Source: Cladochytrium replicatum (taxonomy: Eukaryota > Chytridiomycota > Chytridiomycetes > Cladochytriales > Cladochytriaceae). Taken from it: 64,000 nucleotides of DNA. The first letter of the stretch is position 1, and each line of letters begins with the position of its first letter. Under the pieces are notes generated by a model, which was not told where the DNA came from, did not search any database, and saw only the letters and a list, made by a program, of their open reading frames with translations. Position numbers and translations under genes: made by a program. Shown here piece by piece: positions 1 to 64,000 of the stretch. The stretch covers positions 62,001 through 126,000 of the forward strand of contig JAHLKD010000127.1 of NCBI GenBank assembly GCA_025526935.1, written 5' to 3'.

Positions 1-52
1 TTTCATTCTTTATTGCCTAATAAGTGATGGACAGTGAGAAATCGAACGTAAC

Positions 53-621
53 TTAGTTCTTGCTCAGTACCGCAAGCTCCTCTTCAGTGAAATCGTTGTT
101 GATTCCGTACAACTCGCGAACTTCTTCAGCACTCTTGCTCATTATGGATTGCGCCAACGTCCTGCAAGCTGAAAGCGTGGAAAGACCATACAAAATTATA
201 CGCTCAGTTCTTCTTCGACGATGTTCCGCAATACTACAAACCAAGGTCAATTAAAGGTTTCATCTCGAGATGAGTCGCGGCGGAGATTAACTTGAAGAGG
301 GTGTCGTTATCCACATCCATGAATGTTTTGTCCCACTCATCGATATCCGCAAAAGATACCCGATCTTCAACGTACTGAGGGTCTCCCCGGTGGTGTTCAG
401 CGTAGGCGATCACTGGCTTGCGGTAAGACGCAGTTGCGCTGACAGGCTTAACGCGTACCTTTCTGGAAGATAAACGAGGATACGTTGAGTTCGAGAGCTT
501 TAGAACATGAACTTTCGCCAATCTCCTCACACTTCTTCTGAATGTAGAGAGACTGGCTCGCAATATCCCTTGGAATGCTGAAGGACTGGCCTTCCGAGGT
601 TAAGACATGGATGTGTGACAT
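53..621 (-). CDS. SKP1: SKP1, SCF ubiquitin ligase adaptor
   Basis: Exons 459-621, 242-412 and 53-168 (introns of 46 and 73 nt, both GT..AG and both phase 1) give 149 aa, close to the usual ~160 aa of SKP1. The start MSHIHVLT matches the SKP1 N-terminus; an upstream in-frame Met at 633 is less likely. The BTB/POZ part covers roughly residues 1-100. It is followed by the F-box-binding part with the hallmarks EWDKTFMDVD, ATHLEMKPLIDLACRTLA and GINNDFTEEE. In the family, SKP1 bridges CUL1 to F-box proteins in SCF E3 ligases in nucleus and cytosol. The protein ends shortly after the NDFTEEE motif and lacks the usual C-terminal WCEE-type residues, so the tail is slightly short. The F-box-like protein at 29.2 kb could be a partner, but nothing here shows it. 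Confidence 0.93.
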
Positions 622-786
622 ACTGTGCCGCAATTGTGGAAAATTTACAATTTAAGATGTAGAATGGCAGGATGTGCACGAAATAGTATATTGACACAAT
701 CAAGACGCTACTCGACAAAAAGTGAAAATCGAGCAAGGGAATGAAATATCAGCAACATTCAATGTTATTGACGCAACACACCAACC

Positions 787-1462
787 TTATTTTCCCTTCT
801 TCTCGGGGTTGGCAGACAACTTTGCCTTCTTCGTGCCCCTGAACTTCTTTGCCCTGTTCTTGCGCTCCTTGCGCTGTTTGCGGGCGGTCTTCTGTGACTC
901 CGCCATGCCCTTCCTCACCAATCGGTACTTCGGCTCAACCTTCTTCAGAGCGTCGAGGCTGTCGTAGACCGATGCGAACCCGGTGCTGCGTCCACCACCG
1001 AAGTGTGTGCGGAAACCAAAGACAGAGATGCTCTAGAGACAAATCCGTTCAGTCTTAATGCTGTTTACTTGAAACAAAAAATACCTGGGCGTCCGTCTTG
1101 TAGGTCTTAGCGAGCTTCTCCATGAGCTCCTGCTTGGAGACGTTTGGGCGGCCCGGGTGCAAGACCTCGAGGACCATCTGCTTACGGCTGAGAAGCCTGT
1201 TTGTAAGGAATTTGCGGGTGCGAATCGTGACACCGTCAGACTGATTAGGAGGTAGAACGATAAATTAGCACGGTTGAATTGGCCATTTGTCGAACAACGT
1301 CCAATTGAAAGTTAACAGTCTATAGAAACTATCGTCGCATAGAAAAATCGGACAGTCACGAGCTCCGCTTTCCAGTATCGCAAAAATCCCCGTTTCCACC
1401 GCAATTCTCTTCTGCACCGCTCTCTGTTCCGCCGTGTCGATCTCACGTCCTCGTCTTACCAT
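787..1462 (-). CDS. RPS24: Ribosomal protein eS24
   Basis: Exons 1460-1462, 1085-1240 and 787-1032 give 134 aa, the size of yeast Rps24. Exon 1 is only the ATG codon, followed by a strong donor (GTAAGA). The 219-nt first intron ends just before [11 protein letters not shown]; the second intron is 52 nt. Recognisable segments are [36 protein letters not shown] and the basic tail [15 protein letters not shown]. It is a component of the 40S small ribosomal subunit, needed for pre-rRNA processing and translation. The same intron directly after the start codon is known in budding yeast RPS24 genes, which supports the unusual gene start. Introns in ribosomal protein genes are often regulatory in fungi, but that is not shown here. 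Confidence 0.95.
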
Positions 1463-1864
1463 TTTGTGAATTGGTCTCAAGGGCAGTGGGACAGGCGGCT
1501 TAGCAGTTGTTTTCTTTCGTGTGGATGGGACGTGATGTGGCACAGCTAGGGTATGCCCTGGTTGTCGTGAAGCTGAACCATAGAAAATAGCAGACAGTAG
1601 CGAACAAGTCTGAGAGGAATTCACTACAAGTCAACTACATCCTTAGTTTCTGTCTCCACTATTTTCTAATAGTCCTTTGCAGTCTTGTATTTGACGGATA
1701 GATTATTCAGAGATCAAGGTCAATTTGAGCTGAGCATCAGGGACGGTATCAGACATAATTGCAACTTCATATAACTATTTCATTCTCATAATTATATGAA
1801 TTTTCTGTACAGTACTCTTCCGATCCAGCAACCTTCGAGAAAGACCGTCCCGTCCCTTAGTACT
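1463..1864. other. Intergenic, RPS24 upstream region
   Basis: This stretch lies between the RPS24 start codon and the 3' end of the first P450 gene. It should hold the RPS24 promoter and the P450 3' UTR. I see no conserved protein, RNA gene or repeat in it. Confidence 0.4.
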
Positions 1865-3903
1865 TCATTCAACAAGTGGCCGGAAGAACAACTTCATCCC
1901 AACCGGACGCAACAAGTTCGCGGGCCCAAACACATACCCATCCTTCCTCGTCTCTTCGCTCAATTCCACCCTAAACGCACGAATCATCATCGCCAGCACC
2001 ACACGTTGCTCCAAAAGCGACATCTGGATCCCCATGCACATCCGCAGTCCACTTCCAAATGGCATCCATCCCGATGCGGTCGCCGTTGCATCGGCAGACT
2101 CGTCAACGAGACCACCGCCCTTCTTGAGCCAGCGTTCGGGAATGAATCTCGTGGGATCAGGGAATACGTTTGGGTCGTAATGCATGTCCATGATGTTGGC
2201 GCGCACGATGGCTCCCTCTTTGATTGTGAAATTACGAATGCTGCCGTCTGGCATGGGAACGCGAATCGGTGTGTCTTCTGAGGCCACACGTAGGCCCGTG
2301 ATCGGAGCAGATGGATACAGTCTGTTTTATGACCGCAATGTGTTGATTTAGGGCCAGTGGAAAGAAATTCATAGGCGCTTACCTCATCGCTTCTTTGATC
2401 ACCGCATTGACGTAGCTACAATGTGCGAGTTGCTGGCTAAACGTTGAAAGGTCCACATTTTCGAGGAGAGCTTCGGACAACAAAGTTGGCTTGCCTGAAG
2501 CGCAAAAAAGCATCACTATGGAATATATATGAACTCATGAGTGCATACCGAAAACTCGGGTGACCTCCTCGCGTAACTTGTCCTGTTCGGTTGGATTTGC
2601 AGCAAGGAGATAGAATGCGGCAGCCAGAGCATTTGCAGTTGTATCGTGCTATCACTTCCAAGTTCAGGAACCACCACTATAAAGAAATGAAATTTAACGT
2701 ACCCCACTACACAACAAGAATATTGACATCAGTAAGACCAAGTCCATGACCCAAGTAACAACCATACTCACGCAACGAAGAAGACACCGATGTTGTCCAC
2801 AATTTCTTTCCGTGTCCACTTTTGCCCATTCACATCATTCTCAACAGCTTCAACCATCAAGTCAACTAAATCAGTGTCTTTCTTCTCATCAAGAACTCCA
2901 ATAGCCATAGACTCTCGCCTCACAGCGAACCGCTCGTCCACAATCTTCTCCATCATCCCTCGAAATTCTCGGGCAACCCTCCACGCTCGCTTGTTTCTTT
3001 CAAGTGGAAGCTTTGAAAAGTAAGGAATCACGACGTTGATCGGTTTCAAAGCGCTTTCCCTGCAAGAAAGATTTGGAAACCTATTGTCCCGGTTGGTTGC
3101 ATAACCATCACCCACATTAATTGATTCCAGATGTCGACATAGTGACCCGGCTTCAATTCATTGGCGTTAGTGATGTTGTCTTGAAGTTCAAGCGATTTAA
3201 AACTGAATGACAGCATCGCCGCACCGAGGACGTCGAGTGTGAGCCTCTGCATGAACGGGTACACGTTGAGCGGAACATCGGCGTGGTGCTTGTTGTGAAT
3301 CGACAAGATCAAGATCAGTTTGCTGACGCAGTTTACAAATGCGGGAACTCTGAATGGTTTTGCGAACGCAGGCCTTGTCACGCTCCTGTGCATTTGATAT
3401 TCCTAAAAAAAGCGACGAAGTGACAAGAATGAATCACATACTCGATTTACGCAGTTTCAAACCCACCTCCCCCACAGTACTTGCAACATTCTCACCAAAA
3501 AGGTAATAAGTGATGGTGGATTTGAATCCGATCAGCCTGGAGTTTCCAAAATCCAGCTTCGGGAAGCGCTCTTAAGTAAACGCAATTTTAAGGAGCAAGC
3601 GATGAACGGGGGGGATTACTTGCTGTTATCAAACTGGGTCCGAATAGCGTCAGGAGTGCACAAAGCCAGACAGCGGATCGGGCCAATCCAATCTTCATAG
3701 ATCTTGATATCTTCCTTACTCAAATGTCTGCGGATTCCGTCCTGGCGCTCAGGAAACGATTTTCCGCCGATCAGGTTGAAGTAAAGGGCTCTGAAGAAGC
3801 CAACTCTCTTAACGGGAGGATCAGAGAACGGTGGTGCCTTGTAATTCAGCACAAAGAGCAGCGAAGCGCCAATGACGGCAGTAATGATAGCGACAGTAAG
3901 CAT
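1865..3903 (-). CDS. Cytochrome P450 (paralogue 1)
   Basis: Exons in gene order: 3624-3903, 3467-3570, 3116-3402, 2772-3059, 2703-2706, 2549-2648, 2383-2494, 1865-2321. They encode 543 aa. The N-terminal hydrophobic anchor (about residues 3-20, AIITAVIGASLLFVL) suggests an ER membrane enzyme. Landmarks in order are the C-helix MHRSVTRPAF, I-helix FFVAGHDTTAN, K-helix KEAMR (ExxR), PERW, and the haem-Cys loop FGSGLRMCMG. It is expected to be a mono-oxygenase needing NADPH-P450 reductase; the substrate is unknown. Two splice features are unusual. Intron 1 needs a GC donor (GCAAGTAA) to keep frame, and exon 5 is only 4 nt (TGGG) and supplies the Gly of the AGxDT motif. All exon boundaries and phases match paralogue 2. 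A xenobiotic or secondary-metabolism role is inference. Confidence 0.93.
2703..2706 (-). other. 4-nt microexon in P450 paralogue 1
   Basis: The exon TGGG is flanked by a 65-nt intron ending GTAG and a 54-nt intron starting GTACGT. It completes an Ala codon and adds one Gly codon, restoring the I-helix motif VAGHDTT. Joining exon 4 directly to exon 6 would shift the frame. Confidence 0.85.
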
Positions 3904-4059
3904 GGCCGCGTCCCCCGGAGACCAGAATCGCGAGTTGGTTTTGAATCAGATCTGGTGGAGCTGTGCCCCCGTTCCAAAAAAATAACAATATTATTAGTGA
4001 TCACCAGGTCACCGAGGTGTGATCCATGATCCGATCACGATGGTATGGACGGAGTCATA

Positions 4060-4337
4060 ACAAACCAACGCGAATGGCACACAGCTCAGCTACTTGTCGA
4101 TCTGGGTTCGACCCAAACCAATCTTCGTAGATCTTTTGGTCCAGTACGCTTAGGTCGGCACGAATCTCATTCTGACGATTCGCAGACCTTTTGGCTAAAT
4201 AAGCTGAAGTAGAGCGCCGTGAAGAAGCTGATCTTTGCCTCCGGAGGGTTGGTGAACGGAGTTGACATTTTGTTCAGCTCGTACATCAGCAGTGCCCCAA
4301 TGATGAGTATAGCGATTGCCACAGTCGTTATGCCCAT
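4060..4337 (-). pseudogene. P450 first-exon remnant
   Basis: Read on the minus strand from 4337, the sequence resembles exon 1 of the neighbouring P450 genes. It has an anchor segment (TVAIAILIIGALL), then STPFTNPPEAKISFF, a frameshift near 4155-4180, then RQNEIRADLS and KIYEDWFG. An in-frame stop and the frameshift break it, and no later P450 exons follow before the 5' end of paralogue 1. It is probably the leftover of a third tandem copy. It is closer to paralogue 2 than to paralogue 1 over the readable part. Confidence 0.8.
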
Positions 4338-4744
4338 TTGTGTAACTTTGTTGTTGCTCCGAGAAATTTTTGCAGTTTATGAAGGGCTGATCATGGAAAG
4401 CTTGATCCCCCACACATTAAGCACTTTGTGGATCCTAACGGAGGTATGTCAGGAACGTACGGCTTAGGAACATGCTTATAGCTGAAACTGTCCAGTGTCT
4501 TTCTCGTTACCACACCTGTGTGATCCTGCCTGATCTGAATCTCAACCACAAAGGCCCTGATGACGAGAACGGCCTCGCCTGTAGACAACATTCAGTGCGA
4601 GATGGTGGTGCTGTCCTAGCAGTTATACGACCTTCCTTCAGTATCACGAGCACTCAAAAGCACTTCAAAATTCTCCAAAATTGTAGCATTCTTAATCCCA
4701 ACCAGAGGCGAAACTGATAATCATAGCATTTATTGCGAAACACT
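4338..4744. other. Intergenic between P450 copies
   Basis: This stretch lies upstream of the dead P450 exon and downstream of paralogue 2. No gene is recognisable. Short stretches recall the region upstream of paralogue 2 (about 6960-7010), as expected if it is the old promoter of the lost copy; that is inference. Confidence 0.35.
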
Positions 4745-6743
4745 TCAGCAAACCAGCGGCCGGAAGAACAGCTTCATCCCAAGAGGACGCAACAAGTTCG
4801 CCGGTCCAAACACATACCCATCCTTCCTCGTCGTCTCGCTCAGCTCAACCCTGAACGAACGGATCAACATCGCCAACACCATCCTCTGCTCCAGGAGCGA
4901 CATCTGGATTCCCATGCACATTCTCAGTCCGCCTCCAAACGGCATCCACCCTGAAGTGTTCGAGGCTGAAGTGTCTCCAGAGTCATCAAAGTTGCTTCCA
5001 CCTTTCTTGAGCCAGCGCTCGGGCATGAAGCGGGTCGGGTCGGGGAACACGTCTGGATCGTATTGCATGTCCATGATGTTGGCGCGCACAACGGCACCCT
5101 TTTTGATCGTGTAGGTGCGCACGCTGCCGTCGGGCATGGGAACTCGGATCGGCGTGTCTTCAGTCGCTACACGCAAGCCCGTGATTGGCACAGATGGGTA
5201 AAGACTAAATGTGATTGGTTACTTGAGGGTAGTAAGTGTAACTAATGTGACCATTACCGCATAGCCTCTTTGATCACACCGTTAACATAACCACATTGAG
5301 CTAGTTGGTGGCTAAAGTTCGAAAGATCCGCATTTTCAAAGACAGCGTCAGACATTGTCGCAGGCTTGCCTAAATTGTAATTAGTGAACAGCACGCATGG
5401 GCTCTACTGGGAACTCGTACCAAAAATGCCAGTGACTTCCGAACGAAGCTTGTCCTGCTCAATCGGATTTGCGGCCAAAAGGTAAAAGGCGGCTGCCAGA
5501 GCGTTGGCTGTAGTGTCGTGCTTTTCAGCAATGAGCAAAAAATGATGATTCAAATGGTCATGCTTCACATACCCCACTGCAAATTCAAAGATCAATAAAT
5601 GAAAAAGAGAATAATCAGCAATACTTACGCAACAAAGAAAACGGCAATGTTGTCCACGATTTCTTTCCGCGTCCACTTTTGTTCAGTCACCGAGTCATCT
5701 ACCGCCTCAACCATCAGGTCAACCAGATCCGTGTCCTTCTTCTCCTGAAGTAAACCGTCTCGCTTTTGCGCAATCCTCTCATCGACGATGTTCTCCATCA
5801 ATCCGCGGAACTCCCGGGCAACCTTCCACGCTCGCTTGTTGCTCTCAAGAGGGAGCTTTGGGTAGTAAGGTATGAGGATGTTGATTGGTTTCAACGCATT
5901 TTCCCTGTCGATAAAATGAGGATTGATTGGAAGGTTTTCGAGCATCACTCACATCAGTTCATTCCAAATGTCGACGTAACGTCCCGGTTTCAAATCAGAG
6001 GCGTTGGTGATCTTGTCCTCGGCTTCCAGCGACTTGAAGTTGAACGACAGCATCGCAGCACCAAGGACGTCCAGAGTCAGCCTCTGCATGAACGGGTACA
6101 CATCCACAGGAATATCGGCGTGGTGCTTGTCGTGTGTTGCCAAGATCTTGACTAATTTGCTGACGCAGCTGACGAACGAAGGTACGCGGAAAGGTTTCGA
6201 GAAAGCAGGCCGCGTCACACTCCTGTGTAGCTGGTATTCCTATGAAGATGAGAAAGATCAACGCAACTCAGTGTCATGGTGCATGTCAGACCTACCTCCC
6301 CAACAGCGCCAACGACATTCTCACCGAACAGATAGTACGAAAATGAGGATTTGAAACCAATCAGACGTGTGTTCGCGATTCCGAGCTTTGGAAAGCGCTC
6401 TGAGAAGACAGAAGGTAATGAGCATGCCCCGATTGGAAAGTACACAGCATCACCCACTGTTGTCGAACTGGGTTCGAATTGCTTCGGGGGTAGTCACGGA
6501 CAGAACTCGAATCGGACCAATCCAATCCTCGTAAATCTTTTTGTCCGCCGCGCTCAGTTTTGCACGAATGTCATTCTGACGCTCCGGGAACGCTTTTCGG
6601 TCAATCAGGTTGTAATAGAGGGCTCTGAAGAAGCTGATCTTTGCCACCGGGGGGTCTGTGAAAGGGGTTGACCTTTTGTTCAGCACGAAGAGAACCAATG
6701 CACCGATGATGAGGGTAGCGATTGCTGCTGTCGCGATGGCCAT
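4745..6743 (-). CDS. Cytochrome P450 (paralogue 2)
   Basis: Exons in gene order: 6458-6743, 6296-6399, 5953-6239, 5629-5904, 5573-5576, 5421-5520, 5258-5369, 4745-5204. They encode 542 aa. Exons 2, 3, 5, 6 and 7 have exactly the lengths of those in paralogue 1 (104, 287, 4, 100 and 112 nt), so this is a tandem duplicate. Motifs are the membrane anchor near residues 3-21, a P450 C-helix LHRSVTRPAF, I-helix FFVAGHDTTAN, KEAMR, PERW and haem loop FGGGLRMCMG. The same 4-nt exon TGGG supplies the I-helix Gly. Intron 1 uses an ordinary GT donor where paralogue 1 has GC. It is a haem mono-oxygenase, probably ER-anchored, of unknown substrate. Confidence 0.94.
5573..5576 (-). other. 4-nt microexon in P450 paralogue 2
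   Basis: The exon TGGG is flanked by two 52-nt introns, one ending TTTGCAG and one starting GTATGTG. It has the same position, sequence and phase as in paralogue 1 and is needed to encode VAGHDTT in frame. Confidence 0.88.
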
Positions 6744-7051
6744 TTCTTAGAGACTTTGCTGTGGACCTCCGGGTTCTTTTCCTTTACTCCGAGGTGGTTT
6801 ATAAATAAATGTCCGGTCGTGGATCGCGTGACGTGCCCCCTTGGAGTTTTGTGGTTTTTTGGCTCCGAGCGGAAGTGAATCCCAGGGACGGCTCGGGGTG
6901 AGGACGTGCCATGCAGATCATTGGCTTGGTCGCCCTACTGCACAGCTGTGTATACATCGGAACAGTGCTATTCTCCTTCTACTGGTACTGTGATCTCAAT
7001 CTCGACAATGATCTATTAAAACTGCAGCAAAGTCCCATCAACTCCCACCAT
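6744..7051. promoter_or_regulatory. P450 paralogue 2 upstream region
   Basis: This 308-bp gap lies between the P450 paralogue 2 start and the 3' end of NAA15. On the minus strand there is a TATAAA at 6798-6803, about 55 nt upstream of the ATG, a candidate TATA element. No coding sequence was recognised. Confidence 0.35.
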
Positions 7052-10000
7052 TCATGCTTCCTTGAAGTACGTACACAGCGGCCAAGCCGACTTGCTCCGC
7101 TCGGCAAATCGCTGAGCAATCTCTCGGAACTCCACCGCCATCTCTCCATGCACCTCAACTGCCTCCTAAAAGACAGCTCGAAAAGTTAGACAGTTCGTAC
7201 ACAAAAGTACTGGATCCCACCTGAAGCTCCACGGTGGATTTCAGGGTATCCCATCCACCTGCAGGTTGAAGCACCCACTTCTTCTCCTCGGCATCCAAAA
7301 TCTTCTTCGCAGCAGCTTCGTCTTCGATCAATTTGAGCTCTTTTGCGACGATAACGGCAGCGCGCGGCGAGTCACGTCCGGCAGCGACGCTTTGCTTCCA
7401 AAACTCGCGAATGTGTCCAGGAACATCGGTACTCCCGCTGAGCAACGAGGACGGGTAGATCTCGGGAAGTGTCGATTCAATCACTTCGACCACAGCTGGT
7501 GAAACAGAAGAATTCGCGATTGCCGCTTTGTATGCCTTGTAGAAAGACAATTCAGCACGGAGAACTTGTGCGTCCGGCTGAGGAGAAAGAGCCTTTGCAC
7601 GCAAAAGGGCTCTAATGGCGAGAATGAACTTGCCTACAGATGGCATGTTAAGTTTTGTTACAGATTTATCCCAGGTTGGCGGTGGTATCCTACTTCGCTT
7701 CACATTCACAAGAGCACTCAAGATCCAGGCCTCAAAGTTTAATGGCGACATGTCGTTAACAGGCTTCAAAAATTTTCGCGCCTCGTTGAGGTAGTCTACA
7801 CTCGGGTCGGTAAGTTTGTTTCCCTCCGGATCTTCGTCCACTGGAGCAGCCTGGACCCCTTTCTTTTGCGCAGGCTGTATTGTCTGTGCATTCTTATCTC
7901 CTTGCTTGTCGGTAGCGGATGTGGGGCGGCTGTGGGAACCAGGGGTGCCGCTTGGGGTGTTGGATTTCTCCGCAGCTTGAAGCTCGGCCTTTCGCGCTTT
8001 CCTCTGTGCCTTCTTCAGCTCCGAAGAGGAAAGATTTTCTAAAACAAAGAATTAGCATAGAACCGAAGGAATAAAATAGATTAATCTCGACTAACGGGCA
8101 TCCTCCTGCGCTTTCTTCTCGGCCTCACTCGGCCCAGCCTCTTTCAATTCCCAAAGCTTCACGTAGAGCTTCGCAGCGGACAACGCGGCACGGGTGTAGA
8201 ACGGTTGGTCGCGCAGTCTGTCTTCGAGGCGCACAAGCTCGACGTACGAGCGAAGGGTGCCTTTCCGTGGGGAGTAGCTGTGGAAATCAAACTGGTCGTC
8301 GTAAATGTCCGAAAAGTGGCGGTCGATCTGATGCAGGTGCTTCAGTGCCCGTCCGTAGCGCTTTGCACGGTTGTAGGCGGACGCGGATTCGTAGGCGAAC
8401 CAAATGCATTGCATGTCCACGAGATCACCAAGAGGATCGGGTGATTCTGCCTGATTGGACGCGATCAAAATTTTCTTCATTCGTAGCGATCGACAACCAA
8501 TTAAGATTTACCTTTGTGAACAGCGTGATGGTTTGCTCTGCCCGTTCCACCTGCCCAGCTCGGAGCATGTACTTTGTGCACTTTGAGTTGATGAACCGAT
8601 CTTGCAAGTCCAGTTCCCTCCCGAAATTGATCGTGGTCACAGCCTCATCCAAATCTCCTGCATGCTAACAAATACAGACTGTGAGCCGAGCTCACCTACA
8701 ACTTTGTAATGCAACAAACCTTGTATATCCTGGCTTTCATCATGTAAAGTTCAACCAGCGTCGGTGTGTGCTCGATTGCTCGGTTGATGTACTCGAGCGC
8801 ACGAGTGGGGTTCCGCTTCAAATCAAAGTGCTGAGCAAGGAAGTAGAGCACCCACATCACCGTGGTGGGGAACTCTCCACGTGAGTCGTGGTACTTGTGT
8901 GAATCCTCCTCCCCTGTAAACAAACTAAGACCACCTGCCATCAATCAAGAAAATTGGCTACCATCAACACGTAGTGGGAAGCTGTTTCTCTCCTCCATAG
9001 ACTCCAGATAAGACAGCACCAAATCTTCGATGATCTGCGCCTTTTCGGGGCTAGCACGGTAGATGTCTTTCAAGCTGACGAAAAGTGATGGAACACCTTT
9101 GCGCAAGTTGGATCGCAACACAACATCCACTTTTGATTTGAAATCATCGCCTGAGGAAATGGAAAAAATGGTCAGGGTCGTTTCTACAGTCTCGCAACAA
9201 CAAGTCTACCTGAAATATGGGCAAGTGGAACACGGGCAATAACTGCGGAACGAGGATATTGCGACGCCAGCTCCGCATGAAGCTCGAGCCACTTCGGCAA
9301 TACCTCCTCAGTGATCTCTATAATCGTTTTTGTTTGTTGAATTGATGCATCATCATAAGAATATATATCTGAACTACCTCCATCAAGTCCGAGGCAAGTG
9401 TAAAGACCTTTTAGGTATGCCGTGCAATCAGGGTTAAGTTTCAGAAGGCCGCGGTACACCTGCTCAGCATCCGATATCCGGCCAAGCTTAACAAGCAGGC
9501 GCGCTAGAGCCGCCACCACATAAATTTGATAATTCTCAATGAATGAGCAACCACCAACCGTTGATCTCCCTATACGTCAATTTATCCAGAATTTTCTTTT
9601 CATTTGCTTCAAGATCGTCGAGTGCGCGTTGAAAGTCGCCTGTCTCCTCAATGATCATATTGCGGTACAACATCATCTCGCTCTGCTCAAAGTCGAAGGT
9701 GTTCCCATCCTGCGAGTCCTGATTTGATAGTAATATGTCAGAACACATAAAACTTGCCCCCCAAAATTCCAAATTTGCACCTTCAGAGTCTCTTCAAAGG
9801 AAGTGAGGATTTTCTCTGCGGTATCCAATTTCCCCAGCAGATGGTACGCAATTGCCAAGCTAACCCAGTTCATCCTCTGTGCGGCCCTCAGCTTAAATAG
9901 CTGATATCTGGAGTCCTACAAAGGAACAGTGATCCACTCAGAAGAACGAGTTCTTAATTCCCACCACGTAGTCATTGCAACCTACCACAAACCCTTCGTA

Positions 10001-10571
10001 GTTCCGCATCTGAATCTGCAACAAGGACAGGTCCCGAATAATCTGAACGTTCTCCTTGTCGAATTTCAGCGCGTTGATATAGCACTTGATAGCCTCGTCA
10101 TAGTTTTTATCCCCCCGGTGAAGCAATCCGTACACATGCCAGCCTTTAGTTCCAAAGTAAGTGGGAAGTCTAATTCAGACATATGTTGACGGATCTGGCT
10201 ACTCCAGCGATAGCTTACAGATGTGACTTCTGAGGTCATTCTTCAACCCTTTCTTGATGAACTCGTGAGCTTCCTCCTTCCGGTCAACATGGCTCAAAAA
10301 TAATCCTTTCATCACCAAAGTCTCTCCGTGCTCAGGAAACTTTTTGAGAATCTGCTCTGCATTTTTGAGGCCTTTGCGATACTGCTTGTGTTCGTAGAAT
10401 TTCTGTAAATCGAACAAAACAAATCGTCCGCGAAACAACCGAAGAGATAAATGAATGAGTCATCGATGGTGGTGATGGTTACTGTTGAAACCTCACCAGG
10501 ATTGATTTGAAGATGGCGGATTCCTTCGAAGGGAGTTCGCGATTTGTCGGAACGGGTGCTACTGGGGCCAT
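7052..10571 (-). CDS. NAA15: NatA auxiliary subunit NAA15 (NAT1)
   Basis: Thirteen exons, in gene order: 10497-10571, 10219-10402, 9986-10143, 9781-9915, 9559-9718, 9378-9503, 9210-9317, 8962-9150, 8720-8913, 8512-8664, 8096-8450, 7221-8038, 7052-7165. They encode 922 aa, slightly longer than human NAA15. The introns are 48-94 nt. The protein is a TPR superhelix. Family-specific stretches include [88 protein letters not shown] and [10 protein letters not shown] Lys/Ala-rich stretch ([16 protein letters not shown]) around residues 600-620 precedes the C-terminal TPRs. NAA15 anchors catalytic NAA10 on the ribosome for co-translational N-terminal acetylation. No catalytic domain is expected or seen. 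It is divergently arranged with UBA2. Confidence 0.95.
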
Positions 10572-10865
10572 TTCGTTTTCGCTTCGAGGAGAAAGATCGA
10601 CGATGCGGGAGTGTCCGATTCACGGATGTTCCAAACGGAAGTGCGTGAAGGATGTTTTTTGTCGTCACAGCAAACAACGCGTGAGGTGAATGAAAAATGG
10701 ACTTGTGAGCTAGAAATCCTGGGGACAGTAGATTGTTCGCAAGAATGCTGGCAGATAATCATCGCTCGTCGTTGGTCGTTGCCTTATTCGATGTACAAAC
10801 AATGAGCACTATTTTTTACGACCATTTTCATCCATACTACCGTGTGGCTTAGTGTCCACTTTGCT
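10572..10865. promoter_or_regulatory. Shared NAA15/UBA2 divergent promoter region
   Basis: The 294 bp between the NAA15 start (minus) and the UBA2 start (plus) must hold both promoters. No clear TATA box or other element was found. An upstream in-frame ATG at 10842 could extend UBA2 by eight residues. Confidence 0.5.
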
Positions 10866-13139
10866 ATGAGCGACTCCCACTTGATCTCGACAGTTGGGCC
10901 AAACGCGGCAACGGTGATTGCGGCCGCAAAGATTCTGGTGGTCGGCGCTGGTGGAATCGGCTGTGAGCTGCTGAAATGTCTCGTGCTTTCTGGGTTCAAG
11001 CACATCGAAGTGGTATGCCAAAATGTTTCTTCAACCTCCGACCGTTGCTTGAAGACTTCCAATAAGGTTGACCTGGACACAATCGATGTGTCAAACTTGA
11101 ACAGACAATTCCTTTTCCGTCGTCAACACGTCAACAAGCCGAAGGCATTGGTACGTTCTGCAAATCACAGAACTAAACGAATCTGATCGTTCTCAGGTTG
11201 CAAGAGAATCCGCGCTCCGATTCAATCCCTCCGTCAATATTGTCGCACATCACGCCAGCATATTTGATCCACAATTCGATATCTTTTGGTTTAAGCAGTT
11301 TACGATTGTTCTAAATGCCTTGGACAATCTTGGTAAGTTATGCTGTACATTTTTTGGCGCATTGAAGTGCTGAACTAAACGGGAAATGCAATTTCAGCCG
11401 CAAGAAGGCGTGTGAATCTGATGTGTGTTGCAAGTGCAGTTCCTCTGATCGAATCAGGAACGCAGGGCCACCAGGGTCAGGTTACTGTCCATACAAAGGT
11501 ATTTTGCAGCCAAACATTGGGAAAGTAAATCTCTCCTAAAAAATTTTTTAACAGCACAATCAGTGCTACGACTGTGAGCCGGCCCCAACTCCGAAGACCT
11601 TCGCAGTTTGTACAATCAGAAGCACTCCCAGCGCTCCAATTCATTGCATTGTTTGGGCGAAGAGTTATCTCTTTGCGTTAGTTACTTCTATTCGCCTAAC
11701 CGGATTAATGTCTGATTCTTTTGCGTCAGACAACTATTCGGCGCGGACGATGATGAAGAGCTGCCTCCAACAAAGGAAGATGAAGCAAATGGTAAGATCT
11801 TGCTTCGTGCTGGGCATTTTACTTATCGTCATCTTTTGAAGCCGCTGAACTCGAAAACCTTCGGAAAGAAGCATCGGCACTGAAGAATCTTCGTGAAGCG
11901 ATCACAACTCCAAATTACGCTCGACTGGTATTCCAAAAAGTAAGAGGACCTATCCCTGCTCCCTAGACTTTCTGACCTATTCTCAGGTTTTCATTGATGA
12001 CATCGAACGACTTAGGAGTATGGAGGATATGTGGAAGACACGGAGAGCCCCAGTTGCGATGTCGTCGGTCGATTTCCAGACTGGTAGCCAACATGTACAC
12101 GATTTTGTTGCCGGATCAACAACGGGCGATGTACAACGAGATCATCGAGTTTGGAGTGTCCTCGAAAACATTTCCTCATTTATCCACAGGTAGAGTCCGC
12201 GATGAAAATTCTATTGTGCTGGTCTCAAACCCTGCACATCAAAGTATCCAACATCTGGCTCAACGTTATTCTGTCGGATCGATGGAGGATCCAGGACTTT
12301 CGTTGAGTTTTGATAAGGACGATGATGAAGTGATGGATTTCGTTGCTGCGGCGGCCAATTTGCGCGCACATGCCTTTGGGATAGAAATGTTGTCTCGATT
12401 CAAGAGCAAAGGTCGTTTGCACGAGAAAACGTGTCTAATATTTGCTTACAAGAATTCGCAGAGATGGCAGGCTCGATTATTCCAGCGATCGCAACCACAA
12501 ATGCTGTGATTGCCGGCATGATCGTCATCCAAGCAATACAATATCTCACCAAGGGATTCAACCATACTCGAAATGTGTGTTATGTTTTACTATATTTATT
12601 CAAACTTCTCAATATTCGACAGGCTTTCCTGGTGAAGAACGGGTTCCGCCTCCTGAGTGGACCCAATCCCGCCAATTGCGGCAAGAACCCTGACTGTGCC
12701 GTATGTTCGCCTTCATATCTCGTGCTATCCGCAGACACCTCGAAAGCGACACTGAACGATCTGATCAATTCGCTGAAAGTTAATGGAAAGCAACAGTACA
12801 ACCCAACATTGTTCCACGACGAGGAGCTGACAGTCGAAGAGAGCGGCAGGTAGGCGAGTACGAAATAGGCATTTTGGTGGATCTTGACGAGGGTCGTACC
12901 AGGATAGTATACGATATTGATTTTGACGATAATCTGGAGGAATCATTGGACAAGTTGGGTCTTGGGCACGGCAAGTTTGTTTCGATCACTGGAGAGCAAG
13001 AGGACGGCGGGACACGAAGGGTTGTGGTGATCATCGATGGCCGGTGAGTGGTTGGTTCAAACGTGGCTCGAATCATGATTGTTCTGATTGGCATATTCGT
13101 TATAGAACTGGAGGGAATATCGAGCTAAAAGCTCTCTAA
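10866..13139 (+). CDS. UBA2: SUMO-activating enzyme subunit UBA2
   Basis: Exons 10866-11012, 11067-11150, 11197-11332, 11398-11498, 11555-11676, 11730-11791, 11842-11939, 11987-12189, 12245-12411, 12462-12574, 12623-12849, 12903-13043 and 13106-13139 encode 544 aa. In order: nucleotide-binding loop [37 protein letters not shown], first zinc pair CYDC, catalytic Cys region [33 protein letters not shown], second zinc pair CAVC, and a C-terminal ubiquitin-like fold ([16 protein letters not shown]). With AOS1 it forms the E1 that activates SUMO and passes it to UBC9. It is about 90 residues shorter than human or yeast UBA2. It stops after the ubiquitin-like domain, so the usual C-terminal extension with nuclear localisation signal is missing. 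The first intron is 54 nt with no in-frame stop, so retention would add 18 residues. Confidence 0.94.
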
Positions 13140-13509
13140 ATGAGTGTAATAATAATAACTATTTTTAAATGAACTGTTCATCGAGAGCGGACCTGGTCAC
13201 CTCATTCTGTTCAAACTCAATCGTTTTGATTTAATTTTGAATATTAGTTTTATAAACGTTTGAGAACCCGATATTGGTTTCGGCCTTAATTGCACCTACT
13301 CTTGCCCAAGAGCGACGAATTCAAAGTAATCTCATCAGGAGCACATCTTTTACCATAATACAAATCGAACACTTCAACTTCGATCCCCAACCCCAATGGT
13401 TCTGGATCTATGAAACGAGCCATATTTATTTTCATTTATTTTTTTGGGGTCTTGCAATAGCCATCGCAGCTATCACATCACAGAACTGCACTTTATCCTG
13501 CTTGCAATT
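13140..13509. other. Intergenic, UBA2 3' flank
   Basis: AT-rich stretch after the UBA2 stop. I see no gene or RNA in it. Confidence 0.4.
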
Positions 13510-13860
13510 GTCATGATCCTCGTCAACCTCGCTCCTCTGAGCTCCTTCTTTCAATCCGTTACTCACCAACACTCCAGCACATGCATGATCCCCATTTAAC
13601 TCGCTTTTTGCCCACCAATCCACTAATTTCCACCAGTCAAGAGCGGAGATGCGACCGTGTCCGCTTGCGTAGTCGATAGCTTCGGTTGGAGTGCGGTGAG
13701 TTTGAGATGAGGAGATGGAGCAATTTGTGAATGTGAATGGGAGCTTTGGTTTGTGCGCTGTGCAAACAGCGACCATAATTGCTTCGACCTTGTGAACGAG
13801 CGACTGCTTTCTGAACAAAACATAAAGAGGGGAAACCGAAATGTGTTTCATAGTTTCCTT
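13510..13860 (-). pseudogene. Ankyrin-like (DWW repeat) gene fragment
   Basis: The minus strand encodes EAIDYASGHGRISALDWW followed by a second, imperfect VDWWAKSEL. This is the pattern of the divergent ankyrin-like repeats (x-ASxxGHxxxLDWW) that I associate with chytrid genomes. No start, splice structure or further repeats could be assembled, so it looks like a decayed piece. Family assignment is from the motif only. Confidence 0.45.
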
Positions 13861-14113
13861 CCAAAATTTTGGCTGGTCAACCTGAGGGACACTCAGGGAT
13901 CCGCTACAAACAACAAGAAACCACTAAACGAAACCACGAACCACTATTCCACAATACATTTTGAGAGGCTTTGAGTGCAACGACCTCTGGAGGTCTACCA
14001 GATCGCCGTAGACCCACATCCCTCCACCCCATTTTCGCAAATTTTAGCTGGGGACTACACATTTAACCACGGATACCCTCAACAATGAGGTGTTAGTTCT
14101 AATAACAGACTTC

Positions 14114-14790
14114 ATGAATATCGGACGACTGTGGATCGCTGCGCTCTGGTCACCGTAAGTGCCCTCCATGTCACCGCCAATTTTAATCAAGACGATCGAG
14201 AAGGATCTGGTCGTCGTAGGTGGTGGAGGGAGCGGCATCTACCCTGCAATCCGACTGAGGGATGACTTCAAGAAGAGCGTGCTGATTGTCGAACAGAAGG
14301 GGCGACTTGGTGGACATTCTGAGAACTACACTGATCCTGCCACTGGTATCAGCATCAGTGCCGGGGTAGTCATCTGGTACAACACTAAGGTTGTGAAAGG
14401 TTTTCTGGAGCGATTTGGTGTTCCCTACATTGTCTCAACCTGGTGGTGCGACTACTGCATAATACAGAGAGGCTCTCGAAAAGTTCCCGAGATCGATTTC
14501 GGAGTTGGATACAACCTCACCTACCTCGTGAAGAGCGACCTGTTGATCCCGTTCATCGAATTTGCCAAGAAGTCCGACTCTTAACCGCAGTTCGGACGAT
14601 TTTATCTATGCGCATGGAATCGGAGATCTCCTCCATCGTCCCGCAATCTACACGCTCAAGTACATCCACAAGAACGTCATCGATGCTTTCACTCAAGTAG
14701 TCGTTGTACCAAGAAGCGGCGACACTTCGGAACTCTACAGGGTGGCCACTGCGCATGAACCTATCATCCAACAATTTATCTGACTCCATG
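14114..14790 (+). pseudogene. FAD/NAD(P)-binding oxidoreductase fragment
   Basis: The clear part reads KDLVVVGGGGSGIYPAIRL (an FAD-binding GxGxxG segment), then VLIVEQKGRLGGHSENY and a stretch around VVKGFLERFGVPY. This is like the N-terminus of fungal flavin-containing amine oxidase-like proteins. The frame stops at 14582-14584. Similarity resumes in another frame at about 14600 (IYAHGIGDLLHRPAIY, KNVIDAF), so there is a frameshift. The ATG at 14114 begins a short hydrophobic segment and may be the original signal peptide, but I could not splice it in frame. Only the first third or so of the family's usual length is present. I judge it non-functional. Confidence 0.65.
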
Positions 14791-15109
14791 GATTGAACCA
14801 TGTGTGCTATTCTCTCGCCGTTTAGCTTGGCCGAATCACTATCATTGTTTGTCGGCCGTCTGGCCAATCAAAAATGTGCAACGGATCAACTGGATCAGCT
14901 TTCTAACCCGCACGTCTCGCATGATCGCTTTGTGCATAAACCGGCAACGGCACTCGGCTAGATTTCTATTTCAGAAACTCGATGTCCTACTCGAAACGAA
15001 AGTCGATGATCAAAGTCCAGACAGTGCGGAGCCAGTCATCCTCCGCTCCATCAAAGAATCACTTCGACCCAATCTCATTTACCTCGCAGAATTGGAGCGA
15101 AGCGAGTTT

Positions 15110-15900
15110 TGATAGCGTGTCTGTTTGCACTGGACAAATAGTGGCCGAGATATTGAATGGAAGTGGGGAAAACATTTGTGGTTCTGTTTGAAGTGTGGAA
15201 CACTAAACAGAGCGCAACAAGCTTATGCTCTGGGTCAAGCGTACCTCTTCCAGGCAGTGCATTTTAATGAACAGATCGAAACTGTAGTTCTAGCAAACCC
15301 TGATCTCCCCATTCCAATTTACTATTTTTAAGTACCAAGCTTTCTCCCAATCCAATCAACCAGAGGCTGACCTGAAAATTCCCAGTGAACTCGTCGACCA
15401 CATTCTGATCGTTCTTGGCTGATTGGGCGAACGAATTTGTCTTTGCACTCAGAGCAGCAATCGAGAACAACCAGATTAGCGTTCTCACCTGGTGGAAAAG
15501 CGGCGGCCCAGAACTCAAGACTCTCCTGGCGCGAATGTGCCAAGACCGGCCATTTCGACTGGTTAAAAGCAAGCGGTGTGGATTTGGATTGACGGGCTGA
15601 TGATGCCATGAATCGCGCAAGCGAGAACAGACACGTTGACGTGCTTGATTGGTGACTCTCAAGAGCGGTCTGGAACTGGTGTGGACAGATGACGCGATGG
15701 ACAAAGGGTCACGTTCGAGTTCTGCAACGGTCGAGAGGACGAGCGGTTACGGACATTTGCACGTCCATGTAGTGGAGGAAATCCAGTTGTTTGGAACTAC
15801 AGTGGTCAAATTCCTCCATCGACGACGCAAGCTCAAAGGCCCATATTCATGTTCTCGAATGGTGAAAATCGAGTGGACTTGAGTTTGAGTGGACGGATCA
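15110..15900 (+). pseudogene. Decayed ankyrin-like (DWW repeat) gene
   Basis: Several repeat-like pieces occur on the plus strand in shifting frames: HWTNSGRDIEWKWG (about 15122), ISVLTWWKSGGPELK (about 15477), MNRASENRHVDVLDW (about 15605), KSGLELVWTDDAMDKGS (about 15652) and SGYGHLHV (about 15748). Internal stops and frameshifts separate them. Together they match the x-AxxNGHxxVLxWWxxSGLEL pattern of the same divergent ankyrin-like family as the fragment at 13.6 kb, in the opposite orientation. No intact gene remains. Confidence 0.55.
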
Positions 15901-16410
15901 GGGAATCGAGCACGCAAAGATATTAAGGCGTAAGGACGTGGTGAGGTGGTAGATGGCCAGTGGGTTGAGCAGGATCTTGTTGAACAGTGTCACGATTCGA
16001 ATGAAAGCAAATTCAGTGTCACGATTCGAATGAAAGCAAATTGAGTGAAGTTGAGAATAATGATCACCTCGATATTTGTGGAGAGCAGCGGCAGAAGCAG
16101 GTAGTTGTCGGGCTTGCTTCAAATACGCTTGAGATGTATGTCAAAATTGAAATAAGTCTGGTTCTTCGGATGCACTTCAATGGATGTTTAAAACGGCCCT
16201 GTTATATGTAGTAAGATGAAACTCTTGATAATTTGAGCCGAGCATTTTGCACGGGAAAGCAGCATGCACCAGCTGCAAGATGTTTCGAATTGCACTTGGG
16301 GCCAAGTTTGTTGTGATCCTAATGTGAAGCCACCAAGCTTCTGCCTCAACAAAGCGAAGATGGGAGTATTAGAAGAGAATACAGAAAACGCGGATGGCTA
16401 AATCCAAGAA
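15901..16410. other. Intergenic with a short direct repeat
   Basis: No gene was recognised. A short unit (tgtcacgattcgaatg, then aaagcaaatt) occurs twice, around 15986 and 16017, as a direct repeat with a spacing of 31 nt. Confidence 0.5.
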
Positions 16411-17960
16411 TTACTGCTTGTAGGGGAGAGACAGATCAGGCCCGTTCCTAACAAAAAGATTCAGTATCAACTTTCTACAAATCAGGTAAGTCTACATACC
16501 AGACAGGAACAACTTGGAATGGGTTGATCTGGACGTGCGACTTGTAGTAGTGTTCCTTGATGTGCGTCAAGTTGACCGTTGCTGCGACTTTGGGCATCTG
16601 GTAGATCTGGCGTGCCCAGCGCAGGATGTTTGGGTAGTCGTGCGCGATCGTGCCTCCCGTGCACTTGAAGTGCGTATCTAATCCACAGAAAGTACAATTG
16701 TAAGCATTCTGTCAGCACATAATGATGCTGTCCAGTAACGTACGGTAGACTGGGTCGAAACGAACAATGGTGGTGAAAAGTCGAACATCGGCTTCAGTGA
16801 AAGTCTCACCAAGAAGGAACTCGTTCTAAACAATATTTGTAAGACGAATGTAATACATTGCGGCACGGTCAAACCAACCTTTGCGAGGATGGCCTCCACC
16901 TTCGCAAGACCGTCGAAAACCAAGTTGTACGCAGCCTCGTCTGAAGAAATGAATCCCTGTGAGCAAAAGAACATCGTATAGCCGTACAGCTGACACATCT
17001 ACATACAGGGCTCCTGCTTGGTTGCGAATCCGGCTTTGTAAACACCGTTGTTGATCTGGTCGTAGATCCACGTGTTGAGCTCGTCGATCTGTGTGCGGAG
17101 TTTCTCGGGATAGTACGTCACGCCCGGGTTGGACGACCACGCGTCGAACTGGTTGTTGAAGAAGCGAATGATTTCGGAGGACTCGTTGTTGACGATGGTG
17201 TTGTTCTTCTTGTCCCACAGGACCGGCACCGTGAAGCGTCCTAAAGTAATGCCATGAATCTACTTGACAAAAATTCCACAACGTAAGTTGATGGAAGTTT
17301 ACCAGAGTACTCGGGCTCGGCTTTGAAGTACACCTCGCGAATATACTTGAATCCGTTGCAGATATCAGGGATCGCACCAGGGGTCTCAGACGATTCGCTA
17401 AAGTGCCATCCTAGCAACATAATTCGTTGATAAGTATTCGATCCCCACGAATGCTTGATCTGAAGTTACCATTGGGTCCCATGAGCGGGTCAACGATGCT
17501 AACCGAGATGATGTCCTCCAAACCCTTCAACACGCTACATTGCGGATCGCACTAAGATCAGATCTGGAATCAGCAACAAATCTCGCTTACCGAACAATCA
17601 GGGTACGGTGAGCCCACGGGCACGCGAGCGAAACGTCTGGAAAATTAAATCAACTGGATATGAGCAATCTGTTCCAATTCCGCGATGCAAGCACAGTTCC
17701 TTACAGAGATGGTAGCGGTTGGCTTCAGGCGGAAACGGTCCGTCGGGCGAGATCTCATTCCTATCAAAGCAAAAAAAATGTAGTTAGCGATTTTGCAGGG
17801 CATCTAATGCCGACGCAAACATTACCTGAAGCTAGAAACCTGGCGCTTGAATTCGCCAGTGTCCGACGCCCATTTGTAAATTCCTTTTTGAGTGACAGTC
17901 AGTCTTTAAGATCCATTATCACCATCGCAACTTACCTGCTGGTGCAGCTGGGGTGGCCAT
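16411..17960 (-). CDS. Glutathionyl-hydroquinone reductase (Ecm4/Gto1 family)
   Basis: Eleven exons, in gene order: 17936-17960, 17826-17883, 17705-17760, 17591-17636, 17470-17534, 17303-17410, 17007-17240, 16879-16940, 16744-16825, 16500-16677, 16411-16447. They encode 316 aa, the family's usual size. It is a xi-class glutathione S-transferase. The thioredoxin-like part has GEFKRQVSSFRNEISPDG, then LACPWAHRTLIVR with the catalytic Cys, VDPLMGPNGWHF and PVLWDKKNNTIVNNESSEI. The helical C-terminal domain has NEFLLGETFTEADVRLF and HFKCT. The family reduces glutathionyl-hydroquinones or mixed disulfides with glutathione; expected in cytosol, with no targeting signal visible. The first exon is only 25 nt. 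It is divergent from the TLC gene across about 1.1 kb. Confidence 0.94.
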
Positions 17961-19036
17961 TGAGAATGCAGAAGAGTTGAACGTGCGTTTGTATTGTAAG
18001 TGAAGGGAGATGTTGGGGCGGAGTTGAGCGAGAGCAGATCTTCTTGCTGGGAGTGCGGACAGGCGAGTTTGAAATAGCAGTGAAGGGCCGGTTCACAATG
18101 CAAAGTTTGTCCGGGCCGAAAGACTTTAAAAAAACTGGAAAAAACCACAACTTTATTAGTCAACGGTTCGGGGTTTTTGCAAAGGTTAATGTATGTGTGA
18201 TAACAATGTTCTGAAAGGCTCATTTTTAAGCGTTCCGTTGTCACATATTAATATGATCTGACGAATATGTATTTATGTCAGCACGACTTTGATTTCAAGT
18301 TCGGAAAGTCCCGACCTCGAGTCAAGATTCAACAAACATGAAGAAAGGTAGAAATGGAACGATGAGCCACTTTCACAGTAAGTCTATTTTCATATTTGTG
18401 CGAATTATGTTCCAAAACTGAAAAGGGGGTGCAGTTTGTTTGACATGTGCCAAATTTTCACATGTCAGGTTTGTGACGGAATGAATGTATTGCCGTCGGG
18501 TTCAGTTTTCCGAGTCGAGCACGCGACGTGAACGGGTCAATTGTCTCGTCCCCAGTGCATTTGCTACTTTCAGCTCAATCCGCCCCAAACGCTGTCCTTC
18601 CCACGTGACAATTCCCCTCCTCATCGAATCTCAAAATTTGAATCTCAAATCTGTCGATTGGTGTCAGCGCTGCCACTCGGAGACCGTTTGCCAAGTACCT
18701 GAACAGTCAAGACTCGAACGCTCTTGCCCTGCTGTGGTCTCTAGGTCTCCCCTGCTAGTGCTCGCTTTCCCCTCGTCAGTCTATCTATACCCGTCTGGTC
18801 TGTGACGGACGGTGTCGACATTTTGTTTGCCCCCCCTGTTTGTTGGGGTCACTACCCTTAATATCGACACCTTCTGTCGACTCCGGAGCGACACTCCCAG
18901 TCTTCTATTCACCTTAAAGGTGCGTCAATATACCCCCACTATACCCCTTTTTCGATTTCATACTTACATAATCTCTTTCGTTTGACCATACTTTCGAAAT
19001 CGACCTGTACCATACACTATAGTTCATCGACACTTA
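17961..19036. other. Long divergent upstream region
   Basis: The 1.08 kb between the glutathionyl-hydroquinone reductase start (minus) and the TLC gene start (plus). Pyrimidine-rich stretches precede the TLC start (about 18880-19010), as in many fungal promoters. No coding sequence, tRNA or repeat was recognised. Confidence 0.4.
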
Positions 19037-20086
19037 ATGCCGTCGCTACCACCGATCATCTCTGCCGTAGGCGGAGATCTCCACGCCCGGTTCACAAACC
19101 CGTGGAAAACAACTCCCGTTATGGACGTATTGAAGGATCCCTACTTCATTTACCCCTTCATCGTCTCCGCCTTCATCCAAATTTTCACATACTACTTTCT
19201 CCAATACGCCTTCCCGAAGCAGTTCGCCCAGACCCGGAAGCAGAAGGCGTGGATACTGACCCTCCAGAACTCGATCGTCACGGCCCTCAGCTCCCTGCCG
19301 TTCCTCTACCAATTTATCGCCAACGGCTTCTCCTTCGTCGACTTCCCCGCCCTCGACACCTCGTTCTCAAAGGCTCTCACCGCCTTCTTTATGACGTACC
19401 TGTTGGCCGACCTCGCCTTTGGGGCGCTCTGCTACCCGGAGCTCATGGACCCATTGACCGGTTGGTTCCACCACACCCTCTACACCGTTCTCTCGTTCCA
19501 GATCCTGCGATGGGGTGTCCCAGGTCTTCTCGGAGTCTACCTGATCCTGGAAGCACCCACGCTCTTGCTCTCGATGGGCCAGATAAACAGGGCGTTCCGC
19601 AAGGACATGCTCTACGGCGGCATCTTCTTCTCGACCCGCATCGTCTTCCACCTCGTGCTGTCGTACAAACTGTTCACAGACTTTCACAACTTTTTGTTCC
19701 TGCCCACCGTCAGCGTGTTCCCGATCCACGTCTTGTGGTTCAAGCAATGGATCGTGCAGCAGATCAAGAAACGGTCGACCGCTTCTGCTGCGCCAAAGTC
19801 GAAATCGCAAAGGACCATGGAGGAGAACGTTGTGGTAGCGAGTGCAAGTTCGGTGCACGTGCCGAGAAGGGCGCACTATAGGAGAGCAGACTCGGTATCG
19901 AGCGCCGCAGTTGCAGCAGCGGCCGCCGCGTCGCTTGCAGCACCGCCCACGCCACCGAAACCAAAGCGACGATTCCTTGGAGTCATGGCAGCCGCACAGC
20001 AGCCAGCGATGGCGAGGCTGCAGGCCCACGCGTTGCGGCTGCTCCGAGGCGGTCGTCGTGGAAGCAACAGCAACTTGCAGTCATGA
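19037..20086 (+). CDS. TLC-domain multispanning membrane protein
   Basis: Single exon, 349 aa. The N-terminal 30 residues are soluble. Several hydrophobic segments follow (about residues 35-60, 72-95, 110-135, 150-175, 180-200 and 205-235). The segment around DLAFGALCYPELMD and GWFHHTLYTVLSF (about residues 128-158) is the conserved part of TLC (TRAM/LAG1/CLN8) proteins of the TLCD4/TMEM56 type, with paired His. Members sit in ER or plasma membrane and act in lipid handling; ceramide synthase activity should not be assumed because the longer Lag1 motif is not seen. The C-terminal 100 residues are basic and low complexity (Ala-rich run SSAAVAAAAAASLAA near residue 290). GC-rich coding with no introns is unusual among these genes. 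Confidence 0.72.
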   Translation: MPSLPPIISAVGGDLHARFTNPWKTTPVMDVLKDPYFIYPFIVSAFIQIFTYYFLQYAFPKQFAQTRKQKAWILTLQNSIVTALSSLPFLYQFIANGFSFVDFPALDTSFSKALTAFFMTYLLADLAFGALCYPELMDPLTGWFHHTLYTVLSFQILRWGVPGLLGVYLILEAPTLLLSMGQINRAFRKDMLYGGIFFSTRIVFHLVLSYKLFTDFHNFLFLPTVSVFPIHVLWFKQWIVQQIKKRSTASAAPKSKSQRTMEENVVVASASSVHVPRRAHYRRADSVSSAAVAAAAAASLAAPPTPPKPKRRFLGVMAAAQQPAMARLQAHALRLLRGGRRGSNSNLQS

Positions 20087-20794
20087 GATTAGTTGAGTTT
20101 TAATTTCTGTTTCACATCCAAAAACTGTGTCATTAGTTTTTATGTTTATTAGTATGAGTGTTGCATTTTCTGTTCGTTGTTTCACCCATTCTTTTTTTGG
20201 AAGTCTCTTCCCCTCTTTTCTCATGACTGTTTTGAACTTGCTCCCTTTTAATACCAATAAGTGACTCAATACAGTTTCAAGTAGTTCTTCTTCTTACTGT
20301 CTTGTTTTATCCATGCGAATCGTTTGTTGGTTTTGGAGGGTGCTGCTGCTTCCCTTCTCACTCCCATTTTCGACAAGATGGTTGAGATGTTGGTTTTATT
20401 TGGTTTCATATAGAGCGTTTTTTTTTTGTGAGAATCCACACCAATGTCCTCGTTCAACAACCCATTGTCCACTGATCCCCCTGGATGATTCCTTTTTTTT
20501 CTCGCTTACTTCTTGTCTCCAGAGCAATTGTTTTGTTTTGGTCATCTTGTTTCTGGTCGACCAGACTACCGGGAGGTGATATATTTGATAGTGAATAGTA
20601 CATCAATGGAGGAAACAGAATTTATCTGCACGTAGTGAAGTTAGTGTCTGTGCTGGTGCTTCTGTGTCCATCGACTGTTTCTGAACTGTACATACTGTGC
20701 AAAATAAACTGGGACTTCGAAAGTGACAGTTTTTTATGAATCCAACTCTCCAGTGGCTTTGACATCGCGTTCAATATTCAATATTAATATCGCA
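20087..20794. other. Intergenic, T-rich
   Basis: T-rich 3' region of the TLC gene and upstream region of the hydrolase gene. Many T and CT runs on the plus strand; no gene recognised. Confidence 0.4.
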
Positions 20795-22428
20795 ATGTCC
20801 AACGCCTTCTTTGCCTTCCTGGTCTTCATAGCCCTCGTCGCATTCCACCACATCGCAATGCGGCTATTCCGCTCGCGCATGAAGGGTCGCGCCGGTGACT
20901 CGGGCGGCTGGCCCCAAAAGATCTTCCTTCCTCCAGAAGCGAAAGAGCGCGTCAACGCAAAACCGCACCCGGGCACCACGGAAGATTTCTTAGGCGAGGA
21001 TTACATTTACCTGCATGTTCGATTCCAGGAAGTAGATGGCGCGGAGGAGGATGATCTGCCTGTGGTCGTTTGCGAATCTCGTAGGGTTCAATGACTCAAA
21101 AATGAACGCGGGGGGGCAATTGAGGGCTGATTCTGAGAAATGTGTAGATCTCGGCATGGCGGTGCAAGCTTGGGGGTACATGGAACGTGCATTGGAAAAG
21201 GTGCTCCCTATCCTGACGTATGAACGACAGGGATATGGTAAGCATTGCAAATTTTTGTGGTTTTCAAACTGGATAATCTCATTTCGACCAGGCCTTTCTT
21301 CCAGCCCATTGACTAGAGAGGAGCCACGAACAGTCGAAGATCTAGCTCGTGATCTGTACCTCCTCCTCGACCAACTGAACCTCCTCGCAGATGGCAAACT
21401 TCGCAAGGGCCGACCACTGATCCTCGTCGGGCATTCCTTTGGCGGTCTCATTCTTCGTGCATTCCAGGTACAATTCACTTTACTTCCTTTCCACTGTCCA
21501 TTCTCGAAACCCACATTTATGCATGAAGGCAACCTACCACCCCGCAAACGTGATCGGCCTTGTCCTCCTCGACCCCCTTCCCGAAACCGCCCTCTCCCTC
21601 TTCCCAACCATTGCGCCCTTGATAACAACCCGTCTCCACCGCGCGCTGCGCACAGCCGCTAGCGTCTCGAACTGGGGGCTCGTGCGCTACATGCACACCT
21701 TCCTCCGGATCCCCGTCGTCCCGATCCCGCATGCGATGCGCGCGAGGCTGCAGGGGTGGGAATCAAGCGCGCTGCGGACGTACCTCTACGACTCGAAGAT
21801 GCTGTGGGCGGTCGCGGCGGAGGTTGCGGGGTACGGGGATTCGCTTGCAAAGGTCGTGGAGGTTGAGAGGGGGTTCAGGGGCGAGGTGGAGAAGGCGGAG
21901 CGGGCGGTGATTGAGGGAGTGGAAGCGGAAAAGGAGGATAAACGTGGGGATGAGACTGTGGGGGAGGGGGTTGGAGTTCGGAGACGGAGGAATAAGGAAA
22001 ACCTTGCAACGACGGCGTTGGTGAAAGTTTCCAAGAAGCAGAAAGGCGGAGAGAATCGTGGAGATGCTTCAGAGCATCCGTATAGAAACGCGATGGCGGT
22101 AGTAGTCACCGTCGCGAAGGTCGACAAGCCGGTGGTGGGGTCTGGAGTCGACTACGGTGTGTGGCGGCGGTGGTGGATCTCGCATCAGCGGGAGCTGGCT
22201 AGGTCGCTGAATTCGGGGTCGAAGTGGGCAGCCCTGGCGGAGGCGATCGAGGAGGATGAAGGTTTCGAGGTTACTGGGACGGACTCTGGGTTCACGGACG
22301 AGGACGGGGAGAACGAGGGGCAAAAGTTGTTCATTGTGGACAGAACGTCGGAGCACGCGGGGCTTTGTGTGAGTGCGACGGCTGTGAGGGCTATACAGAT
22401 GGTTGCGGAGTATGCCGGAGGGAAGTGA
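20795..22428 (+). CDS. Alpha/beta hydrolase with N-terminal membrane anchor
   Basis: Exons 20795-21080, 21148-21237, 21292-21467 and 21529-22428 encode 483 aa. A hydrophobic segment at residues 4-20 (AFFAFLVFIALVAFHH) suggests a membrane anchor or signal. The fold starts near residue 70 with YIYLHVR. VVVCESHLGM and ILTYERQGYG follow, then the nucleophile elbow VGHSFGG (Ser about residue 173) and LVLLDPLPE. A His in SEHAG near residue 457 is the likely catalytic His. Between the lid and C-terminal parts is a charged, low-complexity insert (residues about 300-370). Introns are 54-67 nt. The substrate is unknown; lipase, esterase or epoxide-hydrolase-like roles are all possible. It is followed by the GH43 gene on the same strand. 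Confidence 0.82.
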
Positions 22429-22719
22429 GATCTGATGATTTGGTGATCTTGCTGGGAAGAACTCTGTCGCAATTAATTTTTGGCACCTGAAGTGGCCAAA
22501 TTTTGCCTTCCTCCAATAATCATTTCCCCCGCCTCGAATCTGTAGGCTGGGCTGATCATTAAAACTGGCTGTGGTTGACGTTTTCTCCGCAAAAAAAGAT
22601 TCTAAAGGTCTCGTGGCAACAAAATTTGTGTGGGAATGATCATAGGGGTAAATTTTCATTACCCTCCTTTTAAATCTCATGCACTCCCCCGTGATGACGA
22701 GCTGAGCTTGTTCCGAACC

Positions 22720-24220
22720 ATGCTGAAGACTGGAATCCTCTTCCTCCTTTCGTGCCTAGCCTCTGCGAGCCTCGGCTCTGCGCAGTCCCTGGGGACCGCC
22801 GCGGTCGAGGAGGCCTCCCGATACGCCATGGTTTATTTCGCAGAGTCGAATCAGGGTCTGGGTAACATGTGGCAATTGCACCTTGCCGTCAGCGAGGACT
22901 CCTTGAAGGTAATTCTCCTCCGACCACTCCATCTTTGAAAGAACGTTGCTCACCCGGTTAATGTTCAGTGGATCCCGCTGAACCAGAACCGCCCCGTTGC
23001 AAACGCGACCCTCGGCGACACGGGCCTTCGTGACCCCTTCCTCCTCCGCAAGCAGGATGGCACCTTTGTCGTCCTCGCGACCGACCTCAAAGGCACAAAC
23101 TGGGCCTATCAGTCGCAGTACATCCACGTCTGGGACTCGACCGATCTGAAGACTTTCAACAACTACCGTCTCCTCAAAATCAACTCTGCCTTCGCTTCGC
23201 ACAACTGGGCCCCCGAGGCGTTCTGGGACCCCGTGCGCCAGAAATACGCAATCATCTTCTCTGCCGTGCCCGTCGACCACGACTGCATCATGGTGTCTTA
23301 CACGACCGACTTTATCACCGCCGAGGGGCCCATTGTGTACTTTGACCCTGGGAAGGGCGTGAATGTGATCGACGGCGACATGGCGCACGAGAACGGGATC
23401 AACTACCTGTACTTTAAGAACCAGTCCACGGAATCGCTCGTCGCGTCGCAGTCGACTTCGCTCGAGCCGGGGAGCTTCAAGGTATTCGGAACCCCAGCGA
23501 AAGCCGGCGGAACCGAGGCGCCGACTGTATACAAGGCTGGTGACACATGGTACATCTGGGGCGACACCTACACGTAAGTGAAAACACTCCAACAGTTTGT
23601 TTCCCATATCTTTGTTTTCTAACATCTGCCAAATTTAAAGTCCCAATGGAGTTTTCTACGCGTGGTACAGCAAAAGTCTCGCGAGCGGAACCTGGACCCC
23701 GCTCGACCAGAAGCTGTACACCCAGCCCCTAAACTCCAAGCACTGCGGCATCACAGCCATCACCGCCTCCGAGTACGCAGGCGCTCTCGCGACCTGGGGC
23801 ACTCCGGCCTGGAACCGCATCAAGTCGTTCAACTACCCCGGCCGGTACTGGCGCCACCAGGACTACACCGGCCGGATCGACGCGTACCCCTTCGATCCCT
23901 ACACGGACTCCCTCTTCGTCCTCGTCCCGGGACTCGCGAACGCCTCGGGCGTGTCGTTCCAGAGCGTGAACTTCCCAAACAGGTACCTGAAGCCCAACTC
24001 GACCTCGTTCGTCAGGCTGGACGCCAACGACGGCTCGGCGGCTTTCGCGGCCGACGCGACGTTTTACAAGGAAGCGGGCCTCGCGTCTTCGGCTTGGAGC
24101 TCCTTCAGGTCGCACAGCAACCCGACAAAGTATATACGTCACTACGCGTATGTGTTGAGGGTCGACACGATCGCGTCGGATGTTGAGAAGCAGGATGCCA
24201 CGTTTGATGTGTGGTACTAG
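22720..24220 (+). CDS. Secreted GH43-type glycosidase with AbfB (CBM42) module
   Basis: Exons 22720-22908, 22969-23573 and 23641-24220 encode 457 aa. A signal peptide covers about residues 1-22 (MLKTGILFLLSCLASASLGS). The catalytic five-bladed propeller follows: YAMVYFAES, LRDPFLLRKQDGTFVVLATD (with the Asp typical of GH43), WDSTDLKTF, WAPEAFWDP (with a conserved Glu) and DGDMAHENGINYLYF. From about residue 310 is an AbfB-like beta-trefoil: SFNYPGRYWRHQ, VSFQSVNFPNRYLK, RLDANDGSAAFAADATF. AbfB modules bind arabinofuranose side chains, so plant hemicellulose is the likely target (arabinofuranosidase, arabinanase or xylosidase activity). The family assignment is by motif. The product is expected to be secreted. 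Confidence 0.85.
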
Positions 24221-24640
24221 ATCATGTGTGGGTGTGGATCCAATGCCGATATACCGATAGATGTATGAGAATCTGGATCGCTTGACAACAATATACACTT
24301 TTTTTACAAAAATGATGCTCAAGAACTGATTCAATCAGCAAACGAAATTATTGTACAAAGTGAATTGAGCAAATATGAAACGTCAAATTGCTGAGTATAT
24401 GTAACAAATTAAGTGCCTATTTTCTGTTTCTTTGTGATAGTGAGAGTTTCATGTCGCCATTAATCCAAAAGACAAGCAATTCAAGATAGTGACACGTGTC
24501 AGGAGAATCCTGCGGCCTCGGTGCTGCAACGTCGAAATCGAAACTAGAATCGGTCGAATCGAATCTGTATAGCCGCATTTCATGAATTGCATCCAAACAT
24601 GGCTACTGCTAGAATACATGTAAAAGCGGAACTGCGTGCG

Positions 24641-24690
<50 letters not shown>

Positions 24691-27344
24691 CATCAGCGAC
24701 GCGGCCAACTATGCGCGATTTGACGAGGATGATAATAGGGACGGGCGATGGATGGCGTGTTGAGGAGCGCGTGGTTGTATCCGGGTTTCGAGGACAATTT
24801 GACGAGGAGGGTGGTGCGGAGAGAGGAGCAGGGGTCTGTGCCGGATTTGAACAGCGAGACTGTGGCGGAGGACTGGAGGATGTTGGCATCGCCATCGCCG
24901 GATGGGTTTGTGGTAGTGGAGGCGGCCAGTGCTATTGCCTGAAAATATTAGTTTCTGGACATTTATGATTTTGATTTGACTGTGCGGTATTGGGGTGATT
25001 CATTGTAATTTGTTGCTTCTTTCTATCGGTGGTTCCGCCATTTTTCCGTTGGATAGCTCTGTTAGAAGCCTGTAAAGGTTGGGAATATTTTTGCTTTTGG
25101 AAAAAACTTCTTTGCGTTTTGTTGAGGAGGGAGGGGAGGGACTTCACTGAAAGTGCAATGTTTGCCTTTCGGGGCATATCCCCTAGGACGTGCTGTACAA
25201 TCAAGTTAAGCGGTAAGTGATCTGAGCATATGAATCTGTGATTTAAGTATCCTTACAATGTGATGTTTTCGAATCCATGTTGAGGTTGCGGTTTGGAGAA
25301 GCACATTGAACGTTGAACGCGATGGCACGTGATATACAGTATCAAAAGAATTGATAAAGAAAAAAAGTTTACAGAAGCTAAGGCCAAAAAAAAGAGGGAA
25401 ATATGCAAAATAGTCATATCAAGACAAAAAGGAATCCTGTGAGTCCTGTCCTTCATTTGTTTTTCTGATAATTTCAAACATGTGCCCATACCAGGTGCAG
25501 GCATTTATCAGAGCTTTCGTATCGAGGAATCTTCCGTGTATAGATGATCTCTGAGGGAAAGAGATGCCCGAAATTTCTGGCGTTCGGTAGATCGGCCTTA
25601 GACCAAATGAATCGAGATCGATGTGTCTTGTTCGAGTTCTGGCTTGTCGGGGAGCAATGCATCGACCCCAGAGTCGCTGTGGATGCTCAGCGAGTCATCT
25701 TCTTTCTCATCTGTCCGTCTCCTCACATGCCTCTTCACTCCAGATCCACCCTGTTCTTCGCCCGGAAATTCTGGGCACAGGACGTCATGTCCATGAGATA
25801 AAGTATGTCTCAGCCATCTCAAGAGTTGTACGCCGTCCTGTACTAGCCGTCCAGAGTGAAGGTCGCCCACATCTAGAAGGTTAAACTGTGTCTCAACAAT
25901 CCAAAATTGCGATCAGTTACGAGACACGGCTCCGCTTTCCGCTTCGGCCAACCAGAACGTGGCCCAACTGTCAACTGGAAGTAACGAACAGAAGAACCAG
26001 ATTCTAACGATCAATCCGTGGAGTATTTTGAAGCCATGCGGAAAGTATTTTGGCAACATAGATCCCCTTTCAGTTTCTGAAGCGAAAGGTAAACGACAAA
26101 CGGTCGACAAAGATGGTCCCCTCGAATTGAAACTAATCATGCTCAATCAAAAAGCGATGATAGAGTTAAATACTATCTCAAAAGGTAATAAATAATGGAC
26201 TGATTCGTCACTGTGAGTTTACAAACGGAGCACAGATAAGTGCCGAGAGTCTTGTCAATATTGCACGTTCAACTTGAGCATTGCGCCAACCACTACCATC
26301 GCACCAGCTGCTGAGCACATTACCCCGATCAACCACCTTAGTTCCTACAAAAGTGCGAAGCTAACTGCCACAAAGCATTTGATTTTGAAGGGCAGTTATC
26401 TGTGCCCGCAATAGATTTTGGTGAAAACAACGCTGTGATCGGAATCCCTCTTGTGTTGGAGACAACTTTCTTAAATCAACCGCAACAGACTCCCGACGCG
26501 GTGAACAATTCCCCGACGAGATATAGCCACAGTGAGTTCCATTCTTAGGTTGTGAATTGGCTGATCATGTATGCCGGCACATTTGTAGTTGAGCATGAAT
26601 ATGAAGTTTCCATGATACATTCTCAATTCGATAGATTGACTATTTAAGCGCTGAAATGATTCGACTTCCTTGTATGACGATATTGAGGCTGTTCCAAATC
26701 TGCAATCGGAATTGCCTCCCTGGTCGGAGGAATCATGGGCGTACATGGATGCATTGGATGAAGATATGTAAGACAATTTTCTCTTTTTCTCGCAACGCTC
26801 AGAACCTCACTCTTTTTCACTCACCTGGTATGATCAGTTGTGGAGTTGAGAATTACACCATTGACATGGAGACCCCTCCGCGGTCTGACGATCTAAGGAT
26901 ATTTCTGGATTCTCTGGACAGATGATTATTCAAATATTACGATGGATGCATTGATTTTATGGTAAGGATGCAACTCGGATCCAGAATCCTTACTTCACAG
27001 TGCACCAGATCCTCTTAAACCTATTTTCCCAATTCACCATTGTGTCATCACCGGCAAGCTCCTGCCTCAAACACCGTAGCCTGATTTATAGCAGCAGAAA
27101 AAAACGTACGCAAGTGATCGTATCGGCGCTGTGCAGAAAGATGCGGCCCCCCATCATCATATCGCTTGCAGCACATATCGGAGAACAAATTGAATCCTTT
27201 GCGCTGCTAACTTCATCAAAGGTTTGATATCTTTTTGGACAACAATGTGTGCTTGATAGGAGAATCACTTCATCATTTTGAACAAATTGCACAGGATTCA
27301 CCGTTGTCCTTGTCTCTATTTTATAAAGTGGTTTTGATAATTGA
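24221..27344. other. Gene-poor region
   Basis: About 3.1 kb with only short open frames on both strands. I recognise no protein family. It includes the poly-C tract at 24641-24689. The far end abuts the 3' tail of a defective LINE. Confidence 0.45.
24641..24689. repeat. Poly-C tract, 49 nt
   Basis: An uninterrupted run of 49 C on the plus strand. It creates a false poly-Pro or poly-Gly frame. It may be real or length-altered by sequencing and assembly. Confidence 0.95.
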
Positions 27345-28558
27345 TTCTTAGAGAGCTTATTTTTAACAATATTATTTATTTTGCACAATAAATAACAATA
27401 AACAACACCCAAAGTGCCTTACAAGATGATCGTGGACCAGCACATAGGGAAGCGCGCAAGTCGGAGGGCAAAGCAAAATAGAAATCAGAGATCATAAAAC
27501 TCATTCCTGTGACTATCCGTCAGGCTCTGCTCAAGTGTCAAATACAGGTGAGTGATAAAGAAAAGAAAGAACACTCAACAATGCGAAGAATATAACAGCA
27601 AAGTGCAAATCACTGGGTCAAACAAGCTCAGGAGTTGAGGTCATCGAGCGGGAATACAAGTGAGATGGAACAGCGTAGAACGATGAGACAGATCAACAGG
27701 ATTGCGGTAGAACAATGCAACAGCTGGCTCAGAGGTAGTAGCAATTGCCTTGGCACTCTGATGGAGCATAGATTAAAGCATTGCAGAGAGTCGGAACTGG
27801 CAGCATACGAAGGAGGGGACAACTCCAAACCAGTGATTTCTCGACCAGCTAAGTGTTTGCGGATAAGATCAGCAGCATAAGAACGACATAGAAATTCAAC
27901 AGAATCAGAGCTGAGAAATGAGATGTAGCGGATGCCATGGCAAGCGGTATACGGAAAATCTTTGTGAAGCAACACACGAAGGTCCCTGATTGGGTGACGA
28001 GCAAAACCAGAAAATCGGAGAGTAGTGAAGGATTTGGCACATTCTTTGACAAATTTGAAGCTTCTATGCGAGGTCGGCAGGTCGTCCAAGAGGAAGTGCG
28101 AACAAGTAAGCTCATTCATGGAATCATTGGCGGCAGGTGATGAGGCTGGAGATGGGGCTGAGCAAGCGGCTGAATGGTGGTGGCAGTGTGGGTGGCACCA
28201 AGGGCAGAGGTGGCAGCGACCCGTAAATGTGGAGGAGAAGCTGGGAGAGTTGGAAGCAGATCACGGTTGAGGGTAGCAGGGAAGAGAGCAGAAAGGGAGC
28301 GCAATAGAAGTGCAGAGCACTTTAGGAAGGTCAGGGAACTTGCAAAGTCAGAAGGCAGAGCAGAGGCAAGTGAGAGAGATAAGGGATGGGCAGAGGAGTA
28401 GCCCCTGCTAGTCAGCAGACTGCTCAGAAGAGAAGCAGGTGAGAGGGTCAATGGAGAGCTAAGGGAGAGAGGAGCAGAGGTGAAAAGAAGGGCAGCAGGA
28501 GTACAAGGCTCACAGTTGCGATGGATAACTGGAGGCGATGTGAAAATGATCATGGCGG
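27345..28558 (-). mobile_element. Defective LINE with ORF1 only
   Basis: On the minus strand the element starts near 28558 (cgccgcc then ATG), encodes a Pro/Ala/Ser-rich frame (28116-28553), then a second frame (27628-28119) starting at an overlapping ATGA. The second frame has HGIRYISFLSSDSVEFLC and AADLIRKHL, homologous to the ORF1 part RDIRHISFIGRNTAEFIC of the intact LINE at 49 kb. The 3' region (about 27345-27480) matches the 3' UTR of that LINE, including ACTTTGGGTGTTGTT and the AATAAATAATATTGTTA end. No reverse transcriptase frame lies between, so this is either an internally deleted copy or a non-autonomous family. Both readings are open. Confidence 0.75.
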
Positions 28559-28567
28559 CGATATATT

Positions 28568-28686
28568 ACTTTTTTTTAACTTCATAATATGTATTATTGT
28601 CCACCGCCGGTGCAAAATCCAAATACAAGTGTAAAAAACACGTAAATTGGCAGCACATGAACATTTGTGCGAGGAGAAAGAAATTT
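28568..28686 (-). mobile_element. 5'-truncated LINE 3' tail
   Basis: Minus-strand copy of the shared 3' terminal sequence (GCTGCCAATTTACGTG, TTTGGATTTTGCACC, then ACATATTATGAAGTT-like and A8). It matches the 3' end of the second LINE at 58270-58390. The truncated 5' end lies within about 10 bp of tRNA-Glu, and its poly-A abuts the start of the defective LINE. Confidence 0.8.
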
Positions 28687-28692
28687 TCCAGC

Positions 28693-28764
28693 TCCTTCGT
28701 GGTCCAGTGGCTAGGATTTCTCGCTCTCACCGAGACGGCCCGGGTTCGATTCCCGGCGAGGGAG
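28693..28764 (+). tRNA. tRNA-Glu (CTC)
   Basis: The acceptor strands TCCTTCG and CGAGGGA pair over seven positions. The A box TGGTCCAGTGG, anticodon arm TCTCG-CTCTCAC-CGAGA with anticodon CTC, and B box GGTTCGATTCC follow. The 3' CCA is not encoded and there is no intron. The sequence closely follows eukaryotic tRNA-Glu. A LINE tail lies directly upstream on the other strand. Confidence 0.95.
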
Positions 28765-29217
28765 ATAGCAAAAGCTTACCGACGGAAATTTCTTCTTATA
28801 TTGCTAGACGTTCTTCGGAATAGTTAATGTTCTTTACGTTTCCTTCTGCTCATATACGACTCAGTGGCTTATTAATTGGGTATATGTCCGTTGGATTTGT
28901 TATTGTTCTTTACGTTTCTGTTTGAATGTGCTCCTACTTATTGTTTTTGTTTCCGGATAAGAGTTATTGGCAATTCTTCTTGTTCTGATCACACTACCTT
29001 ACCAAAACCCAACCTTCCTGTTGAAATGTTTTTATCAACTCGGGCTTATTGATAACTTTTCATGTTTGCAAGGATCTCTTCATCAGACACTTCATGGGCT
29101 GAACAAAAAGAGAAGCTTCTTTGATTTTGCTGGAATGCGTGCTCGAAAAATTTTGCGTCACGCGCCCTCGTTTAGTAGCAGGAGAGGAAGACCTACCCAC
29201 CTTTTCTGATAGTTGGG
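28765..29217. other. Intergenic after tRNA-Glu
   Basis: AT-rich flank of the tRNA and upstream region of the next gene. A short T run lies a few tens of bases after the tRNA but no strong Pol III terminator was pinpointed. No gene recognised. Confidence 0.35.
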
Positions 29218-30475
29218 ATGGTCGGATTCAAGATAGGAGGTCCAAAGTTACTTGGGGTAAGCTGTGTATCGTTTTAACTAAGAACATTTTTATTTAAGCT
29301 GTCTCAATCAGCTCAAGAAAACCAAACCCACGACCTCTACACCAACTCAGGGGGCTTCTACAACATGGCCATTTGCAGCCTTACCAACCGAGATAAAGCA
29401 GTGCATCTACGAGTACCTCCCCACACAAAACCTGACCTTTCTTGCAGTCCTACGCATCCGACCAGGACGTTTCCACCAGCTCATCAACGCACGGACCAGG
29501 CCAGAGTGGAACGCACGCTTTTACAGCAACCTCTCCGTGTCTCTCGCTTATTACTTTTCAACATGCGTGACGACACGAGACGTTGCGATTGAAATTGATC
29601 CCATGTGGGTGCTTTATGCTGCGCAGAACAACATGCTGGACGTGTTGAGTGGTATGCTCAAGCACCGCGTTCGAGGGAGGTCCGGGAATAATCCTCCGTG
29701 GACGCTGCATGGAAACAGCGGTGAAAAGCTCTGTGTGATGTGGCCGTCTTCGTATGCTTTGCTGCTCATGTCGGCGGAAAACTTCGAGATGCTCTTCCCG
29801 CCTCGATATGGGTTCGCTGCATTCGAGTTGATCCATTTGGACTTCGGATCAGAGTCCAAGGGGAAACCATCGATGGACGTATCCACTTACCTACATGCAC
29901 CAATAACTCATACCGAGAGCGAGAGCCATGATCCTCCTCCATTCACATCATTCCCTGACGCGCGCACGCTGGAAGCGAACAGCACGAAGATATGGTTCTG
30001 GAATCGGCTGCAGCTGCTGCCCAACATGTACGACCAGCTGCTTCACAGCCCGGCTTCGGATAAGTACTGCCGCGACTCCAGTGGCAAGCTGGTTACTTTC
30101 CCTCCGTTGGCAATTTTACGGAGCACGATACAAAAAGCGATGCAGAATGGCGACATCGATATTCACAACAGCATGCTTCTGCTGTTTCTGATGAGCTGTG
30201 CGGCAAGAGTTGGGCGTGCGGACGTGGTCAAATATCTTCAAACACTTGGAGGGCCAAGTTTGGTTCCCGATGTCAAGTACCTGTCTAAAGACAATCGACG
30301 TGCAGCCCTACCATCAGCAAAGTACCTCCACCGATATCATTCGTCGAACTGCAAGCTGGGCCGGAATTGCCCAGCGCTGGGCCGGCTCGATTGGGCCACA
30401 CACTCGAAAGCCACACTCATATTTCGAAGGAAGGCTGGGCTGAGCGAGGACTTTCTTCTCGATATGGATGACTGA
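29218..30475 (+). CDS. F-box-like hypothetical protein
   Basis: Exons 29218-29256 and 29312-30475 encode 400 aa; the 55-nt intron joins PKLLG to LKKTKPTT in frame. Near residues 33-60 is WPFAALPTEIKQCIYEYLP followed by LTFLAVLRIRPGRF, which has the LPxEI...L.. layout of an F-box, the SKP1-binding motif. The remainder is not assigned to a family. A helix pair near residues 310-335 (MSCAARVGRADVVKYLQ) looks like a single ankyrin-type repeat. If it is an F-box protein, it would recruit a substrate to SCF through SKP1; this is inference from one motif. No transmembrane or signal segment is seen. Confidence 0.6.
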
Positions 30476-30800
30476 TCGCATGTTGTGTGGTATTCTCCTT
30501 GGATCTTTTCTATGAATTTCCTCCTAGTTTATTTTTGGTTACGTCTACTTTTTTCTTCGCTCTATCGAGATCGCTAGTTCTATGCTCACTTGTGCTGGTC
30601 AATAATGACTACCTCGGCCACTCCCCAAAACCTTAACCTTGTTTCTGCCCATTCACAAGCCACTTTCTCTTGAAAATTTAAGCGTTGAGAAAATCCGAAA
30701 CTGTGTTAGATCCTTTGACGGGAATACGGAAGTTGAACTCGCCATACTTGCTCAGCGCTGAACTTGTCCTTAACGCTACTCAGCACACCTCATCGGAAAA
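30476..30800. other. Intergenic, DPBB-1 upstream
   Basis: The 325 bp upstream of the first DPBB gene. Nothing recognisable apart from expected promoter DNA. Confidence 0.35.
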
Positions 30801-31726
30801 ATGGTTCAAAGCGCATTCCTCTTCTCTGCCATCGTGGGAGCTGGTCTGCTTTCACTGTCTAAATCTGTTGATGCTTACAGCGGGTATTATTAAACTGACT
30901 TAACATGACTTAAAACGAGTCTAAACTGAGATTCCTATTTCAACAGTCGTATGACCTGGTTTACGAGCGAATCGACTATGTGCGGTGAGAGCGGGTTCGA
31001 TAACTCGGATTACATCGTTGCCATCGTATGTACCAGAAAAGCATTAGATGAAGGGCCTCTGCTGACTTCCCGGACCAGAATAGACCCGACTGGTCCGACA
31101 GTTGCCATAAATATATTTGTATCTCATATGGAGGGAAAAGCGCACGAGCAAAGGTGATTGATCAGTGCGCGACTTGCCCCTCCGGCGCGATCGACGGCTC
31201 TCAAGGCTTGTTCTCGCACTTTGCGAGCATTGACGCTGGAGTTCTCAATGGAGTTCAATGGGACTACTGCGACGAAAGCGGGGGAGGTGGAAGCGAAGGC
31301 GGAAGTGGAGGTGCAGGAACAACAACGACGTCGGCAGCACGAACTTCCACGGTCGAACCCTCGCCATCACCTTCTTCTTCTTCCACTACAACAAGGTCTG
31401 CTTCCGCCACCTCAACGATCGCAACTACAACTTCTGCAGCACCGACCGAATCATCCGCAGCGATCCCTTCGAGCGCTGAACAAGCGGGCGAGCTGGAACC
31501 TTCATACCCCGCGGTTGAAGATAGGAGGGCTTGCTATAATGATGGGTCCAACTCGGGCACGATCGGTCGTCGTGACAGTGATGTGTTTGCGGATGTCCCG
31601 ATCCTTGCGAGAGCATTCAGCGGTTATCCCATGAGTGAGGAGGACATCAGGAAGCGGGGATTGACGCCAGGCGTCGACGAGCTTCTTGAGAAGCGATTGA
31701 GAAAGCGCGCCAATGGTGAACTTTGA
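30801..31726 (+). CDS. Secreted DPBB (expansin-like) protein 1
   Basis: Exons 30801-30883, 30947-31025 and 31079-31726 encode 269 aa. A signal peptide covers about residues 1-26 (SAFLFSAIVGAGLLSLS). The double-psi beta-barrel follows (about residues 28-117): GRMTWFTS, CGESGFDNSDYIVAI, CHKYICISYGGKSARAKVID, CATCPSGAID and VQWDYC, with six or more Cys as in barwin/expansin/RlpA folds. The Asp in VIDQC is at the usual DPBB position. Next is a Gly/Ser/Thr-rich linker likely to be O-glycosylated, then a conserved tail with dibasic sites (GRRD, RKRG, EKRL, RKRA). DPBB proteins loosen or bind wall polysaccharides. It forms a tandem pair with the next gene, with identical intron positions and phases. 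Confidence 0.86.
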
Positions 31727-31995
31727 ACCGGCGGGGCTCGCTCTTGATTGAACAGTTTTGGTGGTCGGAATTTGATTTTTTGTCGCTCCTGTCTTTTTAT
31801 TTCCAGTTCCCAACTTATTTCGGGGGTAAATTTTCTCTCAGTTACCCAATAAATAGATCCACTAAATCGATTTTTCTATTTTCAGTTCCTTCAGCCACAA
31901 CACCCAAAATTGACGGTTTCCACCTTCCGCTTCCAAAATCTTGGCGAGAATTTCAACCCCCTCAGATCTTTGCCTTCAATAATCCTCATCACAAA

Positions 31996-32880
31996 ATGGT
32001 CCACCAACGTTCCTTCCTCATCTCGGCAGTCCTCGGAGCTGGTCTCCTCGCACTCTCGAATGGAGTCTATGCTTTCACCGGGTGAGGACTGTGTAAATTT
32101 CAAAAGCCAACAACAGCTGACCGTCCTCATAGTCGAATGACATACTTCGGAAACCAGGCGACAGCCTGCGGAGAGAGCGGCTTTTCAAACTCAGACTTTA
32201 TTGTTGCGATTGTGAGTCATTTGCTATTGGCTTGTTGAGACGTATCTTACGAATCTTTTGACGTTTAGAACCGACCTCAATGGAAAAACAATCTCTGCCA
32301 CAGGAACATCTGTATTAAATACCAAGGGAAGACTGCTGTTGCCAAAGTCATCGATGAATGTGCTCCATGCCCGTTCGGCGCGATTGACGCTTCCAAAGGC
32401 TTGTTCGGGCATTTTGACGCTCTTTCCAAGGGTGAGCTTTACGGCGTTGAGTGGGACTTTTGCGATGGTAACGGTGGCGCTGAGCTCACGACCACGACAA
32501 CCTCATCGTCAGCGAGACAATCCTCAGCTACCACCATCACGACGGCTTCTACGACTATTGCTGCAAACTCGACCACCACAACCTCAACTTCAGCAGCTGC
32601 ACCCGTGTCCTCATCTGTTGCCCTGCCCTCACAGAATGCCCAGTCGTCAGGAGAATTGGATCCCAACTACCCTGCCGTTGAAGACCGACGCGCGTGTTAC
32701 CGCGAAGGCGGCGCTGTGCTTGACCGCCGCGACGAAATCTTCGCTGACGTCCCCATTGTTGCTCGGTTCAACGGATACCCAATGAGCGACGACGATCTCA
32801 GGAAACGCGGTATTGTTCCTGGTGTGGACGAAGTTCTGGAGAAGCGGTTGAAGAAGAAGCGATCGGAGAGCGAGCTGTGA
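31996..32880 (+). CDS. Secreted DPBB (expansin-like) protein 2
   Basis: Exons 31996-32081, 32133-32211 and 32269-32880 encode 258 aa. The signal peptide (SFLISAVLGAGLLALS), DPBB domain (GRMTYFGN, CGESGFSNSDFIVAI, CHRNICIKYQGKTAVAKVID, CAPCPFGAID, VEWDFC), Thr/Ser-rich linker and C-terminal tail are laid out as in protein 1. The second exon is 79 nt in both genes and the intron phases (2, then 0) are the same, so the pair arose by duplication. The linkers have diverged but the tail is strongly conserved (ELDPNYPAVEDRRACY, FADVPIVAR, GYPMS, PGVDE). Kex2-type sites in the tail suggest processing in the Golgi. A role in cell-wall loosening or binding is inference from the fold. Confidence 0.87.
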
Positions 32881-33243
32881 TTTGTATTTCCATTCATTCC
32901 AACTTCTTTACTATTTGGTTCAAGTGTTTCTTTCTTTCGTTAGCATTTATATTTTTAGTCGCGCATGCGAACTCCATTTTGGTTACGCTGCATCTACAGT
33001 TTTTCTCAGCAGCGAAGATTTTAGAGGATGGCGTTATTATATGTTCTAAAATACATTGTGGTGGTACAGTGGAAACATCTTCATCGTCCAGATAAACCTA
33101 AACAGGCTAATCCCACCTGTGCAGTGATTGAGCTTGAGGACTCATGCGATATGGAGTTTCCTTGGAGCGCAGTGGAAAGCTTCGAGTTTCACACATAACA
33201 TGAACTCTCCTTAGGATTTCTGCTCAGGTGTACATCCGCGGAA
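32881..33243. other. Intergenic, GH3-like upstream
   Basis: The 363 bp between DPBB-2 and the GH3-like gene. No gene recognised. Confidence 0.35.
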
Positions 33244-35563
33244 ATGAGATCAACGCCGATTTTCTGCTGTTTGGTCATAACGGCCACTCTGGGTTTACAT
33301 CACTGCATGATTGCTTTGGCAGAAGTAACCCGAAGCTGCATCTTCGCTGACCTGATCGACATGTCCTCCGTATTGAAGCTGGAGTAAGTTTAAAAAACGA
33401 TCTATGTCGTCAAATAAACTCTCAATCTTCAGCTCCCAAACTGGGAAACTGGGGTTGAATCAGCCAATCCTTGACAAAATGAAGGAGAAGAGGCAGCGTG
33501 CTCCCGTCGGTTTTGCCTTCACTGGTATTGAAGCAAGGTTAGTATTTGGAAGACACCTCTGATCTTGCTGATCATGATGTCATGTAGCTTATTGGAAGCA
33601 GCTCCAAACATGTCGATGTCTGATTGGCACCACGTCATCAAGTCTCTCATCCAGCCACTCAATCCTCAGGATTCATCGAACTCTTCAACTTCTTGGCGTC
33701 TCTTTCTTTCGATTCTCGACACCGACAAATGGGTCATGCCGAGAGACTCTGGCCAGTTTCAATATCCGAGCGAAGCTGCTACTTATTCCGCGTTCAATCC
33801 CAGTGTTACCGAGTACTATGCGCAACAACAAGCGCAGTTCTTCAAAGAGCTTGGTCAGTAAATCGAAACTGTGTTCTTAAGGTGGCTGATAATTGATATC
33901 AGGATTCGACTTCGTTGCCATACCTGTTGCCACGGTGGGAAACACCTCTGGGCTGGAGGACACCGTCGCTAGCAGTGAACAGCTATTAGCTAGGATTCGT
34001 GGCACTCAACTCGCCCAAACCACCGTGATTCTGAAGGGGTCTCTCAATCCGGCAAACCCCACCTCATCGTCACCGTGCGAATATTCAGAGATCGATTATA
34101 CAGTGCTCCTTAAGCGAGCAGTCACCGAACTAGGTGTTCGCATCGTGACCGGCTTTGATGACACAATTCTGGGACTGGCACAAGTTCAAGGTATCATTGT
34201 TTCTATGTTGGGCGAATATAACACAGATTTGATCCTGGTGTTTCAGATAAAATCCTTAACATCAGCCCGGGATTTCAAAGTCTCGCCAATGATGTCGAAT
34301 GCTCGACGATGATTCAAGTATTGAGCGCGCGAGAGTATCTCGATGCTCCTGAAATTTCTGCACCCGCCCCAGTGTTCCGACCTCGTCCACCCAGTGGAGA
34401 GCTTCAGCGTGGGTATTCTTCACGGAGAGACTCCGTTTCAGTTCCGGATCAAGGCGCCGGATCTGCTGTCGTGAACCCGGAAACGTATTCGCTGGCGGAA
34501 ACAATCCCGTTGCTGAAGAACAATAGATTGACGCTTCCAATGCCTAAAAATATCACATTCGCAGTAATCGATTTGTTTAACGATCCTTCTGGCGTGAACC
34601 CTCTCGGAGAGCTCATGTCGGCGGTAGTGAGGCAAAATGCGTCAGGAGGAACAGTCTATAGCGCAACGCTCAGGAATGGGGATATTTCCTGGGTTGATCT
34701 TCCAACAAAGTTGCTCGACGCTGTCATTTTTTGGGGCGCAGAGAATGATCAAACTATTGGGAAGATGGTTCACTCTCTTGATCTGATCAGAGGCTCCTCA
34801 CCCAATGTGACTGTTCACGCTGTTGCACAGCTTTCTACAAACTCAATCTCCGTTAAACTCTGGGACTCTGCAAATGGTAAGGAAAAATGATTGGTTTCTT
34901 CTAAATTTCTCGCTAAGGAGAGTTTCCAGCTATTCTCGCCGTGTTTGTCGAGGACAATCCCGACTCTCGCCGAAATTCTGTTACCCACGTCCTGTCTGCT
35001 ATTATGTTTGGCGACATTGCACCATCAGCGAGGCTTCCCTTCACACTATGGAGATCCCCGTTCGCCGCACATACTTGCTACTCTAGCTACTTTAATCCTA
35101 TGCCAAGACTTCTCAACGATTTCAAGGAATGGTTCCGCCAATCTCAAAGTGAAGAAGACCAAAATCCAGCTCGCCTCCCTTTCGGATTTGGGATGACCTA
35201 CGGGTTCTTTTGGTGAGCTTTTCCTTGCTCTCATGTTCATACTTTCCTGATGACTCTTGCAATAGGTTTTCAAACTTGACAGCTTCTGTAAACCGTACGC
35301 ATGCCACTGCAGTCGTTCAAGTCAAGAACAAAAGTCAAACCCAAGCCAGGATCTCCGTGCTTTTGTTTTCTGCGGCTCTCCCTCGAGGGGCTCTGCGGCT
35401 CCGCCGATTCGTTAAACTGAATCCCATGGGCTACGGAGATGAACGAGAAGTTAGGTTCGATGTTCCTTTGGCTGAGATATTGGAAAAGCAGGAGCCGTTT
35501 CATGGGAATGAAATAACACTTCGAATTGCTGATTTGGAGCAGCGAATCAGGATAGGGACGTGA
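33244..35563 (+). CDS. Divergent secreted GH3-like protein
   Basis: Exons 33244-33383, 33433-33537, 33588-33853, 33903-34190, 34247-34876, 34930-35212 and 35266-35563 encode 669 aa. The start was chosen because the ATG at 33244 opens a signal peptide (STPIFCCLVITATLGLHHC). The first part recalls the GH3 barrel (FLSILDTDKW, ATYSAFNPSVTEYY, FFKELGFDFVAIPVAT). The GH3 C-terminal domain is clearer: ETIPLLKNNRLTLPMPKN, GDIAPSARLPFTLWRS and LPFGFGMTYGFFWFSNL, followed by a fibronectin-III-like end. I could not find the canonical KH(F/Y) and SDW (nucleophile Asp) motifs, and the barrel seems shortened. It may be catalytically altered or inactive, perhaps a binding protein. Typical GH3 enzymes are beta-glucosidases or N-acetylglucosaminidases. 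Confidence 0.7.
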
Positions 35564-38500
35564 TTGGAGTTTGTTGTTGCAGCCCTGAGTATCCTACAGT
35601 GAATAAATGAATTTGGCACTGTTTGTCCATGATCCACATTGATCCACCTCCACACCGGACCGATTAATCCGCGGTTGTATGAGATTTTCGAAACTCCCGC
35701 TCAATCTTGGTTCTCAGGTGGCAATTAGGGAAGGTTAAAATGCGAGGAAAATGCCTTGTTTCATAGTTTCGCTTCGTTGATCAAATCACATATTCTCCCT
35801 CCTCTTTCTTTCTTGTTTCATACTTCTTTGCCAAAACAAGCTTTCCTAAAAGTTCCCTCTTGACTGTTTTGGAACAAGCTTCAAACCTCTTCCTCGTCAC
35901 TAAATCTTCGTTGAGCGCTTCTTGAACTTCTTCCCGAACTTCTTCCATATACTTCCCCGTCTCAATCATCTACTCCACTTTCCACATCGCATTCCACGTT
36001 CCATTCTCCTTGGCTGCATCAATCGTAGTCATAAACTGCCTCGATTAGCGCATTAGCCATTTTTCTGTTGATCACGGACAAGTAGCTGTCAACCCATTGC
36101 GCAGACAAATCCGCAAGGCTACGCAGACTTCAACAACTTGAAACATAACTCTAAGTCCTGTCAGATCAGAGCGAAAAAGACTTTGTTTCTGTTAAAGAAT
36201 AAATTGTTTGACCCACAATCAGACTCTTCCAATCAACGGTCTCTCTCCCGGTTGTCCAACCAGAAATCCAAACACATTATCGAGATTTGTGATGAAATAA
36301 ATTACAATTCTACGTACAATTCACGAGACTATTGTAGATCAGATCAAGCTTCTTTTCGCTCCAACATCATTTACAGTTCTTGGCAGAAGTCTTGGGCCGA
36401 TCGCTGCGCATAAAGCGGTGCGACAAGAGAAGCATGAGGACAGCTAGTTAATCACGCATAATTGTGCCGGATTACCATTCTCATGATCAGAGACAAGACC
36501 TTTCTCCATTTGTTCCTCTCACGTCATAACTCTTGCTTCTTCATTCAGCATCCGAACCTTGTTAATAGGACAACTTGAAACCAAACCTGTCTTTCATTAC
36601 CATTTTCATCCTTTTCATCAAAGTTTCGTTAATCACGTCACCAATTCCCAAATGTTCTTTCCGCAGCTTTGACCTCACGCATAATCTGTTCCTGTGGTCC
36701 GGTCCAATCAATTGCACCAGCATCCACGTAGATGCTTACAGCACGCATGATATGGGCCAACGCAGAGGTTGGTTTTGTCAACTGCGCGGCACTGGCTCGT
36801 GACAGCGCCGATTCGATCGCTGCCCAAACAAAAATAGCCTACATTGCATCCTTGTTCGCCGCATGACGACACAACTAACCTCGTAGCTCAATCATGATGT
36901 CGCTATGGCGGTCCATCCGTCGGCTGACACAAGATCACCGACAGGAGGACGCTTTTGTTCTGTTTCGGCGGCTGTCTTGATTCCGAGCACCTTACTCTGC
37001 CCAGCAACTCCCGCCTTTTTTCTCCATAGCAGCGTGTTGTATCACAAGTTCCGCTAACGCTCCTAATTTTGAACCAAGCGTCTCTTTAAATCGCTGGACA
37101 GCCGTGTTGCAGTATGATGCCGATGAGGGGACCCAAAGGATGATCCCGTTCCGCTTCAACACGTTCCATCGCCTCCATTTTAAGAACCATCAGGAGATGC
37201 GCGAGGTGCTCGCGACCGTGGTACCGTTCTTCCTCGTTGAACTCTCCCGCGGCTGTGTGGACATAGCGATAGCGTGGCGAGCGGTGAACCCGGTGGAACA
37301 GTTCCTCAGCTGTCTCGGCTTCATTTCGCTCCGCTACCTTTGAAGAGCAAACGCGAGGAACGTACTTAGTGTTCACTCTGGTTCAAACATTAGGAAAAAT
37401 CCGTCTCACCAAACATCGAGCGTAGCTGAATGCAGCGGCCTTGAAGTTCGATGCTGGGCTACCCGCTACAGCCGGTGACGGTGAAGACCACCTAACAATC
37501 GATCCAGATTCGTCATATATCGAAGACTGCATTGCGGTCTCATATACAATCTCCGCCTTCAAATCCGAGAGCAAAAGTTCTTCTGACATGCGCTTCTCGC
37601 TGAATGCAGTCGGTTCATGAGTGCAGGCGATGTTTTGGGCAAAGATGGGCCATCTACGCCAAGCAATCGAAGAGCAGAATGCATATGCATCGCTGCACGC
37701 TCCTAGAAATGACAAACATCAGCTGCGAACTCTCGCCCATATCAACTGCATGCGCTGCCGCCGAAAACACTTAGACTAATCCATGTAGTGCTCCTCTTCT
37801 TTTTCCAGGTCTCGCGCTGCTTCATCAAGCCGTCCCACCCAGTTCAGATGCCAGCTTGAATCGTTTGTTGAATCGCTCAGATCACTCTCGATTGCTTTTT
37901 GGAGTTCGCTCGTTGGATACTTCTCTTCAGCTTCCTTCATAAAGCTTTCCGCAACAATGCTCATCTCGCTCTTGTCATCGGTGTCGTTGGATGCACGCTT
38001 GATCACGATAGCCCATGCATAATGCAGTCGTGCAGATTTGAACCGGGAAGCGACGTTTGCGCTCAAACGCATACGTTTTAGGTTCTTTGGAAACGGTAAA
38101 CCAGATTGTGATGGAGGTGAAGGGAATCGTCTTCAGACTCTCAACATCAGAGCTTCTCAAAGACAAGGTTGGACATGTGCCAGAATCGAATTTGCAACAA
38201 TTACTCAAATGTCTATATGCCAGAAACATCCCAAAGTGAAGCTCTCTCTGCGCTACCACAGCACGTTCATCGAGCCCGTTGCTGCCACCACAGAGGCACC
38301 GGTTGCGCCAAAGGCCGTTGCTGCTTCTGCAGCCGGTGACTCTGGTGCCAGCGATGCAAGCACTGCGACGCCGAATGGATCAGGTGCGAACGTGTCTCCG
38401 ACAGGCAGCACGACGAATGTGTGGTTGCCGAAAGGCGAGAAGCCGTGGTTCGGGGCCCATTTTTGAGGAGGAAGGAGCGACAAGATCCGCAAGACATGGT

Positions 38501-38612
38501 GATAAAACCAACAAATCTAATCAAATCACACTCAGTTCAGCTCAGCAACTGGACGAGTACTGGATTTAAATTTATGATTCTAAATTGAGGCTTTCCACTA
38601 CCAGCCAGTGAC
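35564..38612. other. Decayed, gene-poor region
   Basis: About 3 kb with short open frames and many stops on both strands. A minus-strand piece at 35784-35969 (KYMEEVREEVQEALNEDLVT) resembles the J'/K-helix approach of some fungal P450s and may be a remnant. The plus-strand end of a frame near 38290-38466 is Ala/Thr/Ser-rich low complexity. No gene could be assembled. Confidence 0.4.
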
Positions 38613-39796
38613 ATGCCAACCCTGTCGTCCACAATGGCACGTCCACGCGCGCTAATTGTGCTGCTGGCAGCATTGCTGCTCGCTGGTGCCCTGTTCACCA
38701 CTTTCTCGTCCCTGTCATCGTCAACAGGTTGGGTTATCACGCAATGAACAAATACTCACCCACCAGCGCTAACTTTTCTCTGTCTGCAGATGGTAGCGTC
38801 AAGCACTCAACCCACCACTCTGCACCCTCGCCAGCGGCACTCCCTCCCTCCCACGTCGCCTCATCCTCCTCCACCGATGACGACGACGACGAGCCCCTCT
38901 TCAACGTGCAAACCGTTGTCTCGCCCTGCCCAACACCTCCACCCCGCACCACCAACAAAAAAATCCTCGAAGTCGAAGCATTCCTATCCAGACAAATCAA
39001 CATCACCGGCACCACCATCCCGCTCATCATCCACCAAATCTGGATCTCCAAGAACGAGAACGAGATCCCGAGCGACGTGCAAGAGTCCATCGAGTCGTGG
39101 AAGAAGATGAACCCCGACGCGCTGCACATTACCTGGGGCGGCGCCGACATCCAGAGTTTCGTCGAGCTCCACTTCTCTGATTTCGCAGACATGTTTGCGG
39201 CACTGCCGTTGCCCGTCATGAAGGCAGATTTGTTCCGGTACATGGTGCTCTCGATCTACGGCGGGGTGTACTCGGACACTGACACGCGGTCGCTGAAACC
39301 CGTCAAGAACTGGGCTGCGGGCGGACAAAAGGGCCCCGTGCACGCGATCGTCGGCGTCGAGGTCGACGCTTTGGACGTGGAGGATTGGGCAAGGTACTGG
39401 GCCAGAGCGTTCCAGTGGTGCCAGTGGACCATCGCCGCAGGCCCGAGACACCCTATCCTAGTCGGCACAATCCACAAGATCATCTCAAAGGTGTACCTCG
39501 AGGGCACCGAAGGGTGGAAGAAGGATTTGATTGGGTTCGTCATGGAGCTCACGGGCCCGGGATTATGGACGGACAATGTGAACGCGTTCTTGGCGTCAAA
39601 GGGAGAGGATTGGCACCAGTACTCGCTTATGAAGGAGCACACGTATGTCGCGAGCGCAGAGATGCTGCTGTTGACCATCACTGGGTTCTCGCCTGGAATG
39701 GGTCGTCAGGGAAGCCAGGACCCCTCGCATCCCCAGGCACAGGTCGCTCACTGGTTCAAGGGGCGGTGGAAGGACCACGCCGCTGGTAACAACTAG
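38613..39796 (+). CDS. OCH1-like (GT32) glycosyltransferase
   Basis: Exons 38613-38727 and 38790-39796 encode 373 aa, joined by a 62-nt intron. A single membrane segment near residues 12-30 (ALIVLLLAALLLAGALF) with a short basic N-terminus gives type II topology. A Ser/Pro-rich stem follows. The catalytic domain starts about residue 120 (IPLIIHQIWIS) and continues with MKADLFRYMVLSIYGGVYSDTD, which contains the DxD metal and sugar-nucleotide motif (DTD), then TGPGLWTDNV and a C-terminal H-containing segment. GT32 members such as Och1 and Hoc1 are Golgi alpha-1,6-mannosyltransferases that start outer-chain mannan on N-glycans. The precise linkage made here cannot be read from the sequence. Coding GC is high. 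Confidence 0.88.
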
Positions 39797-40126
39797 ATTT
39801 TATGGAAGCCGATAGACTGTTTTTGCGTTTTCTGTGGCGTTATTGCAATTGTGATCGGGAGGAGGGATTTTTTGGAGGGTGCAGTAGTGGTGGAGGTTGA
39901 TGATCTCTTTTGCGGTAGCTGTGTTCATTCGATTCCTCGGTAGTTTATGATCGCTGACACCGAAATTTGCCATATCTTTGCTCTCCCTTCCGAGTTGGTA
40001 TTGCTTTCGTTACCAGTTAATTTACTTCATGATCATTTTTTGAGTTTGGCATGTCGCTGAGTTCGGATATCAAATGTTGACAACTACATCAATGCCCCAC
40101 TCGGCAGTTCACTAAGTGAACAAATA
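39797..40126. other. Convergent 3' region
   Basis: The 330 bp between the 3' ends of the GT32 gene (plus) and the uS15m gene (minus). Nothing recognised. Confidence 0.4.
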
Positions 40127-41490
40127 TCATCCCCTGATTGCGTTGGGATCCACGCCCAAAGCACGACAAACCACAACATACTGCCCGAGATTCTTAATGG
40201 AAGAATTGATTAGACAATACTCTATCACCCAATCCGCTGGATCTTACCATTCGACGAAGGTATCTCAAAATCTTTGCGCGCTTGCCGATCCATCCTTCCA
40301 GTTTCCGCTTCGTCGACATGTCCTTCTTATGTGTCTCCAGATGATCTTGGATGGCCTTGATCCTCACCGTAAACACCGCCGCTGCAAAACATCAAAGACT
40401 TTTCAACATCTACAATAGCCAACACTCAAATCTCTTCACACACACCTTGAACCTCCGGGCTCCCCGAATCAAACGGCCGTCGTCCAAACGTCTCTACCAC
40501 CCTCGCAATGTTAAACTTCCTCCTCGCCTCCGCCGACGCGTTTCCAATGGACAGAATCCTCCTCACCATCTCCGCCTTCTCCTCCTCCTCCATCGACGCG
40601 TCCTCGCTCATCCGCTCCCTCATCGTCGCGGGCGCGTCCTCGAGAAGCAGCTGCACCTCGACCGGCCGCACCCCGTGCGCGTAGTACGGACCCTCGTGCG
40701 CCGCCGTGGGCTCGAGGAGTTTCTCTGGACTCGCGAGCAGCGGACGTGGGAACAGCTCGGATCCAATCCTCACCGCCCCAAGCCCGTCCACGGCTCTGAT
40801 CTCCCCCACCGCAGCCTCAAACTCCTCCGAGAGCTTTGGCGTTTTCGCGTCCGGAACACGCAAAATAGGCATTGTGAGCGGACCCGTCGTGTCCACCTCG
40901 GCCGCCTCCACCCTTTTCACGCTCGCCTGTCGGATCCCACCGCCGCCCTTCTTCACAGCCTTTTTCTCTTCCGCCCATGCTTTCACGTCGCCCTCTCTCC
41001 CGCCGCCTCTAAGCTTCTCCTGGTACTTTCTCCACGTCGCCCTCCAGTCCCCCTGCACGATCTCCCCAGCGTCGGGGACGGGCTTGTCCGGCGTCGCAAG
41101 GAAGGGCAGGATCTGCGCTTCCGAGGTGCGTGTCCCGGCGATATACGGCGGGATGGTGGAGGTGTGTTTCGGCTTTGGCATGCGGGGTTTGCCGTCCTTG
41201 TTGAGCTTGTTGCGTTTGAGTGCGCGGGCTTCAACGCGGGCGCGCTTGGCGGCGTAGCGGAGAGCGGTTTTGCGGGTTTGGCGGACGGAGAGGCTGACTT
41301 TTAGGGAGAGGGTTGCGGGAGTGGAGTGGAAGGGACGTGGAGGTGGTGGGGTGGTGAGAGGCAATGGGCGGCAGAGGGCGGAGGGGGTAAAGAGGTATGG
41401 TGGGGAGGGTTTTGGAGCGCATGAGAGGACGGCAGTCGAGTTGCGCACGGCGGAGGCCGCGAGGGACCAACGCCCGAAAAGTCGCGACAT
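40127..41490 (-). CDS. MRPS15: Mitochondrial ribosomal protein uS15m
   Basis: Exons 40446-41490, 40248-40381 and 40127-40192 encode 414 aa (introns 64 and 55 nt). The start at MSRLFGRWSLAASAVRN opens a basic, Ser/Ala-rich, acid-poor mitochondrial presequence. A long fungal-specific middle region follows. The uS15 core is near the C-terminus: VRIKAIQDHLETHKKDMSTKR, then GKRAKILRYLRRMNLGQY and VVCRALGVD. uS15 binds the central domain of small-subunit rRNA. The third exon is needed to complete the RYLRRxxxxxY motif; without it the frame would run into unrelated residues. Bacterial S15 is about 90 aa, so most of this protein is a mitochondrial extension, as in yeast Mrps28. An upstream in-frame start in the same frame is less likely. 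Confidence 0.88.
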
Positions 41491-41671
41491 TTGGAAAAGT
41501 TCGTGTTTTCTGGTGGGTGGGAAAGAAAATTGATACTCTGGATTTGGAGCTCTTTTATGGTGCCAGCTCATGGCTGGACGTTAACCGTCCACGCCGTTAA
41601 GTCCGTGAGTTCTCATCTGATGCACATTATACAATTAGCTGTTATAATAAACATATAACATAGGACAATGA

Positions 41672-42581
41672 TTATGATAAACCCTCTCTGTGCCGCGTAT
41701 TCTTCTCGAACTTGTCGCAGATGGCCCCAAGTGATGCTAAAAGCTGATCCCCGCTGGATGACGATTGCGAGTTCCCCAGGACAGACTCTCTGAGTGACTC
41801 ATATTCTTTGATGCTGTCCAGAAGCACACCGACTCCAAACATGCTGGAAATTTCCTGTGATCATTTATTTGTTCAATTACTTTTTCCAATTTGCATGACC
41901 CTTACCCTTTCGGCGACGGTGTACGCTGCGCTGGATTGTGAATAAACGAGACCGGGGATTCCGAATAGGTCAGGTTCACCAGATTTTCGATCGATCAGCT
42001 CGACATCTGATAACGCGACGATGATCCACGAGTCATCTTTCGAGAGTCGCTGATAAGCGTACGCCGGTTGAACAAGTTCTTTTTCAACGAGCAGATCATA
42101 TAAATCGTCGAGTACGATTTTGTGCACTGGAGTGATGCGGATGGGCTGACGCGACGGAGAAGTGTAGTGAAGAGTATACAGTGCGAATATTGCGGCGATT
42201 CTAGCCACGAGTGGATTCTTTATGTGTGTCCATGCTACAATGTGTACAGTCATTCAAACTTGAACGTCTCTATGAATCAAACCGATATTACCTAGTGCAG
42301 AGTCATACAAGCACGCGAAGATCTGAGACTGAGGATATGGTTCACGGGTGAGACGAGTGAACAGATTCGAGAAGTGGAGAGAATTCCATGTGGTGAGAAA
42401 GGCGGGAAAGTCGTGGGGAGCAGACTTGTGGCAATATGAATAACATTGCCCACCAACAAAAAGTGTCCTCTGAGGACGTACACACCTTGATGAAACCATT
42501 TATCAACGTGGCTACGTCGTCTCTCAGGATGTCCTTTGGTATTCCCCGTGAGTCTATCCTCACACACCTTCTGTTCTCCAT
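41672..42581 (-). CDS. SNAPC1: SNAPc subunit 1 (SNAP43)-like protein
   Basis: Exons 42486-42581, 42292-42424, 41906-42234 and 41672-41854 encode 246 aa. The conserved block of the SNAP43 family is present: FPAFLTTWNSLHFSNLF, a linker, then ARIAAIFALYTLHYTS and QPIRITPVHKIVLDDLYDLL (about residues 40-135). SNAPc binds the proximal sequence element of snRNA genes and supports both Pol II and Pol III transcription of snRNAs. The C-terminal 60 residues are charged and helical, as expected for the part that contacts other subunits. Animals carry a longer C-terminal tail. The identification rests on pattern similarity of the N-terminal half. Its start is 158 bp from that of the divergent carnitine acetyltransferase gene. 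Confidence 0.7.
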
Positions 42582-42739
42582 CTCAACCACGGCTTGTTTT
42601 CTGCCGTGGTATTACGTCACTCACGTGTTGTTTAATAAGCCCTCTGGGGGTGGGTTTGTTCTTGCTCGGTTCTTCGGTTCTGGTAAGCATTGGAAGTGTG
42701 AATGTTCTCCCGTTTCTGAACTACCTCTTGTAAAGGGTC
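42582..42739. promoter_or_regulatory. Divergent promoter, SNAPC1-like and CAT2
   Basis: A 158-bp gap between two divergently read genes, so it must hold both promoters. No specific element identified. Confidence 0.5.
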
Positions 42740-45096
42740 ATGCTTAAGGCGTCCTCCCGCTCTGTCCCCCTCATCGGTGCTGTCAAGTCGGCGAACCACT
42801 CTGCTTTGCCTGTACGTTGTTGCGAGATCTGCCGCTCTTTCCCACCATCTGATCCCAAATTTCCGTTGATATTAGCCCGCTGCTACTACCTCTGTCATGT
42901 CTTCAGTGAAAATGCACTCGCTGACCCCCAAAAGTTCCAACAAGCCCCTCTACAAGTACCAGCAATCCCTTCCAAAACTCCCCGTCCCCACCCTCCAGGA
43001 GACCATCCCTAAATATCTCAAGTCGGTCAAAGCCGTCATCTCCCCTGCCGAATTCGAGAAGACCCAGGCTGTCGCCCGCGAATTCTTGACTCCTGGAGGC
43101 ATCGGCGAGACACTTCAGAAGCGCTTGGAGGAGCGTGCGAGGACGGAAAAGACCAGCTGGTATGGAAAAGCAATTTTGGAACTTTTGGAAATGAATTGAT
43201 TCATGTTTTCTGAATCAGGTTGTACGAATGGTGGAATGACTGGAGCTACATGGGATACCGTGACCCTGTCGTCGTCTACGTGAGCTACTTTTTCGTTTTC
43301 AGGGACGAACTCCATCGTCAGTGGCGTAACCCCGCCCGCCGTGCTGCCGCATTGGCCACCGCCGCTCTCGAGTTCCGTCGCCTCACCGTCGAGTATGAAA
43401 ATCGCTCTTATTCTCCTTTTGAATCTATCAACTTAAGAAATTTCTTTTTTTGATAGGGAGGACCTCGAACCCGAGATGGCCAAAGGTGGTGCGCTCTCCA
43501 TGGATCAGTACCAATGGATGTTCAACTCCTGCCGTATCCCCGCCATCCCCTCCGACACCACCCGCGTCGTCGACCCCGCGCAGAACAACGAGATTCTTGT
43601 AATCCGCAAAAACAAGTTCTTCACCTTCAACACCCACCACGCAGACGGCACCCAGCTGTCGACTGCCGAGATTGCTGCTCAGATTGAAAAGATCTATGGC
43701 CTTGCAGGTGATAAGCCTGCTGCACCTATCGGTGTGCTTACCGCGGAGAACCGCGACTTGTGGACCAAGGTTAGGAGATTTCACTTTTCATTGATTTTGA
43801 GCTCATAATTGCACATAGCAACGCGAGGAGCTCGTGAAGTCGCCCAAGAACCGTGAGGCACTTGATGCGATCGAGCGTGCTGCTTTCGTCATTTGCTTGG
43901 ACGACACCAGCCCTGTTACTCGCAACGAGGTTAGTCTTCCCTGTAAGAAAAGCATATAACGTACCTGACTATACTGCTTGTGTCGAACAGGCAAGCCGCG
44001 CCTGCTGGCACGGAGATGGTCGCAACCGTGAGTCGATTCTTTCCTGGATAGGAGGATTTTTTCATCACAACTGAACGCAATGTCTCCTTGCAGGCTTCTT
44101 TGACAAACCTCTTCAGTTCATCGTTTTCGAGAACGGTAAGGCTGGTTTCCTTGGCGAACACTCGATGATGGACGGCACCCCGACCAGCCGCCTCTGCGAC
44201 TGGGTCCTCGACAACCTTTCCCGCGACAAGATCAACCACGGCTCCGCGACCGTCGCCCCATCCCTCTCGGCCCCACGCCAGCTCGATTTCGAAGTCTCCC
44301 CGACCACGGCCGCGAACATCAAATCCGCCGAGGCTAACTTTGACAAGCTCATCGGCGAGCACAGCCTGAACGTGCAGGCCTATACCGTGCACGGCAAGGA
44401 TCTCATCAAAAAGTTCAAAGCGTCCCCGGACGCGTACGCGCAGATGGCGATCCAGCTCGCGTACTACAAGATGCACGGGGTCTCGCGGCCGACGTACGAG
44501 TCCGCCCAGACGCGCAAGTTTGGCTTTGGACGCACGGAGACGTGCAGGACTGTGTCGGAGGAGTCTGTGGCGTGGGTGAAGTCGATGGAGGACCCCGATG
44601 TGCCGGTTTTGAAGAAGGCCGAGCTTGCGAGGAAAGCGTTGGCGGCGCACGTTGCGTTCATGGCCGACGCTGTGGAAAACAAGGGCGTGGACAGGCATTT
44701 GTTGGGGCTGAAGCTGTCGCTGGCGAAGGGGGAGGCTGTGCCGAGCTTGTTTACGGACCCGGCGTTTGAATACTCGAAACACTGGTATTTGAGCACGAGT
44801 CAACTTACCTCGGAGTACTTTGACGGTTACGGTGAGTGAACTACCAAATAATTTGAGGTTTTTGGGGGCTCATGGTCTTTCTTGAAGGATGGGGAGAGGT
44901 CGTTCCTGACGGATACGGTATTGCGTACATGATCAAGGAGCGGTCGCTGCACTTCAACGTGGGCTGCAGGAACGAGATGCACGGCGAGAGGATGCACCAC
45001 TTCCTCCACGCAGCGTTGGACGACATGCGGTTCATGTTCGAGGCTGAGCTTGCGGCCTCGGGTGCTGGACCCGCGCCAGCCAAAGCCAAGCTGTAG
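42740..45096 (+). CDS. CAT2: Carnitine O-acetyltransferase, dual targeted
   Basis: Exons 42740-42811, 42876-43159, 43219-43392, 43457-43769, 43819-43929, 43991-44027, 44094-44831 and 44888-45096 encode 645 aa. Family landmarks in order: YKYQQSLPKLPVPTLQET, WWNDWSYMGYRDPVVV, QYQWMFNSCRIP, ENGKAGFLGEHSMMDGTP (catalytic His, about residue 353), RPTYESAQTRKFGFGRTET and GWGEVVPDGYG. The N-terminus (MLKASSRSVPLIGAVKSA) is a likely mitochondrial presequence encoded by the separate 72-nt first exon. A second ATG (MSSVKMHS, in exon 2) lies just after it. The last three residues are AKL, a peroxisomal PTS1 signal. The enzyme transfers acetyl between CoA and carnitine to move acetyl units between peroxisome and mitochondrion, as Cat2 does in yeast. 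Confidence 0.95.
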
Positions 45097-45682
45097 ATGG
45101 GAACCAGAGTTGTTGGTTGGTGGACTGCACCCCAAATCGATTCTCTAGTGCACAGCAACTTTTGACTGTTCTTTTCGTTCCGCGGTGATTGTGTATGAGT
45201 AGGATACGGTGTATGCGTTTGAGGACGTTGTTTCACTTTCTGTTTTGATTCTATTGTGTGTGGTAGAATGTCCGGTGTTGAGGAAAGGCAGATTCTCTGT
45301 TTCTACCTTTTCAATTGTTCTCGATAGTTTTTTTTGATATCTCATCTCTGGGCGGATATTGTTTTTCGAGCTCACCCATCAAATGTGATCCTCTTTCATG
45401 AAGTATCTCGAGTTATATCCATCCAAACTCACTCATCACGCCACACAAGTTCACGTTGCATCCATCTCGCCAACCATTCACCTTGCCCAGCAATCCACGA
45501 CTTTCCTCCATTCTACACATACGCACGAACGGAATTTTTCGCATCCAAATCTGGAGTAATTCCTTGCTCACGTTCCTGAATCAGACAGGTGCCGAATCTG
45601 GAGACATGGGCTCGACAGCGTCAGCTCGGGTACGATCTGATCCTCGAGTACCATGCCCACAACCATCTCTACCTCCTGGATA
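45097..45682. other. Intergenic, CAT2 3' flank
   Basis: Stretch between the acetyltransferase gene and the start of the transposon cluster. No gene recognised. Confidence 0.4.
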
Positions 45683-47510
45683 TCAACTCTGATGAAACAC
45701 TGTCCAAAGTTAACTGATGAGGTTCGGTTAAAACTAGAAAATCAAGCCTATGAGTAACAAATCAAGCTAGCGAGTCTGAAAAATCTAAAAGCAAACCTCT
45801 ACAGTTGAAGGTTCCAGCACGAAAAGTCCACATTATTATGAGCTGCAGGTTCAGAACACAATGAATGGGCCAAAGAAACAGTAGCTTCAAAGTCTGCAGC
45901 AGGAATATTAGAATGAAGATAGTGGAAAACTGCAGGATCATGAGTAATTCGCAAAAGATGAGCAAATCTTTTGTGAACAGCATTTGCTACAGCCGCTTGA
46001 CGTTGCTCAAGTGATTGAACAGATCCCGAACAAAGCTGCCCAGGGTCAAAAAGATCAATGGGGACTCATTACCTGGAAAATTTGTGGAGCTTGTCAGCAC
46101 GGTCAGAATATAAATAACTCTGCAATGTTATGCCCAATAAAATTAATATGTCGAATGCCACGCAAAAAATTGAGAGTTTCCAGAAATTCGATTAATCAGA
46201 GTGTGGAGCTGATTAAGTGTCTGACACCTATAGAATTTGTTTAAACCTAACAGTGGTAAAAGCAGCAGCATGATCACAAACAGGTTGAAGAGGATTGATC
46301 ACAATTAGCGACTCAGCTGGATAATCAATCTGGGTCGTAGCGATTTAAGAGAGACGGGTCCACTCCAGCAACCACTGCGCGATAAAGGGCAGGCTGAGCA
46401 TCAAAATCAGCAGCTTCAATACGAGCAATAGCATTTGTTGCACGAGAGGTAAATTTGGCAGACTGTCTGGGATGGCCCAGGATTGCGAGAAGCAGGAGCT
46501 GGCATTTGCAAACTTGGGCGTAGGAGGGCAACAAGAGACAGAAGCGCCAGGAGCGGAGCTGACAGTTTCAACCAATAGAACAATGGCAACTGTCAACGCC
46601 ACAAAAAATGCAGCTTTGGCTTCTGTTTCCAACATTGGGCTGCACGAGTGAAAGCATAAGTCACCAACGAATGAGACGCAGAAGATTGAGCAGAAGCCAG
46701 AACTCGCAGAGCATCCTAGATTTGGTCACGAGGATTGCGCAAGGGAGATCTAGCATGATCTGTTGCAGAGGCATTGGTCTCAACCCTGGCACGAGAAGCA
46801 GGTCGTTGAGATGGAGGCAATTTTGAATAAGGTTCGGCAGGTCCCGGTCGGGTCCGGGTTAGAGAGTCAACCCAAAAAATACCCTTGAATGTCGGGTCGT
46901 GTATGTCCAGGAACCGGCCTGCAGTTATCAAAACCTGTACCTGACCCTGACCCTGTCTGTTTTGCGTAAAACAAAATCTCAATTGTGTCTTCTTGGAAAG
47001 TGTCCATGTGGACAGAAAGTGCAGCTCTCGAGGTCTGTTGTGGATAGAAAAAGTTTTGACAAAACCTTGATTGTCATCTTGGAAAGTGTGCACGTGGACA
47101 GAAAATAATGACTTCCTTCTATCTTTTCTTGTGAGATCTGGTTGTACACGGGTCTAAAGCTCGACTGGATAAGGGTTTTGCTTCTGGACCAGATACCCGA
47201 CCCGTATCCAACCCGAAAAACTTTCCTGAAAACCTGCCTATCGGATCGGGTACATTTGTCAATAGACCCGAACATGACCTGGAGGACCCAGAAACCTGCC
47301 GATCCTTAACTTTGAAGCTTGACCTTTCTCTTTAGGATCAGCACCAGCAACAGAAATTGGCATTTTCGACAGCATCGTCCATCTGAACATCAATAGCATC
47401 AGCAGGGGATTGTCAATGAACTTGAGCGGATTCTGAAATGGTTGACAGTTATTCACGTGATTGGTGGTCACATGACTCCAGAGGAAATTCACTAATCTGC
47501 CAATAGAATT
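45683..47510 (-). mobile_element. Decayed LINE fragment (ORF1/ORF2 junction)
   Basis: Minus-strand copy related to the intact LINE at 49 kb. From about 47510 it matches ORF1 (ISEFPLESCDHQSRE against VNSPRESRDSRSRDQ), then RPASRARVETNASA, ETEAKAAFF and the C-terminal half. It then crosses the stop/start overlap into ORF2 (WTFRAGTFNCRG) and ends around 45683. Stops and frameshifts are frequent. A 481-bp MITE splits ORF1. The 5' end joins abruptly to a fragment of a different LINE. Confidence 0.8.
46828..47308. mobile_element. hAT-like MITE, 481 bp
   Basis: Imperfect terminal inverted repeats TAAGGTTCGGCAGGTC (left) and TAAGGATCGGCAGGTT (right, reverse complement) bound a non-coding sequence rich in GGGTC/GACCC motifs. 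The flanks ATTTTGAA (46820-46827) and ACTTTGAA (47309-47316) match at 7 of 8 positions. They correspond to one stretch in the uninterrupted LINE ORF1, so this is an 8-bp target site duplication. Eight-bp duplications are the hallmark of hAT elements. There is no transposase frame, so it is non-autonomous. Confidence 0.8.
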
Positions 47511-48541
47511 GCAACACAGCAGCTGGAACAGAGCTGGAATCACTAGACCAGTGAGCAAACATACGTGCCTGAAGGTACTTCTGCCTTAACTCAAAAGTAG
47601 GAATTTGCACAAACAGCAACAAGCCAACACATGAAGTGATATGGGCTATCGAAAAAAGACAACACAGTGCATGATAACAAAAACGCTCGAGTACCTGAAG
47701 CTGAGCAGCAGAAGGCCGAATAAGTGCTAAAGCAAACTCAAGTGAAGGTCTAATAAAAGACAGAAACAACAACCTGGCAACACGAGGAGCAGACGCACCA
47801 AAGTACGATAAATAAGGTGCAAAAAGATACAATGAGGCACGAGCTTTCTCTAAGCGATGATCAATAGTTGCAGCAAGATCAAACCCTTCAATAGTAAAAT
47901 AGTGACCAAGGTATCTAAATGAAACCTCTACAGGGAGGGCAGAGCCATGAAGCATTAAGGGGGTGGGTAACCTTTGAGAAGATAACACAGCACACTTTGA
48001 AGGTGAAAACACAAAATGAGAAGCTAAAGCAAAATCTTCACAAATTGTCAATGCACGTTGGGCTTGCTCAGGGGTGGCAGAAAACAAAGCTATGTCATCA
48101 GCAAAAAACAACGAATTGAAAACAGGAGTGTTATAAGAAAACCTAGCAAGATGAGAGGATTCACAACGAAGGAGCTGTGCTAAAGGATTGATGAAAACTG
48201 AGTACAAGAACGGAGACAAAACAGAACCTTGAAAAAGACCTCGTGGAAGCGAAAACAAATCAGAAGAACAATTCTCTATAACAACCTGAGAAGAACAACG
48301 ATCAAACATACTCATCAAAACAGAGATCAAACGGTTTGGAATTCTGGGAAATTGACAAAGACGTTCCCACAAAGGAGGCCTATGCACAGTATCATACGCT
48401 GCTTTAATATCTAAGAAAGTAACACAATAAGGCAGAGCAGTGCGGGAAGCCCGTCGAAGGGTAGCATCTAATGCAAAAACACACTCAACACCTGAACGAT
48501 TGGCCTGGAAACCAGGTTGGGCAGGGTCAAGTTTACCAAGT
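47511..48541 (-). mobile_element. LINE reverse transcriptase fragment
   Basis: A minus-strand open frame of about 340 codons starts abruptly at LGKLDPAQPGFQANRSG. It contains the reverse transcriptase core (LPRGLFQGSVLSPFLYS, FFADDIALF, FRYLGHYF) and runs to about 47511, then joins ORF1 of another LINE copy. It is nearly identical to the second LINE at 57.2-57.8 kb and carries the part that copy has lost. Both ends are truncated, and no poly-A belongs to it. Confidence 0.85.
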
Positions 48542-48547
48542 TCTTTT

Positions 48548-48680
48548 TTTTTGAACTTCATAATATGTATTTATTGTCCAACCAATACATATCACCCGCT
48601 GGTGCAAAATCCAAATACAAGTGTAAAAAATAAACGTAAATTGGCAGCTCATGGGTAACCGTACGAGCCGTAAGTTCTTT
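48548..48680 (-). mobile_element. LINE 3' tail with poly-A
   Basis: Minus-strand tail containing GCTGCCAATTTACG, TTTTGCACCAGCGGGTGATA and ACAATAAATACATATTATG, ending in GTTC plus A9. It is the same 3' end as the second LINE (58270-58390), 5'-truncated, and abuts the reverse transcriptase fragment. Confidence 0.8.
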
Positions 48681-48682
48681 TC

Positions 48683-48800
48683 CTTTTTTTTTTTTGAATG
48701 TTATAACATGTATTGACAATGCTTAATCAGTACATGTCACCCACGTGTACTTCAACCAAGATTTGGAATCTTCAGTACTTGGGGAGCCGTGCGAGCCGTA
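48683..48800 (-). mobile_element. Divergent LINE-type 3' tail
   Basis: Minus-strand tail with the shared block CGGCTCGCACGGCTCCCC, then a diverged GGTGACATGTACTG and ATACATGTTATAACATTC followed by A13. The layout equals the neighbouring LINE tails but the sequence differs, so it represents another subfamily. Confidence 0.65.
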
Positions 48801-48902
48801 GGAAAGAGGAGCGAAGGCAATGGCGAATCGAAGGAGGTGTGGCGCGGTACTTGCACGTGACACGATATTGCGAGAGATATATTTCGTAGGAAATTCGAAT
48901 CC

Positions 48903-48975
48903 AGTCCCCTATAGGATTCGAACCGCGGAGTTTAGCTTCGAAAAGTCGCATTCGTACCGACTGAGCCACTATGAG
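48903..48975 (-). tRNA. tRNA-like sequence, probably a pseudogene
   Basis: On the minus strand an A box TGGCTCAGTCGG (starting 48968) and a perfect B box GGTTCGAATCC (48914-48924) stand 44 nt apart, the normal spacing of internal Pol III promoters. The D, anticodon and T stems do not pair well and the acceptor strands (CCTCATAG and CTATAGGGG) pair only with a bulge. It is probably a degenerate tRNA or tRNA-derived sequence; no anticodon is assigned. The (CT)n array and intact LINE start just beyond its 5' end. Confidence 0.45.
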
Positions 48976-48983
48976 GTTCCATA

Positions 48984-49109
<126 letters not shown>

Positions 49110-50531
49110 ATGCCGCCTCCCAGCGCTCCGCCTGCGCAGCCGCCTGACGCGCCGCATGCCGCGCCGCCCGCCGCGCTGCCCGCCGCACCCGCCTCAAAAA
49201 TTTTCATCGCTTCTGGCCGTGCTCGCTCCCGTGCTCCCTCTGTGTCCCACCCTCGCGCCCCTCAGGAAAACATTCCTGACTCTCAGCCCAGCAACTTTGA
49301 TGGAGAAAATTTTCTGTGGGCAGATGAAGTGAATTCTCCTCGCGAATCACGTGACTCACGATCACGTGACCAAGCGTCATCCACTTCAGAACCGCCTCGA
49401 ATTAGAGGAAGATCCCCCGCAAGTGTCGTTGATGTTCAGATGAATGATACAGTCGAAATGTCACTTACCCTTGCTGATGCTGATCCCAAAGGGAAACGTC
49501 GAGCATCAAAATCACCCCCGACTCGCCGACCTGCCTCTCGTGCCAGGGTCGAGAAGAATGCCTCTGCAGCTGATCATGCTACCTCTCCCTTGCCTACTCC
49601 TCGTGACCGATTCTTGGATGCTCTGCATATGCTGGCCCCTGCTCAAACTTCTGGATCTCATCCATTAGTAATGTCTGCTTTCACTCGTGCAATGCAATTT
49701 CTCCCAGTATTGGAACCAGAGACTGAGGCTGCCTTCTTTGCTGCATTGACTATTGCTGTAGTTCCGTTGGTTGAAACTATCAGCTGCCCTCCTGCTGCTG
49801 TCTCTGCCGTGCCTTCCTATGCTCAAGTTGCGAGTGCTAGCCGACCGCCACCTGCCCCTGCTACTCGCAATCCTGGGCCTTTCAGCACTGCAAAATTTGC
49901 CTCTCGTGCATCAAATGCTATTGTTCGTATTGAAGCTGCCGAAGCAGATGCTCAACCCGCCCTTTATCGCTCAGTGGTTGCTGGAGTGGACCCCCTATCT
50001 CGCAGATCACTACGGCCACCCAGATTGGTGATTGATTACCCGGCTGAGTCACCAATTTTGATCAATCCTCCTCAGCCTGTTCGTGATCGTGCTGCTGGTT
50101 TTGCTACTGTGAGGTTTAAGGAAATTAGTCGTCAGCCACTTAATCAGCTCCGCACTCTGATTAATCGAATTTCTGGAAACCCTCAATTTTCCCGTGACAT
50201 TCGCCATATTAGTTTTATTGGGCGTAACACTGCTGAGTTTATTTGTACTTCTGACTGTGCTGACAAGCTCCGCAAGGACATTTTTCCAGGTGATGAGGTG
50301 CCCGTTGATCTTTTTGACCCTGGGCAGCTTCGTTCTGGGTCTGTTCAATCACTTGAGCAACGTCAAGTTGCTGTAGCAAAGGCTGTTCACAAAAGATTTG
50401 CTCACCTCTTGCGAATTACTCATGATCCTGCAGTTTTTCATTATCTTCGTTCTAATCTTCCTGCTGCAGACTTTGAAGCTACTGTTTCTTTAGCCCGTTC
50501 TTCGCGTTCTGAACCTACATCTCGCAATTAA
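49110..50531 (+). CDS. LINE ORF1 protein
   Basis: 473 aa. The N-terminal 45 residues are Pro/Ala-rich (MPPPSAPPAQPPDAPHAAPP), followed by a Ser/Arg-rich, probably RNA-binding stretch and a KGKRRASK basic patch. The C-terminal half is the part conserved among copies: IRHISFIGRNTAEFIC, CADKLRKDIFPGDEVPVDLF, HKRFAHLLRITHDPAVF. No CCHC zinc knuckles are seen. ORF1 proteins of LINEs coat element RNA and help target-primed reverse transcription. The stop codon TAA overlaps the ORF2 ATG in the sequence TAATG, an arrangement used for coupled termination-reinitiation in the silkworm LINE SART1. Confidence 0.88.
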   Translation: MPPPSAPPAQPPDAPHAAPPAALPAAPASKIFIASGRARSRAPSVSHPRAPQENIPDSQPSNFDGENFLWADEVNSPRESRDSRSRDQASSTSEPPRIRGRSPASVVDVQMNDTVEMSLTLADADPKGKRRASKSPPTRRPASRARVEKNASAADHATSPLPTPRDRFLDALHMLAPAQTSGSHPLVMSAFTRAMQFLPVLEPETEAAFFAALTIAVVPLVETISCPPAAVSAVPSYAQVASASRPPPAPATRNPGPFSTAKFASRASNAIVRIEAAEADAQPALYRSVVAGVDPLSRRSLRPPRLVIDYPAESPILINPPQPVRDRAAGFATVRFKEISRQPLNQLRTLINRISGNPQFSRDIRHISFIGRNTAEFICTSDCADKLRKDIFPGDEVPVDLFDPGQLRSGSVQSLEQRQVAVAKAVHKRFAHLLRITHDPAVFHYLRSNLPAADFEATVSLARSSRSEPTSRN

Positions 50532-53500
50532 TGTGGACTTTCCGTTCTGGAACCTTCAACTGTAGAGGTTTGCCTCTGGATTTTTCAGATTTACTTGCTT
50601 GGCTTGTTACTCATCAGCTTGATTTTTTAGTTTTAACAGAAACTCATCAGTTAACTTTAGACAGTGTTTCTTCTGAGTATTTGTTGTTTGATTCTCGTCC
50701 TCCACCAGACGCTCCTTTGGCATCTGGTGTTGCTCTTCTTATTAACCCACATCGTTGCAGTACTTATCAATTTAGGTTGATTGCATCAGTTCCTTCTGGG
50801 TTTGGTTTGTGGTTTAGGTTTCGTCAGGTCGTGATTGGTGGATTTTATTTTCCCCCACGTTGGACTGCGGAAGACTGTTTGGGTGCATTATCTGATTTTC
50901 CTCAATTTGTTTCGAATTCTGATACACCAGTAGTTTTGATGGGTGACTTCAATTTTAGAACTCAGAGCACTGGTGATCATGTTACTAATGCCCGTGCCAG
51001 AGCACTTCTTCCTTTTTTTACAGCCCACTCACTTTCATTGGTTGTCCCAGCTTCTTCTTCAGCTCGTCGCCCAACTTTTCGTTCCCACTTAGGGAGTTCA
51101 ATTATTGATTTGTTTTTTGCTTCTACTTATGTGACAGCTTCCTCTTATTTAGTGCATGATCAACCCCAGTCTATGGCTCCCCATCCTTCAGACCATTTTG
51201 CAGTGACCTGTTCATTTTCTTTAGCTGGCCCAGATCCTCAGGCCACTGTGCCTCCTCCTCTACCTTCTTGGAATCTCCCATTGTTAAAGGATGAAGTTAT
51301 TCGTAAGTCGCACAGAGAAACTGCTAAGATTCTGCTTCCTCCAACATCAGAGGCGCTAACAGCAGCATTGGAACCACTTCAGGTCCCTGTGGGGACTTCT
51401 CTTTCTCGTGCAGTGGCCCAGGGAGCAATTGATTCTGCATTTCAAATTATAGTTGATTTTGTTGAGGCAACAGCAGTTCTGACATTGGGACCACCAACAC
51501 CTCGTCGTAGAGCACCAGCGACCACTCCTTTGCCCCCTGAGATTGCTTTGTTGCGTAGTAAGGCTCGTTCAGCATTCCGTGACTATTATTCCCTCTTTCA
51601 CCACAATTCTTCTGACCCTCTTCTTCCTTTTCTAAGAACTCGCCAACGTGATAGTCACAAAGCATTCAAATCAGCTCTGAGATCACACAGGCGTAAGACA
51701 AAAGCAAATTTTTTTGATGACCCTAGTTCTTCATCAGTGCCTTCTCTTCTGAAACATGTGTCTCATGCTCGGCGCTGCGCTAACTTTCGTACTTCAGCTA
51801 ATGGTTTAGATTTTGATCCTCAGTCTTTAGCCAAATATTCTGATCATTTTGCTAGTGTCTACAATGCTCAAGCTGCTGACCCAGTTTCACCTTCAATTGT
51901 TCTGTGTGATTTTCAGCTGCCATTGGATGTTGAAGCTTTTGTTCTAGCTATTAGGGACTGCCCTTTGGAGTCTGCCCCGGGTCATGATCGTCTGCCTGCA
52001 GAACTTTATCGCCCAATTTCAGCTATTCTTGCTCCATTGTTCTTGCAACTTTCTCAGTCCATTTTTCGCAGTAGTCTTACACCCACTTCATGGAATCTTG
52101 GGCTTTTGCACCCAGTTTGGAAGCAACGTGGTACGCTTGGTGATATTACTAATTATCGCCCCATTACTCTTTCGTGTGTTGCCCGAAAAATTTTTGAGCG
52201 AGCTTTGTTGCCACATCTTTATTCTGCTATCACGTCTCAACGCCCACTTGATGCTGCCCAAGCGGGATTTCAGTCACACCGCTCGGGAATGGAATGTGTT
52301 TTTGGTCTTCAGGCATGTATCTCCCGTGCGTCTAATGCCAAGGTTCCTTGGGTTGCTGGTTTTTTAGATATTCAAGCAGCTTATGACACCACAAATCGTG
52401 CAATTCTTTGGGCTGAGCTTCTTTCTAGGGGAGTACCGTTGCCATTTGTTTTTGTTTTGAAGTCTCTGTTTGATTTTTGTTCTTCCAGAGTGGTTGTTGC
52501 AAATTGTTTTTCAGATGCTTTTGATTTGTTTAGAGGTTTGTTTCAAGGTTCTGTTCTCAGTCCACTTCTCTATATCACTTTTCTTGATCCTCTACCTGGG
52601 CTCCTCCGACCATTTGCCCCACCTATAACACTCTTTCATCCTGCCAAACCACGATATAATTCTTTTTTATTTGCAGATGATTTGGCCTTGTTTGCAATTA
52701 CTTTGGATGCTATGCAGGTTCTTCTCTCTGTTTGTGACCAGTTTGCCCAAGCTCGTGGTTTTTCTTTTGCTCCTTTGAAGTCTGTGATTCTCACAAAAAT
52801 TCCTATTCCTGCTCATTCGCCTTTGCTTCTTCATGGTCAACCTCTGCCTGTCAAGCCTTCATTTCGTTATCTGGGTTGCTTTTTTGGAGATACTGGATTT
52901 GATGTTTCACTGACTATTTCCCATCGACTTGCCAAAGCGCGCGCAGCTTCTTTTGCTTTGCTTTCTTTTTCAAGGATGTTTGGTTCTCATTCTCTGGTTG
53001 TGGTTCGTCATTTGTTTTTGTCTTTTATTCGACCTACGCTTGAATTTGGTTTATATTTTATTCTTCCCTCTGTTGCTGTTTGCAAACCAGTTCGGACTTT
53101 TATTCACCAATGTTTGTGTCGATTTCTTCGCCTTTCATTTTCCACTTCAATTGCTGGGGTTTTACTGTTTTTTAAGTTTCCTGACCTTCAGTTTCGGCTT
53201 CAATATCTGCAGTTTCAGATGTTTCAACGTTGGCTGGATGATGATGCCCCTGATATGGTTCACTCTATGTTGTCATTCTTTCTTCACCAGGGAAAGCACT
53301 TTCGTTGTTCTCCTGTCCCTTTCAACAATCACTTCCTCTTCCTGGCTGCAAATGTTGTAGTTCCCAAACCTTCTGATGTTATCGCAAATCACTTTCACCA
53401 AGTAGCCTCATCTGCCTATGGTTCTATAGCTGCTAGCTTTGCTCCCCTTGCATCTGCACACCCTCATGCGCTAGCAATTGCTCCTCCATGCTTCCCTATT

Positions 53501-53842
53501 TCGTCAATCTTGAGGCTTCTGCAGTATCGCCTTGGACGTTTGTTTTATCACCCCCGCAAGCAGTGTTGTCACTGCCGCACTGCAACTCTCTCTAGATCTC
53601 ATGTTTCAGAATGTTTGCGTCTTGACCTATTGTTGCCTCCTGTTCCTGTTCCTGTTTTACAACTTCCGCTTGACGTTGCAATTGATGGCCTTCGTCCACT
53701 TCGCATTGTCAACCCAGTGAATCTTGCACCGTGGTATCTAGTTTTTCGTTGTCTCCATAAGATTTGGCTTCACTGTATGGGTCTGCCATTAGAAGTTTCT
53801 CCTCCAGACTCCCTCTTTGGCCCTGCATTTGTGGATCTTTAA
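50531..53842 (+). CDS. LINE ORF2 (endonuclease and reverse transcriptase)
   Basis: 1103 aa. Residues about 1-235 are an APE-like endonuclease: GTFNCRG, LVLTETH, VVLMGDFNFR, SIIDLFFAS and the final SDHFAVT. The reverse transcriptase spans about residues 470-790: WNLGLLHPVWKQRG, YRPITLSCVARKIFE, LDAAQAGF, GLFQGSVLSPLLY, FADDLALF (catalytic Asp pair near residue 716) and FRYLGCFF. Near residue 1011 is a Cys/His cluster, CCHCRTATLSRSHVSEC, typical of LINE C-termini. The enzyme nicks target DNA and primes cDNA synthesis from element RNA. No RNase H domain was recognised. Translation presumably depends on reinitiation at the TAATG overlap, since no separate promoter is evident. Confidence 0.95.
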   Translation: MWTFRSGTFNCRGLPLDFSDLLAWLVTHQLDFLVLTETHQLTLDSVSSEYLLFDSRPPPDAPLASGVALLINPHRCSTYQFRLIASVPSGFGLWFRFRQVVIGGFYFPPRWTAEDCLGALSDFPQFVSNSDTPVVLMGDFNFRTQSTGDHVTNARARALLPFFTAHSLSLVVPASSSARRPTFRSHLGSSIIDLFFASTYVTASSYLVHDQPQSMAPHPSDHFAVTCSFSLAGPDPQATVPPPLPSWNLPLLKDEVIRKSHRETAKILLPPTSEALTAALEPLQVPVGTSLSRAVAQGAIDSAFQIIVDFVEATAVLTLGPPTPRRRAPATTPLPPEIALLRSKARSAFRDYYSLFHHNSSDPLLPFLRTRQRDSHKAFKSALRSHRRKTKANFFDDPSSSSVPSLLKHVSHARRCANFRTSANGLDFDPQSLAKYSDHFASVYNAQAADPVSPSIVLCDFQLPLDVEAFVLAIRDCPLESAPGHDRLPAELYRPISAILAPLFLQLSQSIFRSSLTPTSWNLGLLHPVWKQRGTLGDITNYRPITLSCVARKIFERALLPHLYSAITSQRPLDAAQAGFQSHRSGMECVFGLQACISRASNAKVPWVAGFLDIQAAYDTTNRAILWAELLSRGVPLPFVFVLKSLFDFCSSRVVVANCFSDAFDLFRGLFQGSVLSPLLYITFLDPLPGLLRPFAPPITLFHPAKPRYNSFLFADDLALFAITLDAMQVLLSVCDQFAQARGFSFAPLKSVILTKIPIPAHSPLLLHGQPLPVKPSFRYLGCFFGDTGFDVSLTISHRLAKARAASFALLSFSRMFGSHSLVVVRHLFLSFIRPTLEFGLYFILPSVAVCKPVRTFIHQCLCRFLRLSFSTSIAGVLLFFKFPDLQFRLQYLQFQMFQRWLDDDAPDMVHSMLSFFLHQGKHFRCSPVPFNNHFLFLAANVVVPKPSDVIANHFHQVASSAYGSIAASFAPLASAHPHALAIAPPCFPISSILRLLQYRLGRLFYHPRKQCCHCRTATLSRSHVSECLRLDLLLPPVPVPVLQLPLDVAIDGLRPLRIVNPVNLAPWYLVFRCLHKIWLHCMGLPLEVSPPDSLFGPAFVDL

Positions 53843-54090
53843 CGTTTTCTTTTCTCATTATTTATTACTCACCTGTTTTTTTGGCACCTTAGCAGTATCT
53901 GACGGGTAGCCACAGGTTTGAGTTTACATTCTCTGTTTTGCTTTGTTGCTTTTCCTTATGCTGCGCGCGCTTCCCTATGTGCTGGTCCATGACCATCTTG
54001 TAAGGCACTTTGGGTGTTGTTTTTTGTTATGCATTGTATGTGCAAAATAAATAATAATATTGTTAAAAAAAAAAAAAAAAAAAAAAAAAT

Positions 54091-54092
<2 letters not shown>

Positions 54093-54130
<38 letters not shown>
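54093..54130. repeat. (CT)n array, 38 bp
   Basis: CT repeat squeezed between the A25 tail of the intact LINE and the AAAATCA leader of the second LINE. Its start (ATAACTCTCTC) repeats the start of the array at 48981. Confidence 0.93.
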
Positions 54131-54131
<1 letters not shown>

Positions 54132-54137
54132 AAATCA

Positions 54138-55512
54138 ATGCCGCCTCCCAGCGCTCCGCATGCGCAGCCGCCTGCCGCACCCCCCGCTGTGCCCCCTGAT
54201 GGACTTTCTGGTGGCACCGTGATTTTTGAGGCCCGTTCGCACCCCCGTGCCTCCTCTGTTGAAAATTCCGCTCCACAGCTTCCATTCTCCGCTCCTGCCT
54301 CTCCAATTCACTGGGCCGATGATGTGAATATGGGGGAGGATGAAAATGCCGAATCACGTGACTTCGGATCACGTGACCGACGCGCCAAAAGACCTGCTGA
54401 ACATGAATTGCCCCGTGGTCGCTCCCGTTCTCGTTCCCGATCACATCTGCCGGGTGTCCGGGTTCTTGCTGCTGTGGCTGCTCCCTCGAGTGTTGCATCT
54501 CTGGCCGATCTCCGTGTCGTTCTCACTCAGATGCGATCTGTTTGTGCAACCTTTGATCCGTTGGCGATGCTGGATCCTATGCTTGCACATTTGCCGAGGG
54601 ACACTCCTGCTGAATTTTTTAGTGTTTGTCGTGATATGGCCGAGGATCTGGTGGGTCGCTTTGGGAGGCCGCTGCCTTCGCCTTCACCTCCAGTTGCCCC
54701 AGTCTCCCGCCATGATGATGTGGCTGCGCCTGTGTGCCTTCCCCCTAGACAACTGCATGGTAATCCTCCAATTCAGGACGATCTTGGGAACTCTGGTGCT
54801 CCTTGCCCTCGCCCCCCGTCTAGTCGACCTGCCCCACGTGGACCTCGTGGTCCACGCACTTATGCCGCTGCTGCTGCCAATGCCCGTGCCCGTGTGCTTG
54901 AGAGTCTCCCCACACTGAGTGCTGAATCTCGTACAGAAGCTGTCAGGACTGCCCTTGCTGGTCGTGACCCCACTTCGAATGTCAGCCTTCGTGGCCCTCG
55001 GCCTGTCGTATTCTATCCTCCGACCTCTCCGCTGCTGGTCTCCCCACCTGCTGATCTTCAGGCCCGTGTGGATGATTTGACCACTGTGTACATCAAGGAC
55101 ATCATGAGACAGCGGCTCGGCTTTGTGCGGACCATGCTGAGGGCTCTCTTGGGCGATGAGGTGGTGCGTGGTATCCGCCACATCAGTTTCGTTGGTCGCA
55201 ACATTGCTTCCTTTATCTGTATTCGCTCAACCGCAATTGCTCTCCGTGCGCACTTCTCCACCCAGGAAGCTTCCACTGACGAATCAAACCCTGACTTTCT
55301 TCGCCGAGCCTCTACTCTGCCTTTGGAGCAGCGGGAGGGCTGCGGTCAGGGAAGTTGTCCACAAGAGATATGCACATATCCTCAGTTCAGTTACTGATCC
55401 TGCTATTTTCCTGTATGTCCGTGGTCAGCTCCCCATGGATGCTCAGGAAACTGTGCTGGACAGTGCCCGCGGGATTGCGCGTCAGCCTCGCTCAACCCAT
55501 CTTCGTCAATGA
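54138..55512 (+). pseudogene. ORF1 of the second LINE (frameshifted)
   Basis: Reads from MPPPSAPHAQPPAAPP through an Arg/Ser-rich stretch (RGRSRSRSRS) to IRHISFVGRNIASFIC in one frame. A frameshift near 55330-55345 then moves the C-terminal part (HKRYAHILSSVTDPAIF) to another frame, which ends with TGA at 55510-55512. The two parts together equal a full ORF1. The stop overlaps the ORF2 start as ATGA, unlike the TAATG of the intact LINE. Confidence 0.85.
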
Positions 55513-58243
55513 TTAGTGTTCGAGTTGGTACCTTCAATTGTCCAAATTTGAGCTTTGGAGTTCTTGATTCACTGTTTTGTTTCATGCGCGCAAATCACAT
55601 TGTTTTTCTGCTCCTGACTGAAACACACCTTTTTCCTTTAGACCCGCTGCCTTCCCCAGATTTGATTTTTGACACTCGTTTTTCTCCTGGGTCATCGGGT
55701 ACACGACGGGCTGGTGTGGGAGTCTTGATCAATCGCAGTCTTTGTAGAGCTTCTGGTTTCTAGTTATGGTGGCACCTCTCTATGGTTTACATTTCGTGGG
55801 CTTTTGGTTGGAGGGTATTATTTGCCTCTGTGTGGTATTGCTCAGGACCCCTTCCTTGAAGAGTTTATTGCTTCACTTCCTCAACATGTCCCGTCGTCTC
55901 CGTGCCCTGTTCTTTTGTTGGGCGATTTCAATGCCCGTTTTTTAGCTACTGGTGATCATTCTTCAAATCGTAGGGGTAGGTTGTTTGAGCAATTTATTTC
56001 TGCCGCTAGTTTCTCTCTAGTTAAGCACCCTTCCTGTCATAACCCCACTTTTTCTTCTCGCAATGGTGACTCCATTATCGATTTGTTGTTTGTCAATCCT
56101 CTGCTTCAATGTGATCCTATTTCTTACATAGTTCATAGTCGTCTAGCCAACGGCAAGTTTATGCCTTGGGCTTCTGACTATTTTCCGGTTACAGCTGTTT
56201 TTTCTTTTGCTCCTCCCAATGCCAGCGCTCCCTCTGCTGCACCCCCCCACAAGCGCTGGGCTGCTCATCTGTTGCGTGAACCTGCTGTCTTTCAAGCAAT
56301 GGAGGATGTGGGACATTTGTTTTTTGATCCCACCCTTGCTGATGTCAATGCTGCGCTCAGTCCAATTTTAGAAGCTCCCGCCTTTGCCCAAATTCTGTGG
56401 ATGTTGCACAGGGATTTATTGACTCTGCATTGGATATTATTTTGTCCTTTGTTACTTCGTGTGCTGCTTGTGTCATTGGACCCCCCAGTTTAGTTCGCCG
56501 TCGCCCTGCCCTTGCCACCGCATTTAGTGGCCTTGCGACGGAGCTACTTACTTGCTCATAAGCACTATTTAGCTGTTTCTTCCTGTGATGATCCTGATCC
56601 TGTTTTAGTTGAGTATTGCCGCTTGGAGCGTGACCGGCTATCGCGTGAGCGTGTCAAAGCTTTTCATGCTTGGTCTCTTTCTCAGCGAGCTCGAGAGGCT
56701 TCTGGCGACAATATGTTTAGTTCTTCTCCTAGTTCTTTAACCGAGGTTAGCAAAGTTCTTTCCACCGTGCGTAGGTGTCATCAACGGCGCTCAGCTGCAA
56801 GTGGTTTATTGTCTGATCCTGCCTCTTTATCTCATTATCGCAATCACTTTGCCTCTGTTTATCAGACTCAGTTTGCACAATCCTCTGCCAGTGCAGAACA
56901 CATTTGTCTACATGCACTGAATGATTCTGTGTCAGTTAGTGTTAGTGACTTTGTTTGTGCTATTCGTTCTTCCCCAAACAACTCTGCTCCTGGCCCAAAC
57001 CATATTCCAGCTGAGTTATTTAAGCTGTTAGCTTCTGATGTTGCTATCCTTTTTGTTCAACTTTCAAACGCTATTTTCCGTTCAGGTTTGTCGCCCTCTG
57101 CCTGGAATGCTGGCTTGTTGTTACCTGTTTGGAAGAATAAGGGTTCCATTGGTGATATTAGTCAGTACCGCCCCATTACTTTAACCAATGTTGATAGAAA
57201 AATCTTTGAGCGTACCCTGCTTCCTATGCTTGTAGCTCATGTTGGTAAACTTGATCCCGCCCAAGCTGGTTTCCAGGCCAATCGTTCAGGTGTTGAGTGT
57301 GTTTTTGCATTAGATGCTACCCTTCGACGGGCTTCCCGCACTGCTCTGCCTTATTGTGTTACTTTCTTAGATATTAAAGCAGGGTATGATACTGTGCATA
57401 GGCCTCTTTTGTGGGAACGTCTTCGTCAATTTCCCAGAATTCCAAACCGTTTGATCTCTGTTTTGATGAGTATGTTTGATTGTTGTTCTTCTCAGGTTGT
57501 TATAGAGAATCGTTCTTCTGATTTGTTTTCGCTTCCACGAGGTCTTTTTCAAGGTTCTGTTTTGTCTCCGTTCTTGTACTCAGTTTTCATCAATCCTTTA
57601 GCACAGCTCCTTCGTCGTGAATCTTCTCATCTTGCTAGGTTTTCTTATAACACTCCTGTTTTCAATTCGTTGTTTTTTGCTGATGACATAGCTTTGTTTT
57701 CTGCCACCCCTGAGCAAGCCCAACGTGCATTGAAAATTTGTGAAGATTTTGCTTTAGCTTCTCATTTTGTGTTTTCACCTTGCGCATAATGGACCAATTG
57801 CAGTTTCGTTTGCCCCTGTCCGCAATTTGAAACTTCGCCACCCTTTGTTGCTACCCCCACACCAACATCTCCCAACAGTATGTCTTTGTTTGTTCCTGCT
57901 ATATCAGCTTGGCCGCCTGTTTCCAAACTCCCGACCTTATTGTAGGAACTGTCATGATGCCCCTGAAGTGTCGCTTGCCCATGTCTCTGTGTGTCTACAT
58001 TTGCGTGCTAGTTTGTCTGCTAGTTTTGATCCAGGCCCGCCTGACGATCCCCGCCTACCTCTTGACATTGCAATTGATATGCTTTCACCACGGCCTTTTT
58101 ACCCTTCCCCTGCTTTTTCCCAGTGGGTTCTTGTTCTTCGTGCACTTCACCGCATTTGGTCAAACTGTCTTGGTTATGAGTTAGTTTTGTCTCCAGCTCC
58201 TGATTGTATCTTGTCTGCTTTTGTTGATTTGGATATGCCTTAG
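55509..58243 (+). pseudogene. ORF2 of the second LINE (frameshifts and deletion)
   Basis: The endonuclease part starts at 55509 (VGTFNCPNLSFG, LLLTETHLF), shifts frame near 55760, continues with LLLGDFNARF, SIIDLLFVN and a changed SDYFPVT, and shifts again near 56390-56510. The reverse transcriptase runs from 56512 (APGPNHIPAELF, YRPITLTNVDRKIFE, LDPAQAGFQ, LPRGLFQGSVLSPF, FFADDIALF) to a break at about 57780. There roughly 1 kb is missing compared with related copies; sequence resumes with the C-terminal zinc cluster (YCRNCHDAPEVSLAHVSVC) and ends at 58243. Not functional as it stands. Confidence 0.88.
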
Positions 58244-58400
58244 TGTTTTGAAACATTTTACTTTTCTTACGGCTCGCACGGCTCCCCATGTGCTGCCAAT
58301 TTACGTGTATTTTTACACTTGTATTTGGATTTTGCACCAGCGGGTGATATGTATTGGTTGGACAATAAATACATATTATAAAGTTCAAAAAAAAAATTAA

Positions 58401-58664
58401 AAAAAAATACCCTCATTCTCTGTTTTGCTTTGTTGCTTTTCCTTATGCTGCGTGCGCTTCCCTATGTGCTGGTCACCCGCTGGTGAAAAATGCAAATACA
58501 AGTTGAAAAAGGGGTTTTTTGTTTTTTTTAACAAATTATTATTTATTTTGCACATACAATGCATAACAAAAAACAACACCCAAAGTGCCTTACAAGATGG
58601 TCATGGATATGTATTGGTTGGACAATAAATACATATTATGAAGTTCAAAAAAAAAAAAAATGTT
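58401..58664. repeat. Mosaic of LINE 3' tails in both orientations
   Basis: Successive pieces: a plus-strand 3' UTR piece of the intact LINE family (about 58410-58468), a minus-strand piece of the second family's tail (about 58470-58505), a minus-strand tail of the intact family (about 58520-58605), and a plus-strand tail of the second family (58606-58660) with A13. The two opposed intact-family pieces form an imperfect inverted repeat. Confidence 0.8.
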
Positions 58665-59590
58665 CACATGAATGATACAGTCGAAATGTCACTTACCATT
58701 GCTGATGCTGATCCCAAAGGGAAACGTCGAGCCTCAGAATCACCCCCGACTCGCCGACCTGCCTCTCGTGCCACGGTCGAGAAGAATGCCTCTGCAGCTG
58801 ATCATGCTACCTCTCCCTTGCCTACTCCTCGTGACCGATTCTTGGATGCTCTGCATATGCTGGCCCCTGATCAAACTTCTGGATCTCATCCATTAGTGAT
58901 GTCTGCTTTCACTCGTGCAATGCAATTTCTCCCAGTATTGGAACCAGAAACTGAGGCTGCCTTCTTTGCTGCATTGACTATTGCTGTAGTTCCGTTGGTT
59001 GAAACTATCAGCTGCCCTCCTGCTGCTGTCTCTGCCGTGCCTTCCTATGCTCAAGTTGCGAGTGCTAGCCGCCCGCCACCTGCCCCTGCTACTCGCAATC
59101 CTGGGCCATTCAGCACTGCAAAATTTGCCTCTCATGCATCAAATGCTATTGTTCGTATTGAAGCTGTCGAAGCTGATGCTCAACCCGCCCTTTATCGCTC
59201 AGTGGTTGCTGGAGTGGACCCCCTGTCTCGCAGATCACTGCGGCCACCCAGATTGGTGATTGATTACCTGGCTGAGTCACCAATTTTGATCAATCCTCCT
59301 CAGCCTGTTCGTGATCGTGCTGCTGGTTTTGCTACTGTGAGGTTAAGGAAATTAGTTGTCAGCCACTTAATCAGCTCCGCACTCTGATTAATCGAATTTC
59401 TGGAAACCCTCAATTTTCGCGTGACATTCGCCATATTAGTTTTATTGGGCGTAACACTGCTGAGTTTATTTGTACTTCTGACTGTGCTGTCAAGCTCCGC
59501 AAGGACATTTTTCCAGGTGATGAGGTGCCCGTTAATCTTTTTGACCCTGGGCAGCTTCGTTCTGGGTCTGTTCAATCACTTGAGCATGTT
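58665..59590 (+). mobile_element. Truncated ORF1 copy of the intact LINE family
   Basis: Starts inside ORF1 (MNDTVEMSL) and matches 49441-50360 with few differences. One missing T near 59342 shifts the frame. It ends at SVQSLE and gives way to unrelated DNA, without ORF2, 3' UTR or poly-A of its own. High identity to the intact copy suggests recent origin. Confidence 0.9.
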
Positions 59591-60105
59591 AAGTATTTCG
59601 ATTGATGGACTTGGCCAATCCAGTCATTGATAGTACAAAAACACAAACGCCCGATATACAGAAATGTCACTCTTCACCGAGCAACATTTCTAACTATTGA
59701 ACTAAAGCATATAGATGATGATCTATTACAAGTTTGGACACCTCCGGTTATTTCTTCATGGGTTATATTTATTCCGGCCATAGATATAGTAAACTGTCAT
59801 TACTTTTCTATCATCCACTTGTAGAAGTGAAGCCCGGATCAGATCAGAGCTAAGGTTTGCATATGATTAACGCGTTCGTGGGAATCATGTGTGAGAACAA
59901 TCCTGTTGAGGAGAGCTAGATCTCATGCACAGCTTGGCATGATTATGCTTTGCTACGCCTGTGAGAAGAAGAGTCAAACCTTATCGCTGCGATCCAGATC
60001 TTCCGGAAGGAAAAGCCAAAACGACAGTACACTTATTTAAGGAGCCTGTGGCGATACACACAAGGAGCATTCTCTTGCGCTAGTACTTGTGACTCGCAAT
60101 CTTCT
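59591..60105. other. Gap between LINE copy and gag
   Basis: No coding sequence recognised. It could contain LTR or untranslated sequence of the copia element, but no terminal repeat pair could be confirmed inside this window. Confidence 0.35.
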
Positions 60106-61014
60106 TTATTCATCTCTTAGCAACATTAACCCATGAATTAACAACACCAATTGGTTGAGGTCGGTCAAGATATTTGACACTGTTTCGAAGTAATGCGTTG
60201 GCTTTTGGTGGAATGGTCGCGGAGCATTCGGATTTGCAGCATCAATTGGATCTTGTATTAACGCCGGTTCCCATTCGGCATACGCAGAAGTGATCATTTT
60301 TCCGAGAAAAGGTACAAGGGTCCGTAGTTCAATTGTCTGCATCGTGATTTTTGCGACTAACCGGTTTAGTAGATCCTTGATTACGAGTTCGTCCGGTAAA
60401 GAGTTCAGTTTGAGTTCGAACAACTCAGTGAGGTCGGTCACAAACTGCTGAACGCTTTCTGCCGACTGACCGTTCGTACATTTCAGATCTACCAGCCGTT
60501 GCTCCCACATAGACGATTCGATCGGAGCTTGACCGCCAGCACTGAAAATTCGGCGAAGTCCATCGACTTTGCCTTTTGCTGACGCATAAGCTCTGACTCG
60601 ATTCATGTCGCTTTTTGGGAAACATTCGCATAGAATTCCAACTGCGACGTTATTGTCCGCTTGTTGTGCACGGTAATCTTGCATCTCAGCACGATATTGC
60701 GTACGTAAGCGACTGTTGTGTGTGACGATCGCCAAATGTTCACGTAGTTCTGCTTCCCATTGTGCTCGTGCTTCGTTAGCAGCTCCGCCAGCAGCTCCGG
60801 CGATGACTATCGGACGCTGTGGGCGATTTCCTTCCGCTTCGTAATTCGGACTATCAGGAAGAGCCATTGGTTCTTGGAGAAGCATAGTGCCAGCGCCGCC
60901 ACGTAAGTTTGCGTAAGTCTGCACTTGTTCCATGTACAGATCGAAATCCTGCAGCGTTTTACCGGTGAATGGCTTCGGCCGCGAAGATGTGGCGTCATTT
61001 GATCCTGAACCCAT
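60106..61014 (-). CDS. Copia-type gag-like protein
   Basis: Intact frame of 302 aa from the ATG at 61014 (MGSGSNDATSSRPKPFTGK). The N-terminus resembles the start of copia gag proteins (a FTGKTLQDFDLYMEQ segment), and LKCTNGQSAESVQQFVTDL with LNSLPDELVIKDLLNRL has the pattern of the gag/UBN2 domain. No zinc knuckle is at its end. It reads away from the copia pol sequence that starts about 70 bp to the right on the other strand, so gag and pol are head to head. That is abnormal for one element, and an internal inversion or two abutting copies would explain it. Confidence 0.55.
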   Translation of the reverse strand: MGSGSNDATSSRPKPFTGKTLQDFDLYMEQVQTYANLRGGAGTMLLQEPMALPDSPNYEAEGNRPQRPIVIAGAAGGAANEARAQWEAELREHLAIVTHNSRLRTQYRAEMQDYRAQQADNNVAVGILCECFPKSDMNRVRAYASAKGKVDGLRRIFSAGGQAPIESSMWEQRLVDLKCTNGQSAESVQQFVTDLTELFELKLNSLPDELVIKDLLNRLVAKITMQTIELRTLVPFLGKMITSAYAEWEPALIQDPIDAANPNAPRPFHQKPTHYFETVSNILTDLNQLVLLIHGLMLLRDE

Positions 61015-61083
61015 CTTGTCATTGTTGTCCAAAGAAATGTGTTAAGCAACGATTCGTAACTATTGTGTTGAACAAAGCTGTGG

Positions 61084-64000
61084 TCTGGATCCTCAGGTTG
61101 TGTGTGGGCCTAATGGGACAAAGAAGGCCATGCAGGCAAAGGCGAAGAAAGCGAAGGCGAAAGCGAAAGCAAAGGTTGCGAAGTCGGAGGATATTTGTAC
61201 CTTGCATCCGAACTCGTCTCACACCAATGCTCAATGCCGTAAGCAGGGTGCCTCGGGTGGCTCAAGCAGTAGCTGTGGGAGTAGCAGTTCCACTCGGACC
61301 AGGCAGTCGCAGGACTCCAGGTCGTCCACATCTTCTTCTGCAAAGAAGACAGATCTCACATGCAACTTCCATGCAACTTCTGTGGCAAACGAGGACACAA
61401 GCAGTCGGCGTGTAAACGCTTTCTCACTGCAAAGAGTCTTTGTTTAGACACGGATTTTCGTGCATTCATTGCCAGCCGTGGCGATGCAGGTGATGATTAG
61501 TCGGAGGACGAGTCTACCGCCAAACCGGTGTTGACCAAGAAGGTAATCTTTGACCTTACCCAACCTACTTCTGTTGATGAAGATGCTGACACATACATCG
61601 GAAATATGTTTTCGATAGTGAACGCACACTCGGCACAGAAGGTTGTCCGTGTACATGTTCAAGCAAAGGATCATGTGGGTTTGCTTGATACAGGCGCAAC
61701 TGTTTGGATGACACCTAATCGTCACGCCTTTAGTTCACTGACGTATACGAATGACGAGGACGTGGTGGACCTAGCGGATAGTCATACAATTCCAGTTTGT
61801 GGTTTTGGAGATGTATCTGTAGTTTTACCCAATGGGCGAATTAAGATAATACACAACGCACTTTATGTTCCTGATCTCGAAGACACACTTGCATCAGTGT
61901 GTAGTATCATTGGAGACTCCGGGGACATTGTGAGTTTCACCAAAGACAAGGTTATCCTCACGCACGTGATACGGATGAACACGTTATTATTGGGCGACGG
62001 GAAAGAGATTTGTACTATCTCTATGCTGATGTTAGTACCGTCGGAACTCACCAACCGCGGCATGTGATTGCTCAACCAGCTAAAGCAGTAGCGGTATCCG
62101 CAGAAGGTCTCGATCAGTCGATGGACTTTACGTCCGGTGTACGATCTTCTCACGCGATGGGTCTCGATGTAATGTCAGACAACAGCATTCGTCAAACAAA
62201 CGATGATGAATGTCAACGAGCATCTCAAGATACAGTTGGAGTGAGCACCAACTTATCGCCAGTGACAGTACACGAACTTGCAAAGTTACACCAGCAGTTT
62301 GGTCACATCCACTTACGGACAATCGTTCGAACGGCAGAGAAGCTCAACATCAAAATGCCCAAGGTTGAACCGGATGCATTCAATCTTGTCAACAAATCAA
62401 TTATGCAGAATTGTTTGGTCTGTAGTCGCACGAAGCTGAAGCAGAAGCCGATTTATTCTACAATAAGTCGAGCTCTGAGGAAACTTTTCCGTCTGTTTTC
62501 CGATGTCGTACGTTTAATCTACGACGGACAGAAGAAGAGATATTGGCAGATCATTGTCGACGAACAACCTCGTTTCATCACTATCTACTTCCTGAATCGA
62601 AAGAGTGATGCGGTGGATAGTATGATTCGACATATCGCTGATGTGGAAAATCGCAATCACCCATTACATGTTGCTGAACTACGTTCCGATTCAGGAGAAT
62701 TGATTACTAAACGGTTGATCCAATGGTGCAATACCAAGATTCCTCGCATCCACGTCCACCCAGCTCCTCCGTCAGTGAAGGAACTCGATGGTCTATCAGA
62801 GCGGAATATACAATCGATCAAGTATATGTCGGACGCGATGCTGCTACAAGCTGGACTACCACGAACACTTCAATTCGTGCAACTCTCCATCCTATACGCT
62901 GCGGTCGTCAAGAACGCTACTTTCCATTCAGCTGTGAATGCGATTCCGTACTGTGCTTACCTTGACAAGCGGATAGATTTGGCAACTATCCACGCCTTTG
63001 GAACACTCGTTAGTTTGTGGATCTCACACGAACAAAGGTTGGCGCGCAGAATCCGAGACAAGTCTGAACTAGGTCTGTTTCTCGGATACAAGGGTGAAGA
63101 CCTGAAGATCGTCATAGCACTCAATTTTCGGACAAACACAATAGGCGAATACTTCCATGTTACGTTCCACGAGGGAGTTTTTGTTGGTTATAATCCTACC
63201 CGACAGTTACTCGACGATCTTACGGTACAATATCCACTGAAGGCCGGGACATATTTCGATGTTGATCAAATACCAACCGGGGATCAGGGGGTGCAAGAGA
63301 CGACTGTTGAGTTTGTCTCAGACAATTTCCCGATTTCTACCGTTGCAGACGAAGAAATCGATGAGGATATAAACGACGACCCCATATATTACCGCTTAGA
63401 AGAAGCCGGTGACATGCATGTTGTTGAACATTTACATGGACTAGACGATGATGACCCAGACGATGCTGATTACGATCCAAATGCTGATTTATCGACTCCA
63501 CAATCCATTACTGAAGAATCTCCGAATTTGTCTTCCGTATCTCCTGTAGAGGAATATGATGCACAACTCGAAAGTGATCTTCAATTCATTGGAGAAGATG
63601 TCGACGAAGCGTATGCAGCAAGAAAACAAAAATGTCAAGCAAGTGCAAATTTGTTGAACGCCAAAAGGAAACAAAATTCCTTGTTTACCCGATCCGTTCC
63701 TAATATCGATTGGACCCTGAAGGCCGATTCCTCATATCCAACACAACCAATTGTGAATGGAAATATACGGACTGCACCAAAGACTCTTCGTGAGGCTTTA
63801 TACGATCCGATGAGGCTCCATTCTGGTTAGCGGCGATGAAGGAGGAAGTCACACAACTAGTCGGCAACAATACTTGGGCCGAAACGTTTTTACCTGATGG
63901 ACGGAATTTATTATCGGGCAAATGGGTTTTCACATATAAGCTTGACGAACATGGCAATATTACTCGATTCAAAGCACGTTGGGTCGTACGAGGATTTGCA
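61084..64000 (+). pseudogene. Ty1/copia polyprotein, decayed, cut by window end
   Basis: In order: a Lys/Ala-rich linker, a zinc knuckle CNFCGKRGHKQSAC (about 61385), a stop at 61498-61500, the aspartic protease motif LLDTGATVWMTPN (61681), a frameshift near 62010, the pre-integrase block LHQQFGHIHLRT (62289), integrase core (VDEQPRFITIYFL, LRSDSGE, GLSERNIQ), FLGYKGED, an acidic linker, a further frameshift near 63830, and the start of the reverse transcriptase (NNTWAETFLPDGR, GKWVFTYKLDEHG, RFKARWVVRGFA). The order protease-integrase-reverse transcriptase defines Copia. RNase H and the 3' LTR lie beyond the window. At least two frameshifts and one stop make it inactive. Confidence 0.9.

Follow-up and report, generated by a model that had tools for sequence, protein, structure and literature searches.

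A four-nucleotide microexon at the oxygen-binding motif of five P450 genes in Cladochytrium replicatum, and a possible hotspot of intron gain

Two tandem P450 genes in a 64,000-nt stretch of DNA from the chytrid Cladochytrium replicatum (the window, to which all positions refer) raise the question whether an exon of only four nucleotides can carry part of a catalytic motif and, if so, how it would be spliced and how it came to lie there. Such an exon approaches the smallest size that a spliceosome can use, and gene finders often overlook exons of this kind. The two genes and the features around the motif are as follows:

1865..3903, minus strand: full coding span of gene 1, a 543-aa P450 in 8 exons (PF00067, E 2.6e-65)
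3903..3624, minus strand: gene 1 exon 1
Minus strand: gene 1 intron 1, read as GC-AG (GCAAGT)
2772..3059, minus strand: gene 1 exon 4, 3' end ...F F V GC/
2707..2771, minus strand: gene 1 intron 4, 65 nt, GC/GTGAGT...GTGTAG; if retained, an immediate in-frame stop
2703..2706, minus strand: microexon of gene 1 (exon 5), TGGG, 4 nt, its first base closing an Ala codon and the other three forming a Gly codon
2649..2702, minus strand: gene 1 intron 5, 54 nt, GTACGT...TGATAG/CACGAT
2549..2648, minus strand: gene 1 exon 6, starting /H D T T A N A L
4176..4328, minus strand: exon-1-like stretch left from a third copy between genes 1 and 2, 43% identity to gene 1 residues 2-52
4745..6743, minus strand: full coding span of gene 2, a 542-aa P450 in 8 exons (PF00067, E 2.1e-64)
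5629..5904, minus strand: gene 2 exon 4
5577..5628, minus strand: gene 2 intron 4, 52 nt, GC/GTAAGT...TTGCAG
5573..5576, minus strand: gene 2 exon 5, the 4-nt microexon TGGG
5521..5572, minus strand: gene 2 intron 5, 52 nt, GTATGT...GAAAAG/CACGAC
5421..5520, minus strand: gene 2 exon 6

The spliced products of both genes are P450s that contain AGHDTT, KEAMR and FGSGLRMCMG or FGGGLRMCMG, of which KEAMR and the last we take to be the ExxR and FxxGxRxCxG motifs of this family. AGHDTT aligns to AGHETT of solved P450s, and the I-helix motif (AGxxT) is named in an excerpt of PMC1828051. Inclusion of TGGG keeps the frame in both genes and the product reads A-G-H-D-T-T, with the Gly coming from the microexon. 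The original prediction of this exon with proper GT and AG flanks, as the source of the Gly of the oxygen-binding motif, is borne out in both genes by the sequence and by a splice-aware aligner, and the expected flanking introns of 52-65 nt were measured as 65 and 54 nt in gene 1 and 52 and 52 nt in gene 2.

Allowed any exon length, the aligner returned the 4-nt exon in genes 1 and 2 and in three more paralogues. The first queries were hand-made models of genes 1 and 2 that already included the motif Gly; the alignments were repeated with four P450s whose motif is unsplit in their own DNA (L037, L038, L041 and the intronless L006), and these recovered the 4-nt exon in 20 of 20 runs, tied in one of them (L020 aligned with L006) to the intron 3 donor, not to the intron 4 donor. 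When outer splice sites were fixed and the remainder was dinucleotide-shuffled (2000 shuffles per gene, both introns at least 40 nt), the AGNGGNGT block arose in 39, 0, 26, 5 and 9 shuffles of the respective genes, so its presence in the real genes is above chance. With a mild stop penalty the microexon beats a model with the donor shifted by +4 and a stop by just 2.3 to 11.4 score units, a small margin, and the case therefore rests on stop codons and conservation among paralogues, not on the score.

That TGGG is identical in the two tandem genes is correct and understates its distribution, since all five members found of their clade carry a 4-nt exon (TGGG, TGGG, GGGG, TGGA and CGGG), with only synonymous change among them. 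The five genes have an 8-exon structure in common, canonical splice sites on both sides of the internal exon 5 of 8 (AG/NGGN/GT in all five) and introns of 52-78 nt flanking it, so that in length, position and coding constraint it fits a microexon, taken as an internal exon of at most 15 nt. As read from the genome, it completes an Ala codon and supplies the I-helix Gly throughout the clade. Another clade member, L021, has a frameshift in exon 7. The intron cores of gene 1 were compared with those of gene 2, L019 and L020. Against L019 and L020 their similarity (0.584 and 0.596) is that of shuffled sequence (0.589 and 0.583), while the exons are 74% and 69% identical. Genes 1 and 2 still resemble each other in intron 4 (77% at gap-free positions) and intron 5 (70%), and all introns pooled reach 0.656 versus 0.593 shuffled, which means that the tandem pair alone would not show constraint.

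The prediction also held that the coding phase works only if TGGG is spliced in. This stands for keeping the motif but not for the frame, as other joins keep the frame without the NGGN codon or with a stop. We scanned for single introns of 40-159 nt, with GT donors starting 60 nt ahead of the end of exon 4 and AG acceptors reaching as far as 60 nt inside exon 6, a scan which is not exhaustive; every frame-keeping join found in the five genes either lacks the NGGN codon or meets a stop in its place. It is thus very improbable that there is no microexon, with one intron of about 100-155 nt being removed by another join to give a product without the NGGN codon, or with the genes being pseudogenes. 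In-frame upstream donors do exist (GTTGCG or GTCGCG at -5 in four genes), and in gene 1 and L019 a donor at -14 would even bring a Gly from further upstream in front of HDTT, at the cost of six residues. Each gene has 1 to 9 stop-free joins from donors upstream of the exon 4 end, all without the NGGN codon; upstream joins remove at least three I-helix residues, and others bring in intron sequence. The donor at -5 is a poor one next to GTRAGT, and none of the upstream donors would serve all five genes. Moving the donor by +4 keeps the frame in every one of the five, but a stop then stands in the position of the Gly codon, TGA in two of them and TAA in the other three. Retention of NGGN between AG and GT in the five genes argues in the same direction. 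Two short adjacent introns in a fungus also resemble the layout of stwintrons, tightly packed fungal introns removed stepwise, which in excerpts of PMC9024468 and PMC6616335 are nested and leave no exon between them. Excision of both introns and the 4 nt together in two steps, as such a nested unit, is the least credible of the readings considered, as it would join GC to CAC and break the frame in all five genes.

Skipping the 4-nt exon does shift the frame, as predicted, with a stop 23-65 codons past the motif in the five genes, and retention of intron 4 gives a stop at once in all five. These observations would suit a regulated switch, in which the exon is skipped under some condition and the enzyme is lost, and a fungal example of such a switch is the microexon of Trichoderma Xlr2, which in an excerpt of PMC11121469 likewise shows third-position changes and GT-AG flanks but is 20 nt long, glucose-regulated and in a transcription factor. 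The frame break, however, is generic, because any exon whose length is not a multiple of 3 causes one, and the immediate stop is automatic for a phase-2 intron after GC with a GTRA donor. No sequence signs of regulation were found, variation is synonymous only, and the intron 4 donor is GTRAGT in 5/5 genes versus 5/30 of the other introns of these genes. The human MPC1 exon 2, also 4 nt and not a multiple of 3, is constitutively included, even with decay blocked, according to an excerpt of PMC9929638. The on/off switch of the original prediction consequently lacks sequence support and we regard it as unlikely. A strong upstream donor is not a general rule for these microexons; it holds in the 4-nt clade and fails in a second clade with a 9-nt exon at the motif, where upstream donors are GTRAGT in 5/12 versus 19/77 others.

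Constitutive inclusion of TGGG in the mRNA is probable in our reading, and intron definition, which had been suggested, is a sensible mode for introns of 52-78 nt; work on intron definition in S. pombe is cited in the PMC11121469 excerpt. Each short intron would be recognised across itself and removed one at a time, and whichever was removed first would fuse the 4 nt to an exon of normal size, so that U1 and U2AF need not occupy the 4-nt exon together. MPC1 differs in this respect, since its excerpt describes long flanking introns and exon definition through a 67-nt upstream stretch, unlike the short introns, fungal host and catalytic motif here. The 1-nt microexons of plant APC11 and VPS55 are, in the excerpt of PMC8831610, likewise very small exons that break the frame, are conserved among paralogues and between species and have escaped annotation, with GTRAGT donors retained in VPS55; they differ in being in plant genes, and the excerpt describes no repetition at one motif across family clades. 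The fungal P450 genes of Phanerochaete chrysosporium likewise have microexons and short introns, which the excerpt of PMC1184071 proposes as a source of alternative splicing. Its shortest exon is 6 bp (2 aa), and those microexons are described there as dispersed over genome and families, not gathered on the oxygen-binding motif.

Twenty P450 loci were fetched first, most of them for a Pfam match that begins close to the motif or for their likeness to the genes of the window; 20 more followed, and then 8 resembling the 9-nt clade. Of 48 models built, L052 and L053 (score <350) were excluded, leaving 46; L045 is among these with its motif not located, so that the motif census has n=45. L040, which aligned only with eight frameshifts and a stop, was set aside as a decayed copy. 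Both L012 genes and the second one at L013 have separate models outside the 46. The intron map used 37 models and seven intronless loci (L001, L002, L004-L008), with L003 unused and introns >200 nt excluded. Nine frameshifted models (L021, L023, L042, L044, L048, L050, L055, L058 and L059) were excluded from the map and retained in the tree, the intron comparisons and the motif-intron census. Unfetched loci, judged by eye, include 13 with one Pfam match across the motif (one with an internal stop), eight intronless or nearly so and two too short to judge. In keeping with a chytrid, the same genome has 73 chitin synthase matches, a model that also matches in 4 of 14 control genomes, and 7 radial-spoke matches, mostly at one place, with none in the 14 controls.

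A motif intron is present in 39 of 45 models, a share inflated by the partial choice of loci for a Pfam match starting near the motif. Other P450 clades of the genome have the motif on exons with different boundaries, 9 nt long in 13 genes and 12 nt long in 1 gene, microexons which the original prediction missed. Every one of the 18 internal exons no longer than 12 nt, out of 237 in the 46 models, sits at the motif. In well-filled alignment columns 10 of 76 distinct intron positions fall inside the 18-nt motif, where 1.02 are expected; random placement reached 10 in 0 of 5000 trials, and 18-nt windows clear of the motif hold at most five distinct positions, or at most four in stricter columns. 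Even if the 13 unfetched loci brought in 104 positions, all of them unique and outside the motif (76 rising to 180), the probability of 10 hits would be 2.4e-5. The positions are therefore clustered at the motif.

Such clustering could have arisen without separate gains, if one or two ancestral introns slid a few bases among clades or were lost in some. Several positions are only 1 nt apart (offsets include 2, 3, 4, 5, 6 and 10, 11, 12) and three clades have exactly two motif introns, yet none of the motif introns can be moved by up to 6 nt onto another GT-AG or GC-AG pair with the product unchanged. The 4-nt and 9-nt clades each have 100/100 support in the tree and their union is rejected (p-AU 6e-6); among the neighbouring lineages of the 4-nt clade L037, L038, L041 and L054 are without a motif intron and L039 has one elsewhere. 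In another clade L028 and L042 have no motif intron, L022 and L023 have one, and L016 has two with a 12-nt exon, its placement next to L022 and L023 being weakly supported (81/52). We consider sliding or loss doubtful, though less so than the regulated switch; the introns may nevertheless be ancient and later lost or drifted. Introner-derived introns are not indicated among the P450 introns compared: of 15 similar pairs among 280 introns, 14 join introns from the same clade as each other and the sole cross-clade pair is a 15-nt match between the L023 motif intron and a non-motif intron of L039, so that motif introns of different clades show no similarity to each other. Nor is a proto-splice sequence apparent by eye, the flanking bases varying from site to site.

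From all these results we favour, at a probability of roughly three in four, a constitutive coding 4-nt microexon spliced by intron definition, formed when two short introns came to sit only 4 nt from each other, within a motif of six codons that would be a hotspot of intron gain. Other P450 clades would have gained their 9-nt and 12-nt microexons independently at the motif. The broader proposal, to which we give even odds, is that AGxxTT DNA has been a recurrent insertion hotspot in this fungal lineage, with at least 10 positions, and that 4-, 9- and 12-nt microexons carry catalytic residues where two introns landed together. Microexons of such size were already known; their recurrence at one catalytic motif was not found among the literature matches listed. 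Nineteen P450 genes of one genome (5 + 13 + 1) could be mispredicted at their catalytic motif. Related genes whose 18-nt motif holds no intron, one or two form a natural series for the birth of microexons, and this series bears on the question whether particular sequences draw intron gain.

Both tandem P450 genes of the window are read from the minus strand:

3903..1865, minus strand, gene 1, P450 with eight coding exons
6743..4745, minus strand, gene 2, P450 with eight coding exons, in tandem with gene 1

Exon 4 ends in TTC GTT GC in gene 1 and TTT GTT GC in gene 2, exon 6 begins with CAC GAT ACA ACT and CAC GAC ACT ACA, respectively, and the two exons are separated by two introns with TGGG midway. 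GC, TGGG and CAC join to A-G-H of the I-helix oxygen-binding motif AGxxTT (18 nt, six codons), the spliced products score as P450 in Pfam (E 2.6e-65 for gene 1, 2.1e-64 for gene 2) and VFFVAGHDTTA was aligned with IFLLAGHETTA of the solved P450 7wzl. The original prediction that a 4-nt exon supplies the motif Gly in both genes therefore stands. Intron 1 of gene 1 (window 3571-3623, minus strand) is best read as GC-AG (GCAAGT); its equivalent in gene 2 has GTGGGT. A remnant resembling P450 exon 1 lies between the genes (window 4176-4328, minus strand, 43% to residues 2-52), and thus a third copy may once have been present in the array.

Our own splice-aware protein-to-DNA aligner, which permits exons of any length, recovered the 4-nt exon in gene 1, gene 2 and three P450 loci elsewhere in the genome, L019 (GGGG), L020 (TGGA) and L021 (CGGG). 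In these runs genes 1 and 2 were reciprocal queries, hand-made models already containing the Gly, and the three other loci were queried with gene 1. The exon was found again in 20 of 20 runs with L037, L038, L041 and the intronless L006, whose motif is unsplit in their own DNA, although one run joined it to an incorrect upstream donor. The eight-exon structure is common to all five genes; L021 has roughly 50% identity to the window genes (52% to gene 2). In exon 7 of L021 (about 2601-2712) a one-base length difference shifts the frame, which may be due to decay, sequencing error or a boundary overlooked in the model. Substitutions in the 4-nt exon are confined to the third codon positions of Ala and Gly. 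Exon identity to gene 1 is 0.754, 0.742 and 0.691 for gene 2, L019 and L020, while that of intron cores is 0.656, 0.584 and 0.596 (shuffled: 0.593, 0.589 and 0.583). L019 and L020 introns are at the shuffled level and have therefore lost their likeness to gene 1; those of gene 2 are still partly alike (77% in intron 4 and 70% in intron 5, gap-free positions). A usable AGNGGNGT arises in 39, 0, 26, 5 and 9 of 2000 dinucleotide shuffles of the exon 4-exon 6 space of the five genes. At L019 a decayed half-copy of the same P450 (first half only; 4575-5150, plus strand) divergently adjoins the intact gene.

It had also been proposed that the frame works only with TGGG. Other frame-keeping joins do exist, but all those found drop NGGN or read a stop. 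Stop-free GT-AG joins by a single intron near the site number 3, 7, 9, 2 and 1 in the five genes, and every one starts upstream of the exon 4 end and drops NGGN; no upstream donor is usable across all five. The -14 join of gene 1 and L019 places an upstream Gly before HDTT with six residues lost. When the microexon splice sites were masked, a join with the donor 4 nt further on, within GTRAGT, was exposed in all five genes; it restores the frame and puts a stop at the Gly position (TGA in two genes, TAA in three). It trails the microexon model by 2.3 to 11.4 alignment score units, a small gap because the stop penalty was mild. The grounds for rejecting it are a stop codon in each of five genes plus conservation of NGGN together with its splice sites. 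As predicted, omission of the 4-nt exon shifts the frame in all five genes, with a stop 23-65 codons past the motif, and retention of intron 4 gives an immediate stop in each. A condition-dependent switch by exon skipping is a possible, though unlikely, reading. Among known systems, a 20-nt switch microexon is reported in Trichoderma (PMC11121469), while a human 4-bp microexon is described as constitutive (PMC9929638).

Introns of 52-78 nt in this clade would suit recognition across each short intron. The intron 4 donor is GTRAGT in 5/5 genes, compared with 5/30 other introns of these genes (Fisher p 0.0008, the genes not being independent), a bias pointing to initial definition of intron 4, which would then pass the 4 nt to exon 4. 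This strong-donor rule is absent from the clade with 9-nt motif exons (GTRAGT in 5/12 versus 19/77 others).

The genome holds 111 six-frame Pfam P450 matches, and its 73 chitin synthase matches and the radial-spoke matches are in keeping with a flagellated fungus. In 46 modelled P450 genes, window genes included, 18 of 237 internal exons are at most 12 nt long, and all 18 lie on the AGxxTT motif. Of these, five measure 4 nt, twelve 9 nt and one 12 nt. A thirteenth 9-nt exon, beyond those counted, is in the second gene of L013. The 9-nt exon codes for G-H-E or G-H-D (A|GHE|TT), varies at third bases (GGG CAC GAG, GGA CAT GAC, GGC CAC GAG, GGT CAT GAA and others) and in the 13 genes seen (L013, L014, L049, L056-L064) is flanked by phase 0 introns, while the 12-nt exon of L016 has a phase 2 intron on each side. 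In L037, L038 and L041, relatives of the window clade, the haem-Cys loop is on a separate 23-nt exon. A P450 relative, L040 (C5:727500-732500), has several frameshifts and a stop and lacks the motif Gly. Exons of 1 nt are reported in plants (PMC8831610), and Phanerochaete P450 genes contain microexons, the shortest exon given being 6 bp (PMC1184071).

Introns fall within the motif at offsets 0, 2, 3, 4, 5, 6, 10, 11, 12 and 17 (0, 5 and 11 with one supporting model each), and no shift of 6 nt or less gives any of them a GT-AG or GC-AG pair while leaving the product unchanged. The motif thus takes 10 of 76 distinct positions, counted in columns occupied in 60% or more of 44 rows, versus 1.02 expected (at least 10 in 0 of 5000 random placements). 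The highest count in 18-nt windows clear of the motif is 5, or 4 when columns must be occupied in 85% or more of rows; the K-helix stretch holds 3 and the haem loop 4. A motif intron is present in 39 of 45 models with the motif located, a share which is not a genome frequency because loci were partly chosen for a Pfam match starting near the motif. Thirteen further P450 loci from the Pfam match table appear unbroken across it; if they add 104 unique non-motif positions (76 to 180), ten motif positions still give P 2.4e-5, and only seven give P 0.006. For P450 introns of four ascomycetes, low position conservation has been emphasised (PMC1828051), and neither a P450 I-helix intron hotspot nor a chytrid microexon was among the literature matches listed, mostly outside subscription journals.

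In a tree of 53 P450s the 4-nt and 9-nt clades are each supported at 100/100. Constraining them to a single clade is rejected (p-AU 6e-6), as is a constraint that also includes L016 (p-AU 2e-4), and the motif introns of one clade are not copies of those in another. Near the 4-nt clade, L037, L038, L041 and L054 have no motif intron and L039 has one (offset 0); in the clade of L016, placed beside L022 and L023 with a support of only 81/52, the number is zero in L028 and L042, one (offset 17) in L022 and L023, and two in L016. Loss or drift of older introns is a possible explanation of this distribution. The series of none, one and two motif introns among related genes fits a stepwise gain.
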